NCBI RefSeq assembly: GCF_007990635.1
Contig: NZ_AP019846.1
Coordinates: 744,001-808,000 of the forward strand
Length of the DNA stretch: 64,000 nt
Direction of reading: 5' to 3'
DNA from: Leptotrichia hongkongensis
GTDB lineage: Bacteria; Fusobacteriota; Fusobacteriia; Fusobacteriales; Leptotrichiaceae
The notes under the pieces are model-generated. The model did not search any database. It saw only the letters and a list, made by a program, of their open reading frames with translations, and was not told the origin of the DNA. This document shows positions 1-64,000 of the stretch, piece after piece. Both the position numbers and the translations under genes were made by a program. The first letter of the stretch is position 1, and the number at the start of each line of letters is the position of its first letter.

Positions 1-144
1 TCTAAGTATTTTTTGAAAACAAAATTGAAATTCGCTTCGCTTAGATAATAATTTTTATTTATTATAATAACTGTGATGATTAAAACTAAACCTCGTTTAA
101 ATATTAAAAATTTTTCGTAAAGGATAAAAACCTAGTATTTTTAA

Positions 145-362
145 AGAATTGATAAACTAACGGAGATTTTATTTATTCAACTACGACTGTTTGATGACTG
201 ATAAGGAGGAGTTTCGGAGTTGGGCAAATAAAAGTAGGAGTCTAGCCATAGGTATTGCGTAGCAATCTTGCCATAATTTTAATTATTAGAATAAACCTTT
301 ACTGCAAGATAAGGATTTGCGGCAATGAGCAATCCTGCGAAAAATAAAGAAAAAACATAATA
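145..362 (+). repeat. Dispersed intergenic repeat, copy 1 (upstream of purL)
   Basis: No gene is visible in 1-567. The stretch from about 145 to 362 is closely matched by the reverse complement of about 37808-38010; the best-conserved part covers the AGCCATAGG, GCGTAGCAATCTTGCC, TACTGCAAGATAAGG and GCGGCAATGAGCAATCCT blocks. A second module at about 80-140 resembles 37412-37487 in the same orientation, and about 495-525 resembles the reverse complement of about 37660-37690. It carries no open reading frame of note, so it looks like a non-coding mosaic repeat rather than a gene fragment. A weak promoter-like TTGCTA (492) and TATTAA (514) could serve purL. Confidence 0.6.
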
Positions 363-567
363 AAAATAGAAAAGACTGTTATTAAACAAAATAATCTAAT
401 ACTAAATCCTGTTAGAAAATAAAAACTATGTTAAGAACAAGAAGTTTAAATCCCTTGCTTAAATATATTTAATTCAAAATTTATTAAATATTTGCTATTT
501 AAATGGGAAATAGTATTAAATTAGTTAATATAAATAAAAAAATATAGCAGAAAGAAGGAGAGAAAAA

Positions 568-3500
568 ATGAATTATAGAATCTTTGTGGAAAAAAAAGAA
601 GATTTTAGAGTGGAAGCACAGAATTTGTTTAGTGACTTGAAGGAGAACATCGGGATAGATGGACTTGTTAATGTAAGAGTCTTGAATATTTATGATGTAT
701 TTAACTTGGGTGAAAATGATTTGGAAAAATTGGAAAAAACTGTATTTTCGGAAATAAATGTTGACAATGTTTTTAGGTCATTTGACGAAGTGTTTAAGGA
801 AAAAGATTCAGAAAATGTGTATTTTTCAGTGGAGTTTTTGCCGGGTCAATATGATCAGAGAGCAGATTCTGCAATTCAATGTATAAATTTATTGATTGAT
901 GAAGATAATAATATTAACGTAAAAAGCGGGAAATTAATAATTTTATACGGAAAAATTTCTCCTGATGAACTTGCAAGAATAAAAAAATATTATATAAATG
1001 AGGTTGAGGCGAGGGAAAAAGATTTAAATGTTCTAAGTGAAAATGTTGAAACTGAAAATACGGATGATGTTATTGTTTATGAAGGGTTTACTGAAAAAAC
1101 AAAAGAGGAAATTGAAAGTCTTAAAAATGAATTGGAACTGGCGATGACTGTGAACGACTTGTTGTTTATTCAGGAATATTTTAAAAATGAGGAAAAAAGA
1201 AATCCTACGGAAACTGAGATTCGTGTTCTTGATACTTACTGGAGCGATCATTGCAGACACACGACTTTTGAAACAATTATTGATGATATAAAAATTGAAA
1301 ATGAAACTTATAAAAATATTATTGAAAAGGCTATTAATGAGTATTTGGAAAGCAGGGAGTACGTTCATGCTGACAGAATTTCTAAAAAACCTATGACTCT
1401 TATGGATCTTGCTACAATTTTTGGAAAAGAGCAGAGAAAAAATGGGAACTTGCCAGATTTGGAAGTTTCGGATGAGATAAATGCGTGTTCGATTTATATT
1501 GATGTACCAGTTGAAAGAATTGATGAAAATGGGAAAAAGAATACAGTTACTGAAAAATGGATTTTGCAGTTTAAAAATGAAACTCATAACCATCCAACAG
1601 AAATTGAGCCGTTTGGAGGAGCTTCTACTTGTATTGGTGGAGCAATCCGTGATCCATTATCTGGAAGAACTTATGTTTATCAGGCTGTGAGAATTAGCGG
1701 TTCTGCTGATCCGACTGAAAAAATTGAGGATACAATGGCTGGGAAATTGCCGCAAAAGGTTATTACGCAAGTAGCTGCACACGGATTTTCTTCTTACGGA
1801 AATCAGATTGGACTTGCGACAACTCATGTGAATGAAATTTACGATGAAGGATATAAGGCTAAAAGGATGGAACTGGGGCTAGTTGTGGGAGCGGCACCTG
1901 CTGAAAATATTATTCGTGAAAAGCCTGAAAATGGGGATATTGTAATTTTACTTGGTGGAAGAACTGGAAGAGATGGAATTGGAGGAGCGACTGGATCATC
2001 TAAGGAGCATACGACGGAATCTTCAGAAAAATCAAGCGCTGAAGTGCAAAAAGGAAATGCAATTGTTGAAAGAAAAATTCAAAGACTTTTCAGAAACAGA
2101 AATGTTACAAAATTAATTAAGAAATGTAATGATTTTGGAGCTGGAGGAGTCTCAGTTGCGATTGGAGAGCTTGCTGACGGGCTTGAAATTGACTTGAATA
2201 AAGTAAGAGTGAAATATATTGGGCTAAATGGTACGGAACTTGCTATTTCAGAGTCGCAGGAAAGAATGGCTGTTGTTATTGAAAAACAAAACTTGGATAA
2301 ATTTATAGAATTTGCAAACGAAGAAAATCTGGAAGCGTATCAAGTAGCTGAAATTAATGATTCTAACAGGCTTGTTATGAAGTATAATGGAAAGGCGATT
2401 GTTGATATTTCAAGAGATTTCCTAAATACGAATGGAGCTGCTTCAAATATCAATATTACAATTGAAAATACGCCAAAATTAAACTTGAACAGAAAAATTG
2501 AAGGAAATGACTTTAGAAACAAATTTGTAAATAACTTGAAAGATTTGAATGTAGCTTCACAAAGAGGATTAGTTGAAACTTTTGACGCAACAATCGGGGC
2601 AACTACTGTATTAATGCCGTTTGGTGGGAAATATCAGTTGACACCTGCGGAAGTTTCGGTACAGAAAGTGTCAGTAATTAATGCGGAAACTGATGTTGCC
2701 TCAATGGTTGGGTATGGATATAATCCTTATGTTGCAAAACAAAGTACATTCCATGGGGGTGCTTACGCTGTGATTGAGTCAATGGCAAAAGTTGTTGCTG
2801 GCGGAGGAAACTATAAAAACATCAGATTTACATTTCAGGAATATTTTGAAAGACTGGGACAGGATTCTAAAAAATGGGGTAAACCATTATCAGCATTATT
2901 AGGAGCATTGCACATTCAAAAAGCCTTTGGATTGCCGTCAATTGGTGGAAAGGACTCAATGAGCGGAACATTTAACGAAATTTCTGTACCGCCAACATTG
3001 GTATCATTCGCAGTAAGCGTTACAGATGCCGAAAATGTAATTTCTAGCGAATTTAAAAAGGCTGGAAACAATGTGTACTTGATTACAACGCCAAATGATG
3101 AAAATGACTTGCCAAAACTTGATGAATTAAAGGCAAACTTTGATTTTATAACTGAAAATATAAGAAATAAAAAAATTGTATCTGCTATGGCTGTGAAAAA
3201 TGGTGGAATTGCAGAAAGTATTGCAAAAATAGCATTTGGAAATAAACTGGGTGTGGATGTTTTGGCACAAATTGATGAAAATGACTGGTTTAAAGTAAAT
3301 TACGGAGCATTTATTGTGGAAACTGCTGAAAATATTGAGCATAAAAATGCGATGTTGCTCGGAAAAGTTACTGACGAAGCCAAAATTAGTATAAATGGAA
3401 TAACTTTTGAATTAGATGAGTTAATCGGAAATTGGGAAAGCAAACTTGAAAAAATCTTCCCAACGAAAAAAGAAGTGGCAAAAGAGCATGAAATTGCACA

Positions 3501-4374
3501 TTGTGAAGGCTTAAAATATGAAAAACTTGCTAAGATTGAGCATGAAAATATAATTAGTAATATCTCAAACACTTATGCAAAACCTAGAGTGTTTATACCA
3601 GTATTTCCAGGAACAAATTCAGAATATGATTTAGAAAGAGCATTTAACCGTGAAGGAGGAATTTCTAAAATAGGAGTGTTTAACAACTTATCTCACAGAA
3701 ATATTTTAGATTCAATTGACAATTTTGTTAAGGAAATTAATAATTCGCAGATTTTAATGTTGCCAGGCGGATTTAGTGCAGGAGATGAGCCAGATGGTTC
3801 TGCTAAATTCATGGTTGCTGTTCTAAAAAATAAAAAAGTCAAAGAAGCTGTGGAAAATTTACTAAAAAGAGATGGGTTAATCTTAGGAATTTGTAACGGT
3901 TTCCAAGCACTTATAAAATCAGGATTGCTTCCTTACGGGGAAATTCGTGAATTGAAAGAAACTTCGCCAACTTTGACCTTTAATGCAATTGATAAACATA
4001 TGTCAAAAATCGTGCAGACAAAAATTATTACAAATAACTCTCCGTGGCTTTCTGATATGGAAGAGGGAGATATTCATTCTATCCCAATTTCTCACGGTGA
4101 AGGAAGAATAATTATTACGGAGGAAGAATACAAAAAATTATTCAAAAACAATCAAATTGCAACAAAATATGTAGGTTTAGATGGAAATTCAACAATGGAT
4201 TCTCAATTTAATCCAAATGGTTCATATTATGCAATCGAAGGAATGCTTGCTCATAATGGTAGAATCTTTGGGAAAATGGGACATTCTGAAAGAAAAGGAA
4301 AGAATGTTTATAAAAATATTTATGGGAATAAGGAGCAGAATATCTTTAGAAATGGAATAAAATTTTTTAAATAA
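568..4374 (+). CDS. purL: Phosphoribosylformylglycinamidine synthase, fused long form
   Basis: Cytosolic enzyme of de novo purine synthesis converting FGAR, glutamine and ATP to FGAM. At 1268 aa it is the long single-chain form: a PurS-like N-terminus (about 1-150), the linker and two AIR-synthase-like halves (YWSDHCRH at 224-231; an HNHPTEIEPF segment following), and a C-terminal class I glutamine amidotransferase. The amidotransferase nucleophile is Cys1109 in GICNGFQ, with His1239 and Glu1241 in GHSER completing a triad-like set. Separate purS and purQ are therefore not needed. It is the first gene of the purine operon, with AAGGAG before the ATG. All key motifs look intact. Confidence 0.97.
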   Translation: MNYRIFVEKKEDFRVEAQNLFSDLKENIGIDGLVNVRVLNIYDVFNLGENDLEKLEKTVFSEINVDNVFRSFDEVFKEKDSENVYFSVEFLPGQYDQRADSAIQCINLLIDEDNNINVKSGKLIILYGKISPDELARIKKYYINEVEAREKDLNVLSENVETENTDDVIVYEGFTEKTKEEIESLKNELELAMTVNDLLFIQEYFKNEEKRNPTETEIRVLDTYWSDHCRHTTFETIIDDIKIENETYKNIIEKAINEYLESREYVHADRISKKPMTLMDLATIFGKEQRKNGNLPDLEVSDEINACSIYIDVPVERIDENGKKNTVTEKWILQFKNETHNHPTEIEPFGGASTCIGGAIRDPLSGRTYVYQAVRISGSADPTEKIEDTMAGKLPQKVITQVAAHGFSSYGNQIGLATTHVNEIYDEGYKAKRMELGLVVGAAPAENIIREKPENGDIVILLGGRTGRDGIGGATGSSKEHTTESSEKSSAEVQKGNAIVERKIQRLFRNRNVTKLIKKCNDFGAGGVSVAIGELADGLEIDLNKVRVKYIGLNGTELAISESQERMAVVIEKQNLDKFIEFANEENLEAYQVAEINDSNRLVMKYNGKAIVDISRDFLNTNGAASNINITIENTPKLNLNRKIEGNDFRNKFVNNLKDLNVASQRGLVETFDATIGATTVLMPFGGKYQLTPAEVSVQKVSVINAETDVASMVGYGYNPYVAKQSTFHGGAYAVIESMAKVVAGGGNYKNIRFTFQEYFERLGQDSKKWGKPLSALLGALHIQKAFGLPSIGGKDSMSGTFNEISVPPTLVSFAVSVTDAENVISSEFKKAGNNVYLITTPNDENDLPKLDELKANFDFITENIRNKKIVSAMAVKNGGIAESIAKIAFGNKLGVDVLAQIDENDWFKVNYGAFIVETAENIEHKNAMLLGKVTDEAKISINGITFELDELIGNWESKLEKIFPTKKEVAKEHEIAHCEGLKYEKLAKIEHENIISNISNTYAKPRVFIPVFPGTNSEYDLERAFNREGGISKIGVFNNLSHRNILDSIDNFVKEINNSQILMLPGGFSAGDEPDGSAKFMVAVLKNKKVKEAVENLLKRDGLILGICNGFQALIKSGLLPYGEIRELKETSPTLTFNAIDKHMSKIVQTKIITNNSPWLSDMEEGDIHSIPISHGEGRIIITEEEYKKLFKNNQIATKYVGLDGNSTMDSQFNPNGSYYAIEGMLAHNGRIFGKMGHSERKGKNVYKNIYGNKEQNIFRNGIKFFK

Positions 4375-4433
4375 TTAATATCTTTTTTCTTATAAATAAT
4401 AAATTTTTAATCGAGAGGAATTTTTATAAAATT

Positions 4434-5507
4434 ATGAATAAAAAACCATTATTCTTAGTAATTATAACTTTTCTGTTCATTATAAGCTGTCATTCAAATC
4501 AGGAAGATGGAATAACAATAGAAAAAATATTACATTTTCCAGAAAAAACTGAAAATAAGAAGACAAACTATTATGATAAAGAATACTTAAAGGAACTAGA
4601 TATAAGAAACAAGAAAGGTGAGTATAGCCTGATTTTATCAGGTTATGCTTATTCACCAGATAAAGATGCCTATTATAATGTTTACAGGTCAAGCTTCCTA
4701 GATGAAAAAGGTAATTTTATAAAAGGAACACCTAAGAATATTGAGGATTTTCTTGTATATGAAAAAGTAATGGATGTTGGATTAGAAACTTTTTATAAAG
4801 AGATTGATAATCTTGAAAAAGTAGAAAAAAAAGAGCCTAAATTAGCAGAACTTGATAAGTATGTACAGGATTGGATAAATGTTCTAAGAGAAGAAAGGAC
4901 AAAAATAAAAGAAATTAGAAGTTATTATGAAACTGGAGAATATAAAAAAGATGATTATTCAAAAGGCAAAGTTTTGAATGATGAATATTTAAAAATTTTA
5001 TATAAAAGAAAACAAATATTTAGAACATTTAATAAGAAAGTGAAAGAAGAAGACTACGAAGAAGAAAAAACAATAATATCAAATTCCATATCTGATGATA
5101 ATTTATACATGAATTTAAGAAAATTAAATTTATTAATGGGAATTTTTGATGACAGATTATATGACTGGAATGAGATTTCTATTGGAAAAAATGAGAAATT
5201 TAATGTTGATATAAAGAATCAGAAGAGATATAGGGCAGAATTAGAGTTAATTTTAACGGAAGTAGAAAAACAATTGAAAAAAACAAAAGAATTAACAACG
5301 GATTCTAAAATACATTCAATGCATTTAAAAAAAGATATGTATATAAAAATACTTGAGCAAGGGGATAAGGGTGTGGAATTATCTAAAAAAATATTGGATA
5401 AAATAGATAATAAAAATTATGATAATTTGAATGCACTTGCAGTTGACAATGTTGTAAATACGCTTGAAATGTATATAAATATACGGCAAAATCTAATAGT
5501 AAAATAA
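4434..5507 (+). CDS. Predicted lipoprotein, DUF3829 (YiiG)-like
   Basis: A 357-aa protein with a lipoprotein signal: charged MNKK start, hydrophobic core and lipobox IISC with the acylated Cys at about residue 19. The rest is helix-rich and charged, with a YYNVYRSSF segment followed by long amphipathic helices and an RKLNLLMG stretch. That pattern resembles the DUF3829/YiiG lipoprotein family, a recognition by pattern only. It sits between purL and purE (60 bp after purL, 23 bp before purE), so it is probably cotranscribed with purine genes although nothing suggests a purine role. Function unknown. Confidence 0.75.
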   Translation: MNKKPLFLVIITFLFIISCHSNQEDGITIEKILHFPEKTENKKTNYYDKEYLKELDIRNKKGEYSLILSGYAYSPDKDAYYNVYRSSFLDEKGNFIKGTPKNIEDFLVYEKVMDVGLETFYKEIDNLEKVEKKEPKLAELDKYVQDWINVLREERTKIKEIRSYYETGEYKKDDYSKGKVLNDEYLKILYKRKQIFRTFNKKVKEEDYEEEKTIISNSISDDNLYMNLRKLNLLMGIFDDRLYDWNEISIGKNEKFNVDIKNQKRYRAELELILTEVEKQLKKTKELTTDSKIHSMHLKKDMYIKILEQGDKGVELSKKILDKIDNKNYDNLNALAVDNVVNTLEMYINIRQNLIVK

Positions 5508-5530
5508 TAAACTTAGAAGGAGGAATTATA

Positions 5531-6010
5531 ATGAAAGTAGCAATATTTTTTGGAAGTCAGTCGGATACTGAAAAAATGAGAGGTGCGGCAAATTGCCTGA
5601 AGGAATTTGGGATTGGGTACGAGGCTTATGTCCTGTCGGCTCACAGGGTTCCTGAAAAATTGGAGGAAGTTCTTGCGGATGTTGAAAAGAGAGGGGCTGA
5701 AGTGATTATCGCTGGAGCTGGGCTTGCGGCACATTTACCAGGAGTTATTGCTTCAAAGACAATTCTTCCTGTTGTAGGCGTACCTTTAAATGGAGCGATT
5801 GGAGGGCTTGATGCACTTTATTCAATTGTACAGATGCCAAAGTCTATTCCTGTGGCAACAGTTGGAATTGATAATTCGTATAATGCAGGAATGCTGGCTG
5901 TTCAGATTTTGTCGGTAAAATATCCTGAAATTAAGGAAAAACTGATTAATTTCAGAAAAGAGATGAAGGCTAAGTTTATTAAGGAAAATGAAGAAAAGGT
6001 AGAATTTTAA
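5531..6010 (+). CDS. purE: N5-carboxyaminoimidazole ribonucleotide mutase (PurE)
   Basis: A 159-aa PurE that carries out the carboxylation step giving CAIR. GSQSD (8-12) forms the phosphate loop; SAHR (36-39) carries the conserved active-site His; AGAGLAAHLPG and PVVGVPL follow. SAHR rather than SAHK indicates class I, the N5-CAIR mutase, which normally works with PurK. No purK is present in this window. AGGAGG lies 8 bases before the ATG. The length is typical for the family. Confidence 0.95.
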   Translation: MKVAIFFGSQSDTEKMRGAANCLKEFGIGYEAYVLSAHRVPEKLEEVLADVEKRGAEVIIAGAGLAAHLPGVIASKTILPVVGVPLNGAIGGLDALYSIVQMPKSIPVATVGIDNSYNAGMLAVQILSVKYPEIKEKLINFRKEMKAKFIKENEEKVEF

Positions 6011-6021
6011 AAAAGATACTT

Positions 6022-6750
6022 ATGAATAATAAAATTTATGAACTTTATAAAAAAGAAATATTTTTGACTCAGGAAGAGTTAAATGAATTTAAAAAGAAAT
6101 ATATAAACGAAGAGAACAAGGTTTGCGGAAAAGATACTTTGAAAGGAAATTTGAGAGATAACATAAGTTACAGTAATATAGAAAAAGATAAAAATTACTA
6201 TTACTACTTCTTTAAAATAAGTGAAGAGAAATATACTGCTATAAAAGTTAATAAAAAATTTCCTGAAGAAATTGAAAAAAATAGTGAAGATGATAAAATT
6301 CGTAAAGAAAATTTAAAAATAGTCGGAGAGGCTATAGTATATTATTATAGTGAAATTGTAAAATATTTTCAAATAAAAATAGCTTCATTAGATTTTGAAA
6401 AGCTGTATGGAGATTATTCTGAAGAAGGATTAAAGAAAATAGAAAAAATAATACAGGAAATTACATTGTTTTATGCAAAAATGTATTACAGATATCCTAT
6501 CCGTGAAGTAAGAAGCGCTTCAACAGAACTGCATGAAGTTATGGAAGAATATAATATTGATGAGCAGTTTACTGAACTGGAGAAAATAATTTCCCTTATT
6601 AGAGATGTAACATATTATCAGTTAGAAAGAAAACGGGAAAAAGAAAAAGAGAAAGAAGATAAAAGAAGTGAGAATTGGAATAAAATTTTTGCAGCTATTG
6701 GGATAGCTTTGGCAGTTATTGAAATAGTTCAAGGTTTTTTGATAAAATAA
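6022..6750 (+). CDS. Hypothetical tail-anchored membrane protein
   Basis: A 242-aa protein starting 11 bp after purE and ending 25 bp before purC. Most of it is charged and helical, with a coiled-coil-like KREKEKEKEDKR stretch near residues 203-215. A single hydrophobic segment (about 222-241, WNKIFAAIGIALAVIEIVQG and on) closes the protein, consistent with a C-terminal membrane anchor and a cytosolic N-terminal domain. There is no signal peptide. I do not recognise the family. Tight spacing implies cotranscription with purE and purC, but its role in purine synthesis is unsupported. Confidence 0.7.
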   Translation: MNNKIYELYKKEIFLTQEELNEFKKKYINEENKVCGKDTLKGNLRDNISYSNIEKDKNYYYYFFKISEEKYTAIKVNKKFPEEIEKNSEDDKIRKENLKIVGEAIVYYYSEIVKYFQIKIASLDFEKLYGDYSEEGLKKIEKIIQEITLFYAKMYYRYPIREVRSASTELHEVMEEYNIDEQFTELEKIISLIRDVTYYQLERKREKEKEKEDKRSENWNKIFAAIGIALAVIEIVQGFLIK

Positions 6751-6775
6751 AAAATATAAATGGAGGAAATAAAAA

Positions 6776-7492
6776 ATGGAAAAAAGAGAACAAATTTATG
6801 AAGGAAAAGCAAAATCAATTTTTTCAACAGATAAAGCGGATGAAATAATTATGTATTTTAAGGATGATGCAACAGCTTTTAATGGAGTGAAAAAGGATCA
6901 ATTGGAAGATAAGGGGATTTTGAATAATAAAATTTCTACTTTAATTTATGAATATTTGATAAAAAATGGTGTGAAAACTCACTGGATTGAAACTTTGAAC
7001 GAAAGGGAACAATTATGTAAAAAAGTTGAAATTGTGCCTTTGGAAGTGATTATTAGAAATAGGGCGACTGGAAGTTTTGTGAAAAGATATGGAGCGGAAG
7101 AAGGGAAAATTTTTAAAAGACCTACATTTGAACTGTCGTATAAAAATGATGATTTAGGAGATCCGCTATTAAATGATGATCATGCTTTGGCTTTGGAATT
7201 GGTAACTGAAGATGAATTGGCTGAGATTAAGGAGCAAACTTTTTTGATAAATGACTTGCTTTCAAAATTATTTGATAAAATGAACTTGATTTTAGTGGAT
7301 TATAAAATTGAGTTTGGAAGAGATAAGGATGAGAATATTTTGCTAGCTGATGAAATAAGTCCAGATTCAATGAGATTATGGGATAAGGACACGCTTAAAA
7401 AATTGGATAAGGATAGATTTAGACAGGATTTAGGAGATGTAATGGGAGCATATCGTGAAGTTTTACGTCGTTTGGAAGAAGTGCTGAAATAA
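6776..7492 (+). CDS. purC: SAICAR synthetase
   Basis: A 238-aa enzyme joining CAIR and aspartate with ATP to make [14 protein letters not shown] (9-16) is the nucleotide-binding entry motif, [19 protein letters not shown] is the signature middle segment, and [14 protein letters not shown] is the C-terminal signature. Length is normal for the bacterial single-domain form. GGAGG lies upstream of the ATG. It belongs to the operon with purE and purF. Confidence 0.97.
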
Positions 7493-7512
7493 ATTTTTTA
7501 GGAATTTTAAAG

Positions 7513-7619
7513 TATGCTCAAACCTATTTAAAATTAAACTACTAAAAATTATATAGATTTAGGGTTTGAGTAAAATAGTCATAGCCTTTTGAGTTTAGTT
7601 TTAAAGCAGTATTACTATA
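7513..7619 (+). repeat. MITE-like 105-bp repeat, copy A
   Basis: One of five well-preserved copies of a ~105-bp element (others at 9461, 26387, 30759, 40285). It begins TATGCTCAAACC, contains GGTTTGAGTAAAATAGTCAT, and ends TACTATA. The ends form imperfect inverted repeats, and each copy is bounded by TATA. It has no coding capacity. It lies between purC and purF, so any purF transcript starting upstream passes through it. A short TTATC/GATAA stem followed by seven T residues (7649-7677) downstream could be a weak terminator. Confidence 0.75.
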
Positions 7620-7744
7620 TATATTAGCAAGAAAGTTTCGAATGCTTGTTATCAGATAAATGGGAGATAATTTTTTTATAGTAAAAATATCAATAAAATT
7701 ATAAATTTAGAATAGTTTATAATAAAAATGGAGGAAAATTACAA

Positions 7745-9196
7745 ATGTTTAAAAGTTTGAATGAGGAATGTGGAGTTTTTGGAGTTTATGGACATCCTGA
7801 TGCGGCAAGACTTACTTATTACGGGCTTCATAGTCTTCAGCATAGAGGGCAGGAAGCGGCAGGAATTGTAGTAAGTGACGGAAAACGTGTAAATGGACAT
7901 CGTGGGCCTGGATTAGTGTCAGAAGTATTTAATGATGACAGAATATTTAATCGTCTGGAAGGGAATAGTGCCATAGGGCATGTGCGATATGCAACTTCTG
8001 GGAGTAGTAGTGAACGTAATATTCAGCCATTTTTATTTCAATTTTTTGATGGAAGCATTGCTTTGGCACACAATGGAAATTTGATTAATGCAAGGACGTT
8101 AAAAAGAGAGCTAGAAGAACACGGTGCAATTTTTCATTCTTCATCTGATACAGAAGTATTGGTTCACTTGATAAGAAGAAGCAAGGAAAAAGATTTTCTG
8201 AGCCAGTTAAAAGATGCATTGCGTCAAGTAAAAGGTGGCTTTTCTTTCGTAATTCAAACTCAGACAGAATTGTATGGGGCAATAGATCCATTTGAATTTC
8301 GTCCTTTAATTCTAGGACAAACAAAAAATGGAGCTTATATTTTGGCAAGTGAAACATGTGCATTGGAAATTGTGGGAGCAGAATTTATTAGAAATATAAG
8401 ATCTGGAGAAGTTGCTATCATTGATGAAAGTGGATATAGAATAGAAAAATATACTGAAAACACTTCAACTGCCATTGCGGCAATGGAATATGTGTATTTT
8501 GCTCGTCCTGATTCGGATATTTCTGGAGTAAATGTTCATAAGTCACGTAAAAGATGTGGAAGAAGATTGGCTCAGGAAGCTCCAGTCGAACATGCAGATA
8601 TTATAATTGGAGTTCCAAATTCGTCATTGTCGGCAGCAAGCGGATATGCAGAAGAAATTGGAAAGCCTTATGAAATGGGATTAATTAAAAATCAATATGT
8701 AGCACGTACTTTTATTCAGCCAACTCAGGAGTTACGTGAACAAGGTGTCAGAATGAAATTGTCCGCTGTAAAAAGCGTTGTAAAAGATAAAGTTGTAGTT
8801 ATGATAGATGACTCAATAGTCCGTGGGACAACTTCAAGCCGTATAGTTCAGCTGTTAAAAGAAGCGGGAGCAAAGGAAGTGCATGTCCGTATTGCATCTC
8901 CAGAATTTAAATTTCCTATTTTTTATGGAATAGATGTTTCAAAATCATCTGAATTAATTTCGGCAAATAAAACTGTTGAGGAAGTAAGAGAATATATAGG
9001 AGCAGATTCGCTTGCATTTCTTAGCATAGATGGGCTGATTGAGTCAATAGGGCTTGATTTTGACGCACCTTATACAGGGCTTTGCATGGAATGTTTTAAT
9101 GGAGATTATCCAGCTGGCTTGGGTGATTATGAAGAAGAATTTTATGCTTCGTTGACACCAATTCAAAAAAAGGCTTTAGAGGAATTAAAGAAATAA
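7745..9196 (+). CDS. purF: Amidophosphoribosyltransferase
   Basis: A 483-aa enzyme catalysing the first committed purine step, PRPP plus glutamine to phosphoribosylamine. Cys9 in NEECGVFG is the Ntn nucleophile, exposed by removal of a short propeptide as in the Bacillus type. The PRPP loop is [15 protein letters not shown] (about 351-365). Of the four cluster cysteines of the B. subtilis enzyme, only the C-terminal pair C447-M-E-C450 remains; the positions I align with the other two ([10 protein letters not shown] and FPIFYGID) are not cysteine. GGAGG precedes the ATG. It heads the second half of the purine cluster. Confidence 0.96.
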
Positions 9197-9205
9197 GGTG
9201 AAAAA

Positions 9206-9490
9206 ATGTATATTGTAAATTTGAATTATATAAAGGAAGTAAGTGAAGTTGAAAAATATTTAGAAGAACACATAAAATTTTTGGAAAAATATTATGAAAT
9301 AGGAAAATTCATTTGTTCAGGAAGAAAAAATCCTAGAACGGGCGGTGTAATTTTATTAAATGCAGAAAGTTTATCAGAAGTAGAAAAGATAATTTTAGAA
9401 GATCCATTTAATATAAATGAAATTGCAGAATATGAAATTACGGAATTTTTTCCTACGAAATATACTCGAACCCATTTAAAATTGAACTGA
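9206..9490 (+). CDS. YciI-like protein
   Basis: A 94-aa protein of the YCII-related fold (small alpha/beta ferredoxin-like, function poorly defined). It has the MYIVNLNY start, an EEHIKFLEKY segment with the family His, SGRKNPRTGGVIL, and EDPFNINEIAEYEITEF. It starts 9 bp after purF, so it is coexpressed with it. The last ten or so residues (YTRTHLKLN) and the stop codon are encoded inside a MITE-like repeat starting at 9461, so the native C-terminus may have been replaced. Confidence 0.85.
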   Translation: MYIVNLNYIKEVSEVEKYLEEHIKFLEKYYEIGKFICSGRKNPRTGGVILLNAESLSEVEKIILEDPFNINEIAEYEITEFFPTKYTRTHLKLN

Positions 9491-9565
9491 TAGAAATTAT
9501 ATAATTTAGGGTTTGAGTAAAATAGTCATAATTTTTGAGTTTTGTTTTAAACTAGTTTTACTATA
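9461..9565 (+). repeat. MITE-like 105-bp repeat, copy B
   Basis: Starts TATACTCGAACCC and ends TTTTACTATA, near-identical to copies C and E in reverse orientation. It overlaps the 3' end of the yciI-like gene and supplies its stop codon. It separates that gene from purM. Confidence 0.8.
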
Positions 9566-9617
9566 TAACAAAAATTTTAAAATATTTGTAGAATAAAAGA
9601 TATAATAGGAGGAAAAA

Positions 9618-10616
9618 ATGTCAATTTCTTATAAAGATTCGGGAGTAGATAAAGAAGAAGGGTATAAAAGTGTAGAAAAAATAAAAAATGGTGCCAAAAG
9701 CACATATAATACCAATGTTATGAATGATTTGGGAAGTTTCGGAGCTTTATACAAACTTGGAGATTATAAAAAGCCTGTGCTGGTTTCTGGAACTGATGGA
9801 GTTGGGACAAAATTAAAAGTTGCATTTGAAACAGGGATTTACAACACAGTAGGAATAGACTGCGTAGCAATGTGTATAAATGATATTTTATGTCATGGAG
9901 CGAAAACGTTATTTTTCCTAGATTACTTAGCTTGCGGGAAATTAGATTCAAATGTGTCGGCTGAAATTGTAAGCGGAGTTGTGGAAGGATGTTTGCAGTC
10001 AGAAGCTGCCTTAATTGGTGGAGAAACGGCTGAAATGCCGGGATTCTATACTCCAGGAGAATATGATATTGCAGGATTTGCAGTAGGGGCGGTAGAAGAG
10101 GACCAAATTGTGAATGGTTCAGATGTTAAGGAAAACGATGTTTTAATTGCAATTCCATCAAGTGGAGCACACAGTAACGGTTTTTCATTAATCAGAAAAT
10201 TATTTACTGATTTTACTGAAGTCTATAATGGAAAAACAATTGGAGAGCATTTATTGACTCCAACAAAGATTTATGTAAAACCAGTTCAGGCTGTAATGAA
10301 GGAAGTAAAAATCAACGGAATGGCTCACATTACTGGTGGAGGACTAATCGAAAATGTTCCAAGAACAATACCTGATGGACTTTGTGCAAATATACAAAAA
10401 TCAAAAATTCAAATTCACGAATTATTTAAACACGATGCATTTTCAAGAGTAAATGAAGAGGAAATGTGGGGAACATTTAATATGGGTATAGGATTTGTAT
10501 TGATTGTGGACGCAAAAGATAAAGAAAAAGTGATTGAAATTTTAGAAAAAAATGGTGAAAATGCTTATGAAATTGGACATATTGGAAAAGGTGATGAAAA
10601 AATATGTCTAAAATAA
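9618..10616 (+). CDS. purM: Phosphoribosylformylglycinamidine cyclo-ligase (AIR synthetase)
   Basis: A 332-aa enzyme closing FGAM to AIR with ATP. GVGTKLKVAF, GGETAEMPGFY, GAHSNGFSLIRK and HITGGGL are the family landmarks in the expected order. Length is normal. AGGAGG precedes the ATG. The 3' end overlaps purN by 13 bp, which suggests translational coupling. Confidence 0.97.
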   Translation: MSISYKDSGVDKEEGYKSVEKIKNGAKSTYNTNVMNDLGSFGALYKLGDYKKPVLVSGTDGVGTKLKVAFETGIYNTVGIDCVAMCINDILCHGAKTLFFLDYLACGKLDSNVSAEIVSGVVEGCLQSEAALIGGETAEMPGFYTPGEYDIAGFAVGAVEEDQIVNGSDVKENDVLIAIPSSGAHSNGFSLIRKLFTDFTEVYNGKTIGEHLLTPTKIYVKPVQAVMKEVKINGMAHITGGGLIENVPRTIPDGLCANIQKSKIQIHELFKHDAFSRVNEEEMWGTFNMGIGFVLIVDAKDKEKVIEILEKNGENAYEIGHIGKGDEKICLK

Positions 10617-11227
10617 TTGAAAATTCAAAAAATGATACAGAAAATAAAAAAACGAGGATAGCAGTATTTATATCAGGTTCAGGCTCCAATTTACAGTCAA
10701 TAATCGACAATATTGAAAACGGCAACTTAAACTGTGAAATTTCCTACGTAATTGCCGACAGGGAATGCTTTGGACTGGAAAGAGCTGAAAAACATGGAAT
10801 AAAAAGCATAATGCTTGATAAAAAGTTATTTGGAAAAAATTTATCAGATGAAATAAACGCTATTTTGGAAAACGATACAGAAAGAACAGATTACATCGTA
10901 CTTGCAGGCTATCTTTCAATCTTATCAGAAAATTTCATAAACAAATGGAATCGTAAAATTATAAATATTCATCCGTCACTTCTCCCAAAATACGGTGGAA
11001 AAGGAATGTACGGAATAAGAGTCCACGAAGCTGTAATCGCAAACAAGGAAAAAGAAAGCGGCTGCACCATCCATTTTGTAGACAATGGAATAGACACAGG
11101 AGAAATTATAACAAATGTGAAAGTGCCTGTTTATGAGAATGATACACCTGAAATTTTGCAAAAGAGAGTGCTGGAAAAAGAGCATATTCTGCTAATAGAG
11201 GGGATTAAAAAGTTATTAGGACAATAA
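10604..11227 (+). CDS. purN: Phosphoribosylglycinamide formyltransferase
   Basis: A 207-aa folate-dependent enzyme formylating GAR. SGSGSNLQSIID binds the phosphate, NIHPSLLPKY carries the catalytic Asn and His, and GCTIHFVDNGIDTGEI carries the catalytic Asp. A short extra N-terminus of about 17 residues before the TRIAVFISGS strand follows from the start inside purM; the ribosome binding site GGTGATG at about 10590 fits this start. Confidence 0.96.
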   Translation: MSKIIENSKNDTENKKTRIAVFISGSGSNLQSIIDNIENGNLNCEISYVIADRECFGLERAEKHGIKSIMLDKKLFGKNLSDEINAILENDTERTDYIVLAGYLSILSENFINKWNRKIINIHPSLLPKYGGKGMYGIRVHEAVIANKEKESGCTIHFVDNGIDTGEIITNVKVPVYENDTPEILQKRVLEKEHILLIEGIKKLLGQ

Positions 11228-11254
11228 TTTTAAAAGTAAAGGAATGATTTAAAT

Positions 11255-11407
11255 ATGGATACAGATTATACTATTTTAGTTATATTAACATATATCATGA
11301 TAATTATTGGAGGAGTAGCTGGAATAGGATTAATAGTAGCTTTTTTTAGAAAATTAGGAAAAATTGAAAGTAAAGATAAATTAGAAGAAGAAAAATTAGA
11401 TGATTGA
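11255..11407 (+). CDS. Small single-span membrane protein (50 aa)
   Basis: Short frame with AAAGGAATG upstream. After MDTDYT comes a hydrophobic stretch of about 27 residues containing GGVAGIG, then a basic/acidic tail KLGKIESKDK and EEEK. This is a plausible single-pass membrane peptide with the tail in the cytosol. It lies 27 bp after purN. The next small frame has the same design and a GG-L-T-G motif, so the two may be related. No known family is recognised. Confidence 0.55.
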   Translation: MDTDYTILVILTYIMIIIGGVAGIGLIVAFFRKLGKIESKDKLEEEKLDD

Positions 11408-11437
11408 TTTTAGAAAGATTTGGAGGTAAACTATAAT

Positions 11438-11542
11438 ATGGAAGAAATATTAGTAATTGTTGCTATGATTGCAGGAGGACTAACTGGATTCTTGATGGTG
11501 AAGTTTATTCAGAAAAAATTGAAAGATAAAAAAGAAAAATAA
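11438..11542 (+). CDS. Small single-span membrane protein (34 aa)
   Basis: A 34-aa frame with a good TGGAGG site 10 bases before the ATG. The order is MEEILVIVAMIAGGLTGFLM, then a basic tail ending KKEK. The layout (acidic start, one membrane span with a glycine pair, charged C-terminus) parallels the preceding 50-aa frame. Function unknown; it could be a regulatory small membrane protein or a type I toxin-like peptide. Confidence 0.5.
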   Translation: MEEILVIVAMIAGGLTGFLMVKFIQKKLKDKKEK

Positions 11543-11560
11543 TTAACTAAAGGAGGAGAA

Positions 11561-12109
11561 ATGAAAAAAATAATATTATCGTTATTCTTAATACTAGGAA
11601 TTTTATCTTTTTCAAAAGAAAAAAAAGTTTATATGCCGAAAGTGGTTATAACTATAATGGATGATAATTTCAAAAATCCTATTGCAAGAACTGTAGAGCA
11701 AAGCGGGGTGTTAACAAAAGCTCTATCATTAGGAGATATGGTTACTTTTAGATATAAAAGTGATGAGAAAAAATTTGCAGAAAAGTTGATAGAAGAAATT
11801 TGGAGAATGAATAAATCTCTTCCAAATAAATTAACTTTTTTGATAGAACAAAATGAAGAAAATACTATGGTTCAGATTTTACAACTGTTAAAAAAATATA
11901 GATATAGAGGTAATGTTGAAGTAATTGAATTATCATATCAAAAGAATGCTAAAATTTTGGAACAGACAAGTAAAAATGGCTGGGAATACAATCAATATTC
12001 TGATTTGAAAGATATGGCAGGAGAAGTGGAAATTGGAGGCGTAAAATACAATAAAAATGAATATGTCGCAACACTTTTTATGCAAAAATATGATAATGTA
12101 AAAAGGTAA
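11561..12109 (+). CDS. Secreted protein of unknown function
   Basis: A 182-aa protein with a clear signal peptide (MKKIILSLFLILGILSFS, cleavage near residue 18). The mature part has an MPKVVITIMDD strand, a middle segment reading KFAEKLIEEIWRMN, and a C-terminal GGVKYNKNEYVATLFMQKY. It follows two tiny membrane peptide genes and is followed by a strong terminator. AGGAGG precedes the ATG. No family recognised. Confidence 0.7.
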   Translation: MKKIILSLFLILGILSFSKEKKVYMPKVVITIMDDNFKNPIARTVEQSGVLTKALSLGDMVTFRYKSDEKKFAEKLIEEIWRMNKSLPNKLTFLIEQNEENTMVQILQLLKKYRYRGNVEVIELSYQKNAKILEQTSKNGWEYNQYSDLKDMAGEVEIGGVKYNKNEYVATLFMQKYDNVKR

Positions 12110-12130
12110 ATTTTTTAATAAGTGTAATAA

Positions 12131-12178
12131 AAAATAGAGAGTTTTTTGAATAATATTTTCAAATTTCTCTCTATTTTT
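12131..12178. terminator. Bidirectional terminator between converging genes
   Basis: AAAATAGAGAG (12131-12141) pairs with CTCTCTATTTT (12167-12177), flanked by A-rich and T-rich runs. It sits between the end of the secreted protein gene and the end of malQ on the other strand. Confidence 0.85.
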
Positions 12179-12216
12179 ATTTATCCTGATTTTTCAAATT
12201 CAAAAAATTTTATAAA

Positions 12217-13707
12217 TTATCTTGAATAAACTTTTGTAAATTTAGCAATTTTTTCAGCTAATTCATCAGTTAATACACCATCTTTTAATCTCCATTGCCA
12301 GTTTCCGCTAGCAACTCCAGGAGTATTGATTCTAGCTTCGCTTCCTAATCCTAAGAAATCTTGAATTGGAGCGATTGCCATGTTTGCAACAGAACTCCAC
12401 GCACCTCTTATTGCATCCCAGTGGATGTTATCGTCAGTTTGTGAGTTTAAATAATCTCTTGCAAATTGTTTATCTTTTTCTTTTGCTTTTGTAAACCATC
12501 CGATTAATGTGTCATTATCGTGAGTTCCAGTATAAACTACACAGTTTTTTGTATAAGTATGAGGCAAGTAGTCATTTTCTTCTTCTGAATCAAATGCAAA
12601 ACCTAAGATTTTCATTCCAGGAAATCCAGTTGCTTCTCTCAAATCAATAACACCTTGTGTCATTAATCCCAAGTCTTCGGCAATAATTGGTAATTGTCCC
12701 AATTCTTCCTTTATTTTATTAAATAAGTCAATTCCAGGTCCTTTTACCCATTGACCATTTATTGCAGTATCATCTCCATAAGGAACTGCCCAATATGCTT
12801 CAAATCCTCTGAAGTGGTCAATTCTTATGATGTCGCAAGTAGAAAGGTTAGCTCTAACTCTGTCTACCCACCATTTATAGTTTAACTCTTTTAATTTGTC
12901 CCAGTCGTATAGAGGATTTCCCCAAAGCTGTCCTGTAGCACTGAAATAATCAGGCGGAACACCAGCTACTTTAACGGGTTTCAGTTCAGGATCGAAAAGG
13001 AAAATTTCTGGATTTGCCCATGCGTCAGAACTGTCTACCGCAACGAAGATTGGTATGTCTCCAATTATTTTAATTCCATTATCGTTAGCATATTTTTTTA
13101 CATTATTCCATTGATCGAAGAACAGGCATTGAATAAAGTTATTGTATTCAACTTCATCAGCTAATTCCTCTCTGTATCTATTAATAGCGGCTTCTTCTCT
13201 AACTTTAATATCGTGCGGCCATTCAGTCCAAGGAAGTCCATTAAAGTGGTTTTTTAAAGAAATAAACAAGCTGTAATCATTTAACCAATCACTGTTTTCA
13301 GCTTTAAAAGTCTCTAATTTTCTTTTTAAATCATCATTTCCATTAGCTTTAAAATTTTCAAATGCTTTTCTTAATAAAGGATATTTTTGATTATAAATAG
13401 CACCATAATCAACATATTCCTTATTGTCACCAAAATTAATATCTTTCAAATCTTCCTCTGATAATAAATTTTGCTCAATTAATAAGTCAAAATCAATCAG
13501 ATATGGATTTCCAGCGAATGTTGAAAAACATTGATAAGGTGAATCACCGTATCCAGTTGGTCCTAATGGGAAAATTTGCCATAATTTTTGATTTGCTTTT
13601 TTTAAGAAATCCACAAATTTATATGCTTCCTTTCCTAAACTTCCAATTCCATATTTTCCAGGAAGTGAAGTAGGATGTAACAAAATACCAGAACTTCTCT
13701 CAAACAT
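12217..13707 (-). CDS. malQ: 4-alpha-glucanotransferase (amylomaltase)
   Basis: A 496-aa GH77 enzyme transferring alpha-1,4-glucan segments between maltodextrins in the cytosol. SGILLHPTSLPGKYGIGSLG is the N-terminal signature; the catalytic set is Asp297 (RIDHFRG), Glu344 (AEDLG) and Asp397 (GTHDND). Length fits the family. It is transcribed alone from a promoter whose -35 abuts a 15-bp site shared with the PTS gene at 20335, suggesting joint control with alpha-glucoside uptake. Confidence 0.96.
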   Translation of the reverse strand: MFERSSGILLHPTSLPGKYGIGSLGKEAYKFVDFLKKANQKLWQIFPLGPTGYGDSPYQCFSTFAGNPYLIDFDLLIEQNLLSEEDLKDINFGDNKEYVDYGAIYNQKYPLLRKAFENFKANGNDDLKRKLETFKAENSDWLNDYSLFISLKNHFNGLPWTEWPHDIKVREEAAINRYREELADEVEYNNFIQCLFFDQWNNVKKYANDNGIKIIGDIPIFVAVDSSDAWANPEIFLFDPELKPVKVAGVPPDYFSATGQLWGNPLYDWDKLKELNYKWWVDRVRANLSTCDIIRIDHFRGFEAYWAVPYGDDTAINGQWVKGPGIDLFNKIKEELGQLPIIAEDLGLMTQGVIDLREATGFPGMKILGFAFDSEEENDYLPHTYTKNCVVYTGTHDNDTLIGWFTKAKEKDKQFARDYLNSQTDDNIHWDAIRGAWSSVANMAIAPIQDFLGLGSEARINTPGVASGNWQWRLKDGVLTDELAEKIAKFTKVYSR

Positions 13708-13761
13708 TTCTATATCCTCCTTAAAATTTATTAATAAAATTAATTTTCATTTCTCATACTA

Positions 13762-13806
13762 AATATACTATATTTTATGCCAAAAGTCAACATATACGTA
13801 AATGTA
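13762..13806 (-). promoter_or_regulatory. malQ promoter with operator-like site
   Basis: On the minus strand TTGACT (13785-13790) and TATATT (13762-13767) are 17 bp apart. Directly upstream of the -35 lies ATATACGTAAATGTA (plus-strand reading, 13792-13806), identical to 20237-20251 ahead of the alpha-glucoside PTS gene. The site is a partial palindrome, so the opposite orientation relative to the two promoters is not a problem. The GntR regulator at 22057 is the obvious candidate binder; this is inferred. Confidence 0.7.
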
Positions 13807-13901
13807 AAATTATTAAGGAATTAAAATTGATTTCAACTGATTATATTTAAAAGATTACAGATATATCTTATAAAAAAATTAATGAAATTTGATAGTGAAT
13901 G

Positions 13902-13910
13902 TGATATAAT
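13902..13910 (+). promoter_or_regulatory. Extended -10 promoter for the hsp70-like gene
   Basis: TGATATAAT contains TG-N-TATAAT, an extended -10, about 130 bp before the hsp70-like start. No good -35 is visible. No other gene is seen in 13807-14020; no CIRCE-type inverted repeat was noticed. Confidence 0.45.
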
Positions 13911-14038
13911 ACAGACAGTTATTGATAAAAATCGTAATAATATATTAAAATATATTTAAAATCTATAAAAAACATAAAATTTATATAATTCTAAGACTCA
14001 TAAAAAGAAGAAGAGAAGAATTGAAGGGAGAATTGAAA

Positions 14039-15691
14039 ATGTCAAAATACGTTTTTGGAATTGATTTGGGAACGACTTATTCCTGTATAGCCCGTGTAGA
14101 TGACACAGCAAGGGCTGAAGTAATTAAAAATAATGATGGAGATAATATAACACCGTCTGTAGTTGAATTTGATGGAGATAATGTGATTGTCGGATCAGAT
14201 GCAAAATCTGAGGCAGTTTTGAATCCTGAAAATACCGTAATGCTTGTAAAAACACTTATGGGAAAGACAGATTTTGCAATTAATTATAACGGGGAAGACA
14301 AGACTCCTGAAGAAATATCAGCATTTATTTTAAGAAAATTGACACAAGATGCTTCAGAACAGCTTGGTGTCGAAGTTAAGGATGTTGTAATAACTTGTCC
14401 AGCCTACTTTGGAACAGCAGAACGTACAGCAACTAAAAATGCAGGAAAAATCGCAGGGCTTAACGTACTGGAAATCATAAGTGAGCCAACAGCAGCGGCA
14501 CTATACTATGGATGTGCAAAGGAGCAGGATGAAAAGACAATTCTAGTTTATGATTTAGGAGGCGGAACTTTTGATGTTACGATTATGCGTATCAGTTCTG
14601 ATAAAATTCAAGTTATCTGTTCAGACGGAGATCACGATTTAGGTGGAAAAAACTGGGATGAAGTATTGATAGAATATCTTTCTAACCAATTTGTGAAGAA
14701 AATAGGTTATGATATTGAATTTGACGAATATGCAAAACAGGATTTGCGATTGAAGGCAGAAAAAATAAAAAAACAACTAACTTCACGAAGCCAGGCTGGA
14801 GATTTGCTGGAAGTTATGGGGAACAGGGAAAAAGTTTCTATAACTAGAGATGAATTTGAAGAAATAACTTCTACATTGCTAAATGAAACTTTGAAAAAAA
14901 CGAAAGAAGTAATTGATGTAGCTAAAAGAAAAGGATATGAAAAAATAGATGAAATACTTCTTGTGGGGGGCTCTACAAGAATGCCGCAGATAAAAAGGGC
15001 ATTGACAGAAAACTTTGGAGGAATAGAAATAAAAATCCTTGAGCCAGATGAAGCTGTTGCAAAAGGAGCGGCAATTCACGCTGTAAATGTTTATGTAAAT
15101 AATCAGAAGAGCCTTGCAGGACAGGACTTTGAATCCGATACGGAAGTAAAGGTAATGGTTAATGGAGATGAAAAGGAATTAAAAGCAAAGGACTATAAGG
15201 AAGATTTGACATTCTCCCCTGAAATGATGGGAATAGGTGGAAATACAAGAGAAATTGTTATTGCAACAACAAAGAGCTTTGCAGTAAAAGTTGAAAATAA
15301 AGATGGAGTTAAGAGCTGTTTTAATATGATTGTAAAAAATGAGCCTATGCCAAGTGGAATTTTAGAAGTTTCTGGGAATTTTACGACGCTTAATGATAAT
15401 CAGGAGACAGTCGATATAGAAATTTATGAAAATGATTATATGGATAAATATTTTGAGGTAGATGAGGACTTAAAAATAGGTAATGCAATATTGGAATTGC
15501 CTGAAAACCTTCCAGCAGGCTCTTTAGTAGAAATAACTCTTAAACTTAATAAAGAAGGAATTTTGGAAATAAGAGGAAAAGATAAGACTGGAAACAAAGA
15601 AGTAAATGTAAAATTAGAAACAAAAAGCGTAATATCTAAGGAAAAATTAGAAAAATTGACAAATAAATCACAAGGAATTGCAGTACTTTAA
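14039..15691 (+). CDS. Hsp70 family protein (DnaK paralogue, short)
   Basis: About 550 aa from the preferred ATG at 14039, which has AAGGGAG 8 bases upstream; an in-frame TTG at 14021 is less likely because it lies on the ribosome binding site. The ATPase domain is complete: GIDLGTTYSCIA near the start, SEPTAAALYYG, VYDLGGGTFDVTIM, and LVGGSTRMPQIK. The C-terminal part is shorter and more divergent than in DnaK: the usual linker and substrate-domain entry are not recognisable and no helical lid of normal length remains. It pairs with the membrane J-like gene downstream (61 bp gap), which suggests a dedicated chaperone pair rather than the housekeeping DnaK. Confidence 0.9.
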   Translation: MSKYVFGIDLGTTYSCIARVDDTARAEVIKNNDGDNITPSVVEFDGDNVIVGSDAKSEAVLNPENTVMLVKTLMGKTDFAINYNGEDKTPEEISAFILRKLTQDASEQLGVEVKDVVITCPAYFGTAERTATKNAGKIAGLNVLEIISEPTAAALYYGCAKEQDEKTILVYDLGGGTFDVTIMRISSDKIQVICSDGDHDLGGKNWDEVLIEYLSNQFVKKIGYDIEFDEYAKQDLRLKAEKIKKQLTSRSQAGDLLEVMGNREKVSITRDEFEEITSTLLNETLKKTKEVIDVAKRKGYEKIDEILLVGGSTRMPQIKRALTENFGGIEIKILEPDEAVAKGAAIHAVNVYVNNQKSLAGQDFESDTEVKVMVNGDEKELKAKDYKEDLTFSPEMMGIGGNTREIVIATTKSFAVKVENKDGVKSCFNMIVKNEPMPSGILEVSGNFTTLNDNQETVDIEIYENDYMDKYFEVDEDLKIGNAILELPENLPAGSLVEITLKLNKEGILEIRGKDKTGNKEVNVKLETKSVISKEKLEKLTNKSQGIAVL

Positions 15692-15752
15692 AAATATAAG
15701 AATAATTTTAGTTAAAAAAAATTTTGATGTAAAGGAGGAAAAGTAGTCAAAA

Positions 15753-17477
15753 ATGGCAGAAGATAGTCGAATAATAAACAATTGGTATATAATACTTGGG
15801 CTTGAATATTATCCAGTTCCTGAAAAAGACGAAAAGAAAATAGAAGCAAGAATAGAAGAAAAAAAAAGATACTGGCTATCAAAGGAAAGTGACCCTTTTG
15901 ATGGTAAAAAATACAGAAAATACAGTAATCTCGCAAAAACTGGGATTATAAGGCAAGAAATGCTGAATGAAGCTAGAAGAGAAGAACTGATAAAAGATGC
16001 CCAGAAAAAACTATTCGATCCGATAGATAATTTTCTGAAATACATAAAAAATACAGAGATTAAAGAAGAAATTGTAAAAGAAATTGCCAAAAGAACACAA
16101 CGACAGGAAAGTCTAGTAATAGAGAGAATAAAAATCAGTGGAAGAAAAATTTTACCTAGTGAATATAACCAAAAATTGTACAAAAATTTTTATGAAAATA
16201 TTAATAAAAATCAAGATGAATTTTTTGAATTTTTGGTATTTGAAAAATATCTCGAAATTTTAAGTAAAACGAATTTGTACGAATTTTTAGCTTCTGAAGG
16301 GCTGGATATAAATACATTGACTCAAAAACAAATTGATGAAAAAAGGAAAAATCTGATAAAGTTTGATAACGAAACTTCTGCCAAGAAAAAATTATACAGT
16401 GCATGTGAAATAATATTAAAAAGTGAAGACAAATTAAATAAATATGATGAGTATTTAAAATATCTCCAGTACTTAAAAGTATTAAAAATACTTGATAGAG
16501 CAGAACAAATTTACAATTTGACAGATGATAAAATTCCATCTGAAGAATTTATTAACGAAATACAGAAAATTGTGGAAGATAAGGAAGAAGCAAAAAGTAT
16601 TTTTATAGGATTTTGCAAGGAGAAAAAGATACCGTATACTGTCTATAAAAAATCAAGTGGAATGAAAGAATATAAGCAAAATAATAATTCAGGACTGAAA
16701 ACAGAAAAAGAAGATAGGTATGCTGAAAAATCAGAAAATCTGTGTATAGAAGCATTAAGAGCGATAAAGGCATCTAGATTTGAAGAAGCTCAAAAATACT
16801 TAAATGATGCAAAGTTATACTGGCCTGAAAACGATTCGATTGAAGTTCTTGAGGAAAAGTTGCAGGAAACAAGGCAGGTATGGATTGAAAATAAGAAAAC
16901 AGAAAAAGAATCATTGAAAAAGCGAAAAGTAGTGCATCCAATTAAGAAAAAAAAATCAAATAGACAAAGTCGGAATATAATTATTTTTATAATTATTGCA
17001 ATAATGTTTTGTGTAATAATTTATTTGATTATGTTAAATACGGAAACATCGCAAAGTACGGCAGTGGATGATGGAAATATAGTTTTGGACGGAAAAACGG
17101 AGAAAACAATCTCACTTGACAAAAATATGAGTTTTTATGTTACTGATAATAATTTATACTACAACACTAAAAAAGATGAATACTTGGAAAAGGCGGGGAT
17201 AAAGGGAAGCAGTAGTTTAGGAGATTATGACTTTTTAGTTATTGAAAAGTTTCCTAAAAAAAGATATGACATTCTCTTGAAAAAAGGAGTTAAGGACAGG
17301 ATATTCAAATTTAAATGCAATGCTAAAATAAAAGCGGCGGGAACAACTTTATTTGTTGAGAATCCTGAAGATATAATGATTTACAAGGATAAGAAGCAGA
17401 TGGAAGAAGATAAGCAGCTTAAAAGTAATGGAGGATGCTTTACAAAATTTAGAAGTGATATTGAAAGTAAAAATTAG
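15753..17477 (+). CDS. Membrane protein with J-domain-like N-terminus, partner of Hsp70
   Basis: A 574-aa protein. The N-terminus (about 8-100) reads NNWYIILGLEYYPVP, then KKRYWLSKESDPFDGKKYR and a DA-x-LFDP-like end, similar in rhythm to DnaJ/J-like domains, but no HPD tripeptide is visible. A helical middle ends with a TPR-like stretch (ALRAIKASRFEEAQKYLNDA, about 329-350). A basic region precedes one membrane span (about 406-428, NIIIFIIIAIMFCVIIYLIM), and a C-terminal domain of about 145 residues would lie outside. AAAGGAGG precedes the ATG. Possible role: linking cytosolic Hsp70 to the membrane; inferred from adjacency. Confidence 0.7.
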   Translation: MAEDSRIINNWYIILGLEYYPVPEKDEKKIEARIEEKKRYWLSKESDPFDGKKYRKYSNLAKTGIIRQEMLNEARREELIKDAQKKLFDPIDNFLKYIKNTEIKEEIVKEIAKRTQRQESLVIERIKISGRKILPSEYNQKLYKNFYENINKNQDEFFEFLVFEKYLEILSKTNLYEFLASEGLDINTLTQKQIDEKRKNLIKFDNETSAKKKLYSACEIILKSEDKLNKYDEYLKYLQYLKVLKILDRAEQIYNLTDDKIPSEEFINEIQKIVEDKEEAKSIFIGFCKEKKIPYTVYKKSSGMKEYKQNNNSGLKTEKEDRYAEKSENLCIEALRAIKASRFEEAQKYLNDAKLYWPENDSIEVLEEKLQETRQVWIENKKTEKESLKKRKVVHPIKKKKSNRQSRNIIIFIIIAIMFCVIIYLIMLNTETSQSTAVDDGNIVLDGKTEKTISLDKNMSFYVTDNNLYYNTKKDEYLEKAGIKGSSSLGDYDFLVIEKFPKKRYDILLKKGVKDRIFKFKCNAKIKAAGTTLFVENPEDIMIYKDKKQMEEDKQLKSNGGCFTKFRSDIESKN

Positions 17478-17553
17478 TAAATAAAATAAGATTTAAATTA
17501 AAATGTTTTATATATATATAAAAGGTTATTATATGGTATTCCACATTTTTTTA

Positions 17554-17562
17554 TGGTATAAT
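17554..17562 (+). promoter_or_regulatory. Extended -10 promoter for the hsdS-like gene
   Basis: TGGTATAAT (TG-N-TATAAT) lies 27 bp before the start codon of the HsdS-like gene; no clear -35 is seen. Confidence 0.5.
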
Positions 17563-17588
17563 ATTTACAAGGAAAGGGAAGTGAAAAT

Positions 17589-18176
17589 ATGAAATTAGGA
17601 GATAATGTAGATATAATAGCACCATTAAATGTAAAAACAGCCGATTCGGAAACAGGTTATCTTTTGTTAAATCCGACGCTTGTAAATAATGGTAAGATAG
17701 AAAGCTTCGAAAATGCGGAAGTTCCTGAAAGATATAGAAATGGAAAAAATAAAATAAATGAAAAATACTTTGTAAAAAAGAACGATGTGCTGTTTCAGGC
17801 AAAAGGGAGTAAAATAGAAGTTGTATATGTTGATAAGGAATATGAAAATGTACTTCCTGCAACACTTTACTTCATCTTGCGGGCAAATGACAAAATAAAT
17901 CCTAAATATTTACAATGGCTTTTAAAGACAGAACTACTGCTACTTTATTTTGAAAAGAAATATAAAACTATGAGTGCTGTCAGAGCTGTAAATAAGACTG
18001 ATATTGTTGAGCTTGATATAGACTTGCCTGATAGAAAAGAACAGGATAGAATGGTTGAAATAATAACAAGTTTTGAAAAAGAGGAAGAAAATACAAGAGA
18101 ATATCTGAAAATAAAGAAAAAATATATCGAAGAAAAAATTCTAGCGAAAAATAAGGTGATAATAAATGAAGAATAA
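17589..18176 (+). CDS. HsdS-like protein, single target-recognition domain
   Basis: A 195-aa protein resembling one half of a type I restriction specificity subunit. VKKNDVLFQAKGSK is the usual GDVLF-type strand. KINPKYLQWLL and MSAVRAVNKTDIVELDIDLP match the recognition-domain end. RKEQDRMVEIITSFE followed by a long helix matches the conserved spacer helix. Full HsdS has two such units, so this is a half-size or split form that would dimerise. The next gene overlaps by 11 bp. No intact hsdM or hsdR lies nearby, only decayed methylase-like sequence. Confidence 0.75.
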   Translation: MKLGDNVDIIAPLNVKTADSETGYLLLNPTLVNNGKIESFENAEVPERYRNGKNKINEKYFVKKNDVLFQAKGSKIEVVYVDKEYENVLPATLYFILRANDKINPKYLQWLLKTELLLLYFEKKYKTMSAVRAVNKTDIVELDIDLPDRKEQDRMVEIITSFEKEEENTREYLKIKKKYIEEKILAKNKVIINEE

Positions 18177-18735
18177 ATTCTTTGAACTTGTAACAGATGA
18201 GTTGGAAAACAATAAAAATCAGAAAAAATTACAGATTTTGAAAATGTCTCTACTTTTATATATTATTTGTGTAAGCGAGGTTGTTTATGAAGAGTTGGAA
18301 GATTTAAGAGACGATAATTATTTATTTCTGGAATACTTAAATAATTTTGGATTTGAATATGACTTGAATGGCACGTATTTGGAAAATATGAAAAATTTAT
18401 CAAGTAGAATAACTATATTTAATGAGATATATGACTTTATAGAAGAACATCCAGATAAACAGGTATTTATTGAAAGCTTGTCAGAAATGGAAATGGAATT
18501 AAAACTGAATATTTTAAGAGGAAAATATGCAAAAATTACACAAAACTATATCGATAACGTAATTAATTTACCAATTACACGTGATGAAAGCGTTAATCAA
18601 TTATCGCTGGATATTTTAGAAATAAATAATAATGAAATATTATACAGTGTTGATTTTTTTGAAGAAAATAATTTTTATCGTGAAAAAATGAAAGATATTG
18701 AAAAAATACAATTACTAAAATTTTATATTCATTAA
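18166..18735 (+). CDS. Hypothetical protein, probable truncated N-terminus of a methylase-like gene
   Basis: A 189-aa helical protein overlapping the HsdS-like gene by 11 bp with a GGTGATAAT region upstream. No SAM-binding motif is present. It ends abruptly (LLKFYIH), and the sequence that follows continues in other frames with methylase-like text. I read this as the N-terminal part of an N-6 DNA methylase-type gene that lost its catalytic core. It could equally be an independent short gene of unknown function. Confidence 0.5.
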   Translation: MKNKFFELVTDELENNKNQKKLQILKMSLLLYIICVSEVVYEELEDLRDDNYLFLEYLNNFGFEYDLNGTYLENMKNLSSRITIFNEIYDFIEEHPDKQVFIESLSEMEMELKLNILRGKYAKITQNYIDNVINLPITRDESVNQLSLDILEINNNEILYSVDFFEENNFYREKMKDIEKIQLLKFYIH

Positions 18736-19285
18736 AAAATTCGTCTTCTAATAAGGATTCAGCAGTAATTTTGACAAAAAATTTAGATACTAATAAATTC
18801 TTATACAGTTTTTAAAGGAAAGTAAAAGGGAATGATAGAAAAAGATGCTTTTACTTATTAAAAAATGAAGAAATGGAAGATTTTATAAAATCTGATAAAA
18901 TAGAATATGTAGTCGCAATTCCTTTTAACAACACGTTAAAAAATCAAGTGATAATATTCAATGAAAAAAGAAAACAAAAATAATATATTATTTGTTCAAT
19001 CACAGCACTTTTGAAAAAGGAAGCGAAAAATAAAGCCTGAAAATTATAAGGAATTAGTTGAAATAATTAAGAAAAACAAGAAATAAACGGTATTTCAAAG
19101 TTAGTTTCCAATGAAACAATATTAAGAAGAAAATGTAATTTGGATATTTTAGGATATGTTTTTAAAACTAAGGAAAAAGTTAATTTAGAAGAATTAAAGC
19201 AAAATAGGGACAAAATTTTTGAATTAATGACAATAAACAGAAAAAAATGTGATGACTTAGTAAATAGTTATCTGGAAGAGGAATA
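18736..19285 (+). pseudogene. Decayed C-terminal remnant, N-6 DNA methylase-like
   Basis: Read in changing frames, the DNA gives SSNKDSAVILTKNLDTNKFL, then LLKNEEMEDFIKSDKIEYVV continuing into AIPFNNTLKNQVIIFNEK, then KPENYKELVEIIKKN, then ISKLVSNETILRRKCNLDIL followed by GYVFKTKEKVNLEELKQ and SYLEEE. The VVAIPFN and LVSN-type segments are what I would expect in the C-terminal region of type I or orphan adenine methylases. At least three frameshifts or stops separate these pieces, so the gene is dead. The assignment is by pattern, not search. Confidence 0.5.
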
Positions 19286-19322
19286 AATTTAATAATAAAA
19301 ATAGAAAGAAAGGTTATAATTT

Positions 19323-20114
19323 ATGAAATTATTAACAATAAATGTACACGCATGGTTAGAAGAAAATCAAATGGAAAAAATTGATATTTTAGCAAAAGAT
19401 ATAGCTGAAAAGCAATATGATGTAATAGCAATGCAGGAGGTAAATCAGCTTATGAATAATCCTGTGATTTTTGATGATATAAGACAGGAAAACTATGGAT
19501 GGGTTCTTCTGGAAAAATTACAGGAATATACAGATACTGACTATTATTACCATTGGAGTAACTCACATATTGGATTTAGTAAATATAACGAAGGCGTGGC
19601 AATAATAACAAGGCATAAAATCAAAGATGAAGATGAGTTTTACTGTACTTTTGCACAGTCAGTAAGAACAATATCAGCAAGAAGAATAGTTAGTATCACT
19701 ATTAATTATAATGGACAGGATGTTGAATTTTACAGCTGTCACATGAATTTACCAAATTGTGAAACTGAAGATATGGGAGAAAATTTAAGAAATATTTTGA
19801 ACAGATCTAAAACTGATAATTTAAAAATATTAATGGGTGATTTTAATACAGATGCCAATGGGAATCCTGAAGATTATCAAAAAATTTTAAATCAAGGCTT
19901 ATTTGATACATATACACTCGCTGAAAAAAAAGATAGTGGTGTGACAGTAGATAAAGGAATACATGGATGGGCTCAAGATAAATCAAAAAAGAGAATAGAC
20001 TACATATTTTGTACTAAGGAAATCAAAGTAAAAGAAAGTAAAGTTATCTTTAATGGAAAAAATAAAGGTGTAGTGTCAGATCACTTTGGTGTAGAAGTGG
20101 AAATAGAAATTTAA
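19323..20114 (+). CDS. Endonuclease/exonuclease/phosphatase family hydrolase
   Basis: A 263-aa EEP-superfamily metallohydrolase. The landmarks run in order: LLTINVHAW, the metal-binding Glu in DVIAMQEVNQ, GVAIITRHKI, FYSCHMNLPN, the catalytic LMGDFNTDANG, RIDYIFCTKEI and the final SDHFGVEVEI. No signal peptide, so cytosolic. The substrate (nucleic acid, phospholipid or sugar phosphate) cannot be told. It is followed by a terminator, then the maltose PTS gene. Confidence 0.88.
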   Translation: MKLLTINVHAWLEENQMEKIDILAKDIAEKQYDVIAMQEVNQLMNNPVIFDDIRQENYGWVLLEKLQEYTDTDYYYHWSNSHIGFSKYNEGVAIITRHKIKDEDEFYCTFAQSVRTISARRIVSITINYNGQDVEFYSCHMNLPNCETEDMGENLRNILNRSKTDNLKILMGDFNTDANGNPEDYQKILNQGLFDTYTLAEKKDSGVTVDKGIHGWAQDKSKKRIDYIFCTKEIKVKESKVIFNGKNKGVVSDHFGVEVEIEI

Positions 20115-20179
20115 ATTTAAATGAAAAAATAATAATTTTAAAATGAATTTATAATTCTAAATATATGCATAAACCCAGT

Positions 20180-20217
20180 AATAATCGTTGTTTTTTTATA
20201 CAGCGATTATTTTTTTG
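20180..20217 (+). terminator. Rho-independent terminator
   Basis: ATAATCGTTGT pairs with ACAGCGATTAT (one wobble-type mismatch), followed by a run of seven T residues. It closes the EEP hydrolase unit. Confidence 0.85.
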
Positions 20218-20236
20218 CAAAAAAATTTGAAAAAAG

Positions 20237-20279
20237 ATATACGTAAATGTATTGACAATTTAAAAAAGTGTGGTATATT
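20237..20279 (+). promoter_or_regulatory. Promoter and operator-like site of the alpha-glucoside PTS gene
   Basis: TTGACA (20252-20257) and TATATT (20274-20279) are 16 bp apart. ATATACGTAAATGTA (20237-20251) ends one base before the -35 and is identical to the site at the malQ promoter. Within it, ATAC and GTAT (20240-20253) form an inverted repeat of the GntR/TreR operator style. Confidence 0.72.
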
Positions 20280-20334
20280 TAAAATAAGGAAAAAATAAAT
20301 CAAATATATAAAAATTTTTAGGAGGTATTCAACT

Positions 20335-21927
20335 ATGATGAAAAAAATTCAACGATTCGGTGGAGCGATGATGGCACCAGTTCTATTGTTTGCATTCACT
20401 GGGATAGTCGTAGGATTGTCTTCTGTATTTACTAATACACAAGTTATGGGAAGTATTGCTGAAGAAGGGACAATGTGGCATAGCTTCTGGTATGTAGTAC
20501 AAGAAGGTGGTTGGACAGTATTTAGACAAATGCCTATATTATTTGCTATAGGACTGCCGATCAGTTTAGCAACAAAGACAAATGCAAGAGCATGTATGGA
20601 AACATTTGCATTATACACAACATTTAATTATTTTGTAGCGGCAATATTGAAAGTATTTTATAAAATAGATGCAGCTGAACAAATAGCTAATAAAGTAACA
20701 GGATATTCTGCAATAGGTGGAGTTCCAACATTAGATACAAATTTATTTGGTGGTATTTTAATAGCAGCGTTAGTAGTATATTTGCATAATAAATATTTTG
20801 ACAAGAAATTGCCTGATTTCTTAGGAGTATTCCAAGGATCAGTATTCGTATACATGGTAGGGTTTGTAGTTTTAATCCCTTGTGCATTCTTAACAGTTCT
20901 AATTTGGCCTAAAGTTCAATTGGGAATTGGTGCAATGCAAGGATTTATGAAAGCTTCAGGAATATTTGGAGTATGGATTTACACATTCTTAGAAAGAATA
21001 TTAATTCCAACTGGATTACATCACTTTGTTTATACACCGTTTATATTTGGACCAGCAGCAGTTCCTGGAGGAATTCAAGTTTACTGGGTTGAACATATAA
21101 AAGAATTTGCTCAAAGTACTCAATCATTAAAATCTTTATTCCCGCAAGGAGGATTTGCTCTACACGGAAACTCAAAAATATTTGGTGCAATAGGAATAGC
21201 TCTTGCTATGTATGCTACTGCTAAACCTGAGAAAAAGAAAACTGTAGCAGCATTATTGATACCAATAGTATTTACAGCAGTAGTTTCAGGTATAACTGAA
21301 CCATTAGAATTCACATTCTTATTTATAGCTCCAGTATTATTTGCAGTTCATGCTGTTTTAGCGGCAACAATGGCAGCAACAATGTATGCTTTTGGAGTAG
21401 TTGGAAATATGGGTGGAGGACTTCTTGACTTCTTATTCCTAAACTGGGTTCCAATGTTTAAAAATCACTCTGGAACAGTAATTACTCAAATAATAATAGG
21501 ATTAATATTCACAGTAATATACTTCTTTGTATTTAAATTCTTAATTCAAAAAATGAATTTGAAAACTCCAGGTAGAGAAGAAGAAGACGAAGAAATGAAA
21601 CTTTATACTAAAGCTGATTATAAAGCTAAACATGGTGAAGGTGGAGCACAAGGTTCAGCAGCCATAGCTGGTGGAGATGAATATGCTCAAAAAGGTGCAA
21701 TCATTCTTGAAGCATTAGGTGGAAGAGAAAATATCGAAGAACTTAATAACTGTGCGACTAGACTTAGAGTAAGTGTAAAAGATCCAAGCAAATTATCACC
21801 AGATGCAGCATTTAAAGCAGCAGGAGCTCATGGTGTAGTTAGAAAAGGATCAGCTATTCAAGTAATCATCGGATTGTCAGTACCTCAAGTAAGAGAAAGA
21901 ATCGAAGAAATGATGAAAAAAGGATAA
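20335..21927 (+). CDS. PTS alpha-glucoside/maltose-specific EIICB
   Basis: A 530-aa sugar permease that takes up and phosphorylates alpha-glucosides. The IIC membrane domain fills about 1-410, opening with KKIQRFGGAMMAPVLLFAF and showing many hydrophobic spans and a TGITEPLEFTFLF-type stretch. A linker leads to the IIB domain, with the phosphorylated Cys473 in NNCATRLRVSVKD. Family relatives are GlvC/MalP/AglA; which sugar it prefers is not certain. The AGGAGG site overlaps GGAGGTATT upstream. The GH4 phospho-glucosidase nearby handles the product. No IIA domain is fused, so a separate EIIA-Glc must serve it. Confidence 0.94.
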   Translation: MMKKIQRFGGAMMAPVLLFAFTGIVVGLSSVFTNTQVMGSIAEEGTMWHSFWYVVQEGGWTVFRQMPILFAIGLPISLATKTNARACMETFALYTTFNYFVAAILKVFYKIDAAEQIANKVTGYSAIGGVPTLDTNLFGGILIAALVVYLHNKYFDKKLPDFLGVFQGSVFVYMVGFVVLIPCAFLTVLIWPKVQLGIGAMQGFMKASGIFGVWIYTFLERILIPTGLHHFVYTPFIFGPAAVPGGIQVYWVEHIKEFAQSTQSLKSLFPQGGFALHGNSKIFGAIGIALAMYATAKPEKKKTVAALLIPIVFTAVVSGITEPLEFTFLFIAPVLFAVHAVLAATMAATMYAFGVVGNMGGGLLDFLFLNWVPMFKNHSGTVITQIIIGLIFTVIYFFVFKFLIQKMNLKTPGREEEDEEMKLYTKADYKAKHGEGGAQGSAAIAGGDEYAQKGAIILEALGGRENIEELNNCATRLRVSVKDPSKLSPDAAFKAAGAHGVVRKGSAIQVIIGLSVPQVRERIEEMMKKG

Positions 21928-21973
21928 AAATAAAATTTGATAAATAATTGAAATTAAATTTTATAAAAAAATT

Positions 21974-22046
21974 AAGAAAGAATTTTCAAAAGTCAAAAAT
22001 TTTAAAGTTTTAAAATATAAGACTTAAGAAAGTTCTTTCTTTTATT
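21974..22046. terminator. Terminator between PTS gene and GntR regulator
   Basis: AAGAAAGAA (21974-21982) pairs with TTCTTTCTT (22033-22041), with a smaller AAGTC/GACTT pairing inside, followed by T-rich sequence. Both flanking genes end here. Confidence 0.6.
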
Positions 22047-22056
22047 TTTAAAATAC

Positions 22057-22764
22057 TTATCTTTTTGCAATGGCACTAAAAGTAAATTTTTCAGGATGAT
22101 GAATTATTGTTTCATATTGAAACAGTGTTCCATTTGAGAGATATGCATGAGTTTCAATAACGACAACCATATTTATATCCTTTAGTTTAAGGTATTTTTG
22201 CTCTTTAGGAGTAATTTTTCTAAAACTAATATTTCTACGTGAATAAGCTATTTTTAACTTAAGTTCGTTTTCTAGATACTTATATATTGATCTTTTTGCT
22301 ATTTCTTCGTTTAGAAAAGGTACGATTCTTCTGTCAAAAAAACTGGTAGAATAATTTAAAATTTCGCCATCTAACGAATTAGTACGTACAACTTTGTAAA
22401 AATCAGCACTTTCAGATACTTGAAATTCCTCCATTAACTTTTCTACTCCTTGAACAATGTATAAACTGATTAAATCAGTTTCAAGATGAATATTTTGAAG
22501 CTTGCTAATTTCTTGTACAGTCTGAATGGAAGTTATAGAGATGTTTTCTAGATTTTTTTTCTCTAGCACAATTGATTTTTTCCCTTTTACTTTCTGTATA
22601 AGGCCTTCTCTTTCTAACATAGAAAGTGCTTTTCTTACAGTAAGTTTGGAAAAATTATAGTCTATTGCTAAGTCATCTTCTTTTTTTAAAAAATCTCCTG
22701 ATTTCAGAGTTCCATTTTTAATTTGTTCTTTAATATCGTGATATACTTTTTCATATTTTTTCAT
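22057..22764 (-). CDS. GntR/HutC-family transcriptional regulator
   Basis: A 235-aa regulator. The N-terminal winged helix (about 1-70) reads YEKVYHDIKEQIKNGTLKSG, then FSKLTVRKALSMLEREGLI. The C-terminal UTRA ligand-binding domain includes FYKVVRTNSLDGEIL and the end YETIIHHPEKF. It lies between the PTS gene and the divergent GH4 gene, so it most likely senses an alpha-glucoside phosphate and represses the maltose genes. The shared 15-bp site at malQ and the PTS gene is its probable operator (inference). Confidence 0.9.
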   Translation of the reverse strand: MKKYEKVYHDIKEQIKNGTLKSGDFLKKEDDLAIDYNFSKLTVRKALSMLEREGLIQKVKGKKSIVLEKKNLENISITSIQTVQEISKLQNIHLETDLISLYIVQGVEKLMEEFQVSESADFYKVVRTNSLDGEILNYSTSFFDRRIVPFLNEEIAKRSIYKYLENELKLKIAYSRRNISFRKITPKEQKYLKLKDINMVVVIETHAYLSNGTLFQYETIIHHPEKFTFSAIAKR

Positions 22765-22797
22765 TTATTTATACAAACCTTTCATAGAATATTTTAT

Positions 22798-22912
22798 ATA
22801 TACTTAAATCTTTTGAAAGCTAAACTGATAAAAATTGAACAAAGTTAAGATTTAAGTAAAATAATTGTAATTTTTGAAATCATAGTTAATCCGATTTGGA
22901 GAAAATATATAA
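22798..22912 (+). repeat. Degenerate MITE-like repeat, copy F
   Basis: Aligns with the 105-bp family at many positions: TATACTTAAATC for the left end, AAACTGATAAAAATT in the middle, and TTTAAGTAAAATAATTGTAATTTTTGA for the core. The right end is lost. It lies between the GntR gene and the GH4 gene and looks like an old, mutated insertion. Confidence 0.45.
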
Positions 22913-23025
22913 ATTAGACACAGATATAACTTAAGTTTTTGCTATTATATAAATTAGATTTACTATAAGTATCAATACTACTATTGTAATTATACACTAA
23001 ATAAGAGCAAATATCAACAAAAATA

Positions 23026-23107
23026 AAAAAGATTTATATAATTCTTTTAAAATATTTAAAAAGATTTATATAAAAGTATTGACTTTTTTAAAAAAGTATG
23101 TTATTAT
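23026..23107 (+). promoter_or_regulatory. GH4 gene promoter with 16-bp direct repeats
   Basis: AAAAAGATTTATATAA occurs at 23026-23041 and again at 23058-23073, exactly 32 bp apart (about three helical turns). It is followed by TTGACT (23079-23084) and TATTAT (23102-23107), 17 bp apart. The repeats differ from the malQ/PTS site, so they may bind another factor or be chance in AT-rich DNA. Confidence 0.5.
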
Positions 23108-23152
23108 AATGATGTAAATAGGAAATAAAAATAGAAATAGAAATGGAGATGA

Positions 23153-24481
<1,329 letters not shown>

Positions 24482-24505
24482 TTAACAAATATACTTAATT
24501 TATAG

Positions 24506-24568
24506 GATTATCTCAAAAGTTTAAAAATTTATTTATGAATTATTCTTAACTTGTGAGATAATCTTTTT
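24506..24568 (+). terminator. Rho-independent terminator after the GH4 gene
   Basis: GATTATCTCA (24506-24515) pairs perfectly with TGAGATAATC (24554-24563), then TTTTT. Confidence 0.85.
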
Positions 24569-24605
24569 ATTGATAATATAAAATAATTCTGAAAAAGGAG
24601 AGAAT

Positions 24606-26354
24606 ATGGATACAAAAAAACTAGATAAAAAATGGTGGAAAAAAGAAGTTGGATATCAAATATATCCAAGAAGTTTTTATGACAGCAACAATGATGGAAT
24701 TGGAGATTTGAATGGAATTACGGAAAAATTGGATTATCTAAAAGAACTGGGAATAACTCTTATCTGGATTTGTCCTGTGTATAAGTCGCCAATGGATGAC
24801 AATGGATACGATATTTCTGATTATTATGATATAAATCCTGAATTTGGAACAAAGGAAGATTTGGAAAGATTAATTGTAGAGGCGGAAAAAAGAGGAATAA
24901 AGATAATTTTAGATTTAGTAATTAATCATACTTCAGATGAGCATGAGTGGTTTTTGGAAGCATTAAGAAATCCTGAAAGCAAGTATAGAAATTATTATAT
25001 TTTTAAAAGAGGAAAAAATGGACTGCCACCAACAAACTGGAGAAGCCATTTTGGAGGTTCTGCTTGGGAAAAAGTTGAAGGGGAAACTGATGGAAATGGG
25101 GATGAAATGTATTATTTACATTTATTTTCAAAGAAGCAGCCTGATTTAAATTGGGAAAATCCTGAAGTAAGGGAAGAACTTTATAAAATGGTAAATTACT
25201 GGCTAGAAAAGGGAATAGCTGGATTCAGGGTAGATGCCATAAATTCAATAAAAAAAGATAAAAATTACTTAGATTTGCCTGTTGACGGTGCAGATGGATT
25301 TGCACATAATATAAAGTATACTTTAAATCAGCCGGGAATTGAGGAATTTTTGGGAGAATTAGCAAAAGAAACTTTTAAAAAATATAACTGCATGACTGTA
25401 GCTGAAACACCTTTGCTGGAATACGAAAGATATAATGATTTTATTGGTGAAGATGGATTTTTTTCAATGATTTTTGATTTTAGTTATTCTGATTTAGATA
25501 TGGCAAAGGAAGGATTTTATTATTCAGTACAGGATGTGAAAGTGAAAGAATTAAGAAACAAAATTTTTGAAAGTCAGTTGACACAGCAGAAATATGGATG
25601 GGGAGCACCATTTTTAGAAAATCACGATTTGCCAAGAAGTTTGAATAAATTTTTAGGGAAGAAAGCAAATGAAATAAATGCAAAATTACTTGCGACATTG
25701 TTTTTCTTTTTACGTGGGACACCGTTTATTTATCAGGGACAGGAAATAGGAATGGACAATTTTGAGAGAACTGATATAGCACAGTTTGATGATATTGCCA
25801 GCAAAGATCAGTATCAACGTGCATTGGGAGAAGGTTTTTCTCCTAAAGAAGCGCTATATTTTGTAAACAAAAGAAGCCGTGACAATTCAAGAACACCTTT
25901 CCAATGGAATAGCAGTAAAAATGCTGGATTTTCAAAAAATGAAGATGTAAAAGCATGGATAGAATTAACTGGAAGTCAAGATAAAGTAAATGCAGAATCT
26001 CAAATAAATAATGAAAATTCAATTTTTGCCCATTATAAGAAAATGATTGATTTACGACAGAATGGAAAATATTCAGATTGCCTGATTTTTGGAGAATTTG
26101 TTCCAGTAGAATTAGAAAATGATGAAATAATCGCATATGTAAGAAAATATGAAAATCAGCAAGTTCTTTGTATTAATAATTTTTCTGATAAAAAACAGAA
26201 AGTGGAGCTAAGCGAAATTGCTAAAAATATTGATGAAACAGAAATCAAGCTAGGAGATATTCTGATTAATAATTATGAGAATATTGAAAATGATGGCAAT
26301 GTGTTAGTTTTGGAAGGATACCAAAGTTTATTAGTGGAAATTCATATGTTATAA
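24606..26354 (+). CDS. Alpha-glucosidase (GH13, oligo-1,6-glucosidase type)
   Basis: A 582-aa cytosolic glucosidase. It opens KKEVGYQIYPRSFYDSN, as in the oligo-1,6-glucosidase/trehalose-6-phosphate hydrolase branch. The catalytic set is Asp210 (GFRVDAIN), Glu267 (MTVAETPLL, with Ala where Gly is usual before Glu) and Asp341 (ENHDLPRS). A beta-sandwich C-terminus closes it. No signal peptide. It fits intracellular breakdown of isomalto- or malto-oligosaccharides beside malQ and the GH4 enzyme. MalL-type is likeliest; a TreC role cannot be excluded. Confidence 0.92.
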   Translation: MDTKKLDKKWWKKEVGYQIYPRSFYDSNNDGIGDLNGITEKLDYLKELGITLIWICPVYKSPMDDNGYDISDYYDINPEFGTKEDLERLIVEAEKRGIKIILDLVINHTSDEHEWFLEALRNPESKYRNYYIFKRGKNGLPPTNWRSHFGGSAWEKVEGETDGNGDEMYYLHLFSKKQPDLNWENPEVREELYKMVNYWLEKGIAGFRVDAINSIKKDKNYLDLPVDGADGFAHNIKYTLNQPGIEEFLGELAKETFKKYNCMTVAETPLLEYERYNDFIGEDGFFSMIFDFSYSDLDMAKEGFYYSVQDVKVKELRNKIFESQLTQQKYGWGAPFLENHDLPRSLNKFLGKKANEINAKLLATLFFFLRGTPFIYQGQEIGMDNFERTDIAQFDDIASKDQYQRALGEGFSPKEALYFVNKRSRDNSRTPFQWNSSKNAGFSKNEDVKAWIELTGSQDKVNAESQINNENSIFAHYKKMIDLRQNGKYSDCLIFGEFVPVELENDEIIAYVRKYENQQVLCINNFSDKKQKVELSEIAKNIDETEIKLGDILINNYENIENDGNVLVLEGYQSLLVEIHML

Positions 26355-26386
26355 AAGACTTTACAGAAATATCAATAGATAATTTG

Positions 26387-26491
26387 TATAGTAAAACTAG
26401 TTTAAAACAGAACTCAAAAATTATGACTATTTTACTCCAACCCTAAATTGTATAATTTCTATCAGTTCAATTTTAAATGGGTTCGAGTATA
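26387..26491 (-). repeat. MITE-like 105-bp repeat, copy C
   Basis: TATAGTAAAACTAG at the left and GGTTCGAGTATA at the right; the reverse complement is nearly identical to copy B. It lies just after the GH13 gene. Confidence 0.8.
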
Positions 26492-26512
26492 ATTTGAAAA
26501 ATATATAAAATA

Positions 26513-26559
26513 AAAAACTGTCTTTTATTCTTAAAAAAGGAATATTGGACAGTTTTTTT
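26513..26559. terminator. Terminator of the ACTGTC/GACAGT family
   Basis: AAAAACTGTC (26513-26522) pairs with GACAGTTTTT (26548-26557) and continues into T residues. Similar hairpins recur at 35879, 37556, 47232 and 59941. Confidence 0.8.
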
Positions 26560-26575
26560 ATATGGTTTAATGAGA

Positions 26576-27761
26576 TTAAATTTCCTTTTCTAGTCTCATT
26601 TTTTTAATAATATTGCTTGGAAGATATATTTCAATAATGGACTTTTTGCTAGAATAATATTTTACAAAAATTCTAATATATTTATTTGAAAATTCAAAAG
26701 AGTCGTTATCGTTGAAATAGCTGATAGAATCAATATTTTTTAATTTAAAGTTATTCATAAGTTCTTCAATTTTTGGATAATGTCTTTTAATTTTGTTAAG
26801 TTTTCTTGTAAGTGTGTAAAATAGGACTATTGGTGATTTAACAGTTTTTGATACATTTACAAAAAGTTTTAGATTGTTTGAGGCTAGATTAAGCATAAGA
26901 GCTTTTTTAAATTTTTTCAAAATCTTCAGAATTTTTGGCATAATTTATATTGTCGTAGACATATTTATATCCTCTTTTTGACACATAAAGTACAAATAGA
27001 TGATAAATTTCTTCAGGATTGGAAATTTTTTCTTTAATAAGTTCCAGCATTTTATAAATTTTATTATCAAAAGGCTTGTAGGATTGTTTTGATTTATTTA
27101 TAGAAAAACTTATTGAGGTAATTTTATTCGTTGCTTTTTTGTGTTCTTTTATTTTTTCATATTCAATTGAAAAATCTGTAAAAGTATTTATATCCAGTAT
27201 AGCTTTCTTTAAAATATACTTTTCAAAATCAAAAAATCTTTCATATTTATCATTTGCGTTTAGGTAAGTTTTTACTAATGAAACTGGTAGAGTGATTTCG
27301 TTCTTATCTTTAAAATTTTTAATAATATTGTTATAAAAACTGAATGAGAAAGAATCATTCATAAAAATAAATTTTTCAATTTCAAGAAGGGAAAAAAAGT
27401 TTTTTTTGAGAGAAAAGCAGTTTTTAAATTCTTCAGTAAAAAATATGTGACAATAATCAGAATATAAAACAAAAGATGAAATGATTCCAAAGGAGCCTGA
27501 AAATTGCATATCTGTAGAAAAAAATATATGTTTTTCTATTAAAGCATTAAAAAATGGGGTAAAATCATTAATTGAAGGGAAATCGAGTATGGAAAGCAGT
27601 TCTTCAAATCTAATTTCAGCTTTTTCTAAAAATGACGAATCTGATGCAATTCTAAAGAATAATAATTTAAAAAGTTTTTTTCATTTTTTGTTATTTTTTT
27701 GAAAATTTAAGATTAATAGTATTTTTAAATTTGTAAATTTTTCTGAAAAATAAATATCCAT
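26576..27761 (-). pseudogene. Broken plasmid-type replication initiator (Rep_3-like)
   Basis: Starting at the ATG at 27761 (AGGAG a few bases upstream), the frame reads MDIYFSEKFTNLKILLILN, hits an in-frame TGA after residue 26, then continues in the same frame through KLLFFRIASD and ITLPVSLVKTYLN, then YERFFDFEKYILKKAILDIN with TDFSIEYEKIKE, a pattern typical of Rep_3/RepB initiator winged helices. Near 26910-26940 the frame shifts by one and continues as KKALMLNLASNNLKLF to 26576. Internal frames of 200 aa (26907-27509) and 121 aa (26576-26941) are pieces of it. Family assignment is by pattern only. This suggests an integrated plasmid or element remnant. Confidence 0.55.
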
Positions 27762-27958
27762 TCTATTCTCCTAACTGACGAAAGAAAATTTATAAGTTTC
27801 GTTTAATTTTTATATTAAAATTTTTTTATTATAAAGTATTTATAATTAGACGAAAAAGCTAAATAATTATTCGTCTTTTATTTATTATATCTTAAATTAA
27901 AGAAAAAATCAACTAATAAATAATATAAAAAATATTAAATTAATAATTAAAAATTTTT

Positions 27959-27987
27959 TTGACAAAATGAAAAATGTGGGGTATAAC
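27959..27987 (+). promoter_or_regulatory. Promoter of the second PTS locus
   Basis: TTGACA (27959-27964) and TATAAC (27982-27987) are 17 bp apart, 54 bp before the first gene of the locus. Confidence 0.7.
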
Positions 27988-28040
27988 GATAGTGAAAAGC
28001 AGAAGAATTTAATGATAGAGTTAAAATTGGAGGACAAAAG

Positions 28041-28937
28041 ATGGGAAAAAGATTATTAAGTTGTTTTACTAGTGATTTTAGTAAAATGTCAGGACAAGAT
28101 TTAAAGAATGCAATTAAAGCAAGTGAAGGAAGAACAGTGCTTTCAGAAAATGTTACAGGAAGAAGAAGCGTTACAGGAGATGTTACAAATAGCGAATTAG
28201 CAAGAGCATTTGGAGCAGATCTTATATTATTGAATGGATTAGATGTGTATAATCCTGTTATAGCAGCTTTGCCTGAAAGTGATGAACCAATAAAGCTTTT
28301 GAAAAAACTTACAGGTAGACCAGTAGGTCTGAATCTTGAGCCTGTAGACTTGAATGCGGATATGATGGAGGAAATAGAGATTATTCCTGAAGGAAGAATG
28401 TGTTCTGAGGCAACATTAAAAAAAATAGAGGAAATGGGATTTGACTTTGTATGTCTTACAGGAAATCCAGGTACAGGAGTTACAAACAATCGAATTTCAG
28501 AAGGAATAAAACAGGCTAAAAAACATTTTAGCGGAATGGTAATAGCAGGAAAAATGCATTCAGCAGGAGTTGATGAACCTGTCGCAAATTTAGATGTTGT
28601 AAAAGAATTTATCGAAAGCGGTGCAGATGTCATTATGCTTCCAGCTGTGGGAACAGTACCTGGCTTTACTCAAGATGAAATGATAAAGGCTGTAAGATTT
28701 ATTAAGGAAAATGGAGCATTATCAATGTCTGCGATAGGAACAAGTCAAGAAAGCTCAACAAGAGAAACAATAAGACAAATAGCAATAATGAATAAAATAG
28801 CTGGAGTGGATATTCAACATATTGGAGATGCTGGATATTCAGGAGTTGCAAATTATGAAAATATAATGGAACTGTCAATCGCCATAAGAGGTGTAAGACA
28901 CACAATTAGAATGATTGCTGCTTCAAATAATAGATAA
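28041..28937 (+). CDS. PTS-associated TIM-barrel-like protein (DUF7916-type)
   Basis: A 298-aa cytosolic protein. Segments such as LARAFGADLILLNGLDVYNP, GRPVGLNLEPVD, DFVCLTGNPGTGVTN, SGADVIMLPAVGTVPGF and IQHIGDAGYSGVAN have the strand-helix rhythm of a TIM barrel. I recall such proteins next to cellobiose-type PTS genes, often misnamed HAD-like hydrolases. It is followed at once by IIB and IIC genes, so it likely acts on the imported sugar phosphate or a derivative. The exact reaction is unknown. Confidence 0.65.
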   Translation: MGKRLLSCFTSDFSKMSGQDLKNAIKASEGRTVLSENVTGRRSVTGDVTNSELARAFGADLILLNGLDVYNPVIAALPESDEPIKLLKKLTGRPVGLNLEPVDLNADMMEEIEIIPEGRMCSEATLKKIEEMGFDFVCLTGNPGTGVTNNRISEGIKQAKKHFSGMVIAGKMHSAGVDEPVANLDVVKEFIESGADVIMLPAVGTVPGFTQDEMIKAVRFIKENGALSMSAIGTSQESSTRETIRQIAIMNKIAGVDIQHIGDAGYSGVANYENIMELSIAIRGVRHTIRMIAASNNR

Positions 28938-28988
28938 AAATAAAAAATATAATAAATTATAAATTATACATAATTGGAGGAGGATTTT

Positions 28989-29324
28989 ATGAAAAGAATA
29001 TATTTGTTTTGTGCTTTGGGAATGTCTACAAGCTTAGTTGCCAAAAAAATGCAGGATGTGGCAGATAAGCATAGTCTTCCTGTTGAAGTAAAGGCTTTTC
29101 CTGACAATAAGATAGATGTTATTGTTGAAGAATTTCATCCAGATATAATATTGCTTGGGCCTCAAGTAAAATTTAAATTTGAAGAAACAGCTTCAAAATA
29201 TGAGCCAAAGGGAATTCCTGTGGCAGTAATTGATTTGGAAGATTATGGAAAAATCGATGGAGAACGTATTTTAAAAAGAGCAATAAAAATACTAAAAGAA
29301 AAGGCGGTAAAGGAAGATGTTTGA
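28989..29324 (+). CDS. PTS IIB component, lactose/cellobiose family
   Basis: About 111 aa from ATG 28989, which has GGAGGAGG 6-8 bases upstream; an in-frame TTG at 28974 overlaps that site and is rejected. Cys8 in FCALGMSTS is the phosphorylated residue. The rest has the IIB fold pattern (IILLGPQVKFKF, GIPVAVIDLEDYG). It overlaps the IIC gene by 8 bp. It carries phosphate from a IIA, absent here, to the sugar. Confidence 0.94.
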   Translation: MKRIYLFCALGMSTSLVAKKMQDVADKHSLPVEVKAFPDNKIDVIVEEFHPDIILLGPQVKFKFEETASKYEPKGIPVAVIDLEDYGKIDGERILKRAIKILKEKAVKEDV

Positions 29325-30666
29325 TAAATTAGAGAAAGTTTTAGGACCTTTGGCTACTAAATTAAGCAGTAATAAAGTTTTAACAGCAATCCGTGATGGA
29401 TTTTTAGTAGGTACACCGTTAATTATAGTAGCTTCAATATTTTTAGTTATTGGGAATTTTCCAATTCCTGGATATACAGAGTTTATTGCAAAATTTTTGG
29501 GAAAGGGATGGGATGGACACCTTGATGCAGTTATCAATTCTACATTTGGTATAATAGCTCTTCTTGGGGTTATTGGTATTGGTTATTATTATGGTAAAGA
29601 AAAAGGAATAGAAGGTATTGCGGGAGCTGCAGTTTCATTAGTTGCATTTCTGATTATAAGTCCTCAGACACATCCGCTTTTTGTAGATAAGGAGGGTAAA
29701 GCTTTTAGCGGATTTGCATTAGGGAATTTAGGAACAAAAGGATTATTTTTAGCAATGATTACAGCATTGGTTTCTGTAACAATATTTACGGCAATTAAAA
29801 ATAAAGGATGGACAATAAAATTGCCAGATGGTGTGCCACCTGCGGTAATGAATTCATTTGCAGCATTGATTCCAAGTATGTTTGTTATGTTTACATTCTT
29901 TATAATAAGACTTGGATTCTTGTTCTTGACAAAAGAAGGATATGCACATGATTTTATTTACAAAGTATTGCAGGCACCTTTGATGGGATTTGGTCAAAGC
30001 CTTATATTTGAGCCTATTTATCAATTTTTGTCAACATTATTCTGGTTCTTTGGTATAAACGGTCCAGCAGTTACAAATACTATTTTCAATCCTATACATT
30101 TAGCATTGACTGCTGAGAACCTAGCTGCATATAATGCACATCAACCTTTGCCTAATATATTCGCAGGACCATTTGGAGACTTCTTCTGTAACTTTGGTGG
30201 TGGAGGAAGTACACTATCTCTTGTATTGCTTATGATATTTAAAGGTAAATCAGAACGTATGAAAAAATTAGGTAAATTGTCTATAGTCCCAGGAATCTTT
30301 GGTATAAATGAAATGGTTATATTTGGACTTCCAGTTGTATTAAATCCAATTATTGCAGTACCATTTTTATTGGTTCCACTTGTTAATACGATTTTGTCCA
30401 CAGCTGCCACTTTGTTAAATATTATACCTCGTACAACGGGAGTTTTACTACCTTGGACAACACCAATGTTCTTTTCAGGATGGCTGGCTACAGGAAGTAT
30501 AGTTGCAGGTATTTTCCAAATAATACTGGTTATAATTGGATGCCTTATTTACTACCCATTCTTTAAAGTGCTTGATACACAGTACTTGAAAGAAGAAACT
30601 CAACCAGTAGAACAAAATGAGAAAGACGATTTAGAAGATATTTCTCTTGATGATATCTCGTTCTAA
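29317..30666 (+). CDS. PTS IIC component, lactose/cellobiose family
   Basis: A 449-aa integral membrane permease with about ten hydrophobic spans. GFLVGTPLIIVASIFLVIGN near the start and GPFGDFFCNFGGGGSTLSL plus PGIFGINEMVIFGLPVVLNP in the second half are typical CelB-type segments; Glu in INEM is the sugar-binding position. The start overlaps the IIB gene. The charged tail ends DDLEDISLDDISF. The substrate is probably a beta-linked or amino-sugar disaccharide; not determinable here. Confidence 0.93.
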   Translation: MFDKLEKVLGPLATKLSSNKVLTAIRDGFLVGTPLIIVASIFLVIGNFPIPGYTEFIAKFLGKGWDGHLDAVINSTFGIIALLGVIGIGYYYGKEKGIEGIAGAAVSLVAFLIISPQTHPLFVDKEGKAFSGFALGNLGTKGLFLAMITALVSVTIFTAIKNKGWTIKLPDGVPPAVMNSFAALIPSMFVMFTFFIIRLGFLFLTKEGYAHDFIYKVLQAPLMGFGQSLIFEPIYQFLSTLFWFFGINGPAVTNTIFNPIHLALTAENLAAYNAHQPLPNIFAGPFGDFFCNFGGGGSTLSLVLLMIFKGKSERMKKLGKLSIVPGIFGINEMVIFGLPVVLNPIIAVPFLLVPLVNTILSTAATLLNIIPRTTGVLLPWTTPMFFSGWLATGSIVAGIFQIILVIIGCLIYYPFFKVLDTQYLKEETQPVEQNEKDDLEDISLDDISF

Positions 30667-30686
30667 TGTATAAATTTATATTGAAT

Positions 30687-30738
30687 AAGGCTGTTTCAAA
30701 ATTAATTATAAAATTTGATTTTGGAGCAGTTTTATTTG
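30687..30738 (+). terminator. Terminator after the PTS IIC gene
   Basis: GGCTGTTTCAAAAT (30689-30702) pairs with ATTTTGGAGCAGT (30719-30731) using G-U wobble, followed by TTTATTT. Confidence 0.7.
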
Positions 30739-30758
30739 TTATTAAAGACTATTCAAAA

Positions 30759-30863
30759 TATACTCAAACCTATTTTAACTTAAACTGCTAAAATTATATA
30801 AATTTATTGTTTGAGTAAAATAGTCATAGCTTTTGAGTTTAGTTTTAAATAAGTTTTACTATA
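30759..30863 (+). repeat. MITE-like 105-bp repeat, copy D
   Basis: TATACTCAAACC at the left and GTTTTACTATA at the right; closest to copy A in its inner sequence. It sits between the PTS operon terminator and the GrdB-like gene. Confidence 0.78.
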
Positions 30864-30930
30864 AAAAAGTATTATTGTTAGTGAATACAAAAAAATGAAA
30901 GCAGAATTTTGAGAGAAAAGAGGAAAGATA

Positions 30931-31452
30931 ATGAAAATAGTTTTATTTTTTGATCAGATTCAATCTGGAACAGGCGGAAAAGAAGGTGCTAATGTAGAAC
31001 TTGCACTTGAAAAGGGTGGAATGGGTTCGTACATGATGTTTTCAGAATATATAAAAAATATAGGTGGAACAGTGCTTGCAACAACATATTGCAGCGATAG
31101 TTATTTTAAGGAAAATCAGGAGCTTGTCCTTGAAAAAATGACAGGTCTTCTGAATAAGGTAAAAGCTGATATTCTTTTGTGTGGACCATGTTTCAACTAT
31201 TACAACTATGCAGAAATGTCTTCTATTCTAGCAGAACATGTAAAAAAGGAAACAAATTGTAAACCTGTAGTTGTATGTTCAGAAGAAAATAAAGAAATAA
31301 TAGATAAATATAAAAATGACTTAGTAATGATAAAAATGCCAAAAAAAGGTGGAGTAGGATTACGTGAATCACTACAGAATATGGCAAAAGTAATTAAGAA
31401 GGTTTACGATGGGGATAATTTATCCGAAGTGAGCGATTATATATATAAATAG
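30931..31452 (+). CDS. GrdB-related protein (short)
   Basis: A 173-aa protein resembling the N-terminal half of GrdB, the substrate-specific selenoprotein B of glycine/betaine/sarcosine reductases: KIVLFFDQIQSGTGGKEGAN at the start and ADILLCGPCFNYYNYAEM in the middle (ADI-GPAFN in GrdB). It is far shorter than GrdB (over 400 aa) and no in-frame TGA selenocysteine is present, so a reductase role is unlikely. In this operon it precedes two M42-type genes. Function unknown; it may be an oxidoreductase-like accessory to peptide breakdown. Confidence 0.7.
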   Translation: MKIVLFFDQIQSGTGGKEGANVELALEKGGMGSYMMFSEYIKNIGGTVLATTYCSDSYFKENQELVLEKMTGLLNKVKADILLCGPCFNYYNYAEMSSILAEHVKKETNCKPVVVCSEENKEIIDKYKNDLVMIKMPKKGGVGLRESLQNMAKVIKKVYDGDNLSEVSDYIYK

Positions 31453-31586
31453 TTAGGAAAAAATTATCACAAAAATTTAAACAAAATATATGAGAAGCAG
31501 AAATTTTTATATTATTTTTGAATATCTTTGGGATAGTTTTATCTATTAATTTATTTGTATTGTCAAATAAAAGAAATGGAGTAAAT

Positions 31587-32576
31587 ATGAGACTAAAAGA
31601 ATTATGTCAGTTAAATGGAGTTTCAGGGGATGAGAAGGAAGTATATGATTTTTTATATAATGAATATAAAAAAAGAAATCTTTCAATAATAAAGGACAGA
31701 CTTGGCTCTATTTTTGGTCTTAAAAAAGGAAATGATTCGTCATATAAAATAATGATAAGTTCCAACATGGATGAAAGTGGAGGAATGATTTCAGACATTA
31801 GAGAAGACGGACTGATGGAATTTTTAACAATAGGACTTTATGAAAAGAATCTGTTTGAACAGAGAACAGTAAAAGTACTTAACAGAAGACATGAAGAATA
31901 TATAGGATTTATAGTAAAAAATGAAAATGAACTTTTACTTGATACAGGATATGGAAATAAAGAGGAAGTTTTAAAAGCGGGAATTCAGATTGGAGATATT
32001 TTTTTACTTGATGTTCCAACTTTATGCCTTCCAGAAGGAGAGATACTTTCTAAAAATCTTTCTAACAGGGCAGGGCTTGAGGTTGGTCTTGCAGTTCTGG
32101 ATAAACTGGAAGAAGGTAGTGAGAATCTTACATTTGATGTAGCAGTAGGCGGGATATCCCATTCAGTAACAGGTCAGCGTGGAGCAATAACGGCAACGAC
32201 TGCTGTAAAACCTGATATAGCTATTGTTATTGATGCAGCATATGTAAAAGAATCTAAAGAAAATGCCATATATATTCGCAGTTTTGATAAGTCAATGCTT
32301 CCAAATCAAATGTTAAAACAGGAATTTTATGAAGCTGCAAAGAAAAAAGGATATATTCCTGAAGGGCATGTTCAGATGGAAGCAACAGATGGGTCATTTA
32401 TCCATAAGTCATTGGAGGGAACTCCAACAGTTGTGCTTGTACTGCCTTTAAAACATAAACAGGCTCTTCTAAATTCGTTAAAAGTAAAACACATAAATAA
32501 TCTTAGTGATGTAATCATAGAGTTTATTAAGGGGCTGACTGCTGAAAAAATAGAAAAATTCGGATTTAAAGGGTGA
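31587..32576 (+). CDS. M42-family protein lacking metal ligands
   Basis: About 329 aa from ATG 31587 (MRLKELCQLNGVSGDEKEVY, with GAAATGGAG upstream); an in-frame start at 31518 would add 23 residues and looks less likely. The fold signature of M42 aminopeptidases is clear, yet the ligand positions differ from the intact neighbour: ATHMDEVGF becomes SSNMDESGG, KAFDNR becomes NLSNRAG, QEEVGLRGA becomes VGGISHSVTG, and MRYMHT becomes LKHKQA. Only VIDAA keeps its Asp. It is probably catalytically dead and may act as a regulatory or structural partner of the next gene, with which it overlaps or abuts. Confidence 0.82.
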   Translation: MRLKELCQLNGVSGDEKEVYDFLYNEYKKRNLSIIKDRLGSIFGLKKGNDSSYKIMISSNMDESGGMISDIREDGLMEFLTIGLYEKNLFEQRTVKVLNRRHEEYIGFIVKNENELLLDTGYGNKEEVLKAGIQIGDIFLLDVPTLCLPEGEILSKNLSNRAGLEVGLAVLDKLEEGSENLTFDVAVGGISHSVTGQRGAITATTAVKPDIAIVIDAAYVKESKENAIYIRSFDKSMLPNQMLKQEFYEAAKKKGYIPEGHVQMEATDGSFIHKSLEGTPTVVLVLPLKHKQALLNSLKVKHINNLSDVIIEFIKGLTAEKIEKFGFKG

Positions 32577-32581
32577 GAAAA

Positions 32582-33661
32582 ATGAATTTTGATATAAAAT
32601 GGGAAGTTTTGAAGGAGCTGACAGAAACTTATGCAATTTCAGGATTTGAAGAGGATATTGTAGGTATATTGAAAAAGCATATAAATCTTCCATTTTCTCA
32701 GGATGGTCTTGGATCCTGCCTTTTTACAAAGGAAGGAGATGGTATTTCCATAATGATAGCCACTCATATGGATGAAGTAGGGTTTGTCATAAAGGAAATA
32801 GATGAGCAGGGGTATCTGTATTTTCAGAATGTAGGAAATATGTGGTCGCATGTTCTGCTTAATCAGAAGGTGGCAGTTATAAATGAAAAAAAGAATATAT
32901 ATTATGGTGTTATTGGTGGACCTGCAGTTCATTCAATAAAGGAAAAGGAAAGAGAAAAGGTATTGCCGATTGATAAATTGTATATCGATATGGGAGTCAG
33001 CAGTAAAAAAAGGATTGAGGAGCTGGGAATAAAAGTAGGAGATATGATATGTCCGTATGGAGAAATGATAGAGCTGAATGAAGAGGGGTACCTTGCAGGA
33101 AAAGCATTTGATAATCGTGTGAGTGTAGCAACAGGAATATGGCTTATGAATATGCTGAAAAAAGAAAATACAGGCAATAAGGTTACTCTCGCGGCAACAG
33201 TACAGGAGGAAGTTGGGCTAAGAGGTGCAAGAACAACAGCACATAAAGTATTTCCTGACCTGGCAATAGCTGTAGATACTACTTTGGCAGGGGATACCCC
33301 CTTGAATAAAAATAATATAAAGCTTGGAAAAGGAGTAGCTATTAATGTTATTGATTCAATGACCATAATGAACAGGGGACTACTTATTTATATTGAAAAT
33401 CTATGCAGAAAGAATGACATTCCTTATCAGCTGAGCTGTTTTACAGATGGTGGGACTGATGCAGGAAATATTCATAAGTCAAGAACTGGAATACCTGCAA
33501 CAACTTTATCTATACCTATGAGATACATGCATACTCATCTTGGAGTCGTACATAAGGATGATATTATTGCGACATTGAAACTGCTGAAACTGATAGTAGA
33601 AGATCTGACTCCTGAAAAGTATGACAGAATACTGAAGGAAAACTATAATTACAGTGAATAA
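32582..33661 (+). CDS. M42-family aminopeptidase/endoglucanase-like metallopeptidase
   Basis: About 359 aa from ATG 32582; a GTG at 32573 overlapping the previous stop is the alternative. All M42 ligands are visible: His and Asp in ATHMDEVGF, Asp in KAFDNRVSV, the Glu pair in QEEVGLRGA, Asp in VDTTLAG, and His in MRYMHTHLG. M42 enzymes form large tetrahedral cytosolic assemblies that trim peptides from the N-terminus with Co/Zn. Cotranscribed with its ligand-less paralogue, it could form hetero-oligomers. Confidence 0.92.
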   Translation: MNFDIKWEVLKELTETYAISGFEEDIVGILKKHINLPFSQDGLGSCLFTKEGDGISIMIATHMDEVGFVIKEIDEQGYLYFQNVGNMWSHVLLNQKVAVINEKKNIYYGVIGGPAVHSIKEKEREKVLPIDKLYIDMGVSSKKRIEELGIKVGDMICPYGEMIELNEEGYLAGKAFDNRVSVATGIWLMNMLKKENTGNKVTLAATVQEEVGLRGARTTAHKVFPDLAIAVDTTLAGDTPLNKNNIKLGKGVAINVIDSMTIMNRGLLIYIENLCRKNDIPYQLSCFTDGGTDAGNIHKSRTGIPATTLSIPMRYMHTHLGVVHKDDIIATLKLLKLIVEDLTPEKYDRILKENYNYSE

Positions 33662-33688
33662 GATGAAAAAACTTGAGGAGGTAAGAAG

Positions 33689-34654
33689 ATGTGGGGAATA
33701 ATTGCAACATGGTGCATGGCATATGATGGTGTCAAAGAAGCCTCGGAAATACTGAAAAATGATGGAAAAGCGGGAGAGGCGATAGAAACAGCAATAAAAA
33801 ATGTTGAAGATTTTCCTTTTTATAAATCTGTAGGTTACGGTGGACTTCCAAATGAAGAAATGGAAGTGGAACTGGATGCGGCATACATGGATGGAAGCAA
33901 CTTTGATTTTGGTGCAGTATGTGCTATTAAAGATTTTGCTAATCCTATATCTGTTGCCAGAGATTTGAGTCATTTAAATGAAAATAGCATGTTAGTAAGT
34001 GAAGGCGCAGAAAAATATGCGCATAAAAAAGGTTTTGAAAGAAAAAATATGCTTACAGAAAGGGCAAAAATACATTATAGAAACAGATTGAAGGATATGG
34101 CACATATAAAAAAAATAGAAATAAAGCCCTATTCAGGACATGATACGGTTGGTATGGTGTGCCTTGATAAGGAAGAAAATATAGTTGCAGGAACTTCTAC
34201 AAGCGGACTTTTCATGAAAAAGAAAGGAAGAGTTGGAGACTCGCCTGTAATCGGTTCAGGACTCTATGCTGACAGTGAGATTGGAGGAGCAAGTGCAACA
34301 GGACTTGGAGAAGATATAATGAAGGGGATAATTTCATATGAGATAGTAAAACTTATGGAAAGTGGTCTTTCTCCTCAGAAAGCATGTGAAAAGGCTGTCT
34401 TCACTTTTGAAAAGAAATTGATAAGAAAAAGAGGAAAAGCAGGAGATATTTCTGTAATTGCCATGAATAACAAAGGAGAATGGGGAGTAGCTACGAATAT
34501 TGAGAATTTTTCCTTTGTCGCAGGAAATGAAAAAGCTCCTGTAAAAGTATACAGGACAAAAAGAAAAGGCGATGAAATGCTACATGAAGAAGCGACTGAA
34601 GAGTGGCTGCAGGAGTATATCAATGAAAGAACGAAACCTCTTATAGAAAAGTAA
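33689..34654 (+). CDS. Asparaginase_2 family Ntn hydrolase (glycosylasparaginase-like)
   Basis: A 321-aa precursor of the N4-(beta-N-acetylglucosaminyl)-L-asparaginase/isoaspartyl peptidase family. Thr153 in GHDTVGMVCLD is the autocleavage site and N-terminal nucleophile of the mature beta subunit; GTSTSGLFMKKKGRVGDSPV and GSGLYADSEIGGASATGLGED are the substrate-binding signatures. KKKGRVGD rather than plain asparaginase text favours the glycosylasparaginase branch. No signal peptide. Its likely job is releasing aspartate and a GlcNAc-amine from GlcNAc-Asn. It stands between two peptidase genes. AGGAGG precedes the ATG. Confidence 0.9.
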   Translation: MWGIIATWCMAYDGVKEASEILKNDGKAGEAIETAIKNVEDFPFYKSVGYGGLPNEEMEVELDAAYMDGSNFDFGAVCAIKDFANPISVARDLSHLNENSMLVSEGAEKYAHKKGFERKNMLTERAKIHYRNRLKDMAHIKKIEIKPYSGHDTVGMVCLDKEENIVAGTSTSGLFMKKKGRVGDSPVIGSGLYADSEIGGASATGLGEDIMKGIISYEIVKLMESGLSPQKACEKAVFTFEKKLIRKRGKAGDISVIAMNNKGEWGVATNIENFSFVAGNEKAPVKVYRTKRKGDEMLHEEATEEWLQEYINERTKPLIEK

Positions 34655-34666
34655 GGCAGGTAGAAA

Positions 34667-35869
34667 ATGGATAAAAATATGGATGATAATAAAAAATATG
34701 ATAAAAACAGGAATATTTCCGATGAGGAAATAATATTGAAAATAAAAGAAGAAGTGAAAAAAATACAGACTGAATTAATAGAGAAAATACGTGAATTAGT
34801 TTCAATTTACAGCATTCAAACGGAACCTGAAGAAAATGCCCCATTTGGAAAAGGGCCTGCCAAGGCACTGGATAAAGCTCTGGAAATATCAGAAAAACTC
34901 GGATTTAATACAGCGAATATAGATAATAAAATAGGTTATGCAGAATATGTATCGGAAGAAATAAGGGATTATGAGGAATATATAGGGATTTTTGGACATG
35001 TAGATGTTGTTCCTCTTGGTGAAGGGTGGAAGTATCCTCCATTAGGTGGAAAAATAGAAAATAATCGCATATATGGAAGAGGTGTTCTAGATAATAAAGG
35101 TCCCATTCTGTCAAATCTTTTTGCACTCCATATTCTGAAAAAATTAGGAATAAAATTTGATGTTCCTGTAAGAATAGTTTTCGGAACAAATGAAGAAACA
35201 GGATTTGCATGTGTAAAACATTATCTGACAAAGGAAAAAGCCCCTATTTTTGGCTGGACTCCTGATTGTAAATGGCCAGTTGTATATGGAGAAAGGGGAA
35301 GGCTTAAAGTAAGAATATATTCTGAAATGAAAGATTTAGAGAAATTATATGAATTTGTAAATGGATATATTTTATCAGCACCTAATAATGGTATAAAATT
35401 AAAAATAAACTTTAAGGATGATGATTTCGGAGAAATGATATTAAGAGGGTACAGATTTGGAATTGCTGAAAACAGACATTTTTTTGAATTTGTAATGAGT
35501 TATCCTGCAATATGTAAAAAAGAACAGCTTATGGATCTAATCAGGAGTAATCTGACTGAAGGAACGGAGTTGGAGGAAATTTCCAACTGGAATCCAGTTA
35601 TATATGATAAAAGTTCTGAATATGTGCAGACTTTACAGAAGGTATATAATTATGTTACAGGCTTTGATGCAGAACCTGTAACAACTACAGGAGGAACTTA
35701 CGCAAAGATAATTCCTAATATTATTGCATATGGTCCAAGTTTTCCAGGTCAGAAGGATATAGCACATTTACCTGATGAGTGGCTTGATTTATCAGATTTA
35801 GAGAAAATAACAGAGATTTATGCACTTTCATTATACGAAATAAGTAAGTTGAAAAATAGAAAAGAATAA
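34667..35869 (+). CDS. M20-family dipeptidase, PepV-like
   Basis: A 400-aa zinc peptidase. The metal motifs are FGHVDVVPLGEGW, GRGVLDNKGP and FGTNEETGF, with TPD and a C-terminal GGTYAKIIPNIIAYGP. The long N-terminal helix and PFGKGPAKALD segment fit the PepV/Sapep branch cleaving dipeptides in the cytosol. It starts 12 bp after the asparaginase-family gene and ends the operon before a terminator. Confidence 0.92.
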   Translation: MDKNMDDNKKYDKNRNISDEEIILKIKEEVKKIQTELIEKIRELVSIYSIQTEPEENAPFGKGPAKALDKALEISEKLGFNTANIDNKIGYAEYVSEEIRDYEEYIGIFGHVDVVPLGEGWKYPPLGGKIENNRIYGRGVLDNKGPILSNLFALHILKKLGIKFDVPVRIVFGTNEETGFACVKHYLTKEKAPIFGWTPDCKWPVVYGERGRLKVRIYSEMKDLEKLYEFVNGYILSAPNNGIKLKINFKDDDFGEMILRGYRFGIAENRHFFEFVMSYPAICKKEQLMDLIRSNLTEGTELEEISNWNPVIYDKSSEYVQTLQKVYNYVTGFDAEPVTTTGGTYAKIIPNIIAYGPSFPGQKDIAHLPDEWLDLSDLEKITEIYALSLYEISKLKNRKE

Positions 35870-35878
35870 CTTGAAATA

Positions 35879-35923
35879 AAAAACTGTCTAATAGTCCTAT
35901 TCTAAGATTAAAAGACAGTTTTT
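35879..35923. terminator. Terminator between converging genes
   Basis: AAAACTGTCT (about 35880-35889) pairs with AGACAGTTTT (about 35912-35921). It serves the peptidase operon and possibly the symporter gene on the other strand. Confidence 0.8.
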
Positions 35924-35992
35924 GAATAATTTGTTTAAAAATAATAATTTTATATAACTTTTTAGTCTAATTTTAGCGAAATTTTACTAAAA

Positions 35993-37279
35993 TTAGTTAT
36001 AGAATTTTTGGGGATCTGTAATTTCATTTTCACTTCTAGCTACAACCATTGTGCAGACAGCATCTCCTGTTATATTTACTGCTGTTCTGAACATATCTAT
36101 TATTCTGTCAACACCGATTACAACACCAATTCCTTCAAGCGGTAATCCTGCTTGTTTTAATACAAGTGAAAGCATTAGCATACCTGCACCTGGAACACCT
36201 GCTGTACCAACAGAAGCCAGTACTGCTGTTAAAATAATTCCCAAATATTGTGTTGGACCTAAATGAATATTATAAAGATTTGCAATAAATACTGCAGCAA
36301 CACCTTGCATAATTGCCGTACCGTCCATATTTACAGTTGCTCCTAAAGGAATTGTGAATGAACTTATTTCCTCGGAGATACCAAATTTTTCTGTTAAAGT
36401 TTCGATATTTACTGGGATTGTTGCATTGCTGCTGGATGTAGAAAATGCAACTGATATTACATTAAAGAATTTTTTGAAGAATCTTAATGGACTTACTTTT
36501 GCCATAGTTGTTAGCATTATTTGATAAACACCTGTATGAATAACAAATGCAAATAATGTTGCAGCCACAAATCCAAGCAATTTTACAAGCACATCCACAC
36601 CTGTTGAAGCAACAACTTTTGAAATTAGTGCGAATACTCCCATTGGAGCAACTTCCATTATAAGTTCCACCATTTTTAACACAAGTTCATTTGCTTCTTC
36701 AAGTAAAGCTTTTAAATTTTTTACTTTATCTCCTAAAGCTGAAATTGCAACTCCTAATAGCAGAAAAAATACTATAATTGCAAGCATTTTTTCCTCTGAC
36801 ATTGCATTAATAATGTTTTTTGGAATCATATCAAGAAGAATATCAATAAGTTTACCTTGCTCCGCAATTTTAAATTCACCTTTAGGAAGTTCTCCATGAA
36901 CCATTCCCATTCCGATTCCAGAAACTTTTGCTACAAATAATCCAATTACTACAGCAATAGCAGTAGTTGCAAAATAGAAACCCAAAACCTTTGTACCAAT
37001 TCTTTTAAGTTTTTTTATATCTCCAATAGAAGCTGCTCCCATTGCAAGAGAAATAGAAACTAACGGTACAATCATAACTTTCATAAGATTGATAAACATT
37101 CCTCCAAAAAAAGCAAGGACTGAATCAATAACGACATCTTTTACGAAGGGATTTTTTGCAAAAGGACTTAATATCAGCCCAAATACAATCCCAAGTGCTA
37201 GCCCAACCATTATCCTAGTTGTTAATCCCATTTTTTTCATAGATTTTTTTACAGTATAAAATACTGCCTCCTTTCTCAA
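35993..37279 (-). CDS. Dicarboxylate/amino acid:cation symporter (DAACS)
   Basis: A glutamate/aspartate-type secondary transporter of up to 428 aa with about eight membrane spans and re-entrant hairpins. AFSTSSSNATIPV is the serine-rich HP1 loop, ATVNMDGTAIMQG is the TM7 NMDGT signature, and GTAGVPGAGMLMLSLVL is HP2. The start is uncertain: AGGAGG at about 37267-37272 is too far from the first ATG (37240), and the longer frame begins with TTG at 37279. Placed next to an asparaginase-family gene, it may import aspartate or glutamate. Confidence 0.93.
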   Translation of the reverse strand: MRKEAVFYTVKKSMKKMGLTTRIMVGLALGIVFGLILSPFAKNPFVKDVVIDSVLAFFGGMFINLMKVMIVPLVSISLAMGAASIGDIKKLKRIGTKVLGFYFATTAIAVVIGLFVAKVSGIGMGMVHGELPKGEFKIAEQGKLIDILLDMIPKNIINAMSEEKMLAIIVFFLLLGVAISALGDKVKNLKALLEEANELVLKMVELIMEVAPMGVFALISKVVASTGVDVLVKLLGFVAATLFAFVIHTGVYQIMLTTMAKVSPLRFFKKFFNVISVAFSTSSSNATIPVNIETLTEKFGISEEISSFTIPLGATVNMDGTAIMQGVAAVFIANLYNIHLGPTQYLGIILTAVLASVGTAGVPGAGMLMLSLVLKQAGLPLEGIGVVIGVDRIIDMFRTAVNITGDAVCTMVVARSENEITDPQKFYN

Positions 37280-37555
37280 ATTTATAAAATATACTATATT
37301 TTAACTTTTTATAGAAAAATTTACAACCCATAAAAAAAATTTTTTTTATCCTAACAAATAAATGAAAGATTTTAAAAGAATTTTTTGCTTATCTGATAGT
37401 ACAATTAAATAATACTAAACTCCATTTAAATAACGGATTTATTATAAACTTCCCTAATAAAGGATATAAACCCAATATTTTAAAATAATTTAAGATATAA
37501 TTTTTATTTTTTAAACAGATTTTAGTATAAAATTGAATAAAATAGTATTAAAATA

Positions 37556-37598
37556 AAACTGCCCTTTATCCCTAAAAATAAGAATATCAGACAGTTTT
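37556..37598. terminator. Terminator-like hairpin
   Basis: AAAACTG pairs with CAGTTTT across a loop with ATTCTTA-like text, same family as 26513 and 35879. No gene ends next to it, so it may belong to the dispersed repeat tract. Confidence 0.55.
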
Positions 37599-37807
37599 AA
37601 TTCTCAATTAACCCAGTAAATTTAGAAATAATTCTAAATATAAATTTTATCCCTTTTATCTATTTGATACTATTCCCCGTTTAAAAAATGAGAATAAATT
37701 TTTATAATAAGGTTGTTTGATATCTAATTTATAATCATTCAACTACATTGTTTTTTATTATTTTTTAGATATTTTGATTAATAAATATTTTTTCATATTA
37801 CTATGTT

Positions 37808-38010
37808 TTTTCTTTTTTATTTTCGTAGGATTGCTCATTGCCGCAAAACCTTATCTTGCAGTAAAAGTTTATCCTAATAATTAAAATTGTGGCAAGATTG
37901 CTACGCAATAACCTATGGCTAGTCTACGACATTTTTCTGCACTGACAAAAAACTCGCTATGCTCAAACAGTTTTGCCAGCACAGAAAAATGCTCCGACGG
38001 ATTAGTTTAT
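37808..38010 (-). repeat. Dispersed intergenic repeat, copy 2, with long hairpin
   Basis: The region 37280-38081 has no gene. Its reverse complement from 38010 to 37808 matches 145-362, with GGATTGCTCATTGCCGC and GGCAAGATTGCTACGCAAT as strong anchors. Inside it, 37930-37950 and 37971-37991 form a 21-bp inverted repeat with three wobble positions and a 20-base loop (CATTTTTCTG arms). The 37412-37487 part resembles 80-140. Confidence 0.6.
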
Positions 38011-38081
38011 AATTATAAAAATTATGGCGAAAGAAATACATTCGTACTTAGTTATTTTTCCTTTAACGAAATTTTGATTAT

Positions 38082-38360
38082 TTAATTGTTTTTTATCTTT
38101 TCGTCTAATGGTCTGATGATAACTTTATATTTCATTTTCCAATCCCATTTTTTTACTAAATCTTCAAATGAAATTGCTTTTTCCTTGTATAACTTATATT
38201 CTTCATAAGCCTCAACAGCCAATTTGTAGTCCTCTTCATCTTCGATTTTTTCAAGAATTAAATCTAACATTACTTGGTTTAAATTGATATTATTTTCCTT
38301 AACATAGTTGTTTATTTTATCTTCTATGTCAGGATGAGCATTTATAGAAACGGTTATCAT
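38082..38360 (-). CDS. RelB/DUF6290-like antitoxin with truncated toxin start fused
   Basis: About 92 aa from ATG 38360 (MITVSINAHPDIEDKIN), which follows a GGTGTGAAC region; upstream in-frame sequence to 38528 looks non-native. The ribbon-helix-helix start and a YKLAVEAYEEYKLYKEKAIS tail are typical of RelB-like antitoxins. After WDWK the frame runs straight into MKYKVIIRPLDEKI and stops. That MKYKVI-R start is how RelE-type toxins begin, so the toxin gene appears cut off and fused to its antitoxin, leaving an orphan antitoxin. No RelE body is seen downstream. Confidence 0.7.
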   Translation of the reverse strand: MITVSINAHPDIEDKINNYVKENNINLNQVMLDLILEKIEDEEDYKLAVEAYEEYKLYKEKAISFEDLVKKWDWKMKYKVIIRPLDEKIKNN

Positions 38361-38440
38361 AAAGTTCACACCCTTTCTTGTTATTTTTGTTAATAAAATT
38401 TTAACATAAAAAATAATAAAAAACAACGAAAATATTTTAT

Positions 38441-38700
38441 TAACTGCAATTTGTATCAAAAAAATTCCCGCAGAGGAAATTGCTCTATACGGGCATGACA
38501 TTCTCCCTATTAGAATAGAAAAGATCATTCATGCAGAAAACAATGAAAGAAGTGAATAACATAAGCAGAATAGGTGGCTTTATAAAAAACTGTATCGCAA
38601 ATGGATGATTAGTCAATGTTATGAATGTTGAAAAGAAGATTGACTTTAATCAGAAAATTAATGAAGAAATAGAATATCTGCCCAAAAGAAAAAAGGAGGG
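38441..38700 (+). pseudogene. Gene debris, possible replication-protein remnant
   Basis: On the plus strand one frame reads IKKIPAEEIALYGHDILPIR and ends AENNERSE-stop; the next frame reads NNISRIGGFIKNCIANG-stop; then KKIDFNQKINEEIEYLPKRK. The RIGGFIKNCIANG-like segment resembles C-terminal parts of plasmid initiators, but the match is weak. These short frames in shifting phase look like a worn gene. The 96-aa frame at 38621-38911 runs antisense into a real lipoprotein gene and is not credible as a whole. Confidence 0.3.
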
Positions 38701-38791
38701 AAGTCATTCCCCTGTATGGGAAGCCCCTGCCTTTAATATATATTCCCTTTTTTCCTTATCATTGTTATCCCTCTGCATATATTTACATATG

Positions 38792-38971
38792 CTAGTAAAC
38801 CCTGTTTCCGTATTTGTCCTTGCAGTAAGCATATCCATTTTCATTTCTATAACATCTTATATCTCTTCCATCTTGTCTCTCGCGATATTCACTCCATTCT
38901 TTTGGACTTAAAAGCTCACATCCCACGACAGACATAGCAAGTATAACCATCAATAAAATTTTCTTAAACAT
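38792..38971 (-). CDS. Small lipoprotein, tandem copy 1
   Basis: A 59-aa protein: MFKKILLMVILAMSVVGC signal with lipobox VVGC (Cys18), then ELLSPKEWSEYRERQDG, RCYRNENGYAYCKDKYGNRV and a final Tyr. Two further cysteines (Cys40 and Cys50) could form a disulfide. GGAAGG lies 12 bases or so before the ATG. The gene and about 125 bp of flank are repeated at exact 307-bp steps at 39099 and 39406, each on the same strand. Confidence 0.8.
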   Translation of the reverse strand: MFKKILLMVILAMSVVGCELLSPKEWSEYRERQDGRDIRCYRNENGYAYCKDKYGNRVY

Positions 38972-39098
38972 TGCATATCATTTCCTTCCGTTTAAATTAT
39001 CTATTTATGTGAATATATTTCTTCGATTTTGTGTATTAACTATTTGTGTTCTTTTTAACTAAATAATATTTTAAGTTGAAATACAAAATTACATATAG

Positions 39099-39278
39099 CT
39101 AGTAAACTCTGTTTCCGTATTTGTCCTTGCAATAAAAATATCCATTTTGATCTTCATAACATTTTTCTCCTCTTTTTACTCTCTCTTGATGTGCTTCTTT
39201 CCACTCGTTAACATCAAAAAGACTGCAACTAGTAACCGACATCGCAAGAATAGCCAAGAGTAAAATTTTCTTAAACAT
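39099..39278 (-). CDS. Small lipoprotein, tandem copy 2
   Basis: A 59-aa paralogue: MFKKILLLAILAMSVTSC (Cys18 lipobox), SLFDVNEWKEAHQERVKRG, then CYEDQNGYFYCKDKYGNRV and Tyr. The cysteine spacing is as in copy 1. The middle differs most between copies while both ends and the intergenic DNA stay nearly identical, which suggests duplication followed by change in the exposed part. Confidence 0.8.
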   Translation of the reverse strand: MFKKILLLAILAMSVTSCSLFDVNEWKEAHQERVKRGEKCYEDQNGYFYCKDKYGNRVY

Positions 39279-39405
39279 TGTATATCATTTCCTTCCGTTT
39301 AAATTATCTATTTATATGAATATATTTCTTCGATTTTGTGTATTAACTATTTGTGTTCTTTTTAACTAAATAATATTTTAAGTTGAAATATAAAATTACA
39401 TATAG

Positions 39406-39585
39406 CTAGTATGTTCTGTTTCCGTATCTGTCGATGCAGTAAGCATATCCACTTTCATCTCTATAACATTTTACGCCTCTTTCAGCATCTTCTCGATTTA
39501 TTCTATCCCATCTTTTTGTATCAAGCAGCTCACACCCCACCACAGACATAGCAAGTATAACCATCAATAAAATTTTTTTAAACAT
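39406..39585 (-). CDS. Small lipoprotein, tandem copy 3
   Basis: A 59-aa paralogue: MFKKILLMVILAMSVVGC, ELLDTKRWDRINREDAERG, then CYRDESGYAYCIDRYGNRT and Tyr. Its AAGGAGATGATATGCAATG start region has the best ribosome binding site of the three. As the promoter-proximal copy it is probably the founder or the best expressed. Function unknown. Confidence 0.8.
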   Translation of the reverse strand: MFKKILLMVILAMSVVGCELLDTKRWDRINREDAERGVKCYRDESGYAYCIDRYGNRTY

Positions 39586-39765
39586 TGCATATCATCTCCT
39601 TATGTTTTAAATATATTTCTCTCATTTTATGTATTGATTATTTGTGTTTTTTTATATTTTTATTATACAATATTTTAAGTTTGAATACAAATTGTTTTTT
39701 ATATTTCTGCAGAAAATTTAATGAAAAATAAAATTATACCTAAATTACAATATAATTTTCTTAAA

Positions 39766-40263
39766 TTATTTTATTTCAATACCTTCCAGTTCCAATAAAA
39801 ACTCTTTTATATGGAGTCCTCCACCATATCCGACTAACTTTCCATTCATACCAATTACACGATGGCAAGGAATAAAAATTGAGATTTTATTTCGATTGTT
39901 TGCCATTCCGACTGCACGGACTGCTTTTTCGTTATTAATTGCAACTGCTATATCCTTGTAGGAACGGGTTTCGCCGTAAGGGATTGCTTCAAGAGCGTTC
40001 CAGACGGAAATTTGAAAAGGTGTTCCTTCTTTTAAAAGTGGTAAGTCAAAATTTTTTCGCTTTTTGGAAAAATATTCAAACAACTGATTTTTTGCCTTTT
40101 TTATTAACTCGGTTTCTTTAATTTGAAAATTATCATCATTTTTCAATTTTTCAATTTCATAATTCCAGATTACATCAGTAATATGAGAATCATTTTCTGT
40201 TGTGGCAAGTCCAATTTTTCCAATTGGAGTATTGGTTTCATAAAAATAGATATTTTTTTTCAT
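39766..40263 (-). CDS. ogt: Methylated-DNA--protein-cysteine methyltransferase
   Basis: A 165-aa suicide repair protein removing alkyl groups from O6 of guanine. Cys133 in IPCHRVIG accepts the alkyl group; the helix-turn-helix runs YGETRSYKDIAVAINNEKAV with RAVGMANNRN after it. The N-terminal domain is complete, and no AraC-type Ada domain is fused, so Ogt type. A MITE-like repeat sits 22 bp upstream of the start. Confidence 0.95.
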   Translation of the reverse strand: MKKNIYFYETNTPIGKIGLATTENDSHITDVIWNYEIEKLKNDDNFQIKETELIKKAKNQLFEYFSKKRKNFDLPLLKEGTPFQISVWNALEAIPYGETRSYKDIAVAINNEKAVRAVGMANNRNKISIFIPCHRVIGMNGKLVGYGGGLHIKEFLLELEGIEIK

Positions 40264-40284
40264 TGTTATTAGCCTTTCTTTAAT

Positions 40285-40389
40285 TATAGTAAAACTAGTT
40301 TAAAATAGAACTCAAAAATTATGACTATTTTACTCAAACCCTAAATTATATAATTTCTATCAGTTCAATTTTAAATAGGTTCGAGTATA
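40285..40389 (-). repeat. MITE-like 105-bp repeat, copy E
   Basis: TATAGTAAAACTAG to GGTTCGAGTATA; nearly identical to copies B and C. It occupies the region just upstream of ogt and may carry or disrupt its promoter. Confidence 0.8.
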
Positions 40390-40562
40390 TAATCAAACTT
40401 CATTAAAATTTTTTAGAATTTTAAATTTTAATTATTTTGACATGTAGTCTAAATTATACTACATTAATCGATATTTTAAAACAAAATAATTTTATTATGG
40501 TTAAATTATGCGATTTAAGGTATAATATAGTAAATTATTAAAAATAGAATAGGGGAGATTTT

Positions 40563-41372
40563 ATGGAAAGTTTTGAAGATGCTGAAAAAAGAGATTTTGT
40601 AGGAACTATATCAGGAATCGTCAAAATAGTTGGAATAATGATTTTTACGTGGAGTATTCTAATTTTTCAAAGAGGTATTTTTAGCAGTTATTATTTTAGT
40701 AGTGTTGCAAAAACAGGAGATTTGAAAGCTGGAGAAATGGTAACGCTTGTTCAGACGTTATTTAGCCTTGTTGTACTGATTATAGTAAGTATTATTTTTA
40801 TAAAAATGATGAAGACTAGATTTGGTAAGGAAAATTTAAATAAAATAAAATTCTGGACTTTTGTTATAATAGTGATAACTATTGTTTTATTTGCACTTGG
40901 AGTGACTTTTTCGATGATAAATTCGATAGCTAAAAATATTGGGAGTATTTCTTTGAGTGATAAAATTACTATATTTTTTAAAACAGGAATTTTAGAAGGA
41001 ATAAAAGGGATGCAGTTAATTGGATTTTTGTTGACAATGTGTTTATTTTCGATTAAAGTTTACGAGAATAATAAGAAAAAAAGTCTATTTGCAATAATTT
41101 TTGCTGGCATAAGTTCAATAATTCTAATGGTAATTTTTTATTTTGTTGGGCTATTTTTAGATTTATATCTGCTTCAAACAAGTCAAGGCTGGAAAATGGA
41201 AACACTCTCTGGATTTATAAGAGAAATAATGCAAAATGCAAATATGCAGGAAGTAGTGTTTAATTATTATTTTTATTTAACATCATCTGTTGTTGTAATA
41301 TTTACAATAATATTAATTTTAAATGTTTTTCAGATAATAAAAAGAAACTTTATGGAGAAGAATAGTTTTTAA
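40563..41372 (+). CDS. Polytopic membrane protein of unknown function
   Basis: A 269-aa protein with about six hydrophobic segments (near 18-38, 62-80, 96-118, 148-162, 175-203 and 236-260) separated by short charged loops. There is no signal peptide cleavage site and no known transporter motif. AGGGGAG precedes the ATG. It ends about 95 bp before the AbiF RNA promoter, with no clear terminator, so its relation to the AbiF unit is open. Confidence 0.65.
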   Translation: MESFEDAEKRDFVGTISGIVKIVGIMIFTWSILIFQRGIFSSYYFSSVAKTGDLKAGEMVTLVQTLFSLVVLIIVSIIFIKMMKTRFGKENLNKIKFWTFVIIVITIVLFALGVTFSMINSIAKNIGSISLSDKITIFFKTGILEGIKGMQLIGFLLTMCLFSIKVYENNKKKSLFAIIFAGISSIILMVIFYFVGLFLDLYLLQTSQGWKMETLSGFIREIMQNANMQEVVFNYYFYLTSSVVVIFTIILILNVFQIIKRNFMEKNSF

Positions 41373-41466
41373 AACTGTTGAAAATATTGATGTTTAGTGA
41401 TTAAAGTTTTGAAAAATGATATTTGTGTTTGTAATTTACTTTATTTAAAAAAAATTAAAATACTTG

Positions 41467-41495
41467 TTGACGAATCAATGTTTTAGTGATATACT
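41467..41495 (+). promoter_or_regulatory. Near-consensus promoter of the AbiF-associated RNA
   Basis: TTGACG (41467-41472) and TATACT (41490-41495) are separated by exactly 17 bp, the best sigma-70-type promoter in the region. The predicted start is near 41502, so the transcript begins with the small hairpin RNA rather than directly at the abi gene. Confidence 0.8.
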
Positions 41496-41501
41496 TAATC
41501 C

Positions 41502-41567
41502 AAGATAAATTGATCGTTTGGATCATCGGTCTTGTCGTATTTAAATAAGTTATGACAAGACTTTTTT
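41502..41567 (+). ncRNA. AbiF-type small structured RNA
   Basis: Between the promoter and the abi gene lies a compact structured transcript. Hairpin 1: TGATC (41511-41515) pairs with GATCA (41521-41525) around a GTTTG loop. Hairpin 2: GTCTTGTC (41529-41536) pairs perfectly with GACAAGAC (41554-41561) around a 17-base AT-rich loop and is followed by six T residues, a Rho-independent terminator. A small RNA of about 66 nt is predicted, with read-through giving the downstream mRNA. A structured RNA motif upstream of Abi_2 genes has been described by comparative genomics (AbiF RNA), and AbiF/ncRNA pairs have been reported as toxin-antitoxin-like systems; whether this copy fits that covariance model was not tested. 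Confidence 0.75.
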
Positions 41568-41585
41568 GTTTTAAGGAGAAGGGGA

Positions 41586-42530
41586 ATGAAAGAGGAAAAT
41601 TATTTATTAGAACAACAAATAGAAATTTTAAAAGAAAAAGGATTGATAATAAAAGATACGGCTTTAGGGAAGCAAATTTTACAACATTTTAATTTTTTTG
41701 ATATTATTAAAGTGTATAAAAATTTATTTATAGTAAATAATGTTTTTGTCAAAAATACAACTATAGAAAAGGTATTTTTGTTTTATCATTATGATAGAGG
41801 GATTCAAAATATATTATTTAAATATAGTGTGTATATAGAAAGAATATTTAAAAATAGACTGGCAGAGATTCTATCACAAGAAATTGGAATAACTAAACAA
41901 GAATATTTAAATATAGAAAATTATACCGTAAGAAATAATAATAATTTAATTTTAAATAATACGTTAAAGGAAATAAGAGATATAGAAGGTATTTCAGAAC
42001 ATCCAAGTATTTTATTAAAAAAAATAACTTTTAGCACAACAATAAATTTGTATAATTTTTTAAATGAAAAATTAAAGGAAAAAATGATATATTTTAATTA
42101 TAAGGATAATGAAAAGCAACAAGCGAAAAATTTGTTTAGAAATAGCCTTTATATAATTAGAAGGTATCGAAATGAAATAGCACACTCAATGGATTTTATA
42201 AATTATAGAGCTGAAAGATATATAATTTTTAGATATTTAAAAAAAATATTGAATGAATACGGATATATAAAATTAATGAACAAGAACGATTATTCCAAAA
42301 GACAAAGAGGTTCTAACGATATTTTTTCGATGATATTGTCAATAATACTGTTGTTAGGAAATGAATTTTTGAGAACAGAAATGCTGAAGGAATTAGAAAT
42401 GTTTATAAATAAAGAAAATAAAGAAAAATTTAAAAGTTATGCTGAAATTACAAATCTTCCTGATAATTTTTTAGATAGATTGCAAGAAACATTAAAAGAA
42501 AAAAAGAATAATTACTTATTTAGAAGTTAA
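41586..42530 (+). CDS. AbiF/Abi_2-family HEPN protein
   Basis: A 314-aa abortive-infection protein of the Abi_2 (AbiD/AbiF) type. The N-terminus has the family rhythm LLEQQIEILKEKGLIIKD; the middle has YDRGIQNILFKYSVYIERIF and an HPSILLKKITF segment. The HEPN ribonuclease motif is R195-N-E-I-A-H200 within RRYRNEIAHS, matching R-x4-H. Such proteins are thought to cleave RNA as dimers and are restrained by a cognate small RNA. AAGGAG lies 7 bases before the ATG and follows the RNA terminator directly. It is proposed in the literature as a relative of the Cas13 ancestor. Confidence 0.87.
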   Translation: MKEENYLLEQQIEILKEKGLIIKDTALGKQILQHFNFFDIIKVYKNLFIVNNVFVKNTTIEKVFLFYHYDRGIQNILFKYSVYIERIFKNRLAEILSQEIGITKQEYLNIENYTVRNNNNLILNNTLKEIRDIEGISEHPSILLKKITFSTTINLYNFLNEKLKEKMIYFNYKDNEKQQAKNLFRNSLYIIRRYRNEIAHSMDFINYRAERYIIFRYLKKILNEYGYIKLMNKNDYSKRQRGSNDIFSMILSIILLLGNEFLRTEMLKELEMFINKENKEKFKSYAEITNLPDNFLDRLQETLKEKKNNYLFRS

Positions 42531-42593
42531 TTTTTATTTGTATTTTTAATATTTAGAAAATTAAACAAAATTATAAAAAAGGAAATATAAAAA

Positions 42594-43823
42594 ATGAATT
42601 TATTTGATGAAGTATATGAAGATAAGAAGCCGCTAGCATTTAGATACCGTCCAAAAAGTCTTGATGATTTTTATGGGCAGAAGAGATTGGTTGGGGAAAA
42701 TGGGATTTTGAGGAAGATTATTGAACGTGGAAACTTTATGAATGCGATTTTTTGGGGAGCACCGGGAACAGGGAAAACTACACTTGCAGAAATAATTGCT
42801 GATAAAATGAATTACTATTACGAATATTTGAATGCTATAAAAGCTTCTGTAACTGATATAAAGAATATTTCTGACAAGGCACACAGCAGCTTTCACACAA
42901 ATGGACAGCAGACACTCTTATTTTTAGATGAAATTCATAGATTTAACAAGCTGCAGCAGGATTCACTACTTGAAGATTTGGAAAATGGAAATATTATTTT
43001 AATTGGAGCGACTACTGAAAATCCTTATTATAACTTGAATAACGCATTATTATCAAGATGTATGGCATTTGAATTTAAGAAATTGAGTGAAGAAGATTTG
43101 CTTAAAATATTGAGAAATATTAATGAAAAGGAGAATTTTGGAATTTCAGATGATATTTTGGGATATATTTCGGAAATAATTGAAGGGGATGCAAGGCAGG
43201 CCATAAACATTTTGGAACTGATAACAAATGTTGGAGTGGAGTTTACGCTGGAAGAAGTAAAGGAAATTTTGAATACAAAAAAATCATATCACAGGACAGA
43301 AGACAAGTACAATACAATTTCAGCAATGATAAAAAGCATTCGTGGAAGTGATCCTGATGCGGCTGTCTACTGGATGGCGAAAATGCTGTCTGGTGGCGAA
43401 GATATTTTATATATTGCAAGAAGACTTGTGATTTTGGCTTCTGAAGACATTGGGCTTGCAAATCCGCAGGCTTTACCAGTTGCCGTGGCAGGACTTAATG
43501 CGATAAAGGAAATTGGAATGCCCGAAGCTAGAATCATCTTATCTGAAGTGGCAATCTATCTCGCAATTTCTCCCAAGAGCAATTCAGCCTACAATGCTAT
43601 AAATTCAGCACTAAGCCACATTGAAAATGAAAAAATTCAGGAAGTGCCAGTTCATCTCACAAAAGTTGGAGCAAAAGACTACAAATACCCACACAATTAT
43701 GAAAATCATTATGTAGACCAAATTTATATGAATGAAAAAATCAAATTTTATGAACATGGAGAAAATAAATTTGAAAAGGCGGCGGATGAGTGGTTGAAGA
43801 AGATTAAAAAGAATCAAAAATAA
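42594..43823 (+). CDS. rarA: Replication-associated recombination protein A (AAA+ ATPase)
   Basis: A 409-aa clamp-loader-like ATPase of the RarA/MgsA/WRNIP1 family acting at stalled forks. RPKSLDDFYGQ opens the protein; Walker A GAPGTGKTT (55-63) and Walker B LLFLDEIHRF (Asp112, Glu113) follow; then ATTENPYYNLNNALLSRC carries sensor 1 and the arginine finger region. The C-terminal tetramerisation part has SGGEDILYIARRLVILASED and the final PHNYENHYVDQIY. It starts 63 bp after the abiF-like gene. Confidence 0.95.
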   Translation: MNLFDEVYEDKKPLAFRYRPKSLDDFYGQKRLVGENGILRKIIERGNFMNAIFWGAPGTGKTTLAEIIADKMNYYYEYLNAIKASVTDIKNISDKAHSSFHTNGQQTLLFLDEIHRFNKLQQDSLLEDLENGNIILIGATTENPYYNLNNALLSRCMAFEFKKLSEEDLLKILRNINEKENFGISDDILGYISEIIEGDARQAINILELITNVGVEFTLEEVKEILNTKKSYHRTEDKYNTISAMIKSIRGSDPDAAVYWMAKMLSGGEDILYIARRLVILASEDIGLANPQALPVAVAGLNAIKEIGMPEARIILSEVAIYLAISPKSNSAYNAINSALSHIENEKIQEVPVHLTKVGAKDYKYPHNYENHYVDQIYMNEKIKFYEHGENKFEKAADEWLKKIKKNQK

Positions 43824-43856
43824 ATTGTCTATTAAATTTTGGAAAATAGTTGGTAT

Positions 43857-43903
43857 AAAAAATACTCAAACAATAGTGTGGTTAGTTGTCTGAGTATTTT
43901 TTT
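43857..43903. terminator. Terminator between rarA and the next minus-strand gene
   Basis: AAATACTCAAACAA pairs with TTGTCTGAGTATTT around a GTGTGG-type loop, followed by T residues. Confidence 0.85.
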
Positions 43904-43909
43904 GAATAT

Positions 43910-44593
43910 TTAATAACAAGCTGAAGGGTCATAGTTTTGTACAAAATTTCTTGCTGTGTCACGTTCACAGTCGTATTTAATGACTGAATCTCCAGACATT
44001 TTCCTTTCTATGAGCAATTTATTTAAATTGTATTCAGCTAACTGATTACTGCTGGCATTTGGTACATGAAGTATTAAACCGTATTCCATTTCTACTCCAT
44101 TACTGATACCTGTTGCAGCCCAAACTGTACCGATATATTTTTTTAGAGAAGAAGTGCTGATATTTTTAAAGCCTTTTAAATTTATATATCCCTTTTTTCC
44201 TTTATCTTTTCCATCCAAAACTTGAACTAATACTTTGTTATTACTTCTTATTCCTTTTATTTCAACAAGTGTATAATCCATATCAGAAGCTGTAAATCTT
44301 CTTTCATATGGATCAAATTCTTTAGTTTCAGTCTTAGTTTCATTGATTTTGGTTTCATTTTTTTTGTTATTTTCTTTAGTCTGAGTTTGTACTGAAGCCA
44401 TCATTTGATTTTCCAACTGTCGTTTTTCCTGCTCCTTTTGGACTTTTTCCATCTCGCTTATCTTATTTTTCATACTTACAAATTGGTAAATACCACCACC
44501 TATGATGATAAATCCTATAACTAGAACAAGAGCAATTATTACTCCAATTAGAATTTTTACTAAATTTTTGTTTTCAACATTATTATTTTCCAT
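43910..44593 (-). CDS. Membrane-anchored protein with coiled coil
   Basis: A 227-aa protein with a short cytosolic N-terminus, one membrane span (about 11-36, VKILIGVIIALVLVIGFIII), then a coiled coil (KISEMEKVQKEQEKRQLENQ) and a low-complexity KNETKINETKTETK linker. The C-terminal domain (about 90-227) contains KVLVQVLDGKDKGKKGYINL, SH3-like, and ends with two cysteines (YDCERD, DPSACY). Likely outside the membrane. Family unknown. Confidence 0.7.
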   Translation of the reverse strand: MENNNVENKNLVKILIGVIIALVLVIGFIIIGGGIYQFVSMKNKISEMEKVQKEQEKRQLENQMMASVQTQTKENNKKNETKINETKTETKEFDPYERRFTASDMDYTLVEIKGIRSNNKVLVQVLDGKDKGKKGYINLKGFKNISTSSLKKYIGTVWAATGISNGVEMEYGLILHVPNASSNQLAEYNLNKLLIERKMSGDSVIKYDCERDTARNFVQNYDPSACY

Positions 44594-44627
44594 TTATATT
44601 TCTCCTAAAATTCTTAATGTATTAACA

Positions 44628-45154
44628 TCTATTTAATTCCACATATTTTATACAAGTCAACATCAATATAAGGACTTTCGTTTATCCAAGAATTATGTAC
44701 AAATATTTCTTCTATATCGCAATTCAATTTATTATTTACTTTCTCTTTCAAAGATAGGTTTTGAAATCCAATTGCTTGAAACATCTGCTATTACAAGTAA
44801 AGGATCTGCACATTCATTTCTTGATGTATCACAAGTTTCTATATCATAAAAATCAACCGAACGAAAACCATCGTGATCAATTTTATATGGAAAAACTGTT
44901 CTTAAATGTTTATAAGTTGCGATTACTCTGCTATTTGCTTCATCATGTTCCCATACAATATCTTTTGATTTTGCTTTTTTTGTAACATATCTTTGTGCAA
45001 GAAATAAAGGATATTCTCCTAAATAATTAATATTTAGTTCTTTAAAATAATTTTTTTTGCTATTTGTCATAGATTTTACACTAATTATTGCGTCATCACT
45101 CTTTTCGCAAGAAAATATAGAAACTAATAGTATAATCAAAAATATTTTTTTCAT
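44628..45154 (-). pseudogene. Lipoprotein gene with 3' frameshift
   Basis: The intact reading part (44732-45154, 140 aa) has a lipoprotein signal, MKKIFLIILLVSIFSC with Cys16, then LGEYPLFLAQRYVTKKAK and CDTSRNECADPLLVIADVSS. It stops at FERESK, but another frame continues at once with LSLKEKVNNKLNCDIEEIFV, then NSWINESPYIDVDLYKI to a stop at 44628. A single frameshift therefore shortens the protein, or the shorter form is used. Function unknown. Confidence 0.6.
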
Positions 45155-45200
45155 AATATGTTTTTCTTTCCTTTCTTTAATTTTATTGTTTATTAAAGTT

Positions 45201-45975
45201 TTATTTTTTTTTCAAATATTCCTTATTGACATATCCAAATTCTTCACCATCTAAAACTTGAACATAATACCAATTACCTTTTTCATTAATTAAACTTACA
45301 GTTTTTCCATTTTTTACCTTGCCACGAATTGTTGAATTGTTGTCAGGCTTTCTCATAAAATTAACATATCCATTTGGTGAATTTACAATATATTTTTCTC
45401 GCTTTGCTCTTTTTTCTTCTAAATCTTCATAATTATTATAGCCAGAAACAAAATCTTCCCTTCTTACAACATCTATTACGTTTCCGTGAATTTCAAAGTC
45501 TACTACTTCTTGATTAAAAACAATTCCAGAAGGTTTTCCATCAAAACCTTTATCATTATAAATTTTACAAAGTCTTTATTTTTATCAATACTATGAATCC
45601 AAACGTCTACGATATCACCAACACTGTGAGGATTACTTTCAGATTTACTGCTAAATATTTCAAAAAATTATTATATATTGAATTAAAAACAGCATCTTCA
45701 ATATGAATCTCTGTAATTTTAGGATTAGGAGTACAATCTCCTAAATCTCCAAATCCATATGTGTCAACATCTTTTTCGTCAATATACTGTGTTCCAGAAA
45801 CTTTAGTATTTTTGGAAAGTTTAATTATTACTGTACCTGTCTCATCTTGTCCCAAATAACTTCCATTCAAAGTGTCTACATTAATATCGTAAATCATTCC
45901 AGGATTACATTTCTCATAAGCCAATCCAACAATATTTATAACAAACAAACTTAGAATTAACAACAATTTTCTCAT
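45201..45975 (-). pseudogene. Secreted SH3-domain protein gene broken by two frameshifts
   Basis: The start is good: MRKLLLILSLFVINIVGLAY signal peptide, then a 100-residue domain ending near EDAVFNSIYNNF. The annotated-length frame stops at 45607 after a shift. The neighbouring frame gives FFEIFSSKSESNPHSVGDIV and WIHSIDKNKDFVKF. A second shift leads to YNDKGFDGKPSGIVFNQEVV and finally a bacterial SH3 domain, YVNFMRKPDNNSTIRGKVKN then GNWYYVQVLDGEEFGYVNKE, ending at 45201. Intact, it would be about 255 aa. Either decay or sequencing error in homopolymers. Confidence 0.65.
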
Positions 45976-46005
45976 AATTCTTCTCCAATCTTTTAAAATA
46001 CATTC

Positions 46006-47022
46006 TTACCAAGTAATATCATTTAATTTTTCTGCAATTTCCAAAGTTGATAATTTCTCTACATTTTTAATTTCCAAATCTGCTTTTAAGTCAAAAAGTC
46101 TAGAGCCTAGCAAACCATATTTTGAAGTTTTTTTAAATTTTGTTGGACAAAAATCATTATCGTCAAATAAAAAGAAAATATGTCCTTTTGAAATATCGCC
46201 ATAGCCGTAAATTTCTGGAAATTCCCTTATTGCATTGATGATTCTGTTTTTTTCCTCGTTAGTAATTTTCACATTGCCTGAAATTTTTTTAGTAATTAAT
46301 GTTCCTTCTTCTGTAAGCTCAGCCAAAAAAACTTTGTTTACTTTTCCAATATATTTCACTTCTTTTGCAGTATATATTCCAGTAAATTGATGGTTTGAAT
46401 ATCCTCTGGATTCAGGTTGGAAGTATAAATGATATTTTTTATTTAATTCAAAACTTTTATTACATGGAACGATTCTGAATACGTTTTTTATTAGACCCAT
46501 TGAACCACAATAATAATAAAAATCTTTGGATAAACGGTATAGTTCTTCATTAAAAGGATATTCGTCCGCAATTTCCTGAAGGGAAGAAATTAATTCGGAA
46601 AAAGTTATTGAAACAAAATTAAAATTATAAATTCTTGTTTCTTGATTTATATATTTTATGGTAGTTTCATCAAAGGTAGAATCACTTATGTGAATTAATA
46701 TATTTGTTTCGGATAAATTTTCATTTTTGCAGTAATTAATAAGTTTTTCTGTATTATCTAATCCTGCAATTTTGGTTTCAATAATGATTTTTGTTGCTTT
46801 TGTCTGGATATGCCCGTCGATAATTCCTCCTTCCTTTTGTGATTTTTGTTGTGTAAAAACGGGGATAATCTCATAATTGATGTTTTCTGGAAGAACACTG
46901 TTTATAAACAATTCATAAATTTTTGGATTTATTCTATATAAATTTGATAGAAGTAATAGAATATTATTTGTAATAGTATTCTCTCCTTTAGAATAAATTT
47001 GAAATGGATTAATAAATCCCAT
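46006..47022 (-). CDS. PD-(D/E)XK nuclease superfamily protein
   Basis: A 338-aa protein. The N-terminal half shows a nuclease core: Asp69 in GGIIDGHIQ, then Glu82-Thr-Lys84 in IIIETKI, i.e. D-x12-E-x-K, followed by a NILIHISD strand. The C-terminal half (about 180-338) has YHLYFQPESRGYSNHQFTGI and a GHIFFLFDDNDFCPTKF segment of unknown role. AGGAGG precedes the ATG. The layout suggests a defence or DNA-repair nuclease. It stands between envelope genes and purH, within 2 kb of a CRISPR array. Confidence 0.7.
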   Translation of the reverse strand: MGFINPFQIYSKGENTITNNILLLLSNLYRINPKIYELFINSVLPENINYEIIPVFTQQKSQKEGGIIDGHIQTKATKIIIETKIAGLDNTEKLINYCKNENLSETNILIHISDSTFDETTIKYINQETRIYNFNFVSITFSELISSLQEIADEYPFNEELYRLSKDFYYYCGSMGLIKNVFRIVPCNKSFELNKKYHLYFQPESRGYSNHQFTGIYTAKEVKYIGKVNKVFLAELTEEGTLITKKISGNVKITNEEKNRIINAIREFPEIYGYGDISKGHIFFLFDDNDFCPTKFKKTSKYGLLGSRLFDLKADLEIKNVEKLSTLEIAEKLNDITW

Positions 47023-47231
47023 AAAAAAACCTCCTTATTTGTTTTAAAGTTATATTTCCCTTTTAATTATACTATTTTTTTTTTTGCTTATAAGGGAATT
47101 AAATTGTAGTTAATTTTATAGATTGTTGTATAATAATTTTAAATTTACAATTTTACAGTTGATAATAAATAATTTTATGTTATGCTTTATAAGCAAAAGA
47201 TTAAAACATATATTAAAACAAAAAAAGCGAT

Positions 47232-47266
47232 AAAAGACTGTCTTGTATTTGAGGCAGTTTTTTTAT
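47232..47266. terminator. Terminator-like hairpin upstream of purH
   Basis: AAAGACTGTCT pairs imperfectly with AGGCAGTTTTTTT. It belongs to the same hairpin family as 26513, 35879 and 59941. Confidence 0.6.
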
Positions 47267-47353
47267 TTAAAAGTTAATAATTACACAACCTTGATAAATA
47301 CAAGGGTTTGTGATAAAATAAATTAACAAAATATATTGGAGGAATGATGCCGA

Positions 47354-48874
47354 ATGAAAAAAAGAGCTTTGATTAGTGTTTTTGATAAGACTGGGATATT
47401 GGAATTTGCACAGTTTTTAGATCAAAAAGGTGTGGAAATTATTTCTACTGGAGGGACTTACAAGTTTTTGAAGGAAAATGGGCTTTCTGTAATAGATGTT
47501 TCAGAAGTTACTAATTTTAAAGAAATGTTGGATGGAAGAGTGAAAACATTGCATCCGAATATTCATGGTGGAATTTTGGCGATTAGGGACAATAAGGAGC
47601 ATATGGATACGATTGCGAAAGAAGGAATAGAGACGATTGATTATGTTATTGTTAATCTTTATCCATTTTTCAGGGAAGTTCAGACAGATAAGACTTTTGA
47701 TGAAAAAATCGAATTTATCGACATAGGCGGGCCTACAATGCTTCGTTCGGCTGCAAAATCATTCAAGGACGTTACAGTTATCTGCGAAACAGAAGACTAT
47801 GAGAAAGTTATGGAAGAAATTGAAAATAATGGGGAAGTTTCATTTGAAACAAAAAAAAGATTGGCTGGGAAGGTGTTTAATTTGACATCAGCTTATGATG
47901 CGGCTATCTCTAATTTCTTGCTGGAAGAGGAATATCCAAAATATTTGAATGTTTCGTATGAAAAGAAATTTGACTTGAGATATGGTGAAAATCCTCACCA
48001 ATCGTCTGCATACTACGTTTCAACTACTGAAAATGGAAGTATGAAGGATTTTGTCCAGTTAAATGGAAAAGAATTGTCGTTTAATAATATTAGGGATATG
48101 GATATTGCTTGGAAAGTGGCAAATGAATTTGATGAAATTGCCTGCTGTGCTGTAAAACACTCGACTCCTTGTGGTGTGGCAGTTGCAGATGATGTTTTCA
48201 TGGCTTACAAAAAAGCTCATGATTGTGATCCAGTATCAATTTTTGGCGGAATTGTTGCAATTAATAGAGAAATTGATGCAAAAACTGCACAGGAACTGAA
48301 CAAAATTTTCCTAGAAATCGTAATTGCCCCAGCATTTACTGATGAAGCTCTTGAAATATTAAAATCCAAGAAAAATTTGAGAGTAATAAAATGTGAAGTT
48401 GCAAAACCGCAGGATAAAGTGGAATATGTAAAAGTTGACGGTGGAATATTAGTTCAGCAGACAAATCAGAAGATGATTGACAATATGGAAGTTGTAACGA
48501 AAAAACAGCCAACAGAGCAAGAATTAAAAGATATGGAACTTGGAATGAAAGTCGTAAAACACGTAAAATCAAATGCAATTGTGGTCGTAAAAGATGGAGC
48601 GGCAACAGGAGTTGGAACAGGACAGACAAACAGAATCTGGGCAACTCAGCACGCACTTGAACATGCCAAAGGAGACTTAGAATCACTGGAAGGAGCAATT
48701 TTGGCATCAGACGCATTTTTCCCATTCAGAGACTGTGTAGACGAAGCTGCAAAATACGGTATCAAAGCATTAGTACAGCCAGGTGGCTCAATTAGAGATA
48801 AAGAGTCAATCGAAGCTGCCGATGAACACGGAATGACAATGGTATTTACTGGCATCAGACACTTCAAACATTAA
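47354..48874 (+). CDS. purH: Bifunctional AICAR transformylase/IMP cyclohydrolase
   Basis: A 506-aa enzyme carrying out the last two steps of IMP synthesis. The IMP cyclohydrolase domain (about 1-195) reads [16 protein letters not shown] with the STGGT loop and [10 protein letters not shown]. The transformylase domain has RYGENPHQ, the catalytic [18 protein letters not shown], and the end [19 protein letters not shown]. It is separated from the main purine cluster by 36 kb. GGAGG precedes the ATG. The CRISPR leader begins just after its stop. Confidence 0.97.
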
Positions 48875-48879
48875 AATTA

Positions 48880-49005
48880 AACAAATATTTGTTTTTATAG
48901 ATAAACTGTGTTAAAATGTATAAAAATGGGTAATCTATATCAAAATTTAAGAATAGAGGAACAATATAAAATTTAAAAAATAACATTATTCCAATTATAT
49001 GATGG
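48880..49005 (+). promoter_or_regulatory. Probable CRISPR leader
   Basis: A 126-bp AT-rich, gene-free stretch (AAATATTTGTTTTTATAG, TGTGTTAAAATGTATAAAAATGG) ahead of the first perfect repeat. It is placed on the leader side because the worn repeat and the one variant repeat lie at the other end. A -10-like TTAAAAT is present; no convincing -35. Confidence 0.5.
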
Positions 49006-49650
49006 GATATAGACTACCCTAATATCGAAGGGGACTAAAACTACCTGTTCTTGTATACTCCTGCAATATTTCTGATATAGACTACCCTAATATCGAAGGG
49101 GACTAAAACCTCAATACCTGTATATTGAGTATTTTTTAACTGATATAGACTACCCTAATATCGAAGGGGACTAAAACTTTTACAGGTCTTACAACAGTAT
49201 TTCCTACATGATATAGACTACCCTAATATCGAAGGGGACTAAAACCTTATTATATAGAAATAGATGTAACTATTATGATATAGACTACCCTAATATCGAA
49301 GGGGACTAAAACTAAATATGTGTTAAAAATTGAAACTGATAATGATATAGACTACCCTAATATCGAAGGGGACTAAAACAGATTTTTTGACTGGGTGGTT
49401 GAATCGTGTTGATATAGACTACCCTAATATCGAAGGGGACTAAAACGGAAAAGCAGTAAATAAACCAATAGATGATTTGATATAGACTACCCTAATATCG
49501 AAGGGGACTAAAACCCATACTTCAAATACTTCTGTCAATACTTTTTGATATAGACTACCCCAATATCGAAGGGGACTAAAACTCTCGTTATTTATTGCCT
49601 TTGCAAGAAGTTCTGATATAGACTACCCCAATAACAAAGGAAATTAAAAA
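49006..49650 (+). CRISPR. Type VI-A (Cas13a)-like CRISPR array, 10 repeats, 9 spacers
   Basis: Repeats of 36 bp start at 49006, 49074, 49142, 49210, 49277, 49344, 49411, 49479, 49547 and 49615. Spacers are 31-32 bp. The repeat begins GATATAGACTACCC, has a CCCT/AGGG stem around AATATCGA, and ends GGGGACTAAAAC. Eight repeats are identical; the ninth has C for T in the stem (CCCC), and the tenth is worn in its 3' half, marking the distal end. GGGGACTAAAAC and the stem-loop are what I recall of Leptotrichia Cas13a direct repeats, whose crRNAs carry the repeat 5' of the spacer, which fits plus-strand transcription. No cas13a, cas1 or cas2 lies in this window. Confidence 0.95.
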
Positions 49651-49907
49651 ATATGTATAAGGAGTTATAAACCCTTTATTCTTACCGTTTTATTTTTCCT
49701 TACCAAATTTAACTGTAGATTCTAGTATGATTATTTTAATTTCAATTTGTTGTTTTATATTTTTATATAAAGTTAAAGCAAAAATTTTAAAGTGTTTTAT
49801 AAATAACTTTTGAACTCAACAGTTGGATAAGAGAAATAAAAGAACAAATTTTAGATGAGTAATATGAAGCGAACCATTCATAAATCACAGAAAGGAGAAA
49901 ACAACTT
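49651..49907. other. Intergenic tract after the CRISPR array
   Basis: No complete gene. A short frame at about 49809-49860 reads FELNSWIREIKEQILDE-stop and looks like the C-terminal end of a lost gene, but it is too short to assign. A hydrophobic 28-aa frame (MIILISICCFIFLY and on) starts near 49727 without a clear ribosome binding site. Confidence 0.35.
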
Positions 49908-50441
49908 TTGAAAAAAATCTTATTTTTTTTATTTTTATCCAGTTTATGCTTTTCAAATACCTGCAACTGGGTAAGTGAACCCAATCAAACTTTAAAGAAA
50001 TACATTGGTGTAATTAAAAAGCATAACCTTATCAGCAAAGTTTACTGTGATAATAACGACACTTTAATGGCTTACTGGCGAAGTAACGATGAAAATGATA
50101 TTGACATAGGATTAATGCTTAATGACATTAATGCTAAATCGCTGAGTCTAGATGAAGCAGTCAATGCATTTAACACATTTGTGAAGAAAGTTGGAATATT
50201 TGATGAAGTGAAATTAAATCGAAGAAAAGAGGATTTAATACCAGAAAACGTAAATATAAGACTTTATATGTATAATCCTGATTATGAAGACACTTATATG
50301 CTTTACAAAATTGTCTACAACTTTACTAATGATACAACTTCATATTATTACAATGAGAAGTACTTCAGTCATTACGCAGGATTTATTGATGAAGTCAGAA
50401 AAATGGAAAATCTTTATCCTACTAATGATATAATTTATTAA
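49908..50441 (+). CDS. Secreted protein of unknown function
   Basis: A 177-aa protein starting at TTG 49908 (AAAGGAG upstream), with signal peptide KKILFFLFLSSLCFS and cleavage near residue 17. The mature part has CNWVSEPNQTLKKYIG, ISKVYCDNNDTLMAYW and a C-terminal tyrosine-rich TSYYYNEKYFSHYAGF. Two cysteines may pair. No family recognised. It is the first gene after the CRISPR array. Confidence 0.65.
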   Translation: MKKILFFLFLSSLCFSNTCNWVSEPNQTLKKYIGVIKKHNLISKVYCDNNDTLMAYWRSNDENDIDIGLMLNDINAKSLSLDEAVNAFNTFVKKVGIFDEVKLNRRKEDLIPENVNIRLYMYNPDYEDTYMLYKIVYNFTNDTTSYYYNEKYFSHYAGFIDEVRKMENLYPTNDIIY

Positions 50442-50693
50442 GATAAAGAAATTATTGAATGGTTTAATTAGATATTTATAAAAGCAAAAATCTTTTGAAA
50501 TGAAGTACAAACCTATGAATTTATATATAAATAATAATATTAGAGGGAATGAAGCTTTACTGAAAGGATACAAAAGAATACAATTTAGAAAAAGAGTTTA
50601 AAAGTGTTATCTGAATATAGACTAAAAACTGAGAAAAATAGATTTTATAGGGTTAATTTTGGTTTAAAAATATAAAAAATGGAGGAAACCAAA

Positions 50694-50879
50694 ATGAAAA
50701 AAATTTTTGTGATATTAACATTGGTATTTGTTAGTGTAAATACATTTTCAGAAACGTTGCATTTCAAGAATTGTAAGGAAGCACGTGCAAAAGGATACAA
50801 AAACATAAAAAAAGGCGAGCCAGGATATGCAAAACATTTAGACAGGGATAAAGATGGAATAGCTTGTGAAAGTAAATAA
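50694..50879 (+). CDS. Excalibur calcium-binding domain protein
   Basis: A 61-aa secreted protein from ATG 50694, preceded by GGAGG at 50680; the in-frame ATG at 50679 overlaps that site. A signal peptide of about 20 residues (KKIFVILTLVFVSVNTFS) is followed by a single excalibur domain: FKNCKEARAKGYKNI, GEPGYAKHLDRDKDGIACE. The DRDKDG loop binds calcium, and the two cysteines form the family disulfide. Confidence 0.9.
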   Translation: MKKIFVILTLVFVSVNTFSETLHFKNCKEARAKGYKNIKKGEPGYAKHLDRDKDGIACESK

Positions 50880-51058
50880 ATTAAATGTAGAGTTGTTTCT
50901 TGATAGAGATAACTCTTTTTTTAAAATTAGCAGATGGTAGGAATGAAATAGGTAAACTATTAAAGATAAAAAATTGAAAGGAACATTTTTTTTAATATAT
51001 TTTTGTAACAAATGTTTGACATCTATACATAAATATAAAAAAGAAATTAAATATTAAA

Positions 51059-51087
51059 TTGACAAATTGAAAAAATTATGTTATTAT
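51059..51087 (+). promoter_or_regulatory. tRNA-Lys promoter
   Basis: TTGACA (51059-51064) and TATTAT (51082-51087) are 17 bp apart, about 30 bp before the tRNA. Confidence 0.7.
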
Positions 51088-51117
51088 ACTTGAGGATTGT
51101 TAAATTAGTTATATAAT

Positions 51118-51194
51118 GGGACTGTAGCTCAACTGGTCAGAGCAACCGACTCTTAATCGGTAGGTTGTGGGTTCGATCCCCACCAGTCCCACCA
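51118..51194 (+). tRNA. tRNA-Lys (anticodon CTT)
   Basis: A full cloverleaf of 77 nt: acceptor GGGACTG with CAGTCCC, D-arm GCTC/GAGC, anticodon stem ACCGA/TCGGT around CTCTTAA (CTT), T-arm GTGGG-TTCGATC-CCCAC, discriminator A and an encoded CCA end. CTT reads AAG lysine codons. Confidence 0.95.
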
Positions 51195-51226
51195 TCATCT
51201 TCTATAAAATAAAATATTAATGTGTG

Positions 51227-51254
51227 ATAAGAGTTTTAGGCTCTTATTTTTTTT
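51227..51254 (+). terminator. Terminator after tRNA-Lys
   Basis: ATAAGAG (51227-51233) pairs with CTCTTAT (51241-51247) around TTTTAGG, followed by a T run. Confidence 0.85.
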
Positions 51255-51495
51255 CTATAAATTTAGTATTAATTATGATATTTTCTAAAATTTTTTTTAA
51301 AGTGATTTTATGAAAAATTCTTTAGATTTTTTGTAATACACTATACAATCTATATTATTTTAAAATTTTAAAAGACTTTAAAATAAAAAATATGGTATAA
51401 TTTATTGAATAAAATATATTTGAATATAAGATTGAATAAATATAGAAAATGTTTAGTAGTGAAAAATAAAAAATTAAAGAGGAGCAATGTTTTTT

Positions 51496-53028
51496 ATGAG
51501 AAAGAATATTTTTAAGATATTAGTAATGTTAATTTTATTAGGAAATATTGGGTTTGGAGAATATATTAAAAAGAATGGAAGAGTTTATTATAGGCAAGAT
51601 GAGTCTTACTCTGATTTAGAAGAAGTGAAAAAAAGTTTTAGAGAAATAGAAAAGGAAGAAAATTTTTATAGAATACTAGGTATTCAGTATTTTCCAGCAG
51701 ATATGGATACTTTTCAAGATATAAACGGAGAATATGGAAAGGACAAGGATAGGATTTTTTTTGAGAAAAATGAAATACATGAAGCTGATTTAGCAAGTTT
51801 TGCGGTTGTCAAAGGAAATATATCGAAGGATAAAAATTTTGTTTACAATATGGGAGATAGAATTTATCTGAAAGATGAAAATGAGATTGATATTGAAAAC
51901 GAAAATATGAGAAAAAGAATAGATTCTGCTACTTTAAAAGTATTTAATTCACCTGACAAAAATAGTGTTCGTTATATTGGAGATAAAAATGGAATTTATT
52001 ATGTATTGAATGATGCTCAAAAAATAAAAGGATCTGACTTTAAAACGTTTGAAGAACTAGGATATTCTTATGCAAAGGATAAAAATAACATCTATTTTGA
52101 AAACAGGAAAATTAAGGGAGCGGATATTTCAAGTTTTGAAGTTCTAGAAACTGGATATGCAAAAGATAAAAATAGTTTCTATTCAGAAGGAAAAAAAGTA
52201 AAGGGTATAAGTAAAAACTCATTTAAAGCACCTAGTGAAAATTCAGCTCAAAAAGATAAAACGATTGTAGGACTTTTGGAAGTTGATGACAATAATGTTT
52301 ATAATATTGGTGAGCCTTTAAATATAAGTCCGAAAAATTTTTCCTTAATTGGTGAGAGAAATGATTATGTAAAAAATGATAAAGGAGTATATTTTATAGA
52401 TATTTACAACGTATCTAAGCCGACTGTAGTAGAAAAATTACCAGTAAATCCGAATAAGTTTAGAGTTATAAAGAAAAATTACCTAAAAGATGACAAAATT
52501 GTTTATTATAATAATAATCATGGCAATCTAAAAGTCGAAGGAGCAGATGCGGCAAGTTTTCAGGAATTGACAGAAAATTATGGAAAAGATAAAAATTATA
52601 TTTATTTTGGCGAACAAAAAATTGAAAATTCAGATTCAAGTAGTGTAAAAGCAATAACTGATGTTATTTTAAAAGATAAAAAGAATGTTTATTACGTTGG
52701 ACAAAAATTAGAGGGAATTAATGATGTAGGGACTTTTGAAGCGATTAGCGATGTAAAAGGACTAAATGGATTTTATGCAAAAGACAAGTATAATATTTAT
52801 TTTATTTCGGCTTTTGATTTTTCTGAAAAAGTGAGAAAATTGGAAGGATTGGATGTTAATAAAATAAAAGTTTTGAATGAGTATTATGTAAAAGATAACA
52901 AAGAAGTTTATTGTCTTGGAGAAAGAATTGATTATACGGATGCTGGAAGTTTTAAGGTAAATAATGAGTATAGTTCACAAGGAGAAGATAAAAATAGAAA
53001 ATATGAATATTGCAGAATTGTAAAATAA
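51496..53028 (+). CDS. DKNYY-repeat envelope protein
   Basis: About 510 aa with a signal peptide (RKNIFKILVMLILLGNIGFG). The rest is a series of DKNYY-type repeats of about 35-45 residues, seen as SYAKDKNNIYFENRKIKGAD, GYAKDKNSFYSEGKKVKG, NYGKDKNYIYFGEQKIENSD and YVKDNKEVYCLGERIDYTDA. These repeats are common in fusobacterial and proteobacterial envelope proteins of unknown function. Start: ATG 51496 gives normal spacing to AGAGGAG; ATG 51487 is also possible. Confidence 0.85.
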   Translation: MRKNIFKILVMLILLGNIGFGEYIKKNGRVYYRQDESYSDLEEVKKSFREIEKEENFYRILGIQYFPADMDTFQDINGEYGKDKDRIFFEKNEIHEADLASFAVVKGNISKDKNFVYNMGDRIYLKDENEIDIENENMRKRIDSATLKVFNSPDKNSVRYIGDKNGIYYVLNDAQKIKGSDFKTFEELGYSYAKDKNNIYFENRKIKGADISSFEVLETGYAKDKNSFYSEGKKVKGISKNSFKAPSENSAQKDKTIVGLLEVDDNNVYNIGEPLNISPKNFSLIGERNDYVKNDKGVYFIDIYNVSKPTVVEKLPVNPNKFRVIKKNYLKDDKIVYYNNNHGNLKVEGADAASFQELTENYGKDKNYIYFGEQKIENSDSSSVKAITDVILKDKKNVYYVGQKLEGINDVGTFEAISDVKGLNGFYAKDKYNIYFISAFDFSEKVRKLEGLDVNKIKVLNEYYVKDNKEVYCLGERIDYTDAGSFKVNNEYSSQGEDKNRKYEYCRIVK

Positions 53029-53180
53029 ACTTCAATTTTTTTAAAATTAAACTTTTAATTTATAAAATTTGTTATAAAAATGATTTAATTACAAAAATAT
53101 CTTGACATGAAAATAAATTAATGATAATATTTGTATATGAAAATTTTAAGAATAAATTTTAAATAAAATTAGGAGGAAAA

Positions 53181-54554
53181 ATGTCAGCGATAGTGTTTTC
53201 AAGTATATGGGTAGTGATTTTGATTTTACTGTTCTTTTTATTGATTCATATAAATGTGAATTTAAAGAAAAAATTTAAGTTTTCTACAAGGATAATAATT
53301 TCTACAGTATTAGGATTTGCTGCGGGAATTGTATTTCAATCAACGTTAGGATTAGTGGGAGGGGCTGAACATGAGGTTGTTATAAAGAATGTGACAAATG
53401 CAGCTTCGTTAGTAGGGAGAGGATTTACGAGCCTTTTAAAAATGATAGTTATTCCGTTAGTTGGGCTATCTGTTTATAATTCGATAATTAATTCTAAAAA
53501 TAATGAAAATTTGAAAAAACTTACCATAAAATCAGTAGTTTATTATACAGCGACTGTGGCTATTTCGGCGATTATTGGAATTGTAATTGCAATGACATTT
53601 AAGCTGGGAGTTGGAATGAAATTGCCTGAAGGAATGGAAGCATGGGCTGGAAAAGGGGAATATAAAGGTCTTGTTGATGTTGTAGTCTCGTTTATACCGT
53701 CAAATATTTTTAAGGCTATGACAGAAACAAGTGTTATTGGAGTAGTGATATTTACAGCGTTTTTAGGATTTGCAACAAACCGAGTTGGATTAAAAAATCC
53801 TGAGAAAATAAAACCTTTGAAGGACGTAACAGAAGCATTATTTTCAGTAATGACAAGCGTTACGATTACAATAATAAAAATAATTCCGTATGGAGTTGCG
53901 GCATTGATGTTTGATTTGACAGCTTCTTATGGGCTTGAAGTATTTAAAAATCTTGTTACATATCTGATTGTAATGTTTATTTCATTAGGACTGGTTGTAA
54001 TAATGCAATCTTTAAATCTTGCAATACACGGTGTAAATCCACTAAGATATTACAAGAAAGTAACAGCACCGTTAGTTTTATCATTTACAACAACTTCAAG
54101 CATGGGAACTTTACCTGTAACAATTGAAACATTGGAAAAAGAAGTAGGAGTAAGTTCACCAACAGCAAACTTTACAGCAACACTAGGGACAACAATAGGA
54201 ATGAATGGTTGTGCAGGAGTATTTCCAGCAGTAATAGCAATAATGATTGCCAATATGAACGGCATTGCAATTACTCCAGTATTTCTAATAAGCCTTATAA
54301 CAGTGATTGCATTAGGGTCGTTCGGTATGGCAGGAGTACCAGGAACAGCCTACATCGCAGCAACAGTCGTACTAGGTGGAATGGGATTGCCTTTTGCTCC
54401 AGTAGCTTTAGTACTGCCAATCGACTCAATAATAGATATGGGACGTACAGCAATAAATGTAAACGGTGCAATGGTAGTTTCAACTGTTGTAGACAAAGAA
54501 ATGGGAACTTTTAATGAAGAAGTTTTTAAAGGGGAAAGAATAAGCGAAGCATAA
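53181..54554 (+). CDS. DAACS-family transporter, TcyP-like (L-cystine)
   Basis: A 457-aa symporter. The extra N-terminal span (IWVVILILLFFLLIHINVNL) followed by KKFKFSTRIIISTVLGFAAG and a long TM3-4 loop is like TcyP/YhcL L-cystine carriers rather than GltP. Core motifs: SFTTTSSMGTLPV (HP1), ATLGTTIGMNGCAG (TM7, with MNG in place of NMDG) and GMAGVPGTAYIAATVVL (HP2). The substrate is inferred. It differs clearly from the symporter at 35993. AGGAGG precedes the ATG. A terminator follows at 54667. Confidence 0.88.
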   Translation: MSAIVFSSIWVVILILLFFLLIHINVNLKKKFKFSTRIIISTVLGFAAGIVFQSTLGLVGGAEHEVVIKNVTNAASLVGRGFTSLLKMIVIPLVGLSVYNSIINSKNNENLKKLTIKSVVYYTATVAISAIIGIVIAMTFKLGVGMKLPEGMEAWAGKGEYKGLVDVVVSFIPSNIFKAMTETSVIGVVIFTAFLGFATNRVGLKNPEKIKPLKDVTEALFSVMTSVTITIIKIIPYGVAALMFDLTASYGLEVFKNLVTYLIVMFISLGLVVIMQSLNLAIHGVNPLRYYKKVTAPLVLSFTTTSSMGTLPVTIETLEKEVGVSSPTANFTATLGTTIGMNGCAGVFPAVIAIMIANMNGIAITPVFLISLITVIALGSFGMAGVPGTAYIAATVVLGGMGLPFAPVALVLPIDSIIDMGRTAINVNGAMVVSTVVDKEMGTFNEEVFKGERISEA

Positions 54555-54666
54555 TAAATTTTTTAAAAATTTCTAAAGCAGTAAATTTATAGTTTCTCTT
54601 AAAATTTTTGCTTTGTCTATGTTATTAATAAATCTGTAATTAGATAAGTAATTTAATAGATTAACA

Positions 54667-54705
54667 AGGATTGATTTCTGTGTAAAACAGGAGTTAATCC
54701 TTTTA
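54667..54705 (+). terminator. Terminator after the TcyP-like gene
   Basis: AGGATT and TTTCTG pair with CAGGAG and AATCCT around TGTAAAA, followed by TTTT. Confidence 0.75.
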
Positions 54706-54807
54706 ATTTTTCTAAAAATGAAAATTAAAGATATTGACTAAAATTTAATACAAGGTATAATTTATAATGAAAAACAAAAAAATTAATAAAAAATAGGAGT
54801 GGTTGCT

Positions 54808-55983
54808 ATGAGAAAAATCAGAATATTTTTATTATTTTGCTTAATGTTTATTTTTAGTACAAATTTACTAGCAAATGACTGGGAATTTGGTTCGGAAGGT
54901 GGACATATTGTTCCAATGAATGTGTCTAATATTGCTATAAAGAGTGAGAAACTTCATTTTAAGCTGGAAAAAGTGAAGGGGGAGTATGGACCAGTAAATG
55001 AAATGTTGGTAACTGTAAGATTTGTGTTTGACAGTCCTGAGGCTGGGGAGAAATACATTGGATTTATTACGCCTGAAGGTGGAAATGAGGAATGGGATGA
55101 AGTTAATCATTTTAAAAATTTTAGAACTATTGTAAATGGGAAAAGCGTAAATACAGTTTCTTACAGATTAACCGATTTTGTTCCAAAGGATGTAAAGAAA
55201 CTTGAAGAAGTGAAAAAATATTTTAAGGAATATAATGAAGAAAAGGCAAAAGAGGAAGCCGACTATTATAAAAGAAGCTATGTTTATTATTTTAAAGCAA
55301 ACTTTAAAAAGGGAGAAAATGTAATTGAGCATAGCTATCGTTACGATGGAAGTGGCGGTGTCGGATATGTTGACTTTAACTATGTCTGGTCTACTATTTC
55401 AAAATGGAAAAATCAAAAAGTGGATGACTTTGAAGTAATTGTTGAGCCTGGAAATGCTTTGATTGCAATACCTGAAATAAAGATGAAGAATGGAAAATAT
55501 ATAGACTGGAAATTAGCTGGAGAAGGAAATATTGATTATGGATACAAAAGTTATTACGATAGAGATGGGCAATATAAAGTTCTTTATGCAAAATTGAAAA
55601 AAGGATATTTACATTTTAAAACAAAGAATTTTAGTCCTGAAGATGAATTTAACTTATCAGAAATAGCATATCTGAACGGTAATTATTCTTTCCCTGAAAA
55701 GACTGAAAAAGGCTTTAAATATAGAGATGAATTAACAAAAGCGGCTTACACTTCAGAATATTTAACACCAGATGAATTAAAGGAACTTTCTGATGAAGAG
55801 TTGAAAATAATGAAAAACTACCCTTATGCAGTCGCAGGTTATGATTTTTCTGATAAAAAATTAAAAGATTATTTCTCAAAATTCTTATGGTATATTCCAA
55901 TTGGAAAAAATATGGAATTAACAAAAGATGACTATGAAGTTATTAATAATGTGGATAAGATTATAAAAAGCAGAGGAAAATAG
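54808..55983 (+). CDS. Secreted YARHG-domain protein
   Basis: About 391 aa from ATG 54808, 8 bases after AGGAG (the in-frame GTG at 54799 overlaps the site). A signal peptide ends near ANDWEFG. A large domain follows (about 30-290; EMLVTVRFVFDSPEAGEKY, KGENVIEHSYRYDGSGGVG) resembling DUF4424-type folds. The C-terminus carries a YARHG-like domain: LSDEELKIMKNYPYAVAGYD then FSDKKLKDYFSKFLWYIPI, with AVAG where YARHG is standard. Envelope function unknown. Confidence 0.8.
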   Translation: MRKIRIFLLFCLMFIFSTNLLANDWEFGSEGGHIVPMNVSNIAIKSEKLHFKLEKVKGEYGPVNEMLVTVRFVFDSPEAGEKYIGFITPEGGNEEWDEVNHFKNFRTIVNGKSVNTVSYRLTDFVPKDVKKLEEVKKYFKEYNEEKAKEEADYYKRSYVYYFKANFKKGENVIEHSYRYDGSGGVGYVDFNYVWSTISKWKNQKVDDFEVIVEPGNALIAIPEIKMKNGKYIDWKLAGEGNIDYGYKSYYDRDGQYKVLYAKLKKGYLHFKTKNFSPEDEFNLSEIAYLNGNYSFPEKTEKGFKYRDELTKAAYTSEYLTPDELKELSDEELKIMKNYPYAVAGYDFSDKKLKDYFSKFLWYIPIGKNMELTKDDYEVINNVDKIIKSRGK

Positions 55984-56083
55984 ACGGTAAAAGAAGAGGT
56001 TACAATGAAAGTTGTAGCCTTTTTTGTTTTGATAAAAGATGTTATAATAAGTTTAAAATAAAAATTGGAAAGTGAAAAGAGAA

Positions 56084-56219
56084 ATTGAAAAACATTAATT
56101 TAGTATCGAGAAAAATATTGAATACGGATTTTAAGCCTAAGATGGAAATATTCCTGTATTTAGAATATGAATGTTGGTTACTGGATTGTCCACAGCATTT
56201 GATAATTGATGAGGATTGA
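56084..56219 (+). pseudogene. C-terminal relic of a third TPR-gene copy
   Basis: The plus strand reads INLVSRKILNTDFKPKMEIF then LYLEYECWLLDCPQHLIIDED and a stop. This matches the tail of the TPR gene at 56243, ILKTDYKPEVKIYPKFLYDC then FLIDCPRHQKLD. The rest of the copy is missing, so it is the worn end of an upstream paralogue. Confidence 0.6.
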
Positions 56220-56242
56220 AGAAATATGAAAGGAATAAAATT

Positions 56243-57352
56243 ATGAAACAAACACAAAAAGAATGGGCAAGATATATTCAGGATGAAATCAAAAAAAATG
56301 ATAGTTACGATAATTATAGGCATGCGTTTGTTGAATATAAGGATTATTTGGAGGAATGTCTTTTGGAAAATCCACAAGATGTAGAAAAGGTTTGTCAATT
56401 AGCGGCAGTTTATAATGAATTAAATTATCAATGGGATGATATTTATAAATTATTGAATGAATTTATTAAAAAATATGAAAATGAATTGACTGATGAGGAA
56501 AAATCACGGATTTATACTAATTTAGGTTTTTATTATGATGATCAGAGATATGGCAGTAAGAGAGCAATTAGAACTTTGAGAAAGGCTGTTGCATTTAATC
56601 CAAATAATTCTAAGGCTTATTATGGACTTGGGGCGGATTATTATGGTGCTAGGAAATACGATAAGTCGGAAGAAATGTATAAAAGAGCTTGTGATCTGGA
56701 AAATAATCCAATTTATAACTTTGAATATGCGAATTTGCTGATGGTTAATGGAAAATATGAAGAGGCGAAAATAATTTTGGAAGAATTAATAAAAAAAGAT
56801 TTTGAGTTTGGAAAAGAAGATTTTGCTAAGATAAAATATAGTTATATTGCGAATAAGGTTCAGTTGAAGGAATTTGTAAATATTGAGGCTCAAATTGATG
56901 AATTAATGTTAGAAAATATTGATAATGATTATTTTTTTGGTAGTGATTTAGAAAGTCTGTATTATTTATCTGAGAATTATAAAAAACTTGTAGAAATTTA
57001 TTTAAAAATAGACGCTCAAGAGGATTGCCAAGTACCATACGAGGAACTACCAATTTATTTTTATTCATTAAAGCGATTAGATAAATTTGATAAATTAGAA
57101 AAATCTTTTGAGAAAGCATTGAAATTTAAAAATGAAGAAATAGAAGATGTTAAAAATGGAGAATTTAAAAGAGAGTGGACAAAATCTGAGAAAAAAGAAG
57201 AAATTAGGGAGATAAAAAGACAAATAAAGAATTTGAAGGTAGAATATGAAAAAATATTGAAAACAGATTATAAACCAGAAGTAAAAATTTATCCTAAATT
57301 TTTATATGACTGTTTTTTGATAGATTGTCCACGACATCAGAAATTAGATTAG
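56243..57352 (+). CDS. TPR-repeat protein, tandem copy 1
   Basis: About 369 aa from ATG 56243 (GAAAGGAAT upstream). No signal peptide. It contains tetratricopeptide repeats: SRIYTNLGFYYDDQRYGSKR, SKAYYGLGADYYGARKYDKS and IYNFEYANLLMVNGKYEEAK. A C-terminal helix pair with KKEEIREIKRQIKNLKVEYE and a tail with LIDCPRHQKLD close it. It is probably a cytosolic protein-protein interaction scaffold. The next gene is a near-copy. Confidence 0.8.
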   Translation: MKQTQKEWARYIQDEIKKNDSYDNYRHAFVEYKDYLEECLLENPQDVEKVCQLAAVYNELNYQWDDIYKLLNEFIKKYENELTDEEKSRIYTNLGFYYDDQRYGSKRAIRTLRKAVAFNPNNSKAYYGLGADYYGARKYDKSEEMYKRACDLENNPIYNFEYANLLMVNGKYEEAKIILEELIKKDFEFGKEDFAKIKYSYIANKVQLKEFVNIEAQIDELMLENIDNDYFFGSDLESLYYLSENYKKLVEIYLKIDAQEDCQVPYEELPIYFYSLKRLDKFDKLEKSFEKALKFKNEEIEDVKNGEFKREWTKSEKKEEIREIKRQIKNLKVEYEKILKTDYKPEVKIYPKFLYDCFLIDCPRHQKLD

Positions 57353-57360
57353 GAGGAAAA

Positions 57361-58389
57361 TTGGAAAAACAAAAAAATTTAGAAAGAAAAACGATAAAAG
57401 AATGGATAAAATATATTCAAGAAAAAATTAGAAATAATAGTGATTACGATTCTGTTTATGAAGAGTATAAAATATTTTTGGAAAATAAATTGAAAGAAAA
57501 GCCCAAAAATGTGGAAGTTGTTTGTCAATTAGCAGCAGTTTATAATGAATTAACTTATCAATGGGAGGATATTTATAAATTATTGAATGAATTTATTAAA
57601 AAATATGAAAATGAATTGACTGATGAGGAAAAATCACGGATTTATACTAATTTAGGGTATTATTATGATGATCAGAGAGATGGAAGTAAGAGAGCAATTA
57701 GAACTTTGAGAAAGGCTGTGGCGTTTAATCCAAATAATTCTAAGGCTTATTATGGACTTGGGGCGGATTATTATGGTGCTGGGAAATACGATAAGTCAGA
57801 AGAAATGTATAAAAAAGCTTGTGAATTAGAAAATAATCCGATTTATAAGTTTGAATATGCGAATTTGCTGATGGTTAATGGAAAATACGAAGAGGCGAAA
57901 ATAATTTTGGAAGAATTAATAAAAAAAGATTTTGAGTTTGGAAAAGAGGATTTTGCTAAGATAAAATATAGTTATATTGCGAATAAGGTTCAGTTGAAGG
58001 AATTTATAAATATTGAGGCTCAAATTGATGAATTAATGTTAGAAAATATTGATAATGATTATTTTTTTGGTAGTGATTTAGAAAGTCTGTATTATTTATC
58101 TGAGAATTATAAAAAACTTGTAGGAATTTATTTAAAAATAGACACTCAAGAGGATTGCCAAGTACCGTATGAGGAACTACCAATTTATTTTTATTCATTA
58201 AAGCGATTAGATAAATTTGATAAATTAGAAAAATCTTTTGAGAAAGCATTGAAATTTAAAAATGAAGAAATAGAGAGCATTAAAAATGGAGAATTTTTAA
58301 CAGAATGTACGAAATCGTATAAAAAAGAAGAAATTAGAGAGATAAAAAGACAAATAAAGAATTTGAAGGTAGAATATGAAAAATATTGA
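57361..58389 (+). CDS. TPR-repeat protein, tandem copy 2 (C-terminus frameshifted)
   Basis: About 342 aa from TTG 57361, 4 bases after AGGAGG; an earlier in-frame ATG lies inside copy 1. It is nearly identical to copy 1 from about residue 50 to the helix KRQIKNLKVEYEK. There a six-A run in copy 1 (57250-57255) has become five A (near 58380), so the frame stops at YEKY. The lost tail, ILKTDYKPEVKIYP through CPRHQKLD, is still readable in another frame to 58481. The copies differ most in the first 50 residues and last 20 before the break. Confidence 0.78.
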   Translation: MEKQKNLERKTIKEWIKYIQEKIRNNSDYDSVYEEYKIFLENKLKEKPKNVEVVCQLAAVYNELTYQWEDIYKLLNEFIKKYENELTDEEKSRIYTNLGYYYDDQRDGSKRAIRTLRKAVAFNPNNSKAYYGLGADYYGAGKYDKSEEMYKKACELENNPIYKFEYANLLMVNGKYEEAKIILEELIKKDFEFGKEDFAKIKYSYIANKVQLKEFINIEAQIDELMLENIDNDYFFGSDLESLYYLSENYKKLVGIYLKIDTQEDCQVPYEELPIYFYSLKRLDKFDKLEKSFEKALKFKNEEIESIKNGEFLTECTKSYKKEEIREIKRQIKNLKVEYEKY

Positions 58390-58649
58390 AAACAGATTAT
58401 AAACCAGAAGTTAAAATTTATCCTAAATTTTTGTATGACTGTTTTTTGATAGATTGTCCACGGCATCAGAAATTAGATTAAAAAGTTATGAAAGAAAATA
58501 AAATTTATTTGGAAATAATGATACATGATTGATAGAAATAAATAATTTTCAATTTTTTGCATTTAATATTACAGGAAAATGTGATAAAATATATTCAAGA
58601 AATATAAGGAAACAAGGTAGTTGGAAATGTAGAAGTTCTGAAGGAGGAA

Positions 58650-59921
58650 ATGATGAAAATATTGATTGTAGGTGCTGGTGGAAGAGAGCATGCGATTGCT
58701 TGGAAACTTTCTCAAAATGAAAAGGTGGAAAAAATATTTATAGCTCCAGGAAATGCCTGTGTAGAAATGTTACCAAATGCTGAAAGTGTGAATTTAGGAT
58801 CAATCGATGAGTATATTTCATTTGCAAAAGATAATAATGTAGAATTGACAGTTGTGGGAAGTGAAGAATTGCTTGTTCAGGGGATTGTAGATGAGTTTCA
58901 TAAAAATGGACTGAAAATATTTGGGCCTGATAAAAAGGTTGCGATTCTTGAGGGAAGTAAGGCATATTCTAAGGATTTTATGAAAAAATATGGAATAAAG
59001 ACGGCAGTTTATGAAATTTTTGATAATTCTAAAAAGGCAAAGGAATTTTTGAATAACTGGAAAGATTTTCCTGTGGTTATAAAGGCTAGCGGACTTGCAG
59101 CTGGAAAAGGTGTTATTATTGCTCAAAATCTAAATGAAGCTATTAAGGCTGTGGAAGATATAATGGTTGGTGAGAAATTTGGAAATGCCGGAAATCAGGT
59201 TGTAATTGAAGAATTTCTAGATGGAGTAGAAGCTTCGATTTTATCATTTACAGACAGTAAAGTGATTGTACCGCTGTTGTCGGCAAAGGATCATAAAAAG
59301 ATTGGGGAAGATGAAACTGGATTAAATACAGGAGGAATGGGAGTTATCAGTCCAAATCCTTTTGTTACGGATGAAATTTTTGAAAAATTTAAGTCAGATA
59401 TAATGGAGCCAACTTTAAAGGGAATACAGTCTGAAGGGATGGATTTTGCAGGAGTAATTTTCTTTGGACTTATGATTACTAAAAAAGCTGTTTATTTGCT
59501 TGAATACAATATGAGAATGGGAGATCCAGAAACTCAGGCGGTATTACCGCTTCTGGAAAATGACTTGCTTGAGTTAATAGAAAAATCTTTTGAAAAAAAA
59601 TTATCGGAAGTTAAAGTAGATTGGAAACCATTACATTCATGCTGCGTAGTAGCTGCTGCAGGAGGTTATCCAGAAAGTTATAAAAAAGGCGATGAAATTA
59701 CAGGAGTTCTTGACTTTAAAGAAACTAACGATAACAAAGTATTTATCTGTGGAGCAAAAGTTGAAAATGGAAAATTGTTGACTAATGGCGGAAGAGTATT
59801 AAATGCTGTAGCTCTTGGGAATACACTGGAAGAAGCACAAAAAAAAGCGTATGAACTTTTGAAAACTATAAATTTTGAAGGAATGTATTTTAGAAAAGAT
59901 ATTGGCGGAAGGTTTTATTAA
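58650..59921 (+). CDS. purD: Phosphoribosylamine--glycine ligase
   Basis: A 423-aa ATP-grasp enzyme making GAR. LIVGAGGREHAIAWKL opens the protein; VKASGLAAGKGVIIA-type text (VVIKASGLAAGKGVII) binds ATP; GGMGVISPNPF and LEYNMRMGDPETQAVLPLL are the signatures; SCCVVAAAGGYPESY begins the C-terminal domain. AGGAGG precedes the ATG pair at 58650/58653. It is transcribed apart from the other pur genes. Confidence 0.96.
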   Translation: MMKILIVGAGGREHAIAWKLSQNEKVEKIFIAPGNACVEMLPNAESVNLGSIDEYISFAKDNNVELTVVGSEELLVQGIVDEFHKNGLKIFGPDKKVAILEGSKAYSKDFMKKYGIKTAVYEIFDNSKKAKEFLNNWKDFPVVIKASGLAAGKGVIIAQNLNEAIKAVEDIMVGEKFGNAGNQVVIEEFLDGVEASILSFTDSKVIVPLLSAKDHKKIGEDETGLNTGGMGVISPNPFVTDEIFEKFKSDIMEPTLKGIQSEGMDFAGVIFFGLMITKKAVYLLEYNMRMGDPETQAVLPLLENDLLELIEKSFEKKLSEVKVDWKPLHSCCVVAAAGGYPESYKKGDEITGVLDFKETNDNKVFICGAKVENGKLLTNGGRVLNAVALGNTLEEAQKKAYELLKTINFEGMYFRKDIGGRFY

Positions 59922-59940
59922 AAAATAAATAGTAATAAAA

Positions 59941-59973
59941 AAGACTGTTTTGAATTTTAAACAGCCTTTTTTT
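59941..59973. terminator. Terminator after purD
   Basis: GACTGTTT pairs with AAACAGCC (one mismatch), followed by seven T residues. It lies between purD and a converging gene. Confidence 0.75.
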
Positions 59974-59981
59974 ATTGTTAT

Positions 59982-60476
59982 TTATCTTCTTGGACTCCAA
60001 GTTTTGATAGCTTTTGCTAATTGTTTCTGATATTCAGGTTCACCTTCCTGAGCAATGTAATAGATATTTCCGTTAGCTTCAATGTAGTACATTATTAATA
60101 CACTTCCATCATCATATTCTATTGCCACTTGTTCCCCTTCGTAACCATTTATGTTAACGCTGCCTTCAAAAATGTTATCTTCAGGAGTTCCTAGATTAAT
60201 ATATTTTTGAATGATTACTTCAGCTGCTCTTTTTGCAGTACCTCTTCCGTTAGTTGCAACAATATCTAAAGTTATAATATTTGTGTTATCTATTGATACT
60301 TGTTTGGCTGTAGGTGAAGCATCAGGATCTCCAAATTCATACCAGTTTGTAGGAACAGTTATATATCCAACTCTAGGACTTCCGAATCTTATACTTGAAC
60401 CTGAATTTCCTTTTGCAAATGTAAATACTGACATCACAACAAATAGTGATAGTATAATTTTTCTTAAACTTTTCAT
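59982..60476 (-). CDS. Secreted protein of unknown function
   Basis: A 164-aa protein with signal peptide (KKIILS-like start, LFVVMSVFTFAKG) and a compact domain: FGSPRVGYITVPTNWYEF, TLDIVATNGRGTAKRAAEVI, then ALYYIEANGNIYYIAQ-like strands and a final TWSPRR. The layout (a strand-rich domain with a VPTNW segment near the N-terminus) recalls PsbP/Mog1-like or DcrB-type lipoprotein folds, but this is weak. It lies 44 bp downstream of a small lipoprotein gene on the same strand. Confidence 0.65.
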   Translation of the reverse strand: MKSLRKIILSLFVVMSVFTFAKGNSGSSIRFGSPRVGYITVPTNWYEFGDPDASPTAKQVSIDNTNIITLDIVATNGRGTAKRAAEVIIQKYINLGTPEDNIFEGSVNINGYEGEQVAIEYDDGSVLIMYYIEANGNIYYIAQEGEPEYQKQLAKAIKTWSPRR

Positions 60477-60519
60477 TTTAAAACCTTCTTTCTCTTTTCA
60501 TTTTTAATTAAAACAAATA

Positions 60520-60717
60520 TTAGTTATGTTTTCTCCATTCTAAGCATTCTCCAGTAGAAACTCTTGAGACAGCACAATAACGTTTTGATTCTTCAATAGT
60601 ATGACCACGTAGCTCTCGATCTGCCTTTTCACTTCCTGCAAGTGCCATTAAGCTTGTACAGCTGCTAAATGATGACATTGCCAGAATAATTGTTAAAAGC
60701 TTAAAACTCTTTTTCAT
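60520..60717 (-). CDS. Small lipoprotein
   Basis: A 65-aa lipoprotein from ATG 60717 (MKKSFKLLTIILAMSSFSSC, lipobox FSSC), which has AGGAAATG upstream; an ATG three codons earlier is possible. The mature peptide has ALAGSEKADRELRGHTIEES, KRYCAVSRVSTGECLEW and a His-Asn end, with two cysteines. A consensus promoter lies upstream. Function unknown. Confidence 0.75.
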   Translation of the reverse strand: MKKSFKLLTIILAMSSFSSCTSLMALAGSEKADRELRGHTIEESKRYCAVSRVSTGECLEWRKHN

Positions 60718-60741
60718 AATAATCATTTCCTTTCTATCTTC

Positions 60742-60838
60742 TTTTAACGGTAATTATTTTTCTGTAATATAATTATAAGACATCTTTTAAAAAAGTCAAT
60801 ATACAATTTATAAAATTACAATATTTTTTACGGTAATT
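60742..60838 (-). promoter_or_regulatory. Lipoprotein promoter flanked by two ACGGTAATT repeats
   Basis: On the minus strand TTGACT (60794-60799) and TATAAT (60772-60777) are 16 bp apart. TTTTAACGGTAATT at 60742-60755 and TTTTTTACGGTAATT at about 60824-60838 flank the promoter, about 82 bp apart in the same orientation. The spacing could allow looping by one regulator. The remaining sequence to 61051 shows no gene. Confidence 0.6.
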
Positions 60839-61051
60839 AAAAAACTGTTTTAAAAACACAAATAAAATATTTATTTGTAAGAAAAGTATGATTAATTACA
60901 AAGAAATATTTAATTTGCAAATTAAGGAATGTATGATATAATTATTAAAAGTTATAATATTCTTGAAATAATTCTAAAATCAGACTGAAAAATATTTAAA
61001 TTTAAGTTTTAAGATTTTGACTATTATAATTTTAGAAATGAAAAAAGGTGA

Positions 61052-62116
61052 ATGCTTTGGATAAAAAAATATAATCAATATGAAAAAATGAGACTTTATA
61101 TTGCCACTTGTTTTTGGATATTTTCATTGTTAACTTTTGCTAACGAGAATAAAAGTTCTGTGAGTAAAAATAAACTTGAAGACGAGGCTGTAAAAGTTGA
61201 TATTATCATTAACAAAAACAATATTAGTGATTTTGAAAATGAAAATAGCGATATAGAAGAGAATAATGAAGATGGGAATCTGATATATTTAGATCAGATA
61301 GAGGATGAAGAAGAAGAAAAACAGAAAAAAATGGAAAAAGTCAATAAATTTGAGCGAATTATTAGAAAAATAGATGAAAAAGTCAATCCAATTATAAAAT
61401 TTCAGATTGCAAAAAGTTATGGTGTATGGTATCTGATAAAAACTGATGATAATGCAGAAAAAGAATTAAAAAATGTAAGATATGATTTTATACAGCAAGA
61501 AAATGGATACGCTATTATTAAAAGTTATTTTGATCCTAAAACTGACAAATGGAGTGAAGAAAGATATAGAGGATGGATTGATGAAAAAAAGGGGAATGTA
61601 TACTTGAATATTGAAAAGAAATATTTTAAAAATACAAAAAATGAAATTGTATTTTTTGATAAAAATTATAGATACATGGTTATAAGATATAACAACGGGA
61701 CTACAAAAGTATTTTCACGTTACCCAAATAATGAAAAAATTTCACTTGAGAATAAAGAATTAGGTGAATTTGAAAAAATTGTTGGAAATAATAATAATCT
61801 AAAAAATGTTTTCTATGATGTAAAAATAAAAAATATTAGGGAAATTGAAAATGAAAGAAAAAAAGCTGAATTGAAGAATAGAACAGATGAATTAGAAAAG
61901 CAATTAAGTGAAAATCCTGCGAGTGTATTTCAAATTGACACAATTGGTGCTAAAAAAGAGCTTGAAAGAAGAAAGAAAAAAGAAAATACACTTAAACTTG
62001 AAACAAAAAATGGTCCTAAAAACGTAGAAGTTATAGAAATAAATGATAAAGATTTAAAAAATGAAACTAACATAAAAAATAACAGTAGTGACACAGAAAC
62101 AAATAAGAGACATTAA
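61052..62116 (+). CDS. Secreted charged protein of unknown function
   Basis: Up to 354 aa. The signal region RLYIATCFWIFSLLTFANEN starts at the internal ATG 61088; ATG 61052 lies right after AAAGGTGA and would add 12 residues. An acidic, low-complexity stretch (about 35-95) comes next, then a folded domain with KSYGVWYLIKTDD, WSEERYRGWIDEKKGNVYL and YRYMVIRYNNGTTKVFSRYP, and a C-terminal coiled coil rich in Lys and Glu. No family recognised. Confidence 0.6.
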   Translation: MLWIKKYNQYEKMRLYIATCFWIFSLLTFANENKSSVSKNKLEDEAVKVDIIINKNNISDFENENSDIEENNEDGNLIYLDQIEDEEEEKQKKMEKVNKFERIIRKIDEKVNPIIKFQIAKSYGVWYLIKTDDNAEKELKNVRYDFIQQENGYAIIKSYFDPKTDKWSEERYRGWIDEKKGNVYLNIEKKYFKNTKNEIVFFDKNYRYMVIRYNNGTTKVFSRYPNNEKISLENKELGEFEKIVGNNNNLKNVFYDVKIKNIREIENERKKAELKNRTDELEKQLSENPASVFQIDTIGAKKELERRKKKENTLKLETKNGPKNVEVIEINDKDLKNETNIKNNSSDTETNKRH

Positions 62117-62303
62117 TTATAATAAATAATTATCAAATTTTACTGTATACTATTTGACAAGCTTAAAATTTATACATTGTTTTAAAATCACACTTTAAAA
62201 TTATTCCCGTAAAATATTTTACTTAAAATATAAGTTTTAAAAATATAAAAAATTTCAATTTAATTATATAACAGAATATAAAAACAAATATTTAGGAGAA
62301 AAA

Positions 62304-63254
62304 ATGAAAAATACACTAAAAATTGTCTACACAATATTATTTTTAATATTGTTTATGTGCCTAACACTTTTTTATAATTTCTTTTTTGCTAAAAGAGAAT
62401 ATAAAAATGTTAATATAAATATAAAAAAAAGAACAAATTTCGCACAGATATACAAAGATTTAAAGTTAAAATATGGAATTGTAGATAAAATATATTTAAA
62501 GTTAAATGGTGGAAATATAAAATTAAAAGTAGGAACTTATAAATTTAATGGAAAATTCTCAAAATATGAAATTATAAAAAAAATTAAGAGCAGTGAAACT
62601 AATGGAATTAGATTAACAATACCTGAAGGATTTACTTCAAAGCAAGTATTTGCAAGAATGGAAGCATTAGAACTGGGGAACAGAGAAGAAATAAACAAAG
62701 TCCTTAGTGAAATGGATTTTCCATATCCGCATGAAAATAATAATTTTGAAGGATATTTTTATCCTGAAACTTATATTTTTTCTGAAAATGTTACAACCAA
62801 ACAGGTTATCCAAACTATTTTAGGTGAATTTTTGAAAAAATTTCCACCTGAAAAATATCCTGATAAACAAAAGTTTTATGATAATTTAAAAATGGCTTCA
62901 ATAGTGGAAGCGGAAGTACCTGATGCTGTAGATAAGCCAAAAGTTGCGGGAATATTTTTGAAAAGATTGGAAATTGGAATGAAATTGGAATCAGATGCAA
63001 CTTTGAAATATGAACTGGGAAGACAAGCATCAAGAAATGAATTAAAATCTCAAAATACACCGTATAATTCATATAAAGTCAAAGGGTTGCCGCCAACACC
63101 GATTGGAAATCCACCAATAGAAACTTTCAAGGCAGTTTTAAATGCAGAAAAGACAGATAATCTATTTTTCTTTACATATAAAGGAAAAACATATTATTCA
63201 AAAACACATGAGGAACATTTAAAAAAACGTCGTGAAAGCGGACAGTTAAAATAA
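62304..63254 (+). CDS. mltG: Endolytic murein transglycosylase
   Basis: A 316-aa inner-membrane enzyme cutting nascent peptidoglycan strands. One N-terminal span (about 5-27), a LysM-like subdomain (about 40-110), then the YceG core with IPEGFTSKQVFARME, FEGYFYPETYIF, and ASIVEAEVPDA with the catalytic Glu202, followed by KVAGIFLKRLEIGMKLESDA and the final KTHEEHLKKR. Length normal. AGGAG precedes the ATG. tilS follows 30 bp later. Confidence 0.95.
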   Translation: MKNTLKIVYTILFLILFMCLTLFYNFFFAKREYKNVNINIKKRTNFAQIYKDLKLKYGIVDKIYLKLNGGNIKLKVGTYKFNGKFSKYEIIKKIKSSETNGIRLTIPEGFTSKQVFARMEALELGNREEINKVLSEMDFPYPHENNNFEGYFYPETYIFSENVTTKQVIQTILGEFLKKFPPEKYPDKQKFYDNLKMASIVEAEVPDAVDKPKVAGIFLKRLEIGMKLESDATLKYELGRQASRNELKSQNTPYNSYKVKGLPPTPIGNPPIETFKAVLNAEKTDNLFFFTYKGKTYYSKTHEEHLKKRRESGQLK

Positions 63255-63284
63255 AATTGAAAATCAAGATTAGGAATAAAATTG

Positions 63285-64000
63285 ATGGAAAAAGTAAAAA
63301 AAATTGAAAAAAAAATATTAAAAAAATTAGAGGAAGCTATAAAGGAAGGGATGATATCTGAAAAAGACAAGATTCTTATTGCCTTTTCTGGAGGACCTGA
63401 TTCAGTTTTTCTTTATCATTTTCTTAATTTACTAAAAAATATAATTTCAATAGAGATTTCAATAGTTTATATTAATCATAACTTACGTCATGATGTTGAA
63501 AACGACTTGAAATTTATAAATGATTTTTCAAATTCCAATAATGTTAACTATTATATCGAAAGTGTTGATGTAAAAAAGTATGCAACAAAAAATAAAAAGT
63601 CAATAGAATTGGCAGCAAGGGAATTGAGATATGAGGCTATTGAGACTATTAGAAAAAAGATAGGATATAACAAGATTGCTACAGGCCATAACTTGGATGA
63701 TAATGTAGAGACCTTTATTTTCCGTCTTTTAAGGGGTACATCAGTAACAGGATTAAAAAGTATTCCGAAAATAAGAGAAAATATAGTAAGACCAATTTTA
63801 GATTTTGAAAAAAGTGAAATTTTATCTTTTTTAAAAAATAAAAATTACAAATACATAATTGATTATACTAATAATAAAAATGACTATACAAGAAACTTTA
63901 TCCGAAATAAAATTTTTCCTGATTTCGAAAATATTAACCCTAATTTTAGGCAAAAAATAGATTCTCTGATAAAAGAAATTAATGAAAAAGAAAATTGTAA
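63285..64000 (+). CDS. tilS: tRNA(Ile)-lysidine synthase, 3' end outside window
   Basis: At least 238 aa, running off the window. The PP-loop is SGGPDS (35-40). INHNLRHDVENDLKFINDF, ELAARELRYEA and ATGHNLDDNVETFIFRLLRG match the catalytic domain, and YTRNFIRNKIFP ends the conserved part. It modifies C34 of the CAT-anticodon isoleucine tRNA using lysine and ATP. The ATG is chosen as the first in frame after TAGGAAT. Confidence 0.93.
   Translation, partial: MEKVKKIEKKILKKLEEAIKEGMISEKDKILIAFSGGPDSVFLYHFLNLLKNIISIEISIVYINHNLRHDVENDLKFINDFSNSNNVNYYIESVDVKKYATKNKKSIELAARELRYEAIETIRKKIGYNKIATGHNLDDNVETFIFRLLRGTSVTGLKSIPKIRENIVRPILDFEKSEILSFLKNKNYKYIIDYTNNKNDYTRNFIRNKIFPDFENINPNFRQKIDSLIKEINEKENC

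Follow-up and report, generated by a model that had tools for sequence, protein, structure and literature searches.

A candidate AbiF-type RNA-toxin unit with a short, single-motif RNA in Leptotrichia hongkongensis

ToxIN exemplifies the type III toxin-antitoxin systems, in which the RNA antitoxin is transcribed first and a terminator separates it from the toxin that follows; its RNA, ToxI, consists of tandem repeats, and its toxin, ToxN, is not among the HEPN proteins. An AbiF protein together with its RNA has been proposed as the starting point of Cas13, and a Leptotrichia-type genus, which carries many AbiF units, was the source of the first Cas13a. The closest described system is AbiF/RCd22 of C. 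difficile, in which the RNA antitoxin and the control by termination were both shown experimentally, through RACE, trans-neutralisation, co-purification of the RNA with the protein, and R202/H207 mutants, and in which the deletion of RCd22 raised the abiF mRNA 17-fold (PMC12373285). The structure of a further pair, PbAbiF-AbiFr, has been described (PMC12737573), and the AbiD/F HEPNs form a clade with the HEPNs of Cas13an (PMC12165695).

The unit considered here lies in the window, i.e., the whole 64,000-nucleotide stretch that was analyzed (G000:C1:744001-808000), in the 2.28-Mb genome of Leptotrichia hongkongensis (G000); the coordinates given below are those of the window and the forward strand, except where stated. 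The mechanism of such units is already published, and what is new is the short RNA branch with a 5' bulge, outside RF03085, and the series of Fusobacteriota species in which the toxin has been lost. A compact RNA of some 66 nt with a single motif that the Rfam family does not include extends the range of RNAs usable by AbiF proteins and provides a small, tractable RNA-protein pair for studying the silencing of a HEPN site by RNA, while the series of species with an intact unit, a deleted toxin, or an empty site amounts to a natural experiment on the decay of the unit.

The unit adjoins rarA, with no evident prophage around it. A sigma-70-type promoter was found at 41467-41495 as the initial annotation had claimed, with TTGACG at 41467-41472, a 17-bp spacer, and TATACT, preceded by TG, at 41490-41495, and most related Abi_2 loci likewise have a promoter in this place, 5' of the RNA. 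This promoter is believable by its position only, given that such sites are no commoner in the scan than in shuffled sequence (16 found, 18.5 expected). The predicted small RNA, a candidate antitoxin with estimated ends at 41502 and 41567 (about 66 nt) and its own terminator at the end, has a more stable fold than dinucleotide-shuffled sequence (z=-4.0; one of 200 shuffles was as good), and is followed by the ribosome-binding site AAGGAG (41573-41578) and by a gene for a protein of 314 aa (41586-42530). Read from the sequence alone, therefore, the predicted RNA has its own promoter and terminator directly 5' of the gene.

The same annotation described two perfect stems within these 66 nt. Both hairpins are present, although "perfect" is slightly generous, given that the stronger one, which pairs 41528-41539 with 41551-41562 over 12 bp, includes two G-U pairs. 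This second stem has an 11-nt loop and runs into T6 (41562-41567), which together form the intrinsic terminator at 41528-41567, as had been proposed; its energy is -14.6 kcal/mol in a dedicated scan, a generic terminator scan having missed it because of that scan's loop limit, and it is also present in G013, the genome with the closest homologue, with small changes in the stem and the loop. The first stem, TGATC/GATCA, is a short one, and when the motif is folded by itself AUCCAA can pair with UUGGAU instead, an alternative that is not kept in the relatives. No direct repeat was found in the leader.

The product of 41586-42530 is an AbiF/AbiD HEPN protein, and the earlier assignment is well supported. 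It matches Pfam PF07751 (Abi_2) with 55.5 bits against a curated cut-off of 25.6 (E=1e-14) and the AbiD model of PADLOC with E=2.7e-20, and the HEPN catalytic motif R195-N-E-I-A-H200 stands at residues 195-200 (42168-42185) exactly as had been reported, with R195, N196, and H200 invariant among 12 aligned proteins. The AlphaFold (AF2) model of the protein (pLDDT 86, pTM 0.85) has a sole significant fold match in the PDB, the complex of PbAbiF with its ncRNA (8VZ6, described in PMC12737573; Foldseek E=2.8e-5, probability 1.00, TM 0.60), which is also the sole significant sequence relative in the PDB (profile E=1.3e-9), at about 14% identity to the window protein. It is these matches to Abi_2, AbiD, and 8VZ6, taken with the RNEIAH motif, that place the protein in this family. 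A scan of the contigs with the protein alignment gave three loci only.

Cas13 shares with this protein the lineage of the HEPN RNases. Type VI systems, however, are defined by two HEPN motifs and an adjacent array, whereas the window protein has a single RNxxxH motif, with no nearby repeats, and is not a CRISPR effector. A CRISPR link was rejected, as the surroundings of the gene contain no direct repeats of at least 20 nt spaced by 200 bp or less. A phage origin of this exact unit was also rejected, given that no DNA match was found in phages and no match to the RNA pattern in viral contigs; phages hold distant Abi_2 proteins only.

The order promoter, RNA, terminator, ribosome-binding site, and gene is a hallmark of the family and not a product of chance. 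A set of 41 non-redundant Abi_2 leaders was compiled from Fusobacteriota, a Clostridiaceae MAG, and phage contigs, the window gene included, and a leader was counted when a strong hairpin with a T-run ended at most 60 nt from the start codon. A comparable terminator is found in 28 of the 41, but in only one of the 48 genes of the window, which is abiF itself (0/47 of the others; Fisher P ~4e-12), and a good promoter also lies 5' of the terminator in 25 of the 41. The proposal of a unit made up of an RNA, a terminator, and a toxin is thus well supported at the level of the family. Several RNA classes that look unrelated to one another occur in the leaders L034-L051, L062, and L066 (Fusobacteriota and phages), examples being GATCGTACTAC..., ATCAATACCCC...GGGG, AAGTGAACG..., and TAGGCCATC...GGCTAGGAAAAACC; the leaders scanned among these gave no Rfam match.

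The Rfam abiF family (RF03085), which the initial annotation had named as the model for a covariance check, does not account for the RNA. The window gave no match at the gathering threshold (37 bits) or at E<=10, and there were no matches in 98 genomes of Fusobacteriota or in 16 related Abi_2 loci, while the positive control, the C. difficile phage phiC2, was recovered at 37.6 bits, with both of its motifs found; RF03085 was therefore ruled out as the identity of the RNA. With this search negative, no sequence-level homology to a proven antitoxin RNA was found.

The window RNA does, on the other hand, resemble a short motif that emerged from reading the leaders of related Abi_2 genes. This motif, which can be written as GAURAnUUGGUC - hairpin - GACYRUC, lies 5' of such genes in Fusobacteriota, in a MAG of the Clostridiaceae, and in a phage contig. 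In the window the conserved motif is GAUAAAUUGAUC-GUUUG-GAUCAUC (41504-41527), with an outer GAU/AUC helix of 3 bp, a 5' bulge of 5 nt, and an inner helix of 4 bp that pairs 41512-41515 with 41521-41524, and a single copy is present, no second one having been found in 41461-41600. A covariance model built from six members with the window's own clade left out (R1) gives 41504-41527 as its best match in a 1.3-kb region, although a weak one (14.7 bits, E=0.006), and at the larger scale the same site ranks only third in the 64 kb (E=0.29). Given that the relevant search space is the leader of about 90 nt, we calculate an E of ~2e-4 for it. The pair counts include only one clear covariation, in which the inner helix GGUC/GACC of G013 corresponds to GAUC/GAUC in the window, a change from G-C to A-U with the pairing kept. 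Further R1 matches in G058, G061, G067, G069, and G075 (E 0.005-0.09) were set aside as chance, as the layout of promoter, RNA, terminator, and Abi_2 gene is lacking there.

Conservation of the leader can also be followed at the level of the nucleotide sequence. The protein of G013 is 59% identical to that of the window, and the sites of the two loci are unrelated. The flanks of these loci are no more alike than shuffled sequence, yet the leader (69%) is as conserved as the coding sequence (71%). BLAST with the leader alone finds G013 with E 3e-10 and G016 with E 3e-9. Weak matches (E 0.003), restricted to the terminator part of the leader, occur at L140 (G011:C1:1881374-1881415) and L141 (G010:C1:654884-654925).

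The motif of RF03085 likewise consists of two short helices closing one hairpin 5' of an Abi_2 gene, but its outer helix has 6 bp, with a 1-nt bulge on the 5' side and a 6-nt bulge, CAAAUC, on the 3' side, where the outer helix of the window motif has 3 bp and its bulge, of 5 nt, lies on the 5' side. Judged from these sequences, the RNA appears to represent a new, divergent branch of the AbiF RNAs that is absent from Rfam, being short, with a single motif and a 5'-side bulge, and found in Fusobacteriota. A bolder version, which we hold to be rather unlikely, is that the bulged RNA, with its hairpin-terminator lying within the RNA itself, is a class of AbiF antitoxin that evolved separately, with no descent from RF03085, and that the toxin-less copies of the sister species described below serve as stand-alone antitoxins against incoming AbiF toxins.

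The window shares with AbiFCd/RCd22 the Abi_2/AbiF protein with its HEPN RNxxxH motif and the order SigA promoter, small RNA, terminator, ribosome-binding site, and gene (PMC12373285). The differences concern the RNA, which in RCd22 has about 98-132 nt and two RF03085 motifs, against about 66 nt and one motif that RF03085 does not recognize, and the setting, given that RCd22 belongs to a prophage lysis module, whereas the window unit stands beside rarA, outside any evident prophage. Co-transcription through the terminator, demonstrated in C. difficile (PMC12373285), is predicted for the window unit as well. As for ToxIN, the likeness lies in an RNA that precedes the toxin and is set apart from it by a terminator, and the difference in the HEPN toxin and in a leader without a direct repeat.

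The locus is most probably an AbiF-type RNA-toxin unit working like a type III toxin-antitoxin system. The single promoter would give a short, abundant RNA, most of which would end at the terminator at 41528-41567, and this RNA would bind the dimeric HEPN ribonuclease and keep its RNxxxH active site silent, while rare read-through would supply a little toxin mRNA. Were the RNA lost or outrun, for example during a phage infection, free AbiF would cut RNA and growth would be arrested. The RNA binding, the toxicity, the attenuation, and the anti-phage role of the window unit are thus expected from homologues, and it is also from homology that we infer what had been put forward as plain fact, namely that the promoter fires the RNA first and that the terminator throttles the gene. 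The double role of the RNA, as an antitoxin by binding and as a control of the dose by termination, is probably the best account of the unit, and is not a new idea, since it has already been published for AbiF/RCd22 of C. difficile.

The strong terminator some 20 nt 5' of the start codon and the single promoter would also suit an attenuator, in which AbiF is limited by termination at the leader hairpins, some signal perhaps lifting the block, and the RNA set free is no antitoxin, and the 17-fold higher abiF mRNA in C. difficile without RCd22 points the same way (PMC12373285). A pure terminator, however, needs no motif 5' of it, while the motif found there is conserved across species in both sequence and structure, and the C. 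difficile RNA is a trans-acting one that binds the protein (PMC12373285), all of which makes attenuation without an antitoxin improbable. Even less credence can be given to a ligand- or phage-sensing riboswitch, in which CAAGA of the 5' end would pair with UCUUG of the terminator arm to form an anti-terminator that turns the toxin on. Matched pairs of 5' end and terminator did beat mismatched ones in eight leaders aligned by hand (permutation P=0.002, post hoc), but no excess appeared in an unbiased test of 25 leaders with promoter-defined 5' ends (P=0.25), and the 5' end of the window RNA pairs no better with its own terminator than with those of others, so that the anti-terminator switch was rejected.

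It is similarly far-fetched that the gene is an ordinary defence gene and the small RNA upstream of it an unrelated one, or the leftover terminator of another gene, brought there by accident. The absence of RF03085 from the 98 genomes of the phylum would fit such an accident, as the association defined by Rfam does not extend here, but the terminator layout is enriched at Abi_2 leaders, the leader is conserved between loci at unrelated sites, and each strong match to the motif has an Abi_2 gene, or the remnant of one, beside it.

Remnants of this kind bear on the antitoxin reading. A pattern search found the RNA in three genomes without an adjoining Abi_2 match. In the sister species G006 and G012, at the same site 5' of rarA, an in-frame deletion of 864 nt has removed the toxin and left a remnant of 26 codons, with the promoter, the RNA, the terminator, and the ribosome-binding site still present. 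The event that deleted the toxin in G006 made use of a 12-bp direct repeat, TTAAAAGAAAAA, both copies of which are present in the window, the 5' one at 41628-41639 and the 3' one at 42492-42503; the crossover lies inside this repeat in G006 and a few bases upstream in G012, and this difference in place suggests that the two deletions may be independent events. The site is empty in G008, and G016, compared with G013, has a different deletion, in which the ribosome-binding site and most of the gene are gone. For a second type of RNA, both the RNA and its toxin are intact in G006; the toxin beside this RNA carries a frameshift in G005 and is truncated in G016. More broken toxins with intact leaders occur in G000 (a second copy), G006, G012, and G016. 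Nine units were recorded with a broken toxin and the RNA kept; the reverse, a broken RNA beside an intact toxin, did not occur among the units examined.

A broken toxin beside a kept RNA fits an RNA antitoxin, given that an antitoxin cannot go before its toxin. The toxin is, however, a mutational target about ten-fold larger, and the RNA of G006 and G012 is conserved no more than its flanks, so that the loss of the toxin first is consistent with antitoxin function and was rejected as statistical proof of it; nor did the comparison with the flanks show purifying selection on the RNA once the toxin was lost.

Some further observations concern the rest of the genome and the surroundings of the unit. 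A second Abi_2 gene of L. hongkongensis, from another branch (L001, G000:C1:229441-230136, reverse strand), has TGA where its relatives have TGG, and the RNA and terminator of its leader look intact. The gene upstream of the unit (40563-41460), compared at the rarA site in 13 genomes, varies between species, with about 72% identity to G012 and 98% to G006, which suggests that the block upstream of rarA has been exchanged. A DUF6290 (PF19807) protein, which we take to resemble the antitoxin of a type II pair, is encoded at 38082-38528 on the reverse strand; as nothing more than a short tail in frame, MKYKVIIRPLDEKIKNN, remains open downstream, its toxin looks decayed, and the locus is possibly a second case within the window of a toxin lost and an antitoxin kept. 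Finally, PDC-S26, a candidate defence family, is weakly matched (E 3.6e-5) by the 338-aa protein encoded at 46006-47022 on the reverse strand, which has no Pfam match.
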